In this document: one piece after another, positions 1 through 64,000 of the stretch
How positions within the stretch are numbered: the first letter of the stretch is position 1
Layout of the letters: each line of letters opens with the position of its first letter
Assembly (NCBI GenBank): GCA_030063045.1
Contig: JAQSEB010000099.1
Coordinates: 868,001 to 932,000 of the forward strand
Direction of reading: 5' to 3'
From: Pratylenchus scribneri
Taxonomy: Eukaryota > Nematoda > Chromadorea > Rhabditida > Pratylenchidae
Length of the DNA: 64,000 nucleotides
Program-made: the position numbers and the translations under genes
Notes under the pieces: model-generated
The model's database searches: none
What the model was told of the DNA's origin: nothing
The model's input: only the letters and a program-made list of their open reading frames with translations

Positions 1-60
1 ATCGGCGGTGTCGGAGTTTACTTCTATAAAACAAAGAGCAGTGGCCAAATTGATATTTAA
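1..60 (+). CDS. 3' end of an unidentified gene (partial)
   Basis: The first 60 bases read open in frame 1 and end in TAA at 58-60. The peptide is IGGVGVYFYKTKSSGQIDI. A small hydrophobic Gly/Val/Tyr stretch followed by a basic KTKSS tail resembles the cytoplasmic end of a single-pass membrane protein. The upstream part lies outside the window, so family and function cannot be stated. AT-rich, gene-free sequence follows to about 680. Confidence 0.45.
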   Translation: MGGVGVYFYKTKSSGQIDI

Positions 61-785
61 ATATTGTTAATGATAATTAATTAACAATTAACATTATTTG
101 GTGATCGATCATTTTCTTATTTAATTTTTAATTAATTAAATAAAAAAATTTTATAATTTCGTTAGAAAATTCCTTTATTTTTTTTTATAATTTTCCGCAA
201 TAAAAAAGTCTTAAATAAAATGCGATCAAATGTGGTGGCGAGAAATCAACAAAAATGTTTATAATTATTTATATTTTTAATTGACTAAAAATATGCAACA
301 TCTTATCATTTTTTATACGATTTTTTTAAATAGACAAAATAAAATTTATTCTGATTTCTTTTGTGGTGTCGGAAAAATTTTTTTGCATTGCCATTTTTAA
401 CAATGTTTTTTAATCCAATTAATCAAATTGTGCCATTCCAATATTTTTTTGTAATTTTTGGATATAAAAAGGTTCGAAATAATCGCAATTATATCGGATT
501 TCATCAATTCTGACTATATAACTTGACATTTTAATCAATTTTAAATTTCAAAACTTTATTTTATAAAAAAACAAAAATTATTATTTTAATAAATGTTGAC
601 ATTTTGAATGAATTTTTGGGAGATTTGTTATTTGTATGTGTTTTTTTTTGCGATTTGAAGAAAATTCATATTACATATTTGTTTGGCACCGGCATTAATC
701 CGAACTATTTTAATTAATTATTTCCTCTCTCATTTCCTTCTCCATTTCCTTTCTTCCTGCATTTTTTGTTGCCACCAAAAAGTGA

Positions 786-889
786 ATAAAATTGTCGCAA
801 TAGCCAATGACATTGATGGTCGCCCTGTTGTGGCACCAGCTCGCATATATGGACTTGCTTCGGCCTTTTCCAAAATTGATAGTTCATAG
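786..889 (+). CDS. Possible terminal exon, unidentified
   Basis: An open frame ending in TAG at 887-889 encodes IVAIANDIDGRPVVAPARIY and a short tail ending in IDSS. Its base composition is much less AT-rich than its surroundings, as expected of an exon. No clear polypyrimidine-AG acceptor or partner exon was found. It could be an alternative last exon of the gene ending at 60, a relic, or chance. Confidence 0.2.
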
Positions 890-1594
890 TCAGTCGTTGT
901 CAAATTATCTTCAAAAAATAATGGAAAATATAAAATTATAAAATGATTAAATTAAGTTTAATTTAATTTAATTTAATTAAAAAATAAGCCTATTTTATAT
1001 ATTTCATGGATAATATTGGAATTTGGCAATTACCGGAATTAGCTAGACCCAGGGCAAGCTAATTTTGGGAATTTTTCGGCTTCTAGGAAATGTAAGCGCG
1101 AGAATAGGCTCATTCGACTCGGCATAGTCCATTTATTATATGAAATTTCAGACTGGTAACAGATAGAATTAGGGCTTGGGCTTGGTGCCGGCGGTGGGAA
1201 GGTGGGATAAGAATCTAGCGGTAAATTTTTCATATATATATATATTATATATGCAATTGCTAACGATTTTAGTTTTTAATTGTTTAAAATTGATTGGCTT
1301 TTGTCAAGGAAATTATTATTTTATTTTAATATTTTCCCATTTCCTTTTCTTTTTAAATTTATTATTTAATTTTAAACAATATCTTACTTAATATTTTCTA
1401 ATAAATTTAAAAATTATCAATACTGAATTAATAATAGTATCCTATATAATTCTTTTTACTTTCTACAAAGCTTTTACTATATATAAAACAATTTTTTGAA
1501 TTTTTGTTGATCAGTGAAAATTTATTCAAATATAAATTTTCTCTTCTTTAATTAATTTATATTTAATTTAAAAATAATTAATGGGAATTTGTCA

Positions 1595-4274
1595 CTAACT
1601 AAAATGGCATTTGCGTAGTCCAATGCCGGCCACCAATCTGCCCAAAGCGGACCATCCCGTAACCAGCGGTTCCTCCAGAACGCATAATTGGCCATAGTCC
1701 ATTTGTTGGCGGAGGAATGGGAAAATTAGGTCCAATTCCGCCGGACCATTGCTCAACATGAACACTTGGGCCGCTGGCATTGGCGCTTTGCCACCTTCCA
1801 AACTGGCTGTTAGCCTAGAAAATTTTATATAAATTTATAATAAATTTTAATTATTATTTAAATTATGAGAAATATTTAAATTGACGAAAAAAGTATTGAA
1901 AAATAGAAAAAATTATTCTAGTGGTTCAATGGTTTATCTATCCTAGATATTAGATAAAGTCGTTTTAGTTTCAGAAAAATTGATACAATTCAAAACCAAA
2001 ATTGGAAATATTGGTCAAAATAAACTCAAAATAGGAGAAACCGAAAACCAATTTTCCAAAAACCGAAAACCGTATTTTGCCAAAATTTCGGTTTAATTTA
2101 AACCGACTTTGGGCAACTCTATTAGACACACAAACGATATAGCTGCTTATCGACAGATCTCATCGAGAGCACATCATTTGTTAATAATTGATTTTAAAAT
2201 AAAATAAGATGACTTGAGCTGTTAATAATACCCCTTTATTTTTAGATCAAACTATAATAAATTATATACCAATCAATGTATGCTGATTAGATTTATCGAT
2301 TGGATATAGTTATGTCCTAGGACAAATCATTGAATCGCTATAATCTTTTTCGTTAATCTCAATGTTTTTTTTCTTTTTCGTTACTTTTTTTTTTGAAATT
2401 TTCCATGTTTTTTCGCCAAATAAAAAAATCCCTTTAAAATTATTCTTAATAAATTATTAAATTTTATTTCTAATAAAAATATTCCATATTTGAGCTACCT
2501 GATTGGGAAATTTGCTCCCGCTTTAATTCGAAATTGCAACATTTGAGAGGAGAAATCGGTGGCCTCCACCTCGTTGACCATCGTATCCGCTCCTTTGCCA
2601 AAACGGTCCAATGTGCGGAAAAGACGGCAATCGGCGCCCACCGTTTCATTATGCCGATTGAAATTTTCCCATTCCACGCATAGATAGTACCAAGAGGATT
2701 CGCGCAATTCGTTGACTACCACCTGAATAAATATTTTCAAAATTTTAGTAATCGAAATTTGCCTTTAAGACATTATTTATGTCCCTCTAAATCAGAGGAT
2801 ACAAAATAAAAAATAAAATAATTTATTTTTTTTCCATTTTGCTTAAAGTTTTCAAAAGTCGGTTTTATAATGTTATCTTTCTTAAATTCAGTTTTTCGGT
2901 TTTTTGAAAAAAATCGTTTTCCGGTTTCAAAGAGTAAAAATATCTAATTGCAATTTTAAATTTCATTGATTTTCTCAAATCGAAACCTCCTAAACCAACA
3001 TGGACTACCCTAATTTTGACTAGATTAGACCAAAATCGGTTTCGTTGCAATTTAAAGCCGGAATTGGGAATTTTTGCTTTTTATAACCGAAAATAGGAGA
3101 AACCGTGATCAACATTTTTTATAATCGAAAAAGAGTTTTTAAACAGACAAATTCGGGCCTACTCTAATTTAGACCCAAAGTTAAAGCAAATCTTATCTTA
3201 TTTTTAAAATAAATAAATTCAATGAATATTTTATGAACTGACTGAACAATTTTAGAAGTTTGAATTTAGAGAAAGTTTAAAGAATATTTTTATTATTTTT
3301 CAATCTGGAATCTGCTGAACAATTTTATTTCCTGTTTGAATTTGGAGGCAAATTTCCCATTATCCATAAATTAATATTTTCTCACTGACTTGCTTCTCCT
3401 CATTGACCGAATCCGGATAGAACACTTTGGTTTGGGCCAATTCCTCTGGGCCACCACCATTTTGTTGCCTCAATGGAATTGCAGTCAAATAAAGGGTGGG
3501 CAACAATGTTGGGGCCATATGGCTACGGAGGAATTCATCGCGCAAAATTACACGGAATCCATTTTTGGTTGGGTCAACATAGTGAATGGCCCTGTGGGAA
3601 AAAGAAATAAAAAAGCAATTAAGAAAAATGCCACTTTTGTATTTTTGATTTTAAACCTTTTCAAATTTGGTTAAACAAAGAAAAAATATATCATTTAATG
3701 CATTTCTATGGGCTAGATTATAAAAATTCTTTTATTTTCAATTCTACTATACTAAAAATAATATAATTTAATTAAAATGTTTATTGTAAAATTGGCATTT
3801 TCTTAATTGGCTTACTTAGAATCTTTTTTATATTGAATTAATCATCGAAAAAAATATACCAATATCATATCATGATGAGCTTCTATTTAATTAATTTTAA
3901 ATAAATTAATTGATTCGGCTCTTATAAGTATTTAAAAATTATTAAATAATTTAATAAAAAAATATTTTCTAAAAATGCCATTTTTATTTTGGTTTAAAAC
4001 TTTTAATTCTGAATAAAATTCTGGAAAAATTTATATCAATTTTAACAATTAATAATTTAATTATAAAATAAAAAGTGTTTTATTTGTATTTTGATTTAAA
4101 ATCTTTTTATTTTGTACTACTAAATCAAGGAAAAAATGCCATCGAAGCAGTATTTTTATTAGAAATTTTAAATTTAAATTCTCACTTGACTGAAATGAAA
4201 ATCCTTTGATTGAATTTGACTGAACCAAAAACGGTGCCGAGAATAAGTAAATTTATGAAGAAAATGATGAGCAT
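1595..4274 (-). CDS. Secreted protein with fibronectin-III-like segment
   Basis: Four exons join in frame: 4274-4186, 3591-3390, 2722-2499 and 1814-1595, giving 735 nt (244 residues plus TAG). Exon 1 starts with an ATG followed by a hydrophobic signal peptide (MLIIFFINLLILGTVFGS). Donors are GTGAG, GTCAGT and GTAGC; acceptors are CCCACAG, TTATTCAG and TTTCTAG. Residues around 100-140 contain SSWYYLCVEWENFNRHNE, a Cys, and RTLDRFGK. This resembles the second half of a fibronectin type III domain (Trp-Tyr-x-x-Cys core, then a Cys before the final strand). No transmembrane segment is seen after the signal, so the product is probably secreted. The family assignment is tentative; the gene structure is well supported by phase agreement at all three junctions. 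Introns 1 and 2 contain repeat-derived DNA. Confidence 0.75.
1865..2345. repeat. Diverged foldback element invaded by another repeat
   Basis: The outer parts (about 1915-1955 and 2130-2345) resemble the arms of the foldback at 62246-62641: a TTCAATGGTTT-type stretch, a TCGATTGG-TATAG stretch and AAATCATTGAATCG. The centre (about 1956-2125) is instead rich in CGAAAACCG/CGGTTT and ends in GGGCAACTCTA, matching the CGGTTT repeat family listed separately. It lies in intron 3 of the minus-strand gene. This looks like an old foldback copy interrupted by a second repeat. Confidence 0.4.
2835..3165. repeat. CGGTTT-family dispersed repeat
   Basis: Rich in CGGTTTT/AAAACCG and containing the stretch AATTGGGAATTTTTGC, which recurs at 29943. 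It ends in GGGCCTACTCTAATTT, like GGGCAACTCTATTAG at 2110 and GAGCTACCCTACTAATT at 28254. It lies in intron 2 of the minus-strand gene. No coding potential. Confidence 0.5.
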
Positions 4275-4393
4275 TGTTGACGTTCTAATTAATGAATTAT
4301 ATTTTTGATTGGTCATTTTTTGCTAAAAATAATTAAATTAAAACTAATTTAATTGGGAACAAATTTATGGCACAATGAATGAATGGATGAAAA

Positions 4394-4407
4394 GGGGGGG
4401 GGGGGGG
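4394..4407. repeat. G14 homopolymer
   Basis: Fourteen consecutive G in otherwise AT-rich DNA. Runs like this can form G-quadruplexes and are unstable in nematodes lacking the FANCJ-type helicase DOG-1 (established in C. elegans). No gene is nearby on this strand. Confidence 0.9.
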
Positions 4408-4589
4408 AGGCGTAAAAGGACGAAAATGACAATTCATTTCATTGTTTTAATTTAATATTTAAAAATAACCCGTTTTGAAATTTTTATATGAATCAAATTT
4501 GAACTTTGATATGGATTTTTGGGTTTTTGTTGGGAATTGCATTTTAGTAATAAAATATTTTAAATGTATTCTATATCAAGTCAATTTTA

Positions 4590-4679
4590 TACCGTAAATA
4601 TTCATTTAATTCTCCACCCTACAGTAATTCCCCACTCTCTAATAATTCCCCAAGGGGAATTAAAAGAGTATTTACGGTA
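4590..4679. mobile_element. 90-bp MITE with TACCGTAAATA ends
   Basis: The left end reads TACCGTAAATATTCATTTAA and the right end, reverse-complemented, reads TACCGTAAATACTCTTTTAA. The inverted repeat continues into AATTC and an internal CCCC/GGGG pair, so the whole element can fold back. Related sequences occur at about 18418, 20640, 22082 and 47907. No coding capacity. Confidence 0.7.
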
Positions 4680-7600
4680 ATAGAAATTAAAATTTATTTT
4701 ATTTATAATATTATAAATGGATTTGGCCATAATTTAATAAGTCTTATTTTCATGCCATAATCCAAGTAGGATAGAATAATGGATGCTAAAAATCAGAGCA
4801 GTAGAAAGGCCAATTACATAATGAGGCTTAAGGGAAAGAGGAATGAGAGCGCGCCAAACCGCATTATTAAGCAATGGAGGGAACATTGGAAGGGAAAGGG
4901 GTCATTCATTTGGGTCACATTTGGCATTCAGGGAGGAGAGGGGTGGGGGCCTATATAACAGATGGCCAAGGAAGGGAAGGGATTTAGCCAAAACCATAGA
5001 GGAAAAGCCGTCAAATTAGCATAAGTGCCATCATCCGGGGGCCACAAAAATTGGTCCCAAATTTGGGGAAGGAATTTTGGAATGAAAATACGGGAAAATG
5101 CCAGGAATGATGGAGAAGGAAATACTGGAAGAAAATGGAAAATGCGCGAAATGGTGCAAAAAGAAATTGACACTTTCCTATGAAGGAGGGGACATTTTAA
5201 GAGGACATTGTGGCCTAAACAATATTACAAAATGAGCCAATGAGCCATTCACCACATTCATTTGTCCCCTCTTTTGGAAGACTAATTAAAGTGGTGGATG
5301 CTTTTCGTGTTTGGCAATGAAATGTGTTGTGTGCCGATGAATTGAAAATTTGTTGATGAATAGTGAAAAAGAGCCAACAAATTGATGGATGGATATATTT
5401 TTGGTTGGCCAATGGTCACATATTTAATGGGAAGAGAGGTCAACAATTTTTATGGAGGCAAATAATGGTTAAAAATTTTATATTGGATTATAATTAATAC
5501 AATTTACCAAAAAAATCAATGAATTTATATACATAATTTATTTACGGTGAAAAATAAGTAGATGCATTAAAACTTGGCCAAATTGGGCTCTAAAATATTT
5601 TAAAAACCTACCATTTAAACCTCAAAAAAATGAGCCTAAATCCAACATTTATTAGTCCTAAATAAACTCAGTTATAAAAATTATTTAGTTTTTTAAAATG
5701 TCGTGGTTTAATTAAATATTTTTTATGGATAAATGAATTTATTTATCCTATTAAATTAATTTATTTATCCTATTTTTTATTAAACCTTTATTGCTATTGA
5801 AATAAATTGATGATTTTTATTTTTTAAAGGTGCATTTGATTGGAACAATAATTTTGAATGAAATGGAATGGGAGAGATGAAAATATTTTCAAATCAATTC
5901 TGCTAAATCAACTGGGAATGAACGGAGGCAAATTATATTTTGCTTTTTATTCCCTCCATTGTTATTCAATTGCTAAATTTTGCGCATTTATTTGAGAAGT
6001 GATGTGTAATTGGATTGCAAATGGATTAAAAATGAGACATAAATTAATAATTGAATGTAATTTAAATTCAATGGGCAAGTCTCGATAAAAGATTATAAAA
6101 TTATTGTTAGAGGAAGCAGGAATGAAAATATAGTCCAATCTTACATTCGCGCATCTTGCATTTTGTTTCCATTTTCCCATTGACAAGAATAAATCCTTTG
6201 ATTATACAAAGTATTATAAAAGGGGTACTACATTATTAGGAATAATTCCATGGGAATTGGGAGTGAAAAATAAACATTTTTTTGATTGACTTTATGCTAA
6301 ATGGGAACAATATGGAATTTATTACCAATTCCAAGTCCAAAGTAAATTTTAATTTTTTAGTTACATTTTTTCTGATCAAAAAAAAGATTAATTAATTTAT
6401 TTTTCGAATCACACAAAAGGATAAAAAATATTAAATCAATTTTTCAGGTCAAAGGATTTACTCGAAAATGTTGTCGAATTTTCGGTAACCTTTCTTAACA
6501 ACTTGTTCGGCGACTTTTTGCCTTACAAACAATTTTGGGGGCGATAAGCCTTTGATTAAATAAAATGTGCGGGTGCGCGAGTGGGAGGGATAAGCCATCC
6601 GCTTCTTGGAGGAAGTCTGCCGGCTGCTTTGAATGTAAAAATAAAAGAAAAATTGGAGACAAATTGGGGATGGGTCCGGGGATTATAATAGCAATGTTTT
6701 TGGGGACCGACACACTCCTGCCCTGACCCCTCTTTAAAAGGAATTTGAAAGGAAATGCCAAAGGAAATAATGGGAAAAGGGAATGAGAGGATTAGGAGGG
6801 GTTTTGGGCGGCAAAAAAAATTCTCAATTTGTGTTTGCTTGTAAATATTTGAAAGGAGAATTGGGGTCTTCAAAAATGATAATTTTGACATTTTATTTTT
6901 GTGTGACTCATTTTGACATTTTGAGTTAAAATACATTTACATTAGGGAATTAGGAAATTGGCATATGAAATTGAACCGGAAGCCGGAGGAAACTTTGATA
7001 AAATCTTTTGGAGGAATTTGACTGGCCAAAATGGCCACTGAGGGTAGAATAATCCCAAAACCCATCATTTTGCACAATTTCAAAAATTCCAACAAAATTT
7101 GACACATTTTTGAGTTTATTTCCCTTCAAATTTTGGCATTGCAAAATGGAAAGGAGGAATTTTGATGCGGCAAATTTATGCGCGCAAAATTGCGGAGAAA
7201 GTTAAATGGAAGGAAAAGGAAGGGAAGATTCATTTTTGAGAAGGGAAATTTGTGGTCAAAATTAGCATAAAATAATGAAAGAAAGGAATGCGTTTTGTTT
7301 GGTAAATTTTGTTTTTGCAACTTTTTCTGTTGCATTTTTTTAATTTGCATAAATGCGCTTTTTCTTGGAAATTAAATTAATAAAAAAAGGAAAATAAATT
7401 TTTAAATTTCAAAAAGTGAAAATAAATTGCCTGTAAAAGAGATGAGCCTTTTCAAAATTACTCTGGGATTGGGTTTCTCATTTTCCAACTATTTTAGCCG
7501 GGGAATTGGATTCCAAAATGAAAGTGAAGGAAGTTTGTCCATTTGTGGACAGGGGACGGATGGGGGTCATTTGGCCTAGGGCGGCGGCATTTTCCCCCAC

Positions 7601-7790
7601 AAAATGCCGAATAATTTCCTCCGAGAGAGAAAAATGGTCAATGGAAAAAATTGGCCATTTCCCTTTTATCTTTTTATATTTACGTGAAAGTATAAGTATT
7701 TTTGTGGAAAAATTTTTTAGTCAATTAAAAATTTTTAAATATATTTATTTTTTACAATTATTTTTTAATAATTTGATCTTATTTATTTTG
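4680..7790. other. Gene-poor stretch
   Basis: No open frame here resembles a known protein, and no run of splice-linked exons was found on either strand. Less AT-rich blocks occur at about 4840-5180, 6490-6900 and 6950-7250. They give only short overlapping frames on both strands and no recognisable domain; they may be regulatory or decayed sequence. Confidence 0.4.
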
Positions 7791-7799
7791 GCTATTTTT

Positions 7800-8600
7800 C
7801 AAATTCCATTTTTTTTCCATTCAAATTTAATAATTTTTTATCAAAAATATTTTATGGGGTGTAAAAAATTTTCTCATAAATTTAATAATTTAGTTTAAAA
7901 ATAAACAAATTTGAATTAAAAATTTTATTTTTTTTATAAAAAAAAACAAATTGTCAATTTTGATGGTGTTGATTTTTTATAATTTAATTTTCAAATGAAA
8001 TTTAATAATTTTTTATCCTAAATATTTTATGGGTTATAAAATTTTTTAAAAATTAATTTAAAATAAATAAATGGATTATTTTTAATAATCACCTTATAAT
8101 TTCTTTTAAATATAATTAAATTATGATGTCAAATAAAGTTTTTTAAATAAATTATTTTAATTTTTTAAAATTATTTTTAAACAAATTGATCTAATTTTAC
8201 CTTGGTATTTTTAAATAATTTTTTTTTCAATGAAATTTAATAATTTTTTATCCAAAATATTTTATGGGCTATAAAATTTTTTTTATAAATTCAATAATTA
8301 ATTTTAAAAATAAATAAATTTGAATTTAAAAATTTTAATAATCGATTTTAAATTTCTTTTAAATAAAAATATATTTAATTAATTTTTTAAATTAAATTTT
8401 TCAATTTTTTAAAATTATTTTAAAATTATTTTTGAACATGGACGTTGTTTGATTTTTTAAATTTAATTTTCTAAAATGTAATTTAATAATTTTTTTATCC
8501 CAAATATTTTATGAGTTGTTCTTTACAAATTTAAAAATTTAATTAAAAAAATAAATATTTTTAAATTAAAATTTTAAAAATAACTTAAAATAAAATGTTT
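7800..8600. repeat. Four diverged AT-rich tandem copies
   Basis: The block AATTTAATAATTTTTTATC, then AAATATTTTATGGG and a TATAAAATTTT run, recurs at about 7825, 7998, 8232 and 8470, each copy followed by AAAATAAATAAAT-like sequence. Spacing is about 170-240 bp. The copies have diverged by substitutions and indels, so the expansion is old. No coding content. Confidence 0.6.
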
Positions 8601-9591
8601 TTTTTTAAATAAAATGATGCATTTCGAAAATTTTGCCTGGATTTGACATTTTTCCTATAATTTTTGCACTTGTAAATTCCTTTTTAATATTTAGCCCCGG
8701 GCGAGGTGGATTTGCCTTTGCCAATTTTTCAATGGTCAACCCTGCTGGCATTTTCCTGCAATTTTTTTTGGCACATTTCTTCTATTTTCCTCCCCTTTTC
8801 TTTTGAATGATTGACTGGCGCATGCGTGTGAATTTAATTAAATCGGCCCTTTCCGGGGGCGGCAATTTTGGGGTGGCAAAAGCAAAAACTCCCATTTCTC
8901 CTTTTTGCCGGCAGTCGGCCGACCAAATTATCTTGGAGGAAAACGCAGCTGGACATCAAAATAAAAAAAATTGGAAAATGGACTGAATTGGTTGGCGGGG
9001 AATGGAGCGCCAAAAAGATTTTTATAATTGGCCTTCAGTCAGCCACCACAAAATAACCTATTCAAAAAATAAATGATGGACAGTGATTTGGCACGAAAAT
9101 ATTTTTGTTTGTGTGGTTTGGTTGGGTTTAAGAAATAAAATATCCAACCGGCGGGACTTTAAAGAAATGTGTGGTCCATTAAAAATGTGGTAAGGGAAAT
9201 TATTTTAAGGAATTAAGAATTAATTAATTATTAATTTATAAAATATTTAAATGCACATTCTTCATTCTTTTTTGTTTCTTTAACAATAGAATCGGGTTCA
9301 TCTCTTTTTTATTTTTTTCTCGAAATATTTTTCATTGGTAGATTTTATTTTTTAAGAATAAAAATTTAACCAAAAATAAAAATCATTACCTAATTAATTA
9401 AAATCTATAAACAATTTTTTCTCCCATAATTTTGCAAAATTGAATTTAAAATTTATTACCACAATTTTTTACAAAATGTTTATTAAATATTTATTAATAT
9501 TTATTTATTATTTTTTAAATTTTTTTTATGTATTTTCCAGTCAAATGGGGATTTATCCCAGGGGCTTTATTTGGGACAACGAGAATAAAAA

Positions 9592-10062
9592 ATGATTGTC
9601 ACTATCTGCCGAGAAGAAGTGGAAGTAGGCAGATGGCCCAACCATCTTCGGGAATGTCCTCTAACGAAAAATGATGAATTGGATAGAGGGGAGAAAAGGG
9701 CCAAGAAAAAGTGGACAATGGACACACAAAGCATTTGTCAATGGGCATATTGGGCTGGTGGCATGTTCGCTGCCACCATTTCCTCCCTTTTATTGGGTCC
9801 TTTGGAAGAAGCTTCTTTTTTTAAAGCCAATATTCATTTGGATGGACACACTCTCAGTCAGAGCTGTGTGTCCGAAAAATATGATTCATTTGGGTCCGGT
9901 GGCCGCACATTTGTCACGCCAAAACAAAAACATATTGTGGCCAAAAGAAAGGGAAAAAGGGACAATGGGTGGCGGAAAGTGGAAAGTCTTAGTGGAGTAA
10001 TAAAGTCGCCTAATTTTTTGGTATTTATTGGGATTATGGCAAAAATGCATTCAATTTTATAA
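9592..10062 (+). CDS. Unidentified 156-codon open frame
   Basis: A long uninterrupted frame for this AT-rich DNA, starting ATGATTGTCACTATC and ending TAA. It contains a short hydrophobic stretch (MFAATISSLLLG, about residues 57-68) and a basic segment. A second frame (9671-10000) is also open, so the length may simply reflect the less AT-rich composition here. No domain recognised; may be non-coding. Confidence 0.2.
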   Translation: MIVTICREEVEVGRWPNHLRECPLTKNDELDRGEKRAKKKWTMDTQSICQWAYWAGGMFAATISSLLLGPLEEASFFKANIHLDGHTLSQSCVSEKYDSFGSGGRTFVTPKQKHIVAKRKGKRDNGWRKVESLSGVIKSPNFLVFIGIMAKMHSIL

Positions 10063-13000
10063 TAATGTTTTGACCATTTATGTATTTGTGGAATTAATTT
10101 TTGATGATTTTAATCTGGTTAAAAAGCAGTTTAATTTTTATAGATTACAAATATTTTGGAAATCGAAACTATCGTGAATTATAATCTAATCGAAAGCATC
10201 AAATTTATAATTTATTATTAGTTTTGAGGCTAATAAAATTTGTCCGAGAAGATAGGTGTTGCCAATTTTGGAGTATTTGAGATGCTGAAAATGTGACCGA
10301 TATCAGCAGAATAAAATGGACGGAAAAGGAAAAAGAGCACGCCACCAAAAGATAATCCCCTCTTTTTGTACATGCCGCCGCCTTCAGTTTTCATTCCGCA
10401 CTGATTAATTTGTACACAAATTCCTCTTTTTAAGGTGAGGGAAAGAGGAGAGAGGAAGGTAATTTAGAGCCAAATTTGTATAAAAATATTTTGCCGATGG
10501 GAGAATGTTGAGTTTCTAAAAAATATTACATTCGGCTTTGATGAATTATGCAAAATTGTGCCAACAAACAATTTTCTCTTGTTTTTATTATTATTTTTGT
10601 ACAAAAATAGAGCTCTGCGACTGCGAAGGGAAAGCAGCCGGAAATATGATGCAAATTGTAAAAGGGGGGAGGGGGTGGGAGGGGCTGGGTTGGCGTTGGC
10701 GGGTAAAAAGGGGTAAAAGGAAATGAAATGAGGAAAGGGGGGAATGACCGAACGAATTGGGGAACGTTTTGGCAGGTGACAGGAAAAATAGCCCCAAAAG
10801 GGATTGACCTTTCTCTTATGCCTTATCCTTCTCCCTCCTGTGATGTGCCGATCCATCTTCTTCTTCTTCGTCCCCGCCGGCGCGCAATCCGGCCATCCCC
10901 CATTTTGGTGGGTCGTTAATCCCGGGTGATGGGATGGGGATTGGGGATGTGCCCTTTCATAAGATGGATGGAATGATTGGAAGGGAAATGGGGCCCAATT
11001 CCCCGTGCATTTTTGTGCGCGACGCACATTTCCGCCGGCACCCCAAAAATACTATAATCCCGTTGGGCACATTTTGGGAAAGGGATTTGTGCGAGATGAA
11101 AGGAGGAGGAGGGCCCATTCCATGATTTGATTATTATAGTTTTTTTACATTTTTGTAAATACGACAAATTAGGTGGGAAAAAATTGGCCGGCAATTGGGT
11201 GTTTTTTTTAATAGAAGATGAGGGAAATTTTTCAATGTTTGTTGGCCAAAATATGAAGGGTTTAAAACCTATTCCTTACATAATATAATACAAATTCGTG
11301 AGAACAAAAAAAAATTCGAAAATGCAAGATGGATGATAAAAGAAATTGAGTAGAAATTAAAAGTAAAAATCATTATTAGGCCATAAATTTAAAAGAAATT
11401 AGAATTGGGGATTAAGCTGGAAACAATGAAATTATGATAAATAATGTATTGGAAGAATATTCCAAAATATTTTAGAAAATTTTAAACTGGAAATTCTTAA
11501 ATTTTGAAGGAGAAAATATTTTACACCAACAACCAAAAAATATTTTCAAATTTGTCATTGGCCTCATTCCATTTTATGGCCCATTCTTTATGGGAGAAGG
11601 AAGGAATCTTCCCTGAAATCTCCGAAAATCTTCCTCTCATTTTTTCATTATTCATTAGGCTGCGGAGGCACAAGACGGCAATTTATCTTTTTTTTTGCTG
11701 CTGAACAGGGGGAATTGGGAGAATATTTGGATTTGGAGATGAAAGGACGATGAAAAGTCCACGCGCCATTCAAAAAAATTTTTTCATTCCTCAATCACCC
11801 CTCAGATTTGCCTTCCGATGTGCCGATGGTGGTCGTAAAAATTGGTAAGAGGATGAACAAGGCCGAAATGGAAGAGGAATAAATGCAATGATCAAAATTA
11901 ATGGGATTTTGGCGCGCGTGCCGAATAGCCAAAAGGGCGCTGATTGAATTGGAAAATAGGGCGATGTTTTTTGACTATACAAATTTTGGGAAAATGCATC
12001 AAATTTAGGCCATAAATTTAAAAAGAAGCCGAGTTTGTTTTCAATTTTGAACTTGGTTCCGTTTTCTTAGCCGCCATTTTATGCCCTTTTGCCCCTTGGC
12101 CACATTTTATGTGTTCCAATCTGGCCTCATCCTTCTTCGTTATTGGTGACAGATTTTACCCTTTAAGTTCGGCGAAAAGAAAATAAAACAAGAAGAAATG
12201 AAATGTGGATGAGAATTTGAAGGAATTTTTCGGGCTTAAATCAGGAATTTCCATCTGATCTTATTTTTCAGACTTGTTTTAATTTTTGAGAGGTCAAATT
12301 TGAGAAAATAAAAATGCCTTAATTTCTCAGATTTGTACAGCTAAATTGTCTAATTTTTTGATTTTTCATAAAATGATCATTTTTTCTTATAAAACATTTA
12401 ATATTTAGGCCATTTTTGGCTTAAATTTTTCCCAATCGAATTGTTGCTTATTAAAAATTTCACTTCTCGCGCAAAAATCTTCTAAAGTCAAAAAAGGATT
12501 ATGAGAAATGAAAATGTGATATTTAAACGAATTTACGCAAGAATTTTCTTTGATTTTTAAAGCAATATTTAAAATGTTTGCATTTTGACAATAAAAACTG
12601 AATTTTTCATGCCATTTGATTTTAAAAAAATTAGATGGAACCCTTTGACTTAAATATTGGATTTGGGATCATTTTCCATTAATACCCCTTTCCCAAATTA
12701 AAATGGAATTCATTCCGGAATGGACGATTTTGGCTGTGTTCTTCTGATTCGGAGGGAATCCGCATACTCCCAATTCAATCAGATTCTGTCCATATAATTT
12801 TCCATCAAGCCAACCAACCAACCAACCAACCATCTGCCACAGAGGCAAAAATGGTCGACAATTATGCAATTTTGGTGGTTGGCTGGGAAAGTGATTCCTT
12901 CCTTAAATGATGGAATTGATGATGAGGAATCTCACGAAAATGTTCTCCAACATTTTTGTTGGGAAAAGGCTGGAAGTTGGATTTAATTCGAATGTAAATA

Positions 13001-14140
13001 CATCAAATTCAGGGAGGATTGGAGGGTGCAATTAGCGCAAATTCCACCTTCATTTTTCCCGTTGAACGGTTTCCTCTTCCCTTGCAGAGGTGGGTGAGGA
13101 AGGATTGAGGAAGTGAGGAAAGAAACAAAAATTGGAGGTGGATTCGTTTCATTTAATTCGCCCTTATTTCCACCACCTTCATTTCAAGGTCATTAAAATG
13201 GGAATTTTATTTTGAATTGGCTGGAAATCTAAAGGCCAGCCTGCTTAAAAATTAAAATTTAAAGTGCTAAAATATTTATTTTTGAAATAAAATGTGAAAC
13301 AAAGCATTTAAATTGGAAATTTTGTTTTGGTGGCATTTGGCTGGAAGCGAAAAAGGCTGCCAATTTAAAAATCAAAATTAAAATGGGAAAAAATTAATTT
13401 TATTACAAATTATTTGGAAAGTGAAGAATGAATGCCTTCCTTTGGAATAAATCATATTTAAATTTTTCAAAATTCATGATTAATTAGGAATTCGAATTTA
13501 ATTAAATCAAAAAAGTTAACCTTATTTCTCGAAATCGGGAACCTAAATTTAGTAAATTATTTATCTTTTGTTACTTTCTAAAGGTATATTAATATTAATT
13601 AAAAATGACATTTTTTATCTAAATTATGCCAAAAAATATTCCATTGGAAACATCTCAGCATTCACTCAAATTCTAAATATTTTGCCAAAATATAATAAAA
13701 ATGGAAGAGAGCGAAGACATTTCCATAATAAGAATTGTTTTTTTTTCATTTTCATTTTCAGCCCAAATCTGAACCCAATATATTCCTCTACAAACCATAT
13801 TTCCTTCCCCCATTTCCGCGAATAAAAAATGTAGAGAAAATATTGGAAAGAAGGTGAAAGTGGAAGGGGGAAATTGTCCGCGCATAAATCAGTCCATCAT
13901 CCAAAAATGGCACAAAAACTTTGGGAAAGTTGGGGTTTTTATTGGACATTAAGAGAAAAAAATGCAGATATAAACATATTATTTTTGCGCGAATTAACTT
14001 CTAATATTGACTGAGGTCATTATTTATATGGGAAAATATGGGGAAAAATAAATTTTAAAAATATTCGTGAAAATTTTGTTAATTTATTATCAGCTAGACT
14101 AATTTAAATTAATTATTTGAGATGGATTGTGCATAAAAAA
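10063..14140. other. Gene-poor stretch with GC-richer islands
   Basis: About 10380-11130 is clearly richer in G+C than its neighbours, with polypurine blocks (GGGGGGAGGGGGTGGGAGGG at 10664) and GCGCGC-type words. It is open in several frames on both strands, but none has a recognisable motif. 11500-12150 and 12660-13190 are similar but weaker; a (CCAA)n run sits near 12815. No RNA gene recognised. Confidence 0.35.
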
Positions 14141-14150
14141 TTACCATTTT

Positions 14151-14562
14151 ATAGGTTGTTTTGGGGTATGAAAAACAAATAAAATAAATTAATTGTTGGG
14201 AATTGATGGTATTCAATTGAGTAGTCTTACTTATTTTTATTTAATATAGGAGGAACAATAATAAAATTGGAAAGAAGCCATTTTAGGCCAAAATATAATG
14301 TTGGCTTAAGCTTTTATTTCACATTTAGTTTCATTTGGGTTAATTTAAATAAAATATTTGAAATGATTTGTGCCAAAATTAACAATTTAATTTAATAGGT
14401 TTAGGTTGTTTTGGGAAATGAAAAACAAATAAAATAAATTAATTGTTGGGAATTGATGGGCCACAATTGAATGAGCTTACTTATTATATATATATATATA
14501 GGAGGAACAATAATAAAATTGGAATGAAGCCATTTTAGGCCAAAATATAATGTTGGCTTAGC
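14151..14562. repeat. Tandem duplication, period about 248 bp
   Basis: Positions 14151-14306 and 14399-14562 are nearly the same. Both run from TAGGTTGTTTTGGG through AATTAATTGTTGGGAATTGA and AGGAGGAACAATAATAAAAT to AATGTTGGCTTA. The second copy has a TATATATATATA insertion where the first has TTTTTATTTAATA. Confidence 0.8.
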
Positions 14563-15284
14563 CCACCACAATTGCTGCTGAGCCTCGTGAACGGCCAATT
14601 CGCCTTCCCTAATAAACAATGAACGAATGAATTGATGGACACTTTATTTAGAGTGGAATGAATGAATGGTGGTCAAAAAATTAATTGGTCAATAAAATAT
14701 AAAATATCGCAAAAATATTAATTTTTTGGAAATTAATTTATTTATTTTTAATTAGAAATAAATTTCAGTATTTTGAAAGAGAAATAAAAAGACAATTAAA
14801 TATTGAAAAAAAAGAGAAAAATTAATTATTTTTATGGCTAATTTATTTAAATAAATTATTTTTATTTTTAGTCCATTTTTTGTTTTATTTAATTCAATTT
14901 AATAGCAAATATTAATTTAATTTTTTAACCGGAAAAAAAATTAGTGATTTTAATAAAAAGAAAAAAAAAGAGATCAATAAATATTGGATTGATACAATAT
15001 GGCCAAAAATTATTTTTTCTGCCAATAATGAAAATTGTTTTAATATTTTAGAGTTAGCTTTTCGTCCATTTTTATTCTATTAATAATAAATTTAAAATTG
15101 TTAGAAATATTCCTCAATTTAAAATCATTTTAAAATTCAGAAACTCAGAGAAATTTCATAAAAATTCGGGAAAAGATTAAAAAATAAGATTAAGGAATTG
15201 AAAATGAGGGGAAAGGGCATTCAAATGAGCAGAGCAGTGGATTTGACAAGTAGAAAATGCAAATTTTGACAAGGAACATTGAAC

Positions 15285-15780
15285 AATTTTGATGGGTCAA
15301 CCTCCTCAATTTTGTGCTTCAATTTTAGGCACCCTCACCCACAAATCCTTGGTCAAGACTCAAGAAGTAATTTCCCTTCGGAATTACCCTTCAACTATTG
15401 GCTATTTTCAATTCTTTTCACATCACCGAATGAACAAATGATGATTTGAAAGAGAAATTATAGGACAATTTGATTGGATGATGATTGGGTATTTTGGAAG
15501 TGGAAGTCAAAAATGGAATAATGAAAAGTTTCAATTTGTATTGTAAAGGAAGGAAGTACATGACCCCGGGCCCCAGCTTGATGGGTCCATCCTCTTTAAA
15601 TTTGGTGCCTCAATTTTAGGCCGTACTACCCGAAAATCGCTCAAGAAGTCATTTCACCTAGGAATGCCCTTCAACTTTTGGGGTTATTTCCCATTCTTTT
15701 ATGCTTCACCGACTAGAGGAACAAAATGATGATTTGGAAGAATATTTTGAAAGTGGAAGCCGAAAATTAAGGCTGAAGAT
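15285..15780. repeat. Diverged tandem duplication, period about 290 bp
   Basis: Copy 1 (about 15290-15510) and copy 2 (about 15577-15770) share, in order, GATGGGTC, CAATTTTAGGC, CTCAAGAAGT, CCCTTCAACT, CATTCTTTT-like, CACCGA and AAATGATGATTTG. Both lack open frames. Adjacent sequence to 16070 is less AT-rich but gives no recognisable protein. Confidence 0.6.
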
Positions 15781-16747
15781 GGAGGAAAGTTTCAATTTGT
15801 TTTGGAAAGACGGAATGACCCCGGCGGCACAATAATCGTGTCAACAATTATTTTTGCATTAGCCAATTGGATTGGATGGAATTGGGGAGGATTTGGTGGG
15901 GGAAGAAATTAATAACTCAACGAGAGACTCTGGCGATGGCGAGCCAATAAGGGCGGTAAAAGGAGGGAGGAAGGCACCGCCCCGGGAGCCGAGAATGAAG
16001 AAAACACCCAAAATAATTGGAGTTGGAGGAGGAATGCCAAAATGGAGAAAGGGCTATAAAATATTTATTTTTTAAAGCAATTTATGCTATAGGTATAGAG
16101 ACTTATATGCCAGGATTATTTGGAGATAGAGGCTTTTTTTTGTTTAGGCTAATGTCTCAACATAATTTAAACTAGTAATAAAACTTTTATATCCAAAGAT
16201 TAAGCACTTTAATTAGTGGAACATTTTGTCATAAATTTTTGACCACTAATTTAGAATCAAAAATGAAAATTGCGCAAATTGCACAAATTTTGCCAATTTT
16301 GTGGCATTTTTGGCCTTAATTTTTGACAATTTTCAATAAATCCACTAATTCGTACTCTTCATTTCATTTAAATCGGAGCTATAGAATGTTATCAAACTTG
16401 TTATACATAATGATAATTTCAGTTAAAATACATTTCGAGAGAGCAAATTCGATTCCACCGAGACTAGAACCCATAAAATTGTAATGTATTTTAGAAAATA
16501 ATGTAAATCATTCTCGAAAATAATCAGTCAGAATAATAAAATATTTGATATTTAGTAAGCAGCATTTTCTCATCTCATTTCATCACTCAATCAAAAAAAT
16601 AATATAGGGCTGAAAATGTGTGCAAACAACCAAACAGTAGTTGATTTGATTTGAGAGGGAAGATTAAAAATGCGCCATCTCGCTGCTGTTGGCTTCATGT
16701 AATGGGACAAAGTGAGGGGACTGAGGAAGGAGGACGCAAAGGTAACC

Positions 16748-17699
16748 CCACCATGCGCCTATCCACGATTCGCCTATCCCATCATTCGCCTATCACACGA
16801 TTCGCCTATTGGGGGAAATTCCACGATTTGCCTATCCCACTTTTTGCCTATCCCACTATTTGCCTATTGGGGGAAAGGACACGATTCGCCTATTGGGGGC
16901 AAAAACACGATTCGCCTATTGGGGGCAAAAACATGATTCGCCTATTCCAGCAGGATATAAGGGGATTAAGGTGGATTTGGAGGGATTAAGCCGGATTAAG
17001 GACTGGAATCGATGGGAAATGGCCCGGACGGCCAATGGAAGATCTGGGAAGGCCCTATGAGTGCGCGGGATATATCCGGATAAAGGGGGATTAAGGTGGA
17101 TTTGGGGGGATTAAGCCGGATTAAGGCCTGGAATCGATGGGAAAAGGCCCGGACGGCCAATGGAAGATCTGGGAAGGCCCTATGAGTGCGCGGGATATAT
17201 CCGGATAAAGGGGGATTAAGGTGGATTTGGGGGGATTAAGCCGGATTAATCCCCCTATATCCGGATATATCCCGTGAACTCTCAGGCACTTCCTCAACCT
17301 TCCACTGGACCTCTGGACTATTTCCAATCAATTTCGGGGCTTAATCCCCCTATATCAACCTTAATCCCCATATATCCAGGTATATCCCGCGCACTCTAAA
17401 GGCCCTCTGCCAACTTTCCCGACCTCTTCGGGCCATTTCCCATCGATTCCAGACCTTAATCCAGTTTAATCTCCTCAAATCCACCTTAATCCCCTTATAT
17501 CCGGGAATAGGCGAATCGTGTTTTTGCCCCCAATAGGCGAATCATGTCTTTTACCCCAATAGGCGAATCGTGGAATTTCCCCCAATAGGCGAATCGTGTC
17601 CTTTCCCTCCAATAGGCGAATCGTGGAATTTCCCCCAATAGGCGAATCGTGTGATAGGCGAATGATGGGATAGGCGAATCGTGGATAGGCGCACTGTGG
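16748..17699. mobile_element. Foldback element with tandem-repeat arms
   Basis: The left arm (16748-about 17262) is an inverted copy of the right arm (about 17265-17699). The outer arms are repeats of a unit built on ATTCGCCTATTGGGGG plus spacer (AAATTCCACG or CAAAAACACG). Inner arms consist of GGATTAAG/CTTAATCC words, including a roughly 122-bp tandem duplication (16979-17100 and 17101-17222) ending at a GGATATATCCGGATA palindrome-like motif. Ends read CCACCATGCGCCTATCC and, reverse-complemented, CCACAGTGCGCCTATCC. No transposase gene and no convincing target-site duplication. The GGATTAAG words also fill the arrays of the large element at 32-47 kb. Confidence 0.8.
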
Positions 17700-18417
17700 C
17701 TCTCCGGCAAAATGCGCAGCACATTTTCCATTTTATTTGTCCTTGTTTTTCCCATTGCTTTTTGACATGTAATCAAAATCGTTGCGCGAATGAGGACATG
17801 TTTTTCGCACTTTTTATTTTTCGGATCCTTGCTGATCAAATTTGATTCGATTTTATGGGAAAAGAATGAGACCAAATAGACCAAAATGTAAAGATTTTAG
17901 TGTAAGATTAAAAGCCATGACCGAAAATTAGTAGTATGGGAAAAAGCTTTGTGCGCGAATTATTTGATTTGGCCAACAATGTTTTGGATTGGACAAAAGC
18001 AAATAAAATGGAAAGGGAAAGAAGATTCGATTAAAAGTCATGGAAAAACGGTTCACGCTTTTACCTTTTAGCTGGAAATGATGCGTGAAATGAAATTTTG
18101 TGGATGCTCTCTTATCTCATTTTAAAATCTAAATAATAAGTAATCCATAACAGGAATTTATATTATAAGTAAAGAAAATGGAAGAAAAACATAATATAGG
18201 TATAGAAAAAAAGCAATTTTTAGAAAATGTACGCTTAAAATTATATTAAAATAATGAGAGAAATTTTTTTAATGATTCAAAATTGAAATATAGAAAATGG
18301 GTGGAAGGAAAAGGAAAATTATTTTTGTTTGTTTTTTCTTTATTTTTTTTTAGAATATTTTTTATTATCAATTTTGCCTGAATTTTCGATTTACCCTATA
18401 ACCTCTTTTAATACCAC

Positions 18418-18655
18418 ATGATGAATAATTTTTCAACCTCTTAAAATTTGAAAAATTGAGCATCTAACTCCTTATTTTGTTAAAATTTTTGAACAAATTC
18501 TAGTTTAATTTCTGGAGCTTTAGGAGAGCTTTAGGAAATTAAGAATATGTAATAAAAAATTTTTAAAATTTTGTCCTACCATTTTTGGTCCTCAAAATTG
18601 AATTAGTTGAATTATTAAAGGGTGTGGACTGTGGAATAAAGAAAATTTACGGTAT
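18418..18655. mobile_element. TACCGTAAA-family MITE copy
   Basis: Contains, in order, AATAATTTTTCAACC(C/T)CT, a GGAGCTTTAGG block and TTTACGGTAT at its right end. The same order recurs in copies at 22082 and 47907 (the latter inverted). The left boundary is uncertain. Confidence 0.5.
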
Positions 18656-18957
18656 CCATTAAGGAATGGAAATTAATGACCATAAGATATTATTTATAAA
18701 ATAATTTAGCGGTCAAATTTTAAATGAAAATATTCTTTTAAATTTAAAGAGAAGAATATTTGGATTTGCTTTTTAATTCCCGATAAATTTTATTTATTCC
18801 CCTTTTGGTCAGTCCATCATCATCATCATTCACATCAACCAAAGCCAAGTGCCCAATAGCAGCAAAAGGCCAAGTCAAGTGTTTGGCCGGAAGCCCCTCT
18901 CCTACTCCATTTTCCCGCGCCTTTTGAATAGCACAAATCATTCAAATCCAATCCACT

Positions 18958-18973
18958 CCCCCCCCCCCCCCCC
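18958..18973. repeat. C16 homopolymer
   Basis: Sixteen consecutive C, equivalent to G16 on the minus strand; the second long G/C homopolymer in this AT-rich gene-poor stretch. It could form a G-quadruplex on the minus strand. Confidence 0.9.
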
Positions 18974-20639
18974 AACCAAATTCGCGCCATTTTTATGCCC
19001 ATTTCCCCCACAACTCAGCAAGTGGTCGATCCACTCTAAAAAGTGGCACTTCACTCCTTGCCCCTTCAACAATTTGACTGCCAGAATTCATTCTGCCCAA
19101 CAAATTTTCCGAAGAATTAACCGATTTTAAAGGGAATTTGTGGGAAATTTGGAAAGAGAGAAATTTAGGTGATGGGAAAATTCTTTATAAAATTAATTTA
19201 AAATTAAATTTATTAATAGAAATATTGGTCAAAATTAATGATAAACTTGCGAATGAGAATAGAAGAAAATTTTTGCACTCTTTTGAAAAAATTCAGCCAA
19301 AAAACAATAGGATAAGGTAGAGGAGGGGGAAGGGGATGGGCACTGGCCTTTTTAATGTCCCCTTCCTCCGAGTTAATGGGAAAATGCCAAAAAAGGAAGC
19401 GCAGGGAAAAGAGGAAAGAAGAACAATGGCATCGAGGCAAATACTAGGAAAATGAATGAGGCCTCCGAATTTAGTTTCAAATTTCAAGAATTAGGGCTAA
19501 GGATATATCCTTGTTTTTTTGGGAGGTGAATATGGATATATTGGATACTAGAAAAAAAGAAAATTAATGCCATAAAAGGATGAAACGCCGAGATTAGAAG
19601 CATGGAAATTAATAGTAAAATTATTGGAGTAAAATATTTGTACTTTTTACAGAATTTTATTGTAACAGTAAATTTTGTATATTTTTTAGAATGACAATTT
19701 ATTAATTTTTAAAAAAAACTTTTATGCTAAAATCGAAATTTTAGGGCCTCAGATAACCTTAAGTTTCCTATATGGCAATACAAGAAATCCTAATAAGTCT
19801 AAATTAGCCCAAAAGTCATAATATTTTGTTATGGCCAAGTTATGAGGTTTAAAAATAATTTTCCTAATTAATATTTATTTTTTTTAAATATAATTTAGAA
19901 AATAAAATGAAATCAAATAAATATTTTTAAATAAATTGTCACTAAATTTATAATATAAATGATTTATAAATTGCCTAAAGTCAAAATGAATAATAAATAA
20001 TTAAAAATTGGCCAATTATGGCAAACAAAAGGCGACAAACCCGTTTTATATTCTTTTGAATGTGGACACTTTCCATTCAAAAATGGAAGAGGACTAACAA
20101 ATTCTGTGCCCTCACATTGACCAATTAGCGTTTTTGTTGGTCATTCTGTCTTTTTGTTCCCTTCAAAATTTAGTGCCAAACAAAATTGCTAATTGGCCAC
20201 AAAACTAAACAAACACATTTCATTATAGGGTGTCGGCTTCCCTTTTATTTGGCTAGTTATTTGTGCCGTTGGAAAATTATTTTTAGCCTATTTTGGCCAT
20301 TTGCAAATTTATTATTTATGCAGCTGCCCAGGCACATATAAATTGGATATTGTGAGTGTGGAACAGGTGGACAAGCGAAAATGATCGTCGCGCAAAAATA
20401 GGAAGGAGGAAATTGGTTGTATGAAGAATTTGAAGGAAATTCCACAAAAAGAAGTTATTTTAAATTACTATTTGCTTTTGTAATGAGAATTACTTATCAA
20501 CAATTAAAAAATTAACTCTGAATTTGGAATGGAAAACTTATTCCTCCGAAAGGAGCCATTTTGCAGGGGCAAAATGCCAACAAAAATTAAAATATCGTTT
20601 ATGCTTTTTTAATAACTAATAGAAAATTATTTTCTACTC

Positions 20640-20865
20640 CTCAAAAATTTTGGGAAATTGGAGGTCTACTTCTTTAATTTATGGACATTTTTGAATGAAT
20701 TTTAGCTGATATTGTAGAGTTTTAGTAGGGAATAAAGAAAGGTCAATAAAATAAAAATATTCTTTAAATTTACTTTGTTGCCAGAAGCTGTGACTGTGAG
20801 TAAGTCCTCAAAATCGATTATGGGGAATTAATAGAGCGAGAAAAGAATATATGTATACGGTATAA
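20640..20865. mobile_element. TACCGTAAA-family MITE copy (degraded)
   Basis: CTCAAAAATTTTGGGAAATTGG, TTAATTTATGGACATTTTTG and GTAGAGTTTTAGTAGGGAATAAA match the internal part of the copy at 22082-22340. Only a partial TACGGTAT is left at the right end (20857-20864). Confidence 0.45.
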
Positions 20866-22081
20866 TAAAAAAAATAAATTGTGTTGTTTTTTTGGTAATA
20901 TTTAATCAAAAAATTGATTCCTCCTTCAATCCCAATATAAATATAAGCAAATTGACCCCATTTTTGCAATTAATCATTTATAAAATTGTCCATCAATTTG
21001 TACCGCAAATTTATGGCCAGTAGGAGCATATTTCGCCCAGGATTGATGGCCACCTTCTCCCAAATCCCAATATCCCAATTCATTCATTTGTCCAAAATAA
21101 TCCAATATTGGAGAAAAATGACGATGATTGACTGCCCCCTTTCGCCTTATTCTGTCAGTGTTTGGCCAAATGTCCAGGCCCTCCCTTTCAGCGAATTGTC
21201 ATCCAATTAATCGCTTCCTCTCCATTCCCTTCTATCCAATTCTCGCAGATGGCAGCAGCCAACTTTCTTGGATTTGAAAGGGAAGCCAATTGCCATTCCA
21301 TGCCTTCTTCCAATGAGAGGGGAGGATCATTATCCTCTTCATAAAAGACTTATGGCCATTGGTCCTAATAGCAATGCATCGAGTGATGAGCACAACCACC
21401 ACACAAAAGTGAGTGACAGGTCCTTGATGAATGGAAGGGAAGAGAGGAGGGGATTATTTGCATTTGAGGTCGGTGGTTGGAGGGAGAGGGGTGAGGGGGA
21501 TTGAATGAAGCAGCTGTGCCAAAATTGCCAATTTACCAGCAATTTGGATGAAACAATGGGGGAACATTAGAATAGTAGAAAAGGTGTCAAATTTTGACTT
21601 GACTGACTGTGACTTTTCCCAAGACGAACGAAATAAACGAATATTTTACTTTAATTTTATTCCAATTTCCAAATTATACGAATAAATTCAATTTGTTCGG
21701 AACGAATGAATAAAGCAATGGGTCTTTTTAGAATGAGTGGAAAAAATGAGAAAAGTGAGAAAAGTGAGCCCAATCGCCGTTATTTGCCTCTTTTTGAATA
21801 GAAGGAAAAATTGCCCAAAGGCGTAGGCAAAAAACGGTGATTCGGCTAACAAATTCATGGATAGAAAATGGCAAAAGGGAGGCAAGAAAATTTTGACATT
21901 CCCAATAAAATAAATTTGTAAAATAGGAACAAAAAATGGAAACAAATACCAAAGATCGGGATAAATCCCGACAAAAGGCTTGTTCATCAGTAGAAACTAG
22001 AAATGCAGGCCAAAATGGGAATAATAAAAATGCCGGCTTTTTTTGACATAATTTAACAAGTATGATTCGAAAATTACAATA

Positions 22082-22340
22082 AATGCTCATTTAATTCCCC
22101 ATGGGTAATTATTTTTCGACCCTTCAAAAATTGGGAAAATTAAGGCTTTAACTGATTAATTTATGGATATTTGAAACAATTATAGGCGGATTTTTGTAGA
22201 GCTTTGAAAATGCAATAAAAACAATTTTTACGGTAAAGTTCACCATGATATGAGAAGAGAGCTATGGTTCTTCAAAATTGAGGGTAGGGAATTATTGTAT
22301 TAGTAATTATAATTAGTGTGAGTGAGTGGGGAAGTACGGT
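22082..22340. mobile_element. TACCGTAAA-family MITE copy
   Basis: Starts TGCTCATTTAATTCCCCATG and contains CTTCAAAAATTGGG, TTTATGGATATTTGAA, GTAGAGCTTTGAAAATGCAA and TTTTTACGGTAAAG. A second unit with ATTATTGTATTAGTAATTA, ending GTACGGTATG, follows directly. Sequence and order agree with the inverted copy at 47907-48145. Confidence 0.5.
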
Positions 22341-22485
22341 ATGTGAACAATTAAAATGAACATAAAATCATAAATTAATTTTATTCATTCAAAAATTTAA
22401 AAATTATAATTCATCAAAGGTTAATAATGTCAGTTTGAATTGGGGGAATGGATTTTCAGTTTCAAATTCGCAAATTTGTGTCATC

Positions 22486-25400
22486 TCAAATGCCAGTGCC
22501 CTCCACATATGAGGCGACATGCGGCAAATTGAAGGTGTGATCGGCACAAACAAAAACCAATTGTTTGACGGTGATTTCGCCCAACGGTTTTTGGTTGTTC
22601 AATTGCAGTGGGGTATAATAGTCCTCAAGTTTGTGGAAAGTTTCCTAAAAAAAATTATAATAAAGAAAATTGTGGGAATCAGCTGTAAAAATTCATCTTT
22701 AAAAGATGGATTTTTAATAGCAAATAATATTTATTTTTTAATTAAATTAATTAAATAATTATTTAAATAAAATTAATTTCTACAATTAAATATTTTTACA
22801 AAAACCCACATTTGGCAGCATTTCGGCATTTCCAAATTTTTTGATGTATCTTTCCTCCATATCCATGAATCCTTTCGTCTTTGGCAAAACATACAAAAGT
22901 TTTTCAATTTCCTCATCACTTGGCCCGAATTTTCCCTTCTTCTTATAACCCGGCCCAAATCCGCGTTCCTCCTCCTTTTTCCAGCCAACCAATCCAACCG
23001 TATAGGCAATATTTATGGGACTGAAGAATTTGTTAATTTCCGAATGGTAGAAATCGCGCTAATAAGTTAGACAAAACATTTTAGGTTAGATTAGAGAAAC
23101 TTACTTCCATTTGGAATTTCTCCAAATCGACCCATTCCGCACGGCATGGGAAAATATTGCCACCATTCTAGGAGGTAAATTTTGGGTATTTATTTGGTTT
23201 ACATCCCCTCTTTTGTTTAGAAGGTAAAAAGTGAAGGTCATAGGTCCCCTCTTTGGGTCATCAGGATTCAGGAATAGGGTTGGGTCATTAGTGGTCATTC
23301 GGGGGTAGGTATTAGGTATCATCCCAGATAACACTTATTGAGTAGTGACTCTAATCCTAATCCAGATGCCCAAAGAAGGGCGTTTCACTTTTTCTCAGTT
23401 GACCCAAAAAAGTGGATGCAAACCAAATAAGTACCAAATTTTGAATAAATTTTATTGTTTGGATAAAATAAAAAGATTGGGTAACATTTTAACTTGCAAA
23501 TATTTAAATTAAAAAATAAAATTAATTCGTATTCAATCTATTGACATTATTATTTTTCATTAAGCTAACCCTCACCCAAAAATGATGGTAAATAAATAAA
23601 ATTTACTCACAAAAGAGAAATTAACATGCTGCAAATAGAAGTAATTAATTTCAAGATTCTCCAATTCCAGCCAATTCGGTTTTTTGAAGTTTTTATCCGT
23701 TTTTAACTGAAAATGGGGAATAAAAATGACAAAATTGCAATTGTACATTGGGAATCATATCGCGATAAAGCCACTGGCTGATGAAAAATTCACGGGTTCG
23801 GTTCTCCTTTGGATAATTTACAGGATCGCCTTCTTCTGTTTGATTCCATAAAACGCTGAAATTTGATGAATTCGATATATCTATTTCCGAAATTACCCCA
23901 ATAAACGCTTGGAAATGCGATTCTTTTGTGTACCATAGGCATAAGCATCTTCATGAGCGGCCATATCCACCGTCTTCAAAACAACATCCTGGGTCTGAAA
24001 AACGTGGAAGATTAGCTTAAGATTTCAAGAGAGAAAAAAAAACATTTGGATAATACAAATTAATTAATCCACTCAGTAGATATACAGTATACACTTAAAC
24101 AAATATCTTAATTACACCTATTTTGTATTAAATAATTTCGTCTTTTTACATTAAATTAATTCCATCTATTTAGATCCGCCTATTTTAATTACGCCTAGTC
24201 AACTTAGAATAATTCCGCCTGGTCAACTTTGAATAATTACGCCTGTTTTAATTCCGCCTAGTCAATTTAGAATAATTCCGCTTGGTCAACTTTGAATAAT
24301 TCCGCATGTTTTAATTCCGCCTAGTCAACTTAGAATAATTCCACCTGATCAACTTAGAATAATTCCGCCTGATCAACTTATTAGAATAATTCCGCCTGGT
24401 CAACTTAGAATAATTCCGCCTGGTCAACTTATTAGAATAATTCCGCCTGGTCAACTTAGAATAATTCCGCCTGGTCAACTTATTAGAATAATTCCGCCTG
24501 GTCAACTTAGAATAATTCCACCTGATCAACTTATTAGAATAATTCCGCCTGGTCAACTTTGAATAATTACGCCTGTTTTAATTCCGCCTAGTCAATTTAG
24601 AATAATTCCGCTTGGTCAACTTTGAATAATTCCGCATGTTTTAATTCCGCCTAGTCAACTTAGAATAATTCCACCTGATCAACTTAGAATAATTCCGCCT
24701 GATCAACTTATTAGAATAATTCCGCCTGGTCAACTTAGAATAATTCCGCCTGGTCAACTTATTAGAATAATTCCGCCTGGTCAACTTAGAATAATTCCAC
24801 CTGGTCAACTTATTAGAATAATTCCGCCTGGTCAACTTAGAATAATTCCACCTGGTCAACTTATTAGAATAATTCCGCCTGGTCAACTTAGAATAATTCC
24901 GCCTGGTCAACTTAGAATAATTCCGCCTGTTTTTCTAATGAATTTTGTTACCATATTTATTTTTAATAAATAAATTTTTAACTGACCACATCCTCAACTT
25001 TCAGTGTTATTTTCTGATAATCCTTCAGTAAATCCGTCATATTGTCTGTGTGATTCTTGGCTTCCGCATCGAACAGGATGTATCGAATTGCATCCTGGAC
25101 TTGTTCCTGCTGATCAAGCACATCCCCAATATCTGGCGGCATTCGGCCCATTTCAAATCGAATGCAATGTTTTGCCATTTTATTCTTCCGATAAACTTTC
25201 ACCTCATTCTCCACAAAATCCGAGGCATCAATTGTGATACCGCGTTGATCTACACTGGTGAATACGTGATAAATGGCTTCTTTTCTGCCGAATACAATCT
25301 AAAAAATAATAATAAGTATATGATTTGAGAAAATTTAATGAAAATTTTTTTACATTTTTAGTATTTTTTATGCAATATTAATTATTAGGGTGGGATTAGG

Positions 25401-26502
25401 ACCTCTTATTACGCCTCTAGTATGTGGAAAAATATGTAAATTTCAAATGAACATAAATTCACCCTGATGCCTTGCCGCTTTTCTCCTTTGTCTTTTTGGC
25501 AATATTTTTCAATTTTATATTTTGCAAGTTTTGCATTTTCTGATAATTCTTTCGAATTATTCCTTGCCTACTCCAATTCTTTCGCACTCAATTGACTATT
25601 ATAGCAGATGTGGACCCTATTTGATAAATTATAATATTTTTTATATATTTTTTTATCTTACTCCCCACTAGCAAGAAGACAGTATTTTGATGATCCATTA
25701 CAGTCTAAAAAATCGACACAAACTGAAATAAATTTCTTATTGGTCCAAAAATATAAAAATTCACCATCCAAATTGAACACTTGACGATTTTCCTTTTCCT
25801 CGATAAAGAACAAAGTTGGTTTGAATTGGGCTTTATCGATTGTCTCGTCGTGTCTCTGAGTATCATTAACAACAGGGCCGCTTGAGACGAAACTGTATTC
25901 AGAAAAATATATAAAAAAGAAAATTTGGTTAATTTATTGGGCACGATGGAATAAATTATTTGTATTTTTAGTTTTGATGATTCCATAAACACATTTATTA
26001 ATTGATAGCAATATTATAATATTCAAAAAAAAAAATTCTAGATCAAAAAAGCCAAGTTTTTGAATGAAAAAGTCGAAATGTATTATATTCAATTTGGATT
26101 GTTCACTATCGGTTTCAGAGAAATAAATTGAGAACTTTTAGTTCGCTAAAAGAAAATAGGGAAAGAACCAACTTTTATAAAACTACCAAGAAGTTTAAAA
26201 CATTTTGGACTTTTGTAATTTCAAACTCTACATTTGAAAGTATATATCAACTATAGAATTTTGTTTCTATAAAATATTTTTTAAATATAATTTTTCAATG
26301 ATAGTTGAAAGGTTAGTGGAAAGTGAAAAGACGTTGCTTGTGTTAAATTCAAATTTGCCCACCTATACTCCAAATTCCCATCTTTGGTGTAAAGGAATGT
26401 GCCATTCTTCATCGGCAATTTTTCAATGTTAGTCGGTTCGCTGGCGAAAGACATAAAATAGTTTAGATGTATAAGAAGAATAAGGAATATGAAGAAGTAC
26501 AT
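22486..26502 (-). CDS. Secreted protein of unknown function, 11 exons, in-frame TAG
   Basis: Exons (5' to 3'): 26502-26363, 25892-25765, 25704-25671, 25616-25463, 25298-24987, 23994-23897, 23855-23747, 23706-23611, 23167-23105, 23058-22810, 22644-22486. The sum is 1,542 nt (514 codons) and every phase agrees. The ATG opens a signal peptide (MYFFIFLILLIHLNYFMSFA). The mature part has few cysteines (CNGSSKYC early; HICYN and EKYC in exon 4), a charged helical region (exons 4-5) and ends VASYVEGTGI. The single flaw is a TAG at 25570-25568 inside exon 4, with clearly coding-like sequence on both sides (SAKELE, then ARNNSKELSENAKLAKYK). It could be a nonsense mutation, a sequencing error, or a sign that exon 4 is two exons. 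No domain recognised. Confidence 0.7.
24186..24930. repeat. Higher-order minisatellite in an intron
   Basis: Units of 24 and 27 nt (AATAATTCCGCCTGGTCAAC plus TTAG or TTATTAG) alternate. A block of about 330 bp, including the variants TTACGCCTGTTTTAATTCCG, CCGCTTGGTC and CCGCATGTTT, is present twice (from about 24230 and from about 24560), showing higher-order duplication. The array is in intron 5 (23995-24986) of the minus-strand gene. It reads through as NYSKLTRR-type repeats on the minus strand, but this is a by-product of unit lengths that are multiples of three. Confidence 0.9.
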
Positions 26503-26939
26503 TTTTACTAAATTTTATGTTAAATTTTGAAAATAAAATGAAAAGGAGATTTTAAATAGGAAAGATTGAGACGTGGCAAACAATTTGGTTAATTCTCAAT
26601 GGGAATAATGAATTCAAAGTGTGAAAACATTCTGGGAATTTATTAAGACAATTTATTAAAATTGTTTTCGTCGGAAAAATTTCCTTTAAAACACGTCACC
26701 CAAAAATTGATCACAAGATTCTAACTCTAAAATAGTTTTTTTTGTTCATCGTTTTAGAGTTAAATATGTATAATAAAAAGTAATAAAAATAAGAATTTAA
26801 AAAAAATTTTTACAAATCTTTTCTCAAATAAGGATAAACGATTGTACCCGAAAATGATCATGGTATCATAAAATTTCTTTTTTATTATGGCTTTTATTTT
26901 AATAAGCAAGTGGAATTAAATTGAAATGAAAAAAAATTG

Positions 26940-27115
26940 GGTCGATTGCCTGCTTCACCGGAAAGCGAGGCACTTTTTGACATTTCTATCCGGCAGTGGC
27001 GCGCCTTTGAGCTGTGGAAGACACCAAGATGGCCAGCCCGCCAGAAAATGTCACACAGTACTGACCAATGGCATCTTTCCCTAGTTGGCAATGGCCACAT
27101 CGTGGGTACGAGCTA
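26940..27115. other. GC-richer intergenic island, possible structured RNA
   Basis: This 175-bp stretch sits in very AT-rich DNA between two genes. It holds an inverted pair TGACATTTCT / AGAAAATGTCA enclosing GGCGCGCC and GGCCAGCCCGCC, so a stem of 8 or more pairs is possible. It is open on the minus strand (27100-26894), but that frame lacks a recognisable domain. It does not match tRNA, 5S, SL, U1, U2, U5 or U6 RNA as far as I can tell by eye. Confidence 0.2.
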
Positions 27116-27581
27116 GTGTTTGTCATATAATGAATTAATTAATAGACATAAATTAAGCAAAACTTAATTGCTAAAATGATCTTTATGTATGCATAAAAAT
27201 ATAATAATTCTTTTCAAAATTTTGCCCAAAGTAGAGAAAATATAAAATTTCTTAAATTTTATATAGCAAAAAAGGTTTAATTTACAAAAAAATCATCTTA
27301 AAAAATACTGCTGACTTTGTCTATGAGTCATGAAAATGACTACAAAAAATGATGGCATTTGCTTCTCAGAAAAGGTGATTGAAAAATTTAATTGCAAAAA
27401 TAAAAATATTCTTGAATGAATTCGATAAAAATTTATACCCAAATTAAATGGGAAAATGTTCATCAATAATTAAAATAAAATACATATGAAAAATTTGGAA
27501 TAAATAAAAGAAAAACAAAATGCCGAAAATTTAATGGAAAAAATCCGAAAAATTAATATGAATTTCGCTCGAGGATTTCAC

Positions 27582-30400
27582 CTAGAATTCGTGATTGATG
27601 AACACCGGATTCACCTTCTTCTCATATTCTTCAAAGCCTTTTGTGCCCAATTCTATAAAATATTTTAAATTTAATTGAAAAATTTAATTTGGCTTTTACT
27701 TTCTCGCCAAAATGCCATGTATCCGGATGAGAGGAACGGAATCGTATAATGGCGAATTTTATGCAAAAAGCCGTGCTGCCCTTTCATGTATTTTTCATCT
27801 GAAATAGAAAGTATATAAATTTATATTTGATTTAATCGGTAAAAATGACAAAAAAATGAATAATTGAATTGTTTTCATGTTTTGATTATAAATTTCTGGT
27901 CAAAAATATTTGATTAATCATTTTTATATCAATTGAAAGATTTTAATTCAAGGGCATGAAAGTTTGTAATATCTTAAAAATTTTTTGATATTGACCAGTG
28001 AGTAAATTCTGATTGCCATCTTCTATTTTAATGGGGCTAATTTATAGAGGCTCAAAGTCAGTTTTAAACTGTTTTGGTTTTAGTGGATTTTGGAATCTCA
28101 GTTCCGTTTTCGGTTTTTGAACCAAAGGTTTCGGTTTTGGACAAAAAATCCTCGGTTTCTTTTTCGGTTTTTTGGTCAAAAATTCTTCTTTTCTGAATTC
28201 GGTTTTTAACCAAAAATCATCGGTTCGATTTCAGTTTTTATAAAACCGGACTTGAGCTACCCTACTAATTTTCTTAATTAAATTAACTAATAATTTAATT
28301 ATACTTATTTAAAAATTTCTTATTCTACTCATTAAATTACATTATAAAATTCATTAATCCCCTCTTACTTTTTCTATCAATGAATGGGGCAAATGCGCCG
28401 CCAACCATGTGGGCAAGGAATTCAAGCAGACAAATCTATAAAATATTTAAATTAATTTTTTACATAATTTCTAATTAATATAAACCGGTGAATTTGCTTT
28501 GCCTTCGGCCAGCTGTTCTCCGGCCAATGAAACCGCAGTCCACAACAAATTGTGCACATCTTTTGGGTATTTTAGTTTTGGGATTTGTCCTTTCGATTTC
28601 TTTTTCGCCAATTTTTCAGATGGTTTATAGATTGGATGCGTAACAATGGCCATAAAACCTTGAATGATTATTAAATTATTCATTTCGCTTTCAGAAATTT
28701 CATTAGAGAATAATCAATCAAAATTCAAAACTCGTTGTCAATGCTAATATAATGCCTAAGGGTTTTAATAGTTCATCCTACTTTACTCCCATTTATTGCC
28801 TAATCGCTAATCTCCTCCTTATCACCCTGTCAATTTATCAATTAAATATTGCCTTAATCTGCCTTTTTAAACCCACTCTTTTCCCCCATTAAATGTTCAC
28901 TTTTCAATCACTTTTGTGGCATTCAATTATCACTATTTTTCTGCACAACAGATAAATATATTTAATAAAGTCTAATCCAACTTATCCCGATCCGATTCAT
29001 TGGGCCATTGGGGATTTAGGCTCCTCGGCAAAGGTCCGGGGTGTGAGCCAAGGCCTAAACTATATTCTCTCCTACCAAAATAGAAACATCGAATAATAAA
29101 TTAAATGATGGGCTTAAATGTACAAAAATTATAAAATAAACGAAAAAAGAGATAACCTGCTTGATTTTGATTTGCTTTCTTCAATTTCTGATGTTCCGCC
29201 TTGCCCTTATTAGGCAATTTGTCAACCGAATTGTTTTTATTTTCTTTTTTATGATGATGATTGTGCCCATGGCCATGTCCATGATGCATCATTTTCTTCA
29301 ATTCATTTTTAATTTTCATTTCTTTCTTCACTTCCTTGATTGCCTCCTTCACCGCCTTTTTCTCCTTCTTTTTAATTTCCTCCAGCACAACTTTTGTTGC
29401 GGCCAATGCAATTTTTTCCTCTTCCTTTTTACGCTTTTCCTTTTCAAAAATGTGTTCTTCTTCCTTTTGTTTGTCCATTTCCAACGCAGGTCGAACCAAT
29501 TCGAACACTGCGGAATTTGACACCTTGCCTTTGGTATATTGTTTCGCGGGTATTTGATGAATTAATTCACCCGGCGTAACTTTGCCTTGAGCCAATTGAT
29601 TAGCCACATTTTGGATTCGATCAAGTATTGGCTTCTGGTTTAAAAGGGTGGCTTCTTGCTGAAAATTAAAAAAAAAATTAAAATTTAAACAATTTATTAA
29701 TGAAAATCTCTAATATAATTATAAAATCCATCCAACTTTAAGCATTATTATAAAATTTTTAATGAGCGAAAAAATTTAAATAAAATTCAACAAAACGGTT
29801 TGGAGTTAGTTAGTTGCTATTTCAATTAAACCATATTTAAGGCTAATTTATTTAATATTTAACATTCTTAACTCTTCTCTTTTTAATAGAGTTCTATGCA
29901 AAGTCGGTTCCGGTTCCAAAAATCGATGAATTTTAGAACCGAAATTGGGAATTTTTGCTCTTTATAACCAAAAATAAGACTAACCTAAACCGAAATTCGA
30001 CCAACATTTTTTAAAGAACGGAAAAGCGTGTTTTAGAACCGAGAGAGTCTAACAAGAATGACTTTACAACCCGTACTTTTAATCTATTTGATTGTCATTG
30101 GAATGGAGAGGAAAAGGACAAAGGGCAATGAGGTAGAAGAAGATGAGAACTCACCTTTCGATCTTTTGGAATTGGCGGAGAATGCGCTTGACTCATCCTC
30201 ATATGAAAATCCTTAATCCGGTCCTCGGGTTTCAATAATTGATTGGCCACTCCACCAATTGGGGTCATTTGGCCAGCACTGGGCATATGGAGAGTCAATT
30301 GTAATGGTGAAACATTCGGTGAAGAAAATTCCAATAAGGTGGACAATATAAAAAGAGAATAAAGGCAAAAATGAGTTACTATTGAAGTCAAATTGACCAT
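27582..30400 (-). CDS. Secreted His-rich, coiled-coil protein of unknown function
   Basis: Six exons: 30400-30155, 29658-29157, 28658-28486, 28435-28369, 27798-27700, 27652-27582. Total 1,158 nt (385 residues plus TAG), all phases consistent. The N-terminus is a signal peptide (MVNLTSIVTHFCLYSLFILS). Exon 2 encodes a long charged helix rich in Lys and Glu (KEEEHIFEKEKRKKEEEK, about residues 140-200), likely a coiled coil. A His-Gly cluster follows (MMHHGHGHGHNHHHKK) that could bind Zn, Cu or Ni ions; that is inference. The C-terminal 130 residues (GFMAIVTHPIYKPSEK to INHEF) are less biased and look like a folded region. No family recognised. Confidence 0.75.
28040..28262. repeat. CGGTTT-family dispersed repeat
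   Basis: Dense in CGGTTTT, GGTTTCGG and AACCAAA words, ending ACCGGACTTGAGCTACCCTA. It shares vocabulary and end with the copies at about 1956, 2835 and 29883. It lies in intron 4 (27799-28368) of the minus-strand His-rich gene. Confidence 0.5.
29883..30052. repeat. CGGTTT-family dispersed repeat
   Basis: Starts GAGTTCTATGCAAAGTCGGT, contains AATTGGGAATTTTTGCTCTTT (also at 3062) and ends near GAACCGAGAGAGTCTA. It lies in intron 1 of the His-rich gene. Confidence 0.5.
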
Positions 30401-30535
30401 TTTCTTAACATGAAAATACCAGATTATCTAAATAGGGAAAAAATAATAATTTAATAACTGGTATAATAGATTAATGTTGCTATTTTCTGACTATTAAAAG
30501 AATATTTCATTTTTCAATTAAAATAGTGAAGTGTT

Positions 30536-30881
30536 TGTCGACAATTCCGCACTTGACAATTCGGCACAATTCGGCACCCAGCCAAAACCAGATAAAAACC
30601 CAGCCCAGCCAAAAACCTACAATTCCGCATCCGGCTAATAAATGACAATTCTGCACCAAACTGAATTTCTGAAAAATATGGATAGGGAGGGGGTTTAGGG
30701 TAGAATAGGTAGATTTGGGCCGCGGAGCGTGGATAACAGGAAAAAACGGTAAGGGATTTTCTGAATGTGGGGTTTGGCCAGCATGTGCGGAATTTTCGAG
30801 TACGGAATTGCCGTTTTATTTGGTTGAGGAATTGTTTGGTTTTGAATGGTTGCAGAAATGTCCGGTGTTGAATTGTCGACA
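30536..30881. mobile_element. 346-bp element with TGTCGACAATTC inverted ends
   Basis: The left end is TGTCGACAATTCCGCAC and the right end is GTGTTGAATTGTCGACA. Between them, ACAATTCCGCA / TGCGGAATT words recur in both orientations (30541-30640 and 30786-30810), giving a foldback-like structure. The central part contains a G-rich block (GGATAGGGAGGGGG). No coding content and no clear target-site duplication. Confidence 0.5.
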
Positions 30882-31450
30882 GGTCAGAGAAGAAATCAAG
30901 CCGATTAGCAATTAGCATTATAAGCTAAAAGCAAATGCTGTATAAAAATGGACAGAATATTCTTGAATAAAAAGTAAAGTTTAAGGGAAGCTAATCGACC
31001 AATGTTATTCAAAAATAAACCAAAACATGGTTTCAGCAGTTGCCGAAAGTGATGATGGCCAAATATTTGGCCCAAAAACATCATTTTCAGGGAGAAATGA
31101 TCGTCTCAAAAATCGATGAATGGAATTGACGAGGAGAGGCTAGTGCGCGCGAATGCCACCCTTTATGGCCAAAAATATTCAGAGGCCTTTCAATGGCAAA
31201 GAAGCAAATAAAATAGAGTGATTAGAAATATTTGAGAGAGATTTAGATATGAAAAGCTAAAATATTGGTGGCCATTTTGTTGCGTTGGCACGCGGGAATC
31301 GATTGGCGAATGATGAGGGCAAGGGCTTTGGCCTTCTAAAAATAAGTTTCCCAAATTGTGACCGAAAACCAAAGCCAATCTTCATTAGGCCAATTATTCA
31401 CTTTTTCGGTATACAAATCAAGTGTGGATAACAATCAGAGGCACAAAAGC

Positions 31451-34400
31451 ATGGCTAGAGGTGAGCATCAAATTTAGATTAAATTCGGTTACAAAAATTA
31501 GGTGGGGAAAACCGTCAATCTTTTTCCGAATTTAGTCATTTAATTTAAACGATCTTCAAATTTGTTCTAGTTACCATCCATCTTTTCTTCTCAATGATTT
31601 TTTGGGCATTTTTGCTGTCCAATTATGAATGTGTTGTTGGCCATGGGTATACGTTGGTGAAAGGCGGAATGCGAATTAAATTGCATTTGGAAACATTTAA
31701 GGCGGAGGAAATTGTCGACAATTACAATGGTTTTATTTTTGGAGTCAATAGAGAATATTTTCAATTTTTACAGATATTTTCAATCCGAATCATATTTCCG
31801 GATTTCTTCATGTGGTTGGGTTGTACAGCAAACAATGCGAGGTTATTTCAAATTAATTTTAAGTTTTTTTTTAAAATTTTTTAAAACCCATAAAGTATTT
31901 AAATGAAATTGGATATATATAATAAATAAAATTTTTTATTTTAAATTAAAATTGTGGCACAATGGCAAATAAATGTTAAAAATAAAAAAGGAAAAAAATA
32001 AATAAAAATTTTAAACCCATAAATTGTTTAATTGAAGTTGGAAATATATTCTCAACTAAGAGTTTTATGTTTATCAAAATCATTTAGAAAAGATGAAACA
32101 AATAAATGTTTAAAAATAAAAAAAAATAATGTAAAAAAGTAATATTATATAATTTAGGGTATGCGATGGTTTGTGGCGGGCCGGTTTGTGGCGAACTAGT
32201 TTTTGCTTTATAACTCATCGCAAACTGAACCATTTCGAATGTTTTTTTATTCATTTGATAGAGCAATAAATTGTCTATCTAATGATATATAAATCATTTT
32301 ATATTATTCAAACTAGCCCCTGCGGGGCTCTTTTGCTTTGAGATATATGGATCTTTGCTTGGGACACTTCGTTTTTGGAATCCCTGCGGGATTTCACTGA
32401 GTCTAGCCTTCTTTAGACTATTTGAGTTACTCGGAGGGAATTGATCTAATTTCGCAGGGGTTATCTCCATCTTCGCCCCTTCGGGGCTCAGGGGGGTTAT
32501 CTCCATCTTCGCCCCTTCGGGGCTCAGGGGGATTTGTTTCCATCTTCGCCCCTTCGGGGCTCAGGGGGGTTATCTCCATCTTCGCCCCTTCGGGGCTCAG
32601 GGGGATTTGTTTCCATCTTCGCCCCTTCGGGGCTCAGGGGTGTTATCTCCATCTTCGCCCCTTCGGGGCTCAGGGGGATTTGTTTCCATCTTCGCCCCTT
32701 CGGGGCTCAGGGGGGTTTAATCCATCTTCGCCACTTCGGGGCTCAGGGGGGTTTGTTTCCATCTTCGCCCCTTCGGGGCTCAGGGGGTGGCCTCCGGCCC
32801 TTTTCCCAACTTAATCCCATCATTTTGACCCTTAATCCGCCTTAATCCCTCTTAATCCCCCTTTATCCGGCTTAATCTCGCGCACCTTTAGGTTTCGTTC
32901 AAAACGGATATGATATTCGTGATCCCCGACCTCGATTACCCCATAAACGACTATTTTTGTGAAAATTTTGAAAAATCCGCTCCGCGGTTTACACCGCGGT
33001 AACTCGCGCACCGCTTAGCGGATTTCGAAAAAATTTCGATATTCGTTATTCCCGACCTTGATTACCCATTCTCCAGTGTTTATCTCGAAAAAAAATTTTT
33101 GAAAAGAGAAGGGTCCCCCCTATGGGTCTCAAAAAAACCGTTTTCCGCGCGGAGCTCCGCGCGGTGTGGAAATTTTGAAAAAGTCAGATTTTTGCCGCAA
33201 TCTACATAAGGTCAAGATATGGTTTGCACCAAACCGCTTGTCGATTGGACCATTTTGAAGAGAGCTTTAATTTCCCAAAGCTTTCGAAACCCACCTCAAA
33301 TTCTAGTAATAATAACTAGCCCCTGCGGGGCTCTCTTGCCTTGAGATATATGGATCTGTGCTTGGGACACTTCGTTTTTGGAATCCCTTCGGGATTTCAC
33401 TGAGTCTAGGTGATTTTGGAGGAAATCATAGCTTAATCCGACTTAATCCCCCTTTATCCCCCTATATCCGGCTTAATCCCACGCACTCCCAAGCCTGCTA
33501 TTTCCATCTTCGCCCCTTCGGGGCTCAGGGGGTGGCCTTCGGCCCTTTTCCCACCTTAATCCCACCATTTTGACACTTAATCCGGCTTAATCCCTCTTAA
33601 TCCCCCTATATCCAGCTTAATCCCACGCACTACCCGGCCTCCTGTTTCCATCTTCGCCCCTTCGGGGCTCAGGGGGAGGCCTTCGGCCCTTTTCCCACCT
33701 TAATCCCACCATTTTGACTCGTATTCCGGCTTAATCCCACTTAATCCCCCTTAATCCGGCTATATCCCTCCCACCTACCGGGCCTTCGGCCCGGCCCACT
33801 TGCCTTCGGCACGCTTCCCCCAAACTTCCGACCCATTTTTCGCCTTAATTACATCATTTTGACCGTTAATCCGGCTTAATCCCTCTTAATCCCCCTTTAT
33901 CCGGCTTAATCTCGCGCACCTTTAGGTTTCGTTCAAAACGGATATCATATTCGTGATCCCCGACCTCGATTACCCCATAAATGACTATTTTTGTGAAAAT
34001 TTTAAAAAAACCGCGGAGCGGTTTACACCGCGGTAACTCGCGCACCGCTTCGCGGATCTCGAAAAAAGTTTCATATTCGGCTTCGCCGACTTCGATTACC
34101 CATTTCTATGAACTTATCTCGAAAAAAAATTTTTGAAAAGAGAAGGGTCCCCCCTATGGGTCTCAGAAAAACCGTTTTTCGCGCGGAGCTCCGCGCGGAG
34201 TGAAAATTTTGAAAAACTGGAATTTTTCCCACAATCTCCACAAGGTCAAGATATGGTTTGCACCAAACCGCTTGTCGATACGACCATTTTGAAGAGAGAT
34301 AATTGAAAGAATTCCCGCGTCTACCCACCTTATTTTCTAGTAATAATAACTAGCCCCTGCGGGGCTCTTATACCCGTATTTGGATTCGTGGAATTGTTTA

Positions 34401-37400
34401 TAAGAATCCCTGCGGGATTACACTGTTTCTAGCCTTTTGTTTTTACTTAAAAATGCATTTGTAACATGCATTTCCACACCTGTTACACTTAAAAATGCAT
34501 TTGTAACATGCATTTCCACACTTCAAAACAAAAGCAAAAATTATTTATTTTATTTATTTACATTAAAAATGATATAATTAAAATACATAAAAAATATTTT
34601 ATAATTTTGAAAAAAGATTAACGAATAGTACAAAGGAAGTTCAAACTTATTCGCTAAACGACTAAGAATGAATAAAACAAAGACAATAAAAAAGAGTGAA
34701 AATGAACGAATGAAAATATAACGAATAGGACAAAGGACGTTCAAACTTATTCGCTAAACGACTAAGAGTGAATAATGACAAAGACAATTAAAAGAGGGAA
34801 AATATACGAATGAAAATATAACGAATAGGACAAAAAAATTAAGAGTGAAAAGGACAAAAGAAAAATGCAATTACGAAAATATAATAAATTAAATGAAATG
34901 TTAAAATAAATTAAGTTAAATAGTACAATAAAAATTGAAAAAATCCATTTGCTCATCCAATCCACATAACTGCATCGTAGTGATTGCCTCCCGAATGAAT
35001 CAGTGTTATTGGCTCCCGTTCAAGCATCCATAATTGTTCGTACTTCTGGTTGTAGATAGTATATTGCTGAAAATTATGCTTTTGTAAAGTCTTTAATCTA
35101 AGATTTTACCCTTATTGAATAATCCGGAAGATAAACAAAAACAAAATCTGGTGGATTTGCATTGCCCATTTTCAATTGGTTTTGCTTCTCCGCTATAAAT
35201 TATTTAATTATTTTTTTAGAATTTTTCTTTCTATTACTTTCGCTTGGTGGTGTGATGATAGCTATTGGTCGTTGAAGAAATTTTGCCATAGCCATTGCCT
35301 CTGGAGAACCTGCATATTTGCTGTCACGTGCTAGGTAATTGCGTGCATAATTGCTTATCGATCTTCCATATCGTTGTTCAAATTCCGGCATGCCATTAAG
35401 AAGTACTCCTGCTCCAATCATTTGACAAATTTGTTCCTTTAATTCGGTTGTTCCAGTTGTGTCGATCTCGATCAGAATATTTGTAGCAATATCGCGTAGA
35501 GTTTGATAAAGCCCAGGGTCATCATCAGAGATTCGCGATGCAATAGCACTAAAAGCATTTTTTGTGATTAAAAAAGCATTTTATTTATTACTGAAAAAAG
35601 CAATTGCCATCACGTGGAGCTCCAACTTGCATGCAATAACCGTTTAAGGCCTCAGCACTACCATAATATTGTATTCCTTCAGGTGTTGTCCCTCCATAAT
35701 TGGTGAAATTTTGTGGGATTGCAAATGGAATTTGTGGATTTTGTTGTATTTGAGGAGTGACAGAGCGTCGGCGAGTTGATCTTGTTGTTGGTGGTTGCAC
35801 TAATGGAGTTGCTTTTGTCGGTCTTCTTGATGTTGATGGTCTGCTAATGGCGTGTTGTGGAGTTTGTACCGATGCATTTGCATTCATAAAGTTGCTTTCA
35901 AATCGAGGCGAGCCTGCCCTTTCCCGCTCTAAGTCCTCTTGCTCCATTTTGAAGGCTTCTTCAATTTCTTCTCTATCGATTACTTGCTGATAAACCACAT
36001 TTTTAATATCCATAGCACCGGGTCTTGTGAGAACACTATAAAATATTTCATAAAAATTATCAATATTTTTTATTTGTACCGAAGTGAATCAGGGTCCCGA
36101 ACACGTGAAAAAGCAACATAGAGTTGTCCATGGCTGAAGCATTCTCCTTTTTTGAGTACAATGCCAACTCTGTCCAATGTTTGTCCTTGAGCTTTGTTAA
36201 TTGTCATGACGAATCCCGGCCGGAGTGGGAATTGTATCCTTGACCATTTCATTGCAGATTCATTTTGGCCTTGGCTGCCTCCACCATCAGTAAATTTGCA
36301 TTTGTAAAGTTGGAATTCTTGGCCGGCTCGAGCTCCATTAATGTAGCGGCAATATATGAGGTCATCACTGAATATTCTCGTAATTTGCACTCGGGTACCA
36401 TTGCATTGTCCATCGATCACACTCAGATTTCGATTAAGCATCATTATGGCACCGATTTTGATTTGCAATTCATAAGGTGGAAAGCCAGATGGAGTTTGAC
36501 GATGCAAGTTTTCGGCATATTTATCGGCGGCATGCACTGATAGGCAGTCTAATGGGTTGTCATTATCTGGTTCATCCGTGGCAGTGAATGTTCTTGCTTG
36601 GCCTGGTATCATATCCTTAAATAGAAAAATCAGAATATGATTGCATATGCATTGAATACCAATAATTGATTGTTCATTTTGAATGTCTCTTCATTTGTAG
36701 GACAGAGAAGTGCACTCCCTTTGATTTTATCGATGTTTTTAATTGGGTCAGACATTGCTGCTGAAGGAAAAACAAATTCCATGATTGCATCTGGATTGTT
36801 GGTGGTCATTGATTGTGGGATTTCGATTCGGCTATTGTTGTCCGTTGTTACTCCAGTGGCCAATTTATACATATAGCGGGCGAATTTCTGTGTCTTCTTG
36901 TCCGAATTTGTGAGCCGTTTGTTAATCGTGAGCCGAGTGGTTTTGAAAAGCCTTAGTTACAAAAGCATTTTTTTGAAAAAAATTATGGTTACATACTTGT
37001 AGAGTTGGCTGGATTTGACAGAACGTGCAAATTGGTTGGCCTCATCCTTTCCGGGAATTACTGGCATTAATTGTTTCCAGTCGCCGCCAATGATTACTGC
37101 TTTGCCACCAAATGGAAGTTTGGAATGGTGTTCAGAAATTGATCGAAGTAATTTGTCCACATATTCGAGTACATAGCGATCCTGCATTGAGACTTCATCA
37201 ATGATTATAAGTTGCGCTGCATCAAGTAGCATTGCATAGTTGGAGTGACGTGCAAGTCGTGGTTGGGTATCATGTTTGACATCATTTTGAACACAAAATC
37301 GGCAGTGCACGGTGGATCCTTCAATAAGCAATTCGGCTGCAATTCCAGTGGTTGCGCAAGGCAGTACACGAAGGCCTTTAGCTTTCATCCCAGCAATGAT

Positions 37401-40400
37401 CGTCTATATTAGTAGGATTTATTATTAATGGATATTTTCAAGTTTACATTATAAGTGAATGTTTTGCCAGTACCGCCAGCTCCGGTCAGGAAGAAATAGC
37501 GAGGAACTGTTGTGTCCTTTGGATTTGTTGTGACTGCTTTTAGAACCGCATCAACAAATGGTCTTTGTTCTTGTGGGGTGCATTGTCCGTACCAAGTTTG
37601 GAATTTTGTTGCATAATTGTTTGCATTTGTAGGCTGGTCATCATCTTCATCAGCCAAATTAAGGGCCATATAATCATCCCGAAAATATGTGCAGTCAATT
37701 TCATCTTGCTGATTCATCCGGAAATCTTTAGGTGCAGGTAGATTGATCATCTGGCAGGAGGTTTCGTTTTCTTAAATTAATATTTCATTCCATATGCATT
37801 GCATTTGCAATTACCATCATTTGGTTGGATTCCATGTATGCGCAGAATAATTTCAATGCGCTTCAATAGACGTTCCATTTTTTGTTCCTTAGTCATATTG
37901 CCAGGCCACATTGTAAGACTGTCGAAATGGTTCTCGAGGAGTTCAGCCGGTTTCTTGGGCAGTACATTTGCAATGAAAAGAGCAAACCATCGTATTCGTT
38001 CAGAAAGTGATCTTTTTTCAGCCATGGCATCTTTGATGGTATTGTCCCATAGTGAGTCATCGTGCATTAATCCGAGAGCAATAGCGCAATCTACGAAGCT
38101 TTTATGTTTTTTGCCATGTTGATCAATCAATAGATCTTCGAAAGAACACGGGCCTTTGACAATAAGCAAGAGAAGACGAATGGCCTAATAATAAAAAATT
38201 TACAAAAAAATATATAAAAATTGCTACTTGTAATTGCACGTTTCCAGGAGCAGCCGAACCAATGCGGACCAATTTATCCATTTTGAGTTTTCGTTGAGTC
38301 CATGTTTTGGAATTTTTCGACCACCAGTAATCATTGCATATCGTTGCATAAGTGTGCTTTAGGCGTTCTTCATCTTTTCCAGAGTCCAAGAGCTTTTTGT
38401 TCAGTCGGAAATATTCGGTCAGTTGGGACTTCTTTTCTTTGCCCTTTTGTTGATTCCTTATTTCCCTTTCGGCTGCAAGTTCTTCTTCTCCATCTTCAAA
38501 GACTACGGCAATCTTCAAATATTATTGGATTTATTCATATTCCAAATGCATTAAATATTACTTTTCCTGGTTCATGGATATGGAGTGTCTGGACATGATG
38601 CGATTTTGAAAATATTTTATGTCCCCAGATGCCGAGTCCAGCTTCGCTCGATGTTCTATAAACGCCAAGTCGGATTTCTTCGAATTCATCGTAGTTGACT
38701 ATGGGCGATGCATCATTTTTATCGGATTGTACCTTCACCAGGGCTAGATCACATCCTTTTGTTATATACTTGGTAACATATTTAGCAGTGGCATCGCCTT
38801 GAATCCATTCAATATTTATGCTAAAAGTAACAAATTAAATGCATTTGGAATCTCGGATCCTACTGGGATTTGTATTTCTTTAGAAGAAATGGATTGTGTG
38901 CCACAATATGCCTATTGTCAATTGTTCTTGCGGTATTATTCCTTGATGGATAAGTGTATGTTTCGCCGTATAAGTGTGGATTTGCCGCCTTTTCGTGGTC
39001 ATTTGGTGCAGGAGGACGTCGGCGATAGACGGGATACGATTCAGAACTGACTACATTCGAGTAGGAAAAGGGCTTCGGGAACCGTTTGCTGCATTTTCCA
39101 TCAACGATGCAGGCGGGAGAACAACGATGAGACATAAGTGAGACCACAGCATTATGATATTCTCGTTGTCTTTGTGCTTTTTTGCTTCTTTAATAGTAAT
39201 TTTATGAATTTAATTGCATTTGGATTTAATTACGTTGCTTTTTTCGGTGGAAGAGATGGAATTTCTGCACTTATGTATTGCTCGCACCATTCTTCAGGGG
39301 TCAATTTCATTGGTGTCCATTTTGTATCAGGCAATTTGAAATAATTATTGTCCTTGGTCTTGAATGTGATACACATGTGGAGATGAGGTAATCCGCTGTA
39401 AATTAAATCGTAAATTTCCATATTAAAATGCATTTGCAACCGTTTTTGATGTTCAACTGCTGAAAACCAAGCAGCCACTGGACCAAATATTTGGCGTTCG
39501 ACAATATCCCTCATAAGTTCCTTGTGCTTATTTATAAAGAGCCGTGTTACAATGTCCGGTCGATCGGCCCATGTTTGTTGCGGTCCCAAAAGTTTTTTGA
39601 ATTCCTCTGCTTCTGAGTTCATTGTAAATGTGAGCAGGACATGTGGATTGCCAAATGCACGGCATATTGATTGAGCGTCAGCATATGCTTTTTGGTAGTA
39701 ACGTCTAGATCCACGAAAGGTTTCAGGAGCAAAAAATACTTTCCCGAGTTTTGCGCCAATTCCAAATCCAAAGTTTCCTTGAAAATAAGTAGTAGATTAT
39801 GTAATATCCTGACGCTTTATACCTGAGCGAATTTTGTTTTCCATAGCCTTGAGTAATATTCCGGGCAAAACTGTGACCAATTTATCTTGGACTCTTTTGA
39901 TTGCATCTGCTTCATTTGCTTCGATTCGGTTATAGATGGTCAAAATGTAGAGTTGTGCCAGCATAGCTGCCCACCAAAGCCAATGATGTTTGCCATGTGG
40001 TCCCACGAATTTGAAACAGGAAACGATAAAATTGTCGCATGGAAACAAATTCAGAAGCGCCTGTCTTTTTCTATAATTGTATGTAAAAGCAAATGTTCTA
40101 TCTTTTTTTGTACCTTCCATTTTCCTTCGTTGCAATCTACTGTTTCTCCATCGGCTGTATTTTCACAATCGCTTGCATCTGGATCCTCATCAGAAGCATT
40201 TGGATTATTAGATGGGTTATCGGCTTCTTCATCTCCAGGATGGTCAATCAAGTCAAGAGCGCCTTCTGGTTCATCATCATCCGAAAATTCTTCATGGACA
40301 ATTGTATTGTTTGCATCTGGAGCCTTTTTAGTTTTGTCTTCTTTCGACTTGTTCTTATCTTCTTTCGGTTTATTTAGCGGAATGCCCAATTCATAAGTCC

Positions 40401-43400
40401 GTTGGCCATAAGGAAAGAGCAAGGGAAATAGTGCGGCATCAATGTTCGGGTCAAAAGGAGCAAAATCCACAGAACGACCATCTTTTCCTGTGAGCATAAT
40501 TCCTCGCTCTCTTGGTGGCCCATTGTCATCGCCCTCATCAAAATGGACCTAATTAGGAGTTTAAAGTTTTATTATTTTTGCATTTGTTCTCACTGTTGCG
40601 CATTGCATTAATCCATTTTCTGTTGGTAGAAGTAGTCGGTGATTATGTATATTGGCATCTACATTGGCTCCCTCTTCCACAGCCTTTCTTTTGTTCATCA
40701 AGGTCATGCGAAATTCGGGCATATCGATGTTATTCTGGTCAAAAAATCTCTTCCGTTCTTCATAAATTTCGGCGCATTTTTTATAGACATGGGCAAGCAC
40801 ATGATCTCGATCCAGCATTCGATGGAGTGTTTCGATGATTTCATGCTTAAATAATTATAATGATTGATTTCAATTTTAAATAAAAGCACTTTAAGTCCAC
40901 TATTAGCATCAAGTTGGTCGAGTCGCTCTCGGATTGCCTCATCGGGTGTTATGGTGTAACATTGACCCCATTTCCTTTTGTAATTGTCCTTATTTCCCGA
41001 ATGTTGTTGAGGATGATGTAGATCTGATAACCGATATTTTATTGCACCATTAATCTTGGCCACAGGCATTCCATGGGGTACATTTTCCTTAAACATAATA
41101 AGTCCATAAATAAAAAATTCCACTAATTCCAAATTTTCCACAAATCCAAAATATCCATTGCAAATGCAAAAAAAATTCCAAATTTATTATTAATTCCATA
41201 TCAAATAATTCCAAAATATTTTAAAATATTACTTTTTCCATGACTAAAGTGCCAAAGGCCATTTCCGCATTATAGCGCCAAGTATTGTTAATGAAATGCT
41301 TTGCCAGTGCTGCATTGTTGCCATTCTTCAACTCAAAAAGTTCATCAGGCTGACGCTGAAGTTTTTCCAAATACGCAGAGAGGTCAACGGTGCCTTTGTT
41401 GCAGCATTTAACGGAATCAATCTCATGTTCCAATTGCAAACAATTTTGATATTTGCATATGTAAGTCTTAAATATTTTATGAAAAGAATCAAGATTTATT
41501 TATAAAATACATTTTTAACGGAATCAAAATAGTCGGGAAAATGATTGGCATCCTTTGCTGCGCAACCAAGTCCCAAGTGCTGCATATGGCATTTTTGGGT
41601 GACTTTAGCAAAAGCACTATCAGAATTCTTTTCGGTTGGTTCATCGGTGTATATAGTTGGGGCTTTTGTTGTTCTTGTTGATCTTCGCAAAGGAATTGCA
41701 GGCACTTTGAAACTTTCTTCATTGAGGACTTCAGCAATTATTTCAGTTTCCTTTTCTCTTGCTTCTTCAGCTTGCAATATTGCCACTGCATGCTCATTTA
41801 TTTCATTTGCTTAAGTAATCTAATTTAGGCCTGTTTGTACATTAGATTATATTACATTCATTGCTCCTTATAGATGCGACGGAAGAACTTCTTGAATCGG
41901 GGCCATCCTGGGATTTACGTGGTCTTCCGGGTCCGCCTCGTTGCTTTTTTGGTCTTCCACGGGGTTTTGGCTTATCGATTGAGTTGGTGGGCAAAGGAGA
42001 AAATCCGGGTGGCACTGAGTCGAAGCCGGGTGGAGCCATTGTAACTAAGAAAAAAATTTGTTTCTGATTCCAAATGCATTAAAACCATCATCCAAATCCA
42101 TTGGTTCATCATCAATGAGCGCATCGGACCGTGCAAATTTGCTAGTTGGAAACATATCTGCCGCCGGATTCCGCCTTTTGCCTAGAGCTAAATAAAAATA
42201 AATAATGTCGAAAAAGAAAAGAATTTGCACCATTTGAGCCTCCAGAAGTATTGAGATCGAGATTCCCGAGCACAGATGAGAAGGAAGCATTGAAGTCCCG
42301 TGCCGCAAAAACAGGAGTACCTGTTCTAAAAGAAGAAGAGGAACCGACCTGCTCGTCTTGAAGAAGACGCACTGACACGGTATTCTCTGCCGCCGAACTC
42401 GCTGGCTCATCTTGAATTACAAATGCATTAAAATATTAGAAAAAAATTACTGGGATTTTCAGGTGGAAAATTAGAGCTGGCAGCCAAAGATGAATTCTGC
42501 AAGGCACCGGTCGCAGTAACAGCCGAAGACTGCTCGCCTTGAAGAAGGCGCTTTGAGCCGGGCACAGGCGTCGTTGCATCAGCTTAGAATATTAAAATTA
42601 AATTAATAAAAAAAACAATAAAATGACCGGCACACTCAGCATCTTTCTTTTTGGCATAAGCATCTCGTTTCGCCATTTTCCGCTTTTGCTCCTTGGTCAA
42701 ACCCATTGCTGTCGATGTTAAAACTTAATTCAAAATTTTAGCAAAACAAATTCTTTTAGAAAACTTTCCTTTCTAAAAATAATTGAATTTAATCTTTCGA
42801 ATTTATTATTAAATTTTTGATAAAATCTCGAAAAATAATGTGAAATTTTTTGCTTTTGGAATCAATTTTAAATTTTATTTTCGAAAATTGCTTTTGTTTT
42901 TGCAATTTTGGAATGCATTTTGATTTGAAATTAATTCGAAAATATTGATGCAAATTGCTTTTACAATTCTTTCATTCTTTTCCAAAATGCCTTTTTTAAT
43001 TCTTATTTTAATTTAATAAATAAAAGCAACACCAACCAAGTTGCAAAAAAAAAATGGCAAAAAAAATTTGGGGAAAGTAAGGAAGGAACTATTAGAGAAC
43101 GGGAACTATTTTAAACCCAGAAGGGGAAATCCAAAAAAATGGGGCCGTGGACGGCAACGCGAATATGCCGCGGCGTGTCAGCCGGGGGCGATAATACCCC
43201 CGGCTGAGGGACGCCTAAACCCAGCAAAGCCGGCGGCGTAGATTGTTTTCCTCTGTTTTTGGAAGGAAGATATGCGGCTGCTGGGGGCAAATTGTCTATG
43301 AGTTGGAATGAAAAAATTTAAGGAAAGGAGGGAAATAGGCAGAAATATCTCTGCTAGTCTAACTCTCATCACTCATCATACTATTTCTTAATGTTAGAGA

Positions 43401-46400
43401 GAGAGTTGAGCAGAGAGATTTAGGCGAGCAGAGATATTTTGCCTATTTCCCTTCTTTTCTTAAATTTTACACTTCCAACTCATAGACAATTTGCCCCCTT
43501 CATTTTCATATTATCAGTACAAAATTAAAATTAAATATGATTTATCAGTCTTATAGTCTTGTAAGGCTGCCCATTAATTTGGGATAAATGCTGGATTTTG
43601 TGGAATTTGTGGAATTTATTCCATTCCAAAAGCATTTTTAGATTAATTTTTTATGTTCAATATGCATTTTATTTCGAATTAAATTGTAAGGTGGATTGTT
43701 TGAAATTTTATCAATTCCAAATGCATTTTTGTCACAATTTTTAAGTTTCATAAGCATTTCGGTTTCATTTTAAACCAAGTTTATCTTGCGAGCCTTAGCA
43801 TTTCGTGAAAACTAATGTGATATTCGTGATCAGCATGCCTGATTTGCCCAGAAAAGACTTTCTATGAGTTGCTTTTGGAATAAACCGTTTTTGACCAAAC
43901 CGCGGTTTCAATTCGCGCAGCTTTCAATTTCATGCAAAACGGATATGATATTCGTGATCACCGACCCAGATTACCCCATATAGCATTATTTATAAGTCGA
44001 AATTTAAGAAAAATTATTTTTCCGCTCCGCGGTCTGAACCGCGGTAACTCGCACACCGCTTGACAAATCTCGAAAAAAATTTCATATTCGATTTCGCCGT
44101 CATCGATTACCCCATATAGGACTATTTTTGTGAAAATTTTGAAAAATCCGCTCCGCGGTTTACACCGCGGTAACTCGCGCACCGCTTCGCGGATCTCGAA
44201 AAAATTTTCATATTCGGGATCCCCGACCTCGATTACCCATTCCCCAGTGTTTATCTCGAAAAAAATTTTTTGAAAAGAGAAGGGTCCCCCCTTTGGGTCT
44301 CAAAAAAACCGTTTTCCGCGCGGAGCTCCGCGCGGAGTGAAGTTGGAAACTTCGTTGTATTTTTAGCCAAACCACGACCGGCTTCGGTCCCTTCATGCCA
44401 AATTTCAGGGCCTTCGGCCCATTTTGAAGACAGTTATCCTTTAGAGACTGATTTTGTTGAGACCTTATATTCTAGTAATAATAACTAGCCCCTGCGGGGC
44501 TCTCTTGCCTTGAGATTACTTGGGCTTTCCTCATTTTCTGAATCCCTGCGGGATTTCACTGTCTCTAGATGATTTTTGAGTCATTTTATGACTTAATCCG
44601 GCTTAATCCCCCTTAATCCACCTTAATCCCCTTTATCCGGCTTAATCCCACGCACTACCAAGCCTGCTATTTCCATTTTCGCCCCTTCGGGGCTCAAGGG
44701 GTGGCCTTCGGCCTCTTTCCCCACCTTAATCCCACCATTTTGACACTTAATCCAGCTTAATCCCCTTTAATCCCTCTTTATCCGGCTTAATCCCGCGCAC
44801 CTTTAGTTTTCGTTCAAAACGGATATGATATTCGTAATCCCCGACCCAGATTACCCCATAATTGACTATTTTTGTGAAAATTTTGAAAAATTCCGCTCCG
44901 CGGTTTGGCCGCGGTAACTCGCGCACCGCTCGGTCAACCCCGAAATTTTTTTCGATATTCGGCTTCGCCGACCTCGATTACCCATTCCTGATCATTTTTC
45001 AAGAAAAAATAAGATAAAAAATTTTTGAAAAGTGCTTGGTCCCCCCTATGGGTACCAAAAAAACCGTTTTCCGCGCGGAGCTCCGCGCGGAGTGAAAATT
45101 TTAAAAAAGTTGAAGTTTTCTACAAATCTACGGCCGAAGCGGCGTCGATCGGTACCAAATTTACAGCCTACGGAGCAAACCTCGAGGAGTCTTTGAATGG
45201 AAAAGAAATCCCATCCTTGTTATATTCTTATAATAATAACTAGCCCCTGCGGGGCTCTCTTGCCTTGAGATTGGGAGACTTCGTTTTTGGAATCCCTGCG
45301 GGATTTCACTGAGTCTAGGTGATTTTGGAGGAAATCATAGCTTAATCCGGCTTAATCCCCCTTTATCCTCCTTTATCCCTCTATATCCGGCTTAATCCCA
45401 CGCACTGCCAAGCCTGCTATTTCCATCTTCGCCCCTTCGGGGCTCAGGGGGTGGCCTTCGGCCCCTTTCCCCACCTTAATCCCATCATTTTGACCCTTAA
45501 TCCCTCTTAATCCCCCTTAATCCCCCTTTATCCGGCTTAATCCCATGCACTCACAAGCCTGCTATTTCCATCTTCGCCCCTTCGGGGCTCAAGGGGGGCC
45601 TTCGGCCCCTTTCCCACCTTAATCCCATCATTTTTACCCTTAATCCGGCTTAATCTCTCTTAATCCCCCTTTATCCGGCTATATCCAGCCCAGCTACCGG
45701 GCCTCCGGCCCGGTCCACGTGCCTTCGGCACGCTTTCCCTTCACTTCCGACCCATTTCCTGCCTTAATTCCATCATTTTGACACTTAATCCCTCTTAATC
45801 CTCCTATATCCGGCTTAATCTCGCGCACCTTTAGGTTTCGTTCAAAACGGATATGATATTCATTATCCCCGACCCCGATTACCCCATATTACACTATTTT
45901 TAAGTCGAAATTGAGAAAAAAAATTTTTTCCGCTCCGCGGTTTGGTCACGGTAACTCGCGCACCGCTCGGTAAATCCGGAAATTTTTTTCGATATTCGGC
46001 TTCGCCGACCTCGATTACCCATTCCTGAATCGATTTCAAGAAAAAATAAGACAAAAATTTTTTGAAAAGAGAAGGGTCCCCCCTATGGGTACCAAAAAAA
46101 CCGTTTTCCGCGCGGAGCTCCGCGCGGAGTGAAGATGGAAACTTCATTATATTTTTCTCCAAATCTACGGCCGAAGTGTCGTCGATCGAGACCAAATTCC
46201 CGAGATGAGGAGTATTTTGAAGGCAGATATTAGTTAGAGAAGGATGTAGGGGTCTTGTTATATTCTTATAATAATAACTAGCCCCTGCGGGGCTCTCTTG
46301 CCTTGAGATATATGGATCTGTGCTTGGGACACTTCGTTTTTGGAATCCCTTCGGGATTTCACTGAGTCTAGGTGATTTTGGAGGAAATCATAGCTTAATC

Positions 46401-48271
46401 CGACTTAATCCCCCTTTATCCCCCTATATCCGGCTTAATCCCACGCACTCCCAAGCCTGCTATTTCCATCTTCGCCCCTTCGGGGCTCAGGGGGTGGCCT
46501 TCGGCCCTTTTCCCACCTTAATCCCACCATTTTGACCCTTAATCCGGCTTAATCCCTCTTAATCCCCCTATATCCAGCTTAATCCCACGCACTACCCGGC
46601 CTCCTGTTTCCATCTTCGCCCCTTCGGGGCTCAGGGGGAGGCCTTCGGCCCTTTTCCCACCTTAATCCCACCATTTTGACCCTTAATCCGGCTTAATCCC
46701 ACTTAATCCCCCTTAATCCGGCTATATCCCTCCCACCTACCGGGCCTTCGGCCCGGCCCACTTGCCTAACCGCGGTTTCAATTCGCGCAGCTTTCAATTT
46801 CATGCAAAACGGATATGATATTCGTGATCACCGACCCAGATTACCCCATATAGCATTATTTATAAGTCGAAATTTAAGAAAAATTATTTTTCCGCTCCGC
46901 GGTCTGAACCGCGGTAACTCGCACACCGCTTGACAAATCTCGAAAAAAATTTCATATTCGATTTCGCCGTCATCGATTACCCCATATAGGACTATTTTTG
47001 TGAAAATTTTGAAAAATCCGCTCCGCGGTTTACACCGCGGTAACTCGCGCACCGCTTCGCGGATCTCGAAAAAATTTTCATATTCGGGATCCCCGACCTC
47101 GATTACCCATTCCCCAGTGTTTATCTCGAAAAAAATTTTTTGAAAAGAGAAGGGTCCCCCCTTTGGGTCTCAAAAAAACCGTTTTCCGCGCGGAGCTCCG
47201 CGCGGAGTGAAGTTGGAAACTTCGTTGTATTTTTAGCCAAACCACGACCGGCTTCGGTCCCTTCATGCCAAATTTCAGGGCCTTCGGCCCATTTTGAAGA
47301 CAGTTATCCTTTAGAGACTGATTTTGTTGAGACCTTATATTCTAGTAATAATAATTAGAGAAAGTTATGAGCTATTGAATAAAATTGGGCAAAATGGTGT
47401 CAATTTTGAAGGTTTTTGATTTTTAAAAAATGTAAAAATATGTTTTATAATTTGATTTTTATATGGGCTGATAGAGAATTTTTTGCTCTATTCAATGATA
47501 TAAAAAACATTCGAAAACATTCATTAGGCGCTGAGCTATTAGCTTTCGCCACAAACCGGCCGCGCCACAAAACGTCCCGCTCCGTATAATTTATGATGAA
47601 ATGGCCATAGCCATATCCACCCGTCACTTTCCATATTTTTACGGTTAATAAAAATTAATCCTAGAATTTCTTTATTTGTAATTTGTACCAATTTTTGTAT
47701 ATGTATTTAAGATATAAAATTTAAATAAATTTATTCATTTTTGGAATCATTAAACCCTAAAGTATTATTTCATAAGAAAAATTTGTTAAATGTATAAAAT
47801 AGTACATAAACAGTAAACAATGTTTAAAAACTCGAAATGCCTAAATCTCCTGCGGAGCTGTTTCAATTTAAATTATATTCGAATTTGAATATATAATACC
47901 TTAAAACTTATTTTAATTCTCTACCCTCAAAAATTCCCACATTAAATTTTAAGGACCCATAGCTCCAGGGTAGGGTGAACTTTAAAAATTTTTTATTTCA
48001 TTATATTAATTCCTTAAAGCTCTACAAAATGTTTTAAGTGTTATAAAATTGTTCAAAAATATCCACAAATTAACTTAGACTCCAAATTTTTCCAATTTTT
48101 GAGGGGTTGAAAAATAATTCTCCATGAGAAATTAATTTACGGTATTGCTTCAGTCTAAATTAAACCTAAATCTCCATATATTTCCCGCAGGATCCACTGG
48201 CAAAATTGTTCAAAGATGCTGCTCAATTCAATTTGGATGATATCCGCAATAATTTTTTCCATTTTAATTGA
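31451..48271 (+). CDS. Small secreted protein gene; last intron holds the 15.4 kb element
   Basis: Exons 31451-31460, 31571-31729, 31774-31841 and 48191-48271 join in frame (318 nt, 105 residues). The product starts MARVTIHLFFSMIFWAFLLS (signal peptide). Mature sequence includes GYTLVKGGMRIKLHLETF and SGFLHVVGLYSKQCE, followed in the last exon by DPLAKLFKDAAQFNLDDIR and NNFFHFN. Exon 3 ends TGCGAG before GTTATT (phase 0), and the last exon follows TTTCCCGCAG in phase 0. If exon 3 is not spliced, the frame instead stops at TAA 31854-31856, giving 83 residues. So linking the exons across the element is inference from phase and codon quality. Family not recognised. Confidence 0.5.
32148..32156. 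repeat. Candidate 9-bp target-site duplication, left
   Basis: TATAATTTA directly precedes the left inverted repeat; the same nine bases directly follow the right inverted repeat at 47585-47593. The match does not extend by even one base either way. The sequence is AT-only, so chance is not excluded, but its position exactly at both aligned ends supports a real duplication. Confidence 0.6.
32157..32293 (+). repeat. Left terminal inverted repeat of the 15.4 kb element
   Basis: Shares GGCCGGTTTGTGGCGAA, TTCGAATGTTTTTT, ATAGAGCAA, CTATC and ATATAAA-AATC in the same order with the reverse complement of 47448-47584. The outermost 12 bases are more diverged but of equal length on both sides. Two GGTTTGTGGCG words are present. 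Confidence 0.75.
32313..34430. repeat. Left hairpin-rich array, about 1 kb units
   Basis: Units start at 32313, 33316 and 34350 (last one truncated), each with CTAGCCCCTGCGGGGCTC. Each full unit contains, in order: a segment of about 95 bp ending in a CCCTGCGGG or CCCTTCGGG hairpin and TCACTGAGTCTAG; CTTAATCC-rich tracts; GCCCCTTCGGGGC and GGGCCTTCGGCCC hairpins; a TTTCGTTCAAAACGGATAT block; the CCGCGG-TTTACA-CCGCGG hairpin; a near-perfect CCGCGCGGAGCTCCGCGCGG palindrome; and TCTAGTAATAATAA. Short frames repeated between units are by-products of the repeat. Confidence 0.85.
32456..32790. repeat. GC-rich minisatellite of hairpin units
   Basis: About nine copies of CATCTTCGCCCCTTCGGGGC followed by TCAGGGG and a spacer of two main kinds (GGTTATCTC or GATTTGTTTC). 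Each copy contains a GCCCC-TTC-GGGGC hairpin. It is a local expansion of the same motif found singly in the other array units. Confidence 0.9.
34436..34520. repeat. Duplicated AAATGCATTT block
   Basis: ACTTAAAAATGCATTTGTAAC followed by ATGCATTTCCACAC occurs twice in direct tandem between the left array and the 3' end of the replicase gene. The same AAATGCATTT word marks many of the gene's introns. Confidence 0.8.
34953..42706 (-). CDS. Helitron-type Rep/helicase with AT-hooks and OTU domain
   Basis: 25 exons (first 42706-42628, last 35066-34953 with TGA), 6,595 nt, about 2,200 residues. N-terminal region: low-complexity, with AT-hooks PRGRPKK and GRPRK (residues about 190-207). Helitron N-terminal block: CCNKGTV and WRYNAEMAFGTL (exon 7). 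Rep: FPLLFPYG, GSRRYYQKAYADAQ, WADRPDIVTRLF, then QKR+GLPHLHMCITF (HUH-type motif His-Leu-His, residue about 898) and the two-Tyr motif KYVTKYITKGCD (about 1071-1075). PIF1-like helicase: FLTGAGGTGKTFTYN (Walker A), LIIIDEVSM (Walker B), GGDWKQLMPVIP, FVMTINKAQGQTLDRVG, HGQLYVAFSRV. C-terminal OTU protease: RDGNCFFHAIA (catalytic Cys), KYAGSPEAMAMAKFL, and HSGGNHYDAVMW (catalytic His). One flaw: exon 11 (40070-39823) has one base too many; the frame switches between FQIRG and HWLWWAAMLAQLY near 39980-40000. Otherwise probably intact. Introns mostly 42-50 nt. Confidence 0.9.
43179..43206. other. Strong GC hairpin
   Basis: CAGCCGGGGG and CCCCCGGCTG are perfect complements of 10 bases, separated by an 8-base loop (CGATAATA). 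It lies about 470 bp upstream of the replicase ATG, where a Helitron's 5' part would be. Helitron hairpins are normally near the 3' end, so the role is unknown; it might be the end of another insertion. Confidence 0.7.
43283..43498. mobile_element. 216-bp MITE nested inside the large element
   Basis: The ends are GGGGGCAAATTGTCTATGAG and its reverse complement. The arms continue as TTGGAA, AAATTTAAG, AAAG-AGGGAAATAGGC and AGA(A/-)ATATCTCTGCT, giving about 75-bp inverted repeats around a short centre with GAGAGAGAG. No coding content. Its position between the replicase and the right array shows a later insertion. Confidence 0.85.
43800..47355. repeat. Right hairpin-rich array, about 1 kb units
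   Basis: Same unit type and orientation as the left array. Unit starts (CTAGCCCC) are at 44485, 45240 and 46278, preceded by a 5'-truncated unit (about 43800-44484). The last unit is a chimera: 46278-46766 is an ungapped copy of 33316-33804, and 46768-47354 is an ungapped copy of 43898-44484. Hairpins present: CCGCGG-TTTACA-CCGCGG, CCGCGCGGAGCTCCGCGCGG, GGGCC-TTC-GGCCC, GTGCC-TTC-GGCAC and TCGGC-TTC-GCCGA. Confidence 0.85.
47448..47584 (-). repeat. Right terminal inverted repeat of the 15.4 kb element
   Basis: Inverted counterpart of 32157-32293; contains TTCGCCACAAACCGGCC, GCCACAAAACG, AAAAAACATTCGAA and TTGCTCTATTC. It ends at CCGCTCCG, directly followed by TATAATTTA. Confidence 0.75.
47585..47593. 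repeat. Candidate 9-bp target-site duplication, right
   Basis: TATAATTTA, identical to 32148-32156, immediately outside the right inverted repeat. Confidence 0.6.
47907..48145. mobile_element. TACCGTAAA-family MITE copy (inverted)
   Basis: Starts TACCTTAAAACTTATTTTAA, ends TTAATTTACGGTAT, and carries AGCTCTACAAAATG, AATATCCACAAATTAA and CCAATTTTTGAGGGG. These are reverse complements of blocks in the copy at 22082. It lies in the same host intron as the 15.4 kb element. Confidence 0.55.
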
Positions 48272-49046
48272 TACAAAAATACCATTTTTGGATGTACATT
48301 TTTATTCATTTTCGGTTTATAAAAATTCTGTCTGTTTATTAAAATTGTTTTTCCACTCAATTTTTAATTTTTGGATAAATATCATCACGAGGAAATTGTA
48401 TACAAAAATAAATAATAATTGCCTAAAATGTGCTCATTCAACCAATTCACTAATCCGTCCAAATCCATTACCTAAAAATACATTAAATGTTGAAATTGAA
48501 TCGACGATGATTCAGCGGTCCTCACAAATTGAATAGTATAAAATAAAAATTGGTTCCTATTTTTTGGTCCAATTTTGTTGCGGTTTTATGGCCCATCCAC
48601 CTCCGCATTTTCCCCATCATTTCTCCTCAATTTGTCGCTTTACCGATGATGACTCAAAATGACTCATTTTCTATTCTTCCTTTTCATCATTTCCCATCCA
48701 GACTTCAATAAACCTATTTTTTCGGAACAAATTTTTTTCAATGAAATTTCTTCAAATTTCCATCCCATATTATTCTTGACCTTTTCCTTCCATTGAAAAG
48801 TGAGGATTTTGGCCTTTGAGCCCCGCTGCTCATTTTTGATCCCTCAATTCATTTTTTCACACCAATCCCTTCCTCTCGTCCCTCCTCGGTCCTCGACCAT
48901 TGTTGACTGCTCTTTTTTTCGATGTAAACATTTTAAAATAGAAAAGCAAACAAATAAATTTCCCCTTCCATCTATGATGATGAATTGGGCTTTTTGGCCC
49001 AAATGTTCCCCGTATAAAAGATCTAAAAATTTCCTCAATTTTCAAC

Positions 49047-49048
49047 AG
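49047..49048 (+). promoter_or_regulatory. Possible SL trans-splice acceptor of the TTL gene
   Basis: CAATTTTCAACAG ends in AG 40 bases upstream of the TTL start codon with no upstream exon evident. This is what a nematode spliced-leader acceptor would look like. No experimental support is visible from sequence alone. Confidence 0.35.
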
Positions 49049-49088
49049 AATTCTAAGCAAAAAAACCATAAAAGAAATAAATTCCTCA

Positions 49089-49856
49089 ATGTCCACCACA
49101 TTTTTGACAATTTCATTGCTTCTTTTGGCTACAATGGCCATTTTCCCCAGCATCGAAGGATTCCGCCAACAATCCGTTGGAGTTCGTGGCCGTTTGATGT
49201 GCGGCGATAAACCATTGGCCAGTACAAAAGTAAAATTGTGGAACAAAAATAGAATTGGTCAGTCAAATTTTGGCCATTTTAAATTATTTAATTACACTGT
49301 CAACATTTTAGGAAGAGATGACCAGTTGGCTGATGCCCAGACTGATGCTAATGGGAATTTCGTGTTGGATGGTGGAGTTGGTTCCATTTTCAGCATGAAT
49401 GTTCACTTCAAAAGTATGTACAAAAATAATTTTAGGCAAAAATTTGATTACTTATCGCTTATCCCGTGGCAGATTTTTTCCCCAAAAATACCTTAAGTTA
49501 CCCTTAAAATCCTCTAATATAATCTTTTTTCATCATTTTATTTTCAAATATGAGTAATAGAATAAGAAGCTCAAAAAAATTTCAAATCTCCCCCCTCCCC
49601 GGGATAATCGATAACTACCAAAATTGGGATTAAAATTCATGAATAAATTCCTTCATTTTTCTCTTCATTATCTTGGATTTTTTCCCCAGTTTATCATGAT
49701 TGTGACCGAGGCATTTTGCCATGCCAACGCAAAGTTGATTTGGGCATTCCTTCAGAATATGTGAGCCGTTCAAGCAATGTACAAAAATGGTTCGATGCCG
49801 GTGTGCTGAATATGCAATTCAAATTTCCCGATGAATCCACTTCTTGCATCAATTAA
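49089..49856 (+). CDS. Transthyretin-like (TTL) family secreted protein
   Basis: Exons 49089-49257, 49312-49413 and 49690-49856 join in frame (438 nt, 145 residues). Signal peptide: [20 protein letters not shown]. The mature protein has the TTL layout: [20 protein letters not shown] (first strand with Cys), [28 protein letters not shown], then [19 protein letters not shown] and a C-terminal Cys three residues before the end. TTL proteins are a large nematode-specific secreted family; known members act in apoptotic-cell clearance (C. elegans TTR-52) or as effectors of plant-parasitic species. The specific role of this member is unknown. The acceptor of exon 3 is TTTCCCCAG. Confidence 0.92.
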
Positions 49857-50389
49857 ATTAAATTAAGGAAGGAATGGATTATTGAGGAAGAAGAAGAGAA
49901 TAAAGAAAATATGCAAAATGCCCAAAATTTATTGCCTTTCCTTAATTTTCATCAATTTTTTTTATATTCAATATAAAAAGCTAAGGAAAAAAATGTCGCC
50001 AACATTTTTGGGTATAATAAGGTTCGGGTTGGGAGTTGGGGGATGGGGGTTGGAAAAATGCATCCAGAATGCACGCGTATAGATGAATTTGAACATGGTT
50101 TGGGATGAGGTTGATTTTGGCCAGGTGGTTAGCAGATGGGGAAAACCGGTTTTTGGACAGAATTTGACTGCATTTTTTACTTTTTCATTCATAACATTTT
50201 TGTGGATGGATATTTTCGTGAGGAGTTTCTTTAGTGCCAACCAGAAGAATGGTGGCTTTAAAATGATGTATAACTTGCTGGGCTGCGCTGCTTGGCCTAG
50301 GACGAGTTCGTGTTAGAATGTGCGCAGGTCATGATTTGGCCATATTCCGCTCCAGAGCTAAGCCTATATAAAATGTCGGAGTTGGGAGG

Positions 50390-50870
50390 TGTAAATTGGG
50401 ACTCAGGGGTTATCGGGTATGGGGAATTTAAATATGATATTAGTTTTGATTTGCACAAAAGCCGGTTTGCAAACCGGTTCAAAAAAGTTCAAAAAGAGGA
50501 AATTTTAACAGAATGAGATGAAAATTGGGACTTGGAGGTTTTCGAGTATGGGGAGTTCAAAAATTATATCAGTTTTGGGATCCGCGCAACCGGGGGTTTG
50601 CAAACCGGTTTAAAAATGTCAAAAATGGAAATATGTGCTGATTTAGGTGAAAATGGGATTTGGGGGTTTTCGACTATGGGGAATTCAAAAATGAAATCCG
50701 TTTTGAGATCTGCGCAAAAGGTGGTTCGCAAACTGGTTAAAAAAAAACGAAAATTTGTCCAAATAACAACAAAATTAGTATTCGGGGGGTTTTCGTCTAT
50801 GGGGAATTAGAATTTAATAATATTTTTGTATCTCTGCCAAAATCGGTTTGCAAACCGGTTTAAAATTTCA
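50390..50870. repeat. Tandem repeat, period about 125 bp, with CCGGTTTGCAAACCGG
   Basis: Four diverged copies share GGGGTTTTCG-TATGGGGAATT, AAA, ATATCAGTTTTG, CGCGCAA and GGTTTGCAAACCGGTT. The last word is a palindrome. The sequence is open over parts of the plus strand but frames differ between copies, so it is not coding. Confidence 0.75.
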
Positions 50871-50893
50871 TTTCGAACTTACGACCTAAAGAA

Positions 50894-51012
50894 GAGGGGC
50901 GAGCGAAGCGAGCCTGCCCACGACCTTAAAGGGCTGGCGCGCCTGTCCAAGACCTTTAAATAATTTCAAAATCCGAATCCCTAGGGTAGGTCTAACGCGC
51001 CTTGGCGCGTTT
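50894..51012. repeat. Two GC hairpins next to the tandem repeat
   Basis: GGGCGAGCGAAGCGAGCC contains GGCTCGC/GCGAGC complementarity, and AACGCGCCTTGGCGCGTT is a nearly perfect palindrome. They resemble in style (GC stem, very short loop) the hairpins of the large element 4 kb away, but the sequences differ. Confidence 0.6.
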
Positions 51013-51473
51013 ACAAACACTCCCAACATATAACCTCCTCCCGAATATTCCTTTAAACTCCACGTATTCCTTACACCCACTTCCCTTACGCCCACTTCCC
51101 TAACGTCCACTAGTTACAATTATAAACATTATTTTTTAAAAAATGAGGAACAAGAAGGGCCATATCTGCCAATAAAATTTCATAGAGCAGTGATTCTTAT
51201 ACCATTTGATTCCTTATGAAAAAAGCTTTCAAATGAATTAATAAAAATATTTCCATATCACCGGCCATCCTATCCAAAAAATTGTCATGGCACTGCCCTT
51301 CTCATTGTACCTAATTATGTGTAAAATTGGTCATATCGCACAACATTTTCAAATTTATTAATTTTGTATTTTAACAAGCCACCAAAGCATAGAATAAAAA
51401 TCAAAAAATTAAATCCGAAATTCTGAACGAATATTCCATTGCTTCAACATTTGCTTTCATTGTTTTTGCTTCA

Positions 51474-51680
51474 TCAATTGGGTACACAATTCCCGGCAGG
51501 TTTTGGACCAATATTAGTGACAAATTTGCATTTAAGCCCAGGGCAACACTTGGCATCGGAAGCGCATATACTGTTTTGTTGCTGGCAGCTGCCAGCCTCA
51601 ACCATCGATTCTTGGCCAATGAAGCAGCCAAAGGAGAAAAGAAAGAGCAAAGTGAAGGCAAGAATGGAATTTGATTGCAT
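51474..51680 (-). CDS. Small secreted six-cysteine knottin-like peptide
   Basis: A single-exon frame of 68 residues from the ATG at 51680. Signal peptide: MQSNSILAFTLLFLFSFGCF, cleavage probably before SCQQQ. The mature part has the pattern C-x6-C-x5-CC-x4-C-x13-C, the inhibitor cystine knot spacing. Such peptides occur as toxins, antimicrobial peptides and receptor ligands; no particular target can be inferred. An ATG further upstream (51752) is in frame, but the shorter form places the signal correctly. The TTL gene lies on the other strand 1.6 kb away. Confidence 0.75.
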   Translation of the reverse strand: MQSNSILAFTLLFLFSFGCFIGQESMVEAGSCQQQNSICASDAKCCPGLKCKFVTNIGPKPAGNCVPN

Positions 51681-51759
51681 TTTTTTTATTAAAATTTGAA
51701 TGGAAAGTGGATTTTTAATGGAGGACTTTTGGTTTGATGAAAATTTAATCATTTCATTC

Positions 51760-53280
51760 CGCTTTTATATTAGCATCCTCAACTAATACTACGGAAATCA
51801 TCCGTGTCGATTATGAAGATCATCCATACAATTTATGAATTTAGTTGCGGAAAAATTTTCATAAATTTGAATAAACTTATATCGACCCCATGCTTAAATT
51901 CTCATAAATTTTTATTAACAAACAATTTTATAAAATTATACATTTTTCTAACAGACTAGACTGCTAATCAAATATGCATTATGCAAATACCATCAGTCTA
52001 AAATGGGAAAAAAAAAATTAAAATAGATAAAAATTTATAAGCAAATAAAAAAAAATTATATGGAGATGATAGATAGGCTTTTATTTGATCGAATCTCGAA
52101 TGTCCTTACTTTTAATTATGCAATATAATAATTATTAAAATGAAAATGATTTATAAAATAAATTGTTAATTGTTGGACATTCTTATTAAATTAATATGAC
52201 AGACATGGATATTTCATCATTCTTTGACAATTGCTGGTAACAAAACAAACAGATTAATTGAATCCGGAATATATGCAAAATAATAGAAAATATTTGAATA
52301 TCAAAATCATTAAATTTGTCTGCCAATTCATCGTATTGTTCGCTATTCTTACATACTATGCCTTCATCAATTTATTGTCGCTATAAAAATACATCATTCA
52401 AATTCCAATTTTTTTGCAAAAAATGAAAAGAAGAACGGATTTTTATAAATTATATTTATGTATTATATTTATTTCTACAATTTTCTCAAATAAATTTAAA
52501 TAAAATAATTAAATATTATAAAAAATTACAAATTAATTAGCAGTAGGCAACATTTTGAAATATTCAAAATAATCAGTCATCATCTCATCAGTGTAATTCA
52601 TTTGATAAAAGTATACAAAAATATTAATTCAATTAATTTATCCTGAGACAATTTTTCCAAACATTTTCTAATAAAACCATCCTACTTTATTTAATATCTC
52701 CATTTCCTTCTTAAAAATTGAGTTGGCCAAACTTGAATGTGGCTCATTCATTGATAAATAATAAATATCTCAAAATATGAGTCTCATTGCCGATTCTTTT
52801 CTTTGTTGCGCAATTTCTGAGTGCAAGGTGGACATTTATTCGCCACAAAGAAATTGGAGGCGGCATTTGACAGGTTCAAAGGAATTTTTTATGGGGAGAG
52901 GGGAAGGATGAGAATGATGGCCGAAAGAGATGGAATATTGGGATGGGACATGGGCAAAACCTTTCTGAGAAATTTGATGCTCATTCAGATGCCACAGCAA
53001 GATATGTAATTGCGCAATTCTGGTCATTGGGATTTGGGATGTGTCGGATAAGGCAAAAGTGGTCATTTGATTGAAATAAAATCCAACCTCCCCTTCTAAA
53101 TAATTTATTCCTTCATTTCATCATTTTTTTTCCTTCCATTCATTTGTCCAAATTCTATTTGCATTTTTTAATGTCTTTACTTCATGATTTTGTATTTTGC
53201 AAAAAAAAAAAAAAATTTATTTGCAAAAAGAATGATTCCAATTTTATAAAATCTAAGCATTTTTACAATTAGAAATATTT
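51760..53280. other. AT-rich intergenic stretch
   Basis: No exon chain. The block 52777-53060 is less AT-rich and open on both strands but shows no recognisable motif. Confidence 0.4.
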
Positions 53281-53315
53281 CTTAAAATTGCATTCATTAT
53301 TTTTGCTTCCAGCTG

Positions 53316-54050
53316 CTGCCTTGTGAATTGCAATTTTTGGACAAAAGTTAAGGGTAAATTCAATTTATTTAAAAAAATTTTTAATTCTAATAGATTTGAT
53401 GCCGAATTCGGGTGCAATAAACCTGAAGAAAACCAATTTTGTTCAATCAGTGAAAATCGCCTTCAACCTGTCGAAACAGATCGAAGTGCATTTCTTGAAT
53501 GCGAAAAGTAAATGAAAATAAATTCCAATATAAATTTGAATTTTGAATATTCAACAATTTTTAAGCTTCCGTTGGGTCAAACATTATTGTCTTCAAGGCT
53601 TCAATTTTGAATTTGAAGGGCAAGCATGCGTTTCGCACACAATTCCCGTCACAGCTGAACCTGACTATCAATTTCGTCAATTTCCGGGTCTTTCTTATAA
53701 TGATAAAATTTCAAAATTATTTTGTTAATCGAATTTAAGATTTGGTTACGGATGCATCTGAGCATCAATTTTGTTCGACCAATGAGAATAACTTTCAACC
53801 CGTCAATATAGATCCTACTGCATTTCTTCAATGCGATTCAATGTAAATTAATGATGAAAATAAATGAACAAAAATTTTAATTCTTAATTTTTAAGTACTC
53901 GTCGTTGGGTCAAAAAATACTGTCATCAAGGCTTCATTTTTATTTACAAAAGACAAGCATGCATTTCTCAAACATTGCTTGTACCTGCTGGCCATCAATT
54001 CCGCCAATTTCCGAGTTCGTTTATGTATAAATCTGTAAAACTCATTCAAT
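53316..54050 (+). pseudogene. Two copies of a two-exon cysteine-rich module, unresolved 5' end
   Basis: Copy 1: an exon at about 53393-53507 (GCNKPEENQFCSISEN, QPVETDRSAFLECE) and one from 53567 (FRWVKHYCLQGFNFEFEGQA, then a Cys) to about 53686. Copy 2: exons at about 53739-53842 (EHQFCSTNEN, AFLQCDS) and 53897-54050 (TRRWVKKYCHQGF, RQACISQTL). Both match exons 3-4 of the gene at 56272-57652. A short exon-like piece CCLVNCNFWTKVK precedes copy 1. I found no signal-peptide exon, and copy 2 lacks the FGC start of copy 1, so these may be decayed duplicates or internal exons of a gene I cannot complete. Confidence 0.5.
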
Positions 54051-54149
54051 TCTGAATTGGTAAAAACAAATTATAATTTGCAAAAACACAAAAAAATACA
54101 ATTCCAATTTTTAAAAATACAAATTATGATTTACGAAAAACACAAATCC

Positions 54150-54660
54150 TGATTTTTGAAAAACACAAATTCTGATTTAGTTAAAAGTTGTGAACACAAA
54201 TTCTGATTTGTAACACAAATTCTGATTTATAAAAACGCAAATTCTGATTTGTAAAAACACAAATTCTGATTTGTAAAAACACAAATTATGATTTGTAAAA
54301 ACACAAATTCTGATTTTTATAATTACAAATTCTGATTTGTAAAAACACAAATTCTGATTTGTAAAAACACAAATTCTGATTTTTATAATTACAAATTCTG
54401 ATTTGTAAAAACACAAATTCTGATTTGTAAAAACACAAATTCTGATTTGTAAAAACACAAATTCTGATTTTTATAATTACAAATTCTGATTTGTAAAAAC
54501 ACAAATTCTGATTTGTAAAAACACAAATTCTTGCTAAAAAACAAATTCTGATTTGCTAAAACACAAATTCTGATTTGCTAAAACACAAATTCTTATTTAC
54601 GAAAAACACAAAAAATATTATTATGATTGTAAAAAACACAAATTCTGATTTATTTAATTA
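54150..54660. repeat. Minisatellite of about 21 bp
   Basis: More than 15 copies of ACACAAATTCTGATTTGTAAA, with the variants TTTTTATAATTAC and TTGCTAAA in the spacer. A three-unit higher-order pattern (two standard units then a TTTTTATAATTAC unit) repeats at least three times. Minus-strand frames through it (FYKSEFVF-type) are by-products. Confidence 0.9.
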
Positions 54661-56271
54661 TATGATTATGAAAAAAATTATAATTAATTCTGAGAAATTC
54701 AATCTGATAAACAAACAAATCGCATTTGTATAACTCTAATTTGATTTTTTTAAATAATAAAATTTTCCATTGCCAAAATATTTATAAAATTTAATGCATG
54801 CATTGTTAAAACAACAATGGAGAAAACTACATTAAAATAGTTCAAATTTCACGCCTTTTCTTTACTCATTATTTTAATATTTATGTGAAAATGATCCACC
54901 ATACATTTGAGTGTCCAAAAATAGTAACAAAAATGGAAAGGGATATACAGGGGATCAGTTTGAAAGCAGCCGAGAAAAATGTGCTCCAAGACTGGCTGAC
55001 CAATTCCCATCCATCTTTTATATTTTGAGCATTCATCCAGCTTCATCTCTCAACAAATCATTCATCGCCCCATCCTAGGGGATAGTCCACCAGCAGGGAA
55101 GATCAAAAGAAATGTGCAGGCTCCTACTCCCTTTTGGTCAGTCTGGCTTGACTCTCGCCTTAGCAAAATCCCCTTACAAATGAAGGGGAAAAGCAAATAA
55201 TTGGCCAAGGGGATGGGCCAACCTGGGTTTGCGCTCTGCTGGCCGCCCGAAAAAGAGCACAAAGGTCTTTTGGGCGATCGCGCGCGCTTTTGGATGAATT
55301 TTTGGGAGTGTAAGGAATAAATTTGGGTGGGCATATCATCACAGGTGGTTCAAAGATGAACACAAATTCCATGCTAAAAATAAATGTAGTATCTAATTAT
55401 TTCACAATGAAACATTATTTTCTACTACAATCATTAGTTCTCTTAAGTTTAAACATAGGTTTGATATTATCCGAATTTTCCGAAAAAGATTTTAGTGTCA
55501 AATTTAAAATAATATTTCCATAATATTTCATATAACCCATCATTTTGTATATTGGTTTGTATTTGTATATTGGTCCACAAAGGATTTCAAAAATTTGAAG
55601 TGAGTAAAAGAAAGTGTAAAAGGTCATTCCACCTATTCTGCCATATTCTAGGGCCCTCCTTTGTCTTCTGGACCATCTACTTGAAGAACCATCCTAACTT
55701 TCTCAGCAGTTTGCCCTTTAATCCTCTCTCATCTCAAGTCCGCGCAGCCCACATTCATCAATTCTCGGACCCTTCCATTTGGCCTCTTCATTCACCTTTC
55801 AATCGACATTCAGCAGGCCAAGGGCCAATTTTCCCCTTCATTACAAAATCCCCAGCCAAGATGCGGCCAGCCGAGATCTTCATTGAAAGAAGCAAAGGAG
55901 AATCCATTGACTGACCATTCAACTCAACTTTCCAATCACATTAGCAGCCAAATAAGCAGCATAAACATCAAGGAGAAGCTCTTCACTTGCGGACTTCTGT
56001 TTCTATTCTGATAGATCCAGTGAAGGGGATAATCTCACCATCTTCTGAAGGACACTTTTAATCATCATTGTATCCAGAACTGTCGATTCTCCATCCAAAA
56101 ACAATCGCCAATCCCCTTTGATCCCAGCCGACGCGACCCCAGAATTTGTCATTCTCCAAAAAAACTCTCCTTTCCTCTATTCTGAATTTGGCCTTAATCC
56201 TTTTCTTTGATTTGCCGCAGACAATGGGCTTTCATCCTAACAGGAATATATTCTTTTCAAGGAGATTAACA

Positions 56272-57652
56272 ATGCCAAGAATATTGCCTATTAATATTGG
56301 CATTTTATTATTGTCAGGTAGGACATAATTTTCAAAAAATTTAATTAAATTAAAATTTAATTAAATTAAAATCTAATTTAATAGAAAATAAATTCTAAAA
56401 ATATTTAAAAATAGTCAAATTTTATTTCATTTGTAAAGAAGAACAATAATACTTTTTAAAAATGACAAAAAACTAAATCGGTAAAATATTATATGTACAA
56501 AATAATTTAGTTCTTAAAATTTTCTTATTAAATTATTTTATCCAATGTTCATGTTTTTTTCAAAATATTTATGGCTTACTAAATCCCAAATAAAATTCAA
56601 GATTTTATTTCATGCCATTTAAGTAAAATAATCATAATACTTAGTAATCCAATCCTTCAATTATTTGAATTTCTAATCTAATATTCCCTTCCAATTAGCC
56701 CTTTGTCTGTGCCAATCCGACCAGCAACATCATCCGCCAACACCAGTCATTGGGGGTTTATGCAAATTGGATTCACCGGATGTACAAATTGGCGGCAAAC
56801 AAACACAATTCTTCCTTCGTTGTGAACCCACACCGGAATCGGCACCGGGTGAAGGTGTTTGGGTGGTGAAAAGCAGAAATGCCGGACAAACTGCCAGTCG
56901 CATTCCTGCAGCTGCATTGGTCAATAGGGAACAGCAACGGGGAGAACAGCAACCAAGGAAAAGTGCACCCAAAACGACCACATATATTTGCGGTCAGCAG
57001 TTTGAAAGTCAAAAAAATTTCAATTTGTTATTTAGGGAAATTGTACAGAATATATAAAATTAGGAAATTCAAGTGAATTTAGTGTGAATAGAGAAACAGA
57101 TTTTTGTAAAAAAATAAATTCACTAATTTTAATGCTTTATCAAAATTCAATTTTTGTGTAAAATTTTTGCTAATAATTATTTAATTTATAATTACTATTT
57201 CAATAAGGCAGTGTACAATTTATTTGAGAAGATTTGAAGAATTTTATTTTTAAAATTTGTAGAAAATCTGCTGAAAATTTGCCCAATGAAATAAAATCTT
57301 TATTGCTTTTAAAATCTTTAGACACAATTAATTAATATTTTCTTTTTGTTAAATAAGCGAATTTAAGATTTGGTTTCGGACGCATCTGAGCATCAATTTT
57401 GTTCGACCAGTGAGAATTGCCTTCAACCAGTTTATATGGAAAGAGACGCATTCCTTCAATGCGATTCACTGTTAATTAAAACAAAAATAAATTAAAATAA
57501 ATTTTAATTATTAATATTTAAGCACTCGCCGTTGGGTCAAAAAACACTGCCAACAAGGCTTCAACTTTGATTTTGAAAGGCAAGCATGCATTGCGCACAC
57601 AACACCGGTCAGGCCAGGACATCAATTTCGGCAATTTCCGGGTCTGTTATAA
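56272..57652 (+). CDS. Secreted cysteine-rich protein with duplicated-family module
   Basis: Exons 56272-56317, 56699-57007, 57368-57470 and 57523-57652 join in frame (588 nt, 195 residues, TAA). Signal: MPRILPINIGILLLSALCLC. An upstream in-frame ATG at 56146 would add about 42 residues starting MSFSKKTLLSS, so the start is uncertain. Exon 2 has GGLCKLDSPDVQIGGK, FFLRCEP and a Gln/Arg-rich linker. Exons 3-4 carry the module EHQFCSTSENCLQPV, AFLQCDS, RRWVKKHCQQGFNFDFERQA and CIAHTTPV, the third local copy (others at 53.3-54 kb). The W-x(3)-C-x-x-GF-x-F-x(4)-QAC core looks like a small disulfide domain of extracellular nematode proteins. Family name not certain. Confidence 0.7.
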
Positions 57653-58188
57653 TGGAATTTGTAAAAATTATTATAATCTTATTTTTAATTAATAATAAAA
57701 ATTGATAAAATTTTTTTTATTTTTAAAATTATTTTGAGTAAATTAAATCTGCAAATTAGAATAATATTTCACTTTTTATTTTTAAAAATAAAAAATAACC
57801 GAAAAAAATTATTTTTTAGAATTTAATTTCGTTATTTTTCAAAATAAATTTTTGTAAATTAAATTAAATCTGCAAATTAGAATAATTTTCATATTTTTTG
57901 CTAAAAGGAAATATAAAAATAATGAAAAAAAAATATATTTTTTATTAATTAATTTATTATTTTTAATTATTTTACCTCCACATATATATTATAAATTACT
58001 TAAGATTATTATTTTCATTCTTCTTTTCTTTATATTCTTTTAATAATCTACTAAACGCTCTCATCAATAAATTAATTAATCTCAATTTTTGCACAATCTT
58101 TTATATAACAATATTAACCTATAGCCACACGCAATCCCAAAAATTTGAATAACAAAAAAAGAAATGTGATAAATTCCCATTTAACAAA

Positions 58189-61100
58189 ATGCACAATTTT
58201 TTGAATATTTTCCCTTTTCCAATTTTAATTCTTTCCCAATTTTGTACCAATTTTCCCCTCACCGAAGTTGCATTAGATGAACCAATTCCATCGGCAAAAT
58301 CAACAGCAAATTCGGAAAATTCCAAAGGGAAGAAAAAGCAGAATGGGAAAAAGCATCCAAATAGGGGAATTGTTTGCACATTTTCGGATTGTTCAATTCC
58401 AACAGCCCCATGCAATGTTGGAACATGCAATAATGGCAAGTCTAAAAATATAATACAAATTTATTGTATTTTTAGGTTATTGTTGTGCATTTGCAGTCGG
58501 CGAATTGCCAACAGGTAAATTTATTTGGGAAATTAGATAAATAAATTATAAATGTAAATCAGGGGTCGGATCAAAAAATTTTCAAATTCAGACAAATTAC
58601 ATCCAAAATTCAGATTTTATGATAAAAATTCAGATTTTATAAAATGCTTTAAAATGAATTAAAATCGATTTATTCATGGATAAAATCGTTTAAATATCAT
58701 ATTTTTCACCTCCCATATTTGTTTGAGCAATTTTGGGGAGGAAATAATTAAATCATATATTTTTGAACATTCTTGATCATCAAAATTAATTTTCATTTGT
58801 GGACCAAAATAGCCGCGCAGCGAAAAATTTAGACCAAAAATAGCCGCGCAGCGAAAAATTTAGTCCAAAAATAGCCGCGCAGCGAAAAATTTAGTCCAAA
58901 AATAGCCACGCAGCGAAAAATTTAGTCCAAAAATAGCCACGCAGCGAAAAATTTAGTCCAAAAATAGCCACGCAGCGAAAAATTTAGTCCAAAAATAGCC
59001 ACGCAGCGAAAAATTTAGTCCAAAAATAGCCACGCAGCGAAAAATTTAGTCCAAAAATAGCCACGCAGCGAAAAATTTAGTCCAAAAATAGCCGCGCAGC
59101 GAAAAATTTAGTCCAAAAATAGCCACGCAGCGAAAAATTTAGTCCAAAAATAGCCACGCAGCGAAAAATTTAGTCCAAAAATAGCCACGCAGCGAAAAAT
59201 TTAGTCCAAAAATAGCCACGCAGCGAAAAATTTAGTCCAAAAATAGCCACGCAGCGAAAAATTTAGTCCAAAAATAGCCACGCAGCGAAAAATTTAGTCC
59301 AAAAATAGCCACGCAGCGAAAAATTTAGTCCAAAAATAGCCGCGCAGCGAAAAATTTAGTCCAAAAATAGCCGCGCAGCGAAAAATTTAGTCCAAAAATA
59401 GCCACGCAGCGAAAAATTTAGGCATTTTTTAAGAAAATATTACAATTTTAGTAAAAATCAGACAAAATCAAACATTTCACCAAAAATCAGCGACAAATCT
59501 GAGAAATCAGGACATTTTCTTTTTCTCAGATTTGACCTCTCAAAATCAGGACAAATCTGAAAAATCAGGACAGATCCGACCCCTGATGTAAATTCAAACA
59601 TGTCGCCGTTTATAATAAATCATCAGGGAAGGACTGAACCAAATTTGATTTTTTTATAAGATTAAAGAACAATTTTTGGCTTTCTAATAATATTAATTTT
59701 AATTTATGTTCAGAATTGATTGTATTATGCTAAAATATTTAAAATGAAATTTTCAATAGGTTAGTAAAATTTTAAAGGTTTTTAGGACATAACTTATAAT
59801 TAATTTCGAACCAGTTTAAAAATAATAAAATAGAAAGTCAAAATCTGTTCTTTAATCTGATAATGAAACCAATAAAATTGATTCAGTCCTTGATGAATTA
59901 TTATAATCAGGGTTAAGTTGGGCTCTACCCTAAATATAATGCCCCATAAATTAAAGCCAAATTCCCCGCTGAATCTCCCAATGGCCATCCTCCACATCTG
60001 ATGGATCAACCAACGCAAAACAATGACAAAGAATTGGCTTCCAATTCTAATCCGTCAAATTCAACCACATTTTTACATCCACAATCATCATCATCTGCTC
60101 CTCCAATCTCGGCCTCAATGCCTCCATCAATTTTGGTTATTGCTTTGAATGAACCGGCACCATCGCCTCCTCCTCCCACTCCAGAATCCTTGCTCATTCT
60201 TGACGATTTTCCCGGGGCCAGTTTTTCATTGCAAAAAATTTTGGGCTCCCTTCAACATCAGCAAAGGCCCTTCAATAAGCCAGAGAATGGTTGGTAAAGG
60301 AAACGGGATTTAATTAAATTCGAATTAAATGAAATTTAAAAACAAGGATAATTAATAATATTAATATACAAATTTAAATAAAAATTTTTCTTTAATTTAA
60401 TTTAAAATTACAAATTTAGATATTTTGTAAAAAAAGTATAAAGATAATTCATCGAGTTAAATGTGTTTTCGATTGACTAATAAGAAAATTGTGTTTTCGA
60501 TTGATTAAGAAAAATGTGTTTTCGATTGACTAATAAGAAAATTGTGTTTTCGATTGATTAAGAAAAATGTGTTTTCGATTGACTAAGAAAAATGTGTTTT
60601 CGATTGACTAAGAAAAATGTGTTTTCGATTGACTAAGAAAAATGTGTTTTCGATTGACTAAGAAATGTGCTTTCGATTAACTAAGAAAAATGTGTTTTCG
60701 TTTAACTTAGAAAAATGTGTTTTCGATTGAAGAAAAATGTGTTTTCGATTGACTAAGAAAAATGTGTTTTCGATTGACTAAGAAAAATGTGTTTTCGATT
60801 GACTAAGAAATGTGCTTTCGATTAACTAAGAAAAATGTGTTTTCGATTGACTAAGAAAATTGTGTTTTCGATGACTAATAAGAAAATGTTTTTTCGTTAA
60901 CTAATAAAAATGTGTTTTCGATTGACTAAGAAAATTGTGTTTTCGATGACTAATAAGAAAATGTTTTTTCGTTAACTAATAAAAATGTGTTTTCGATTGA
61001 CTAAGAAAATTGTGTTTTCGATGATTAATAAGAAAATGTTTTTTCGATTAACTAATAAAAATGTGTAATTTTCAAAATTTTAAATTTATTTCAAAAATTA

Positions 61101-63997
61101 TATAGAATTGTGTTCATCCGGCTTTCATTCACCCATTCGATGCAATGGTTTCCCTTCATCTTCATCGATGGCCGGCGAATGCCCACCCGGATTGGCCTGC
61201 GATTTTGGCCCAAAACTTTGTTGCCCAATTCCATTGCCAAAAGCGAAAAATCATCAAAAACAATTTCGAAGGGTGGCTAAATGGCCAACCAACATTCAAA
61301 TGGAAAGGGAAAATGATGGACCACAAAAACGGAAAATGGCAATGAGAAGGCGGCTGGCAAGGAGTCAGCAAATCAGAAAAAATAAATTAATTTAAATCAT
61401 TTTTCCTCACAAATTTTTAACCAAATTTTTCCCTAAAAATTAAAAATTTCCAAAAATAATTGAGGGCGTTTCTCCTCATTTCTGGACGGTTCCCCAATGA
61501 ATGGATGGTGTTCGCCGTGTTTGCCTGTCAATTTTTTGCCTTCACCAACACAGCAACAACAAATTTTTACCCCAAATTTGTTCAGCGCTAACCTGTTGAG
61601 TGATAGTGAGTTTTTTGGCCTGTGTCACCCATTTTCATTTTATGCACTTTTTTATGGCACTATTTTTAATTTCACGATTTTCAATTTTATTTTTGTTTTC
61701 AGTAATTTCAATTTGTTCTATTTTTTACTTCAATTTGCATTCTTTTTGATTTCATTTTATGCCATTTAATTTAATTAATTCATTTTTAATTTGCTGAATT
61801 TATCATTTCCATAAATTTCTAATTTTATTAATTATTAATTTAATTTCTTTAAAATTATTTTTTGATGAATTTTTTATTTAATTTTTTAAAATTATTTTTT
61901 GAATTTTTTAAAAATTAATTTTAATTTTATTTATTTTTAAAAAATTTTATTTTGTTCTATTTTTGTTATTTCATTCAGTTTGTCCCGGCGGTGTTCCCCC
62001 TTTGACTTCATGTGCCACCGGTGGATTTTGTGCCCCACCACTGCAATGTGTTCAACCGGGAATTTGTTGCGCAATGCCGGCACCTCCTCCATTGGCTCCT
62101 CCAGCCTGTCCTTATTTTTTTATAATTTTTATTTATTTTTTTGGTTGAATAATTTTATTTTTTAAATCTTTTTAGTTAATTTTAATTTTATTTTATAAAT
62201 CAAAAATTAAAATTAATTTCCCATTAATAAATGGGAAATATTTAAAATTCAGAAAAAAACATTGAAATTGCAGAAAAGAGTATTGAAAATGCAGAAAAGT
62301 TTATACCGGTTTATTGGTTTGTCCAAAATTTACAAACCATATACCATTGGATAGAGCTCGTCAAGACGCATCGAATGATATATAATTTGTCATGGTTTAA
62401 TTGGTTTTGAACCAAACCCAATAAAACGGTTTAAGTGGTTTAAAACCCTTAAGTTTTGATCAAACCATGACAAAATATGCACCAATCGACGCGTCTCGAC
62501 GAGATCTATCGATTGGGTATAGGTTTTAGGCGTCTAGAGCAAACCATTAAACCGGTATAAACTTTTCTGCATTTTCAATACTCTTTTCTGCAATTTCAAT
62601 GTTTTTTTCTGCAATTTCAATGTTTTTTTCTGCAAATTAAATACCATCCTTAATAAATTTGAGTTAATTATTGGTTCGAATTTGCTTTATTTTTTTATTT
62701 ATTAATATTTTAATTTTTTGGGTTATTTAAAAATTTATTATGAATTAAATATAAAATTAATTTCCTTTTTATAGACGCCTGCCCCGGCGGTTTGCCAGTC
62801 CTTGGCCAATGCATTGCTGGGCGTTGCCTTTCCCCAGCTGGTTATATTTTTATTTTTTAAAATTTTGAAACGCAAATTTCACAGCCGTTTGTTCGAGTCC
62901 TGGGAATATTTGTTGCGCTCAAGCAATTCCGGCTGCCATTCCCGCAACTGGTTTTGTCATATTTTTGCACATTTCCAATTAAAAATATTTTTAAGTTTGT
63001 CCGGATGGAACTCAGGCAGCCGGTGCCTGCGTTAACAATCAATGCGGCACTGGCTTCACTTGTAATCAAGGCCTTTGTTGCACAAATTCATCGCAAACGC
63101 CCAGATGCTTGGATGGGTTGAGACTCCATTAAAATTGAATTCATTTTTAAAATTCCATTATTAGGAGTCAATCAATTGGGGCTTGTATTCAAGGCAGATG
63201 CGGCACAGGTAAAATTATATTAATAAATACGAATAGAGCAAATGGAATTAATCACCGAAAAATCCAATAAAAATTTTCAAATCTGAGGTAATATTTCCCG
63301 AAAATGATGAGCTATTGTGAAAATTAGTAATAAAAAATGCCAAATATAAAAATAAATTAATTAAATTTACTAATTTCCATTAAACTCTAAAATATTAAAA
63401 TTAAAATAATAATGGTGAAATTCTTTATTTTGCTACACAAAATATATTTTTAGATTTTCTAAAATTATTTCAAAATAATGCCAACACCAAAATAAATAAA
63501 TTAATTAATCAAAAATTTAATTTAATGAATTCCATACCTTTAAATAAGGTTACACTTGCACCACCGGCAACATTTGCTGCCCATCCCAGCTGAACCGTCA
63601 GTTTTAATACCCAACAAAATGATTAATCATACTTTTTGACATATTTAAGCTTGCCCACCTGGCCAAGTTTCAATTGGACTGGCCGTGAATGGCCGATGCC
63701 CAACAGGCTTCACCCTCTTCAATGGCCAATGCTGCGGCACTCAAAGCAACCAACAATCCCAAATAAGTTGCCCCGAGATTGATTCAACCGGACCATGCGA
63801 TTCCAATCAACAATGTCCAGAGCCAGGATTCGCTTGCGACACTGCAAACAATTGGTGTTGCCCACAGGTAGGAATAATAAAAGGAATTAATTATTTTAAA
63901 ATAGAAAATTTTTGATATTAAATATTAAAAAGGAATTAATATTTTCAAAGATAGGATAAATTTCTGATAATTTTAATAGGTCAATAAAACTGACTGA
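58189..63997 (+). CDS. Secreted multi-domain cysteine-repeat (lustrin/CC-like) protein
   Basis: Thirteen exons: 58189-58435, 58476-58514, 59957-60289, 61106-61363, 61465-61605, 61979-62107, 62775-62840, 62885-62950, 62996-63116, 63165-63208, 63549-63596, 63650-63867, 63980-63997. Total 1,728 nt (575 residues, TGA), all phases consistent. Signal: MHNFLNIFPFPILILSQFC. Then a Lys-rich linker and about eight modules of the form C-P-G/x-G...G-x-C...C-P/G-x-G-x-x-C...CC, for example CPGGLPVLGQCIAGRC, CPDGTQAAGACVNNQCGTGF and CPEPGFACDTANNWCCP. Such nematode repeats resemble the lustrin cysteine-rich/EB-type families of cuticle or eggshell proteins. Intron 1 (58436-58475) is GC-AG (GCAAGT donor). 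Exon 4's donor, exon 5 and the last tiny exon are the least certain. Confidence 0.75.
58560..59584. mobile_element. Non-autonomous hAT element carrying a 31-bp minisatellite
   Basis: Ends are CAGGGGTCGGATC and its reverse complement GATCCGACCCCTG. Both sides are flanked by ATGTAAAT (58552-58559 and 59585-59592), an 8-bp duplication fitting the hAT nTnnnnAn consensus. The interior (about 58806-59420) is about 20 near-identical copies of the unit AATAGCCACGCAGCGAAAAA plus TTTAGTCCAAA. Variants GCCGCG and GCCACG are interspersed. No transposase. It lies in intron 2 of the cysteine-repeat gene. Confidence 0.9.
60450..61062. repeat. Minisatellite of about 24 bp in an intron
   Basis: More than 20 copies of AATGTGTTTTCGATTGACTA followed by AGAA or ATAAGAA. 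A longer block (TTGTGTTTTCGATGACTAAT, then AAGAAAATGTTTTTTCG) is itself repeated three times near 60840-61050. It is in intron 3 of the cysteine-repeat gene. Confidence 0.9.
62246..62641. mobile_element. 396-bp foldback element with 22-bp subrepeats
   Basis: Arms of about 190 bp pair around a centre near 62440. The outer arms contain CAGAAAAAAACATTGAAATTG and AGAGTATTGAAAATGCAGAA; the right arm has one extra copy of the 22-bp unit. Inner arms contain TTTATACCGGTTTA(T/A)TGGTTTG and the TCGTC/GACGA blocks. It lies in intron 6 of the cysteine-repeat gene; a diverged relative is at 1865-2345. Confidence 0.85.
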
Positions 63998-64000
63998 TAA

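Follow-up and report, generated by a model that had tools for sequence, protein, structure and literature searches.

Results

The window analyzed here is a stretch of 64,000 nucleotides of the Pratylenchus scribneri genome (C99:868001-932000), and the genome searched comprised 227,248,964 bases in 276 contigs. The interval 32148-47593 of the window consists of two unrelated things, namely a short DNA transposon and a row of six Helitrons by which it is halved. The 15,042-bp insert (32313-47354, minus strand) is made up of six head-to-tail Helitron units and lies at an A|T step of a MITE; its G+C content is 41% as compared to 32% in the remainder of the window. At gathering scores, no Rfam match was obtained for the window. 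Outside the element, an open reading frame at 49089-49496 (plus strand) encodes a transthyretin-like (TTR-52) domain (E 1.1e-11), and besides this one no Pfam match was found in the 10 window ORFs scanned there.

The MITE is present as a 5′ part of 156 bp (32157-32312, plus strand) and a 3′ part of 230 bp (47355-47584, plus strand) of its 386 bp, which are up to 98% and up to 100% identical to uninterrupted copies, respectively. Two copies of the 9-bp target duplication TATAATTTA, at 32148-32156 and 47585-47593 (no strand assigned), flank it, as the original prediction had stated. The inverted repeats of about 135 bp described there are real but shorter: just inside TATAATTTA, BLAST aligned 112 columns with 78% identity and 12 gap positions (E 2e-13), the ends of the MITE being GGGTATGCG and CGGAGCGGG. 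A chance origin of these TIRs was rejected on the basis of the inverted-repeat alignment and the multi-copy genome matches of both ends. In the best genome matches, the left 156 bp and the right 230 bp adjoin as one element of 381-387 bp, and all 12 other distinct copies read lack an interruption at the position of the window's insert. These copies were taken from the best matches of genome searches with each window end, in which the best 40 of 525 candidates were scored for one end and the best 40 of 278 for the other, copy numbers being lower bounds. An exact flanking duplication of 9 bp, the length seen in the window, was found in six of the 12 copies and one of 8 bp in five, and the remaining copy had none that was exact. 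The search with the two ends that had been suggested together with the prediction hence yielded other copies, uninterrupted sites, ends without the replicase and duplications of 8-9 bp. The 386-bp element is a non-autonomous TIR transposon and, since it has no space for a transposase, a MITE. Mutator-like elements have long TIRs and target duplications of 8-11 bp, mostly of 9 bp, and the duplications of the MITE fall in this range; with its 8-9-bp duplications as the basis of the label, the MITE may be termed putatively Mutator-like.

On the minus strand, the empty MITE site reads CTCTAA|TTTGAATAA. The insert starts with TTATTATTACTAG after the MITE's A and ends with GAGCCCCGCAGGGGCTAG before the MITE's T, and comparison of the window with the empty site places the insertion between A and T without target duplication. 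The ends of the insert can be shifted by 1-2 bases, as further Ts follow, and the ending in CTAG is the conventional choice. All six units start with TTATTATTA and end with GAGCCCCGCAGGGGCTAG, that is with a CTAG 3′ terminus, and zero bases separate neighbours, with 32313-47354 tiled free of gaps and the 3′ end joined directly to the 5′ end at five of five inner joints. A single 15-kb Helitron was rejected because of these five joints inside the insert.

The units, all on the minus strand, differ in sequence and in length, from 755 to 10,135 bp. Unit D (10,135 bp; 34350-44484) carries a Rep/helicase gene, and units A (1077 bp; 46278-47354), B (1038 bp; 45240-46277), C (755 bp; 44485-45239), E (1034 bp; 33316-34349) and F (1003 bp; 32313-33315) are without replicase. 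The terminal 3′ end of the array, GAGCCCCGCAGGGGCTAG with hairpin and CTAG (32313-32330, minus strand), is followed by the T of the MITE. The 3′ hairpin (-6 kcal/mol), the stem of which ends 2 nt short of the terminus, surpasses shuffled sequences only to a moderate degree (z -1.87; 13 of 200 shuffles fold as well). Over aligned bases, the five small units are mutually 67-85% alike; they are thus relatives and not recent copies of one another, and tandem copying of a single element does not account for the array. D and E are fused in unit A, which begins with 587 bases equal to unit D and finishes with 490 that match unit E with 4 mismatches, so that recombination or terminator bypass happens too. 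Minisatellites of 36/73 bp and of about 144 bp with CTTAATCC motifs lie inside the small units (32457-32787, 33432-33785, 44592-44800, 45351-45680 and 46394-46747), with repeat numbers that differ between units; that of unit F has the 36/73-bp period. At 16949-17250, the window also contains short sequences that match the CTTAATCC minisatellite in inverted orientation (83-90%), with no Helitron 3′ end nearby in the scan, and this stretch is possibly a remnant.

The Rep/helicase gene region of unit D (35203-42588, minus strand) comprises multiple exons: 18 coding pieces, which were defined by conservation with two Helitron copies in C47 and the ends of which are approximate, are separated by short apparent introns from about 42.6 to 35.2 kb. 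One Rep piece (39233-39778, minus strand) contains Helitron_like_N (E 5.5e-27) and the HLH motif, another (38544-38825, minus strand) the YVTKY two-tyrosine motif, and the Pif1-type helicase pieces (36079-37768, minus strand) match PIF1 (E 1e-34) and Pif1_2B (E 5.9e-11) and contain the Walker A motif GAGGTGKT. PHLH, YVTKY and GAGGTGKT stand in this order on one strand, and we take them to be the HUH motif, the two tyrosines and Walker A, respectively. The gene joins a Rep with HUH motif and two tyrosines to a Pif1-type helicase, which is the mark of the Helitron superfamily. It is the sole large coding region seen inside the element, in agreement with the original prediction that the only large gene is of Helitron type; the accompanying claim that a DDE transposase is missing holds for the 10 ORF pieces scanned, all of them pieces of the replicase gene. 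The coding pieces presumably form one transcript, and the fragmentary ORFs of unit D are, at least in part, due to the exon structure. Helentrons have an endonuclease domain, frequently accompanied by OTU. In unit D, an OTU match in the pieces scanned (E 0.013) fell under Pfam's cut-off, so that an OTU-like end of the gene is only suggested, and no endonuclease match was found in the pieces scanned, which represent part of the gene. Among the matches listed, the best-scoring relatives of the Rep protein are proteins of cyst nematodes (Globodera, Heterodera) with about 40% identity. Other Helitron-type replicases in the genome, of which eight examples were taken, score better in Pfam than that of unit D, and several other genomic replicases have stop-free open frames of about 1,300 to 2,150 codons.

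Single units of the array were found elsewhere in the genome. The copy of unit A at C12:1426934-1428010 is identical in 1077 of 1077 bases, and both its flanks are unlike the window, with another unit upstream where the window has the MITE and an E-like unit (96% over the first 774 bases of E) downstream where the window has B. Unit B is matched base for base at C186:262515-263552 and at C68:547796-548833, where its neighbours differ on either side. Outside the copied A and B units, similarity is limited to shared end motifs. A copy of unit D with 99.9% identity, its own ends and a different host flank ending in A lies at C114:780633-766468, and no match to the MITE was detected in the 20 kb around it. 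The unit downstream of this copy is at best 84% identical to F (end to end) and 81% to E and, being unlike both, indicates that D did not reach C114 together with them. The recurrence of A and B (100% each) and of D (99.9%) next to different neighbours shows that single units move. The C114 copy of D also contains an internal tandem duplication of 4,030 bp that includes the first part of the Rep gene.

For the other units, the nearest copies are more distant. Among the matches listed, whole-length copies of unit C reach at most 86% and the closest copy of unit E (C12:1405496-1406529) 98%, and for unit F no near-identical copy was found, with 85% over the whole length and up to 93% over about half. 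The identity of F to C114:766467-765524 is 92% over 97% in joined BLAST pieces and 83.8% end to end, and it varies because the minisatellite can be aligned differently. In these searches the best 10 of 908 (A), 11 of 977 (B), 23 of 956 (C), 10 of 957 (E) and 17 of 571 (F) candidates were scored, and a nearest copy is the nearest among those.

Exact copies of GAGCCCCGCAGGGGCTAG occur 259 times genome-wide, and 204 of them, about four in five, are directly continued by TTATTATTA; the reversed-pattern controls gave zero for GAGCCCCGCAGGGGCTAG and zero for the joint pattern. Both numbers are whole-genome counts of exact motifs, which do not capture variant ends (GCGCCGCAGGCGCTAG, CTGG, small indels), and since the CTRR variant CTGG takes part in joints, 204 is an undercount. 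At C33:3180058-3180097, TTATTATTA is joined to a CTGG 3′ end whose hairpin is a different one. Of the 66 3′ ends in the window and six fetched stretches, 61 meet a 5′ end with zero gap, a proportion that is biased because the six stretches were picked for clustered matches, whereas the 204 of 259 are free of that bias; one further fetched stretch, in C69, had no such 3′ end. The first 100 listed 3′ ends include 78 exact joints, and the other 22, of which one was read in C47 and 14 and 7 in two further samplings, all continue with T, three being joints with small indels in the start of the next unit and 19 leading into other DNA.

Outer 3′ flanks begin with T in all 23 cases read (5, 14 and 4 from three samplings), although one that is counted among them (TTATTAAACC) is possibly a joint that has decayed. 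On the 5′ side, five of the six outer flanks read have A as their last base, and the sixth, preceded by another hairpin and CTGG end, is probably another joint. Exact joints read G|T, and A and T are found only at the outsides of arrays. At their outer 3′ flanks, several arrays lie in TTATATATA-type or shared repeats, two with AAATTTGAAATTCG and three with GACTTTTTCAC, hinting at an AT-rich target preference.

An array in C142 has at least 15 whole units. At C47:2497064-2567192, three replicase-bearing units of 11,617 bp each show 100% identity; the array continues with replicase-bearing units of 96.5%, 81% (over 80%) and 74% (over 43% of the length) identity and ends in a unit of 1,174 bp, identity to the leftmost units dropping toward the 3′ side. 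A two-unit block (1252 + 880 bp) is repeated in C82, and identical units stand in non-adjacent positions in C69. Furthermore, two 5′ ends are cut by a whole unit, after 50 bases at C47:2531915 and after 42 bases at C69:784593. Comparison with the intact sequence showed that the 50-bp unit start in C47 is cut at A|T; it is followed by the whole unit and then by another joint.

Discussion

The interval had been read as a single element, for which either a new architecture or a Mutator-like carrier that has taken up a Helitron was considered. The genome shows two MITE halves and six Helitron units instead of one element, and the nesting of the Helitron array in the MITE, taken alone, is near certain. 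The reported anomaly is therefore a nested insertion, ordinary in that respect, and not a new TIR-Helitron architecture. Intact ends and a duplication around the replicase are indeed what a new type of transposon, a rolling-circle replicase with long TIRs and a 9-bp duplication of its own, would display. However, in each of the 12 copies read the TIR halves make up a replicase-free element of 386 bp, and unit D has inner ends and occurs in C114 without the TIR element in 20 kb, which leaves such a type with next to no probability. Ownership of the TIRs by the replicase was rejected, as each part has copies without the other. The C114 copy is at the same time what the original prediction had named as evidence against itself, a replicase copy with inner ends and no TIRs. 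The carrier reading comes close to what was found, as a Helitron array did land at an A|T step inside a copy of the small element, although nothing points to an active uptake. An assembly artefact joining unrelated repeats is very improbable: the mean read length of 7 kb and the low-input DNA (PMC10138993, in excerpt) would allow for it, as unit D exceeds this read length and a second, near-identical copy of it exists, but complementary MITE halves with matching 9-bp duplications are not expected from a wrong join, and the joint motif was found 204 times. The nested TIRs at this locus advise caution against inferring new architectures from one locus.

Regarding the origin of the row, we consider it likely that the MITE was split at A|T by six head-to-tail units in an array that was extended at its left edge by one inserted unit after another. 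This assessment refers to the statement as a whole; the rival accounts of how the array grew include the same nesting and can operate alongside the growth proposed here, and their probabilities do not exclude one another or add up to one. Helitron insertion requires A|T. The first unit would have entered the MITE at its A|T step, and as each unit begins with T and the host A stays on the left, the A|T target would be remade at the left edge. Rep is predicted to cut the resident left edge as at the start of transposition and to join the CTAG end of the incoming unit to the resident TTATTATTA end. Resident left ends would be Rep's own transposition origin and hence, presumably, preferred targets. 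Serial insertion at the left edge would lead to the head-to-tail order, the G|T joints, A and T only on the outside and neighbours of mixed origin. We infer the order of insertion, the choice of resident ends by Rep and the role of the unit D protein as maker of the insertions. From A to F, the identity to the nearest copy, determined with few of many candidates scored, is 100%, 100%, 86%, 99.9%, 98% and 85% (whole-length), and because it is not monotonic along the array, left-edge growth can only be inferred.

Two other routes to the array have to be weighed. It could have entered the MITE ready-made and in a single event, as one concatemer formed when the rolling circle passed several 3′ ends. 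That there is a single empty site with a single pair of outer flanks is in line with this, end bypass and circles of Helitrons have been published (PMC5148889 and PMC5876387, both in excerpt), and some arrays look like multimers, notably the three identical 11,617-bp units in C47 and the repeated pair in C82, which fit rolling-circle multimers or unequal crossing-over. In the window, by contrast, the units are unlike one another (67-85%), A, B and D are each found singly with other neighbours, and no multi-unit block of the window was found elsewhere among the matches listed, so that we regard a ready-made multimer as distinctly unlikely here. Alternatively, circular Helitrons might recombine with resident joints, by homology or through Rep, so that arrays gain units internally and not just at the edge, and unequal crossing-over multiplies blocks. 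The joints share GGGGCTAG|TTATTATTA, which is the junction expected of a circle, the last ~94 bases of several units match at 93-97%, and the higher-order repeats in C82 and the non-adjacent identical units in C69 agree with such exchanges. Against this, homology at the joints covers no more than about 100 bases at the 3′ end plus a short motif at the unit start, and the first arrival in the MITE would still require ordinary insertion at A|T. Although the data do not cleanly separate recombination of circles from growth at the edge, we find the former doubtful as the main route, and serial left-edge insertion remains our preferred reading.

More tentatively, and with chances that we put somewhat below even, these arrays may be the work of a self-stacking Helitron lineage, in which Rep prefers resident left ends and unlike units with and without replicase pile up. 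If true, such behaviour would be the reverse of target immunity. Should resident left ends be the target, targeting and initiation of Helitrons would be the same reaction, and one route from transposons to satellite-like arrays would be given. The debate on how head-to-tail Helitrons originate has drawn on, among others, several bat junctions and a single pair in maize, and the maize case could not account for repeated stacking (PMC2267711, in excerpt). Here, one genome offers 204 exact joints, unlike units that can partly be traced to exact copies, and one clean empty site; such arrays make serial insertion versus rolling-circle multimers directly testable.

Compared to known systems, the MITE of the window resembles Mutator-like MITEs in its long imperfect TIRs and its 8-9-bp duplications. 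The units share with canonical Helitron1 elements the Rep and Pif1 helicase, the CTAG hairpin end, the A|T target and the lack of target duplication. They differ in the 5′ end, which is TC in Helitron1 and TTATTATTA here, and in the position of the 3′ hairpin, which by the canonical definition lies 10-12 nt upstream of the terminus (PMC5148889, in excerpt) and in the units within 2 bases of it. Asymmetric inverted ends of the Helitron2 type were rejected on exact matches only: in six of six units, no exact inverted match of at least 9 bp, as expected for Helitron2/Helentron elements, was found between the first 60 and the last 250 bases. Judged from these terminal features, the units appear to fit neither named group, being set apart from Helitron1 by the 5′ end and lacking exact Helitron2 inverted ends, and they are filed as array-forming Helitrons of the wider superfamily. 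In Caenorhabditis, satellites have been described within Helitrons (PMC4595182, in excerpt).

Head-to-tail or tandem Helitrons are known from bat, Drosophila, rice, maize and plant centromeres, and the published arrays have head-to-tail junctions like those found here (as cited in PMC5876387 and PMC5148889, both in excerpt). The composite Helitrons of Fusarium have two 5′ ends and were explained by self-insertion with a first-terminator pattern (PMC5148889, in the part available). The two cut 5′ ends in C47 and C69 show this pattern, and the 50-bp start in C47, with its whole unit and joint, agrees with the self-insertion model, although the Fusarium elements are Helitron2-like and have other ends than the units described here. 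Among the titles listed on nematode Helitron arrays and a few passages, some of them from a survey covering the P. scribneri genome (PMC11118728), no such trains were found, which is weak evidence of their absence. A close parallel is the maize pair (PMC2267711, in excerpt), in which two unlike neighbours are adjacent head to tail and CTAG meets the next 5′ T at a G/T joint, as in P. scribneri; of the two insertion orders proposed for it, one is at the A|T that arises where the host A meets the initial T of the element. Whereas maize provided one pair, the arrays reported here reach at least 15 whole units (C142), with 204 joints genome-wide, and additionally have replicase-bearing units inside the arrays and an empty-site comparison from the MITE. 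Taken all together, it is the dense trains of unlike Helitron units, a variant of the known tandem Helitrons, that deserve attention here.
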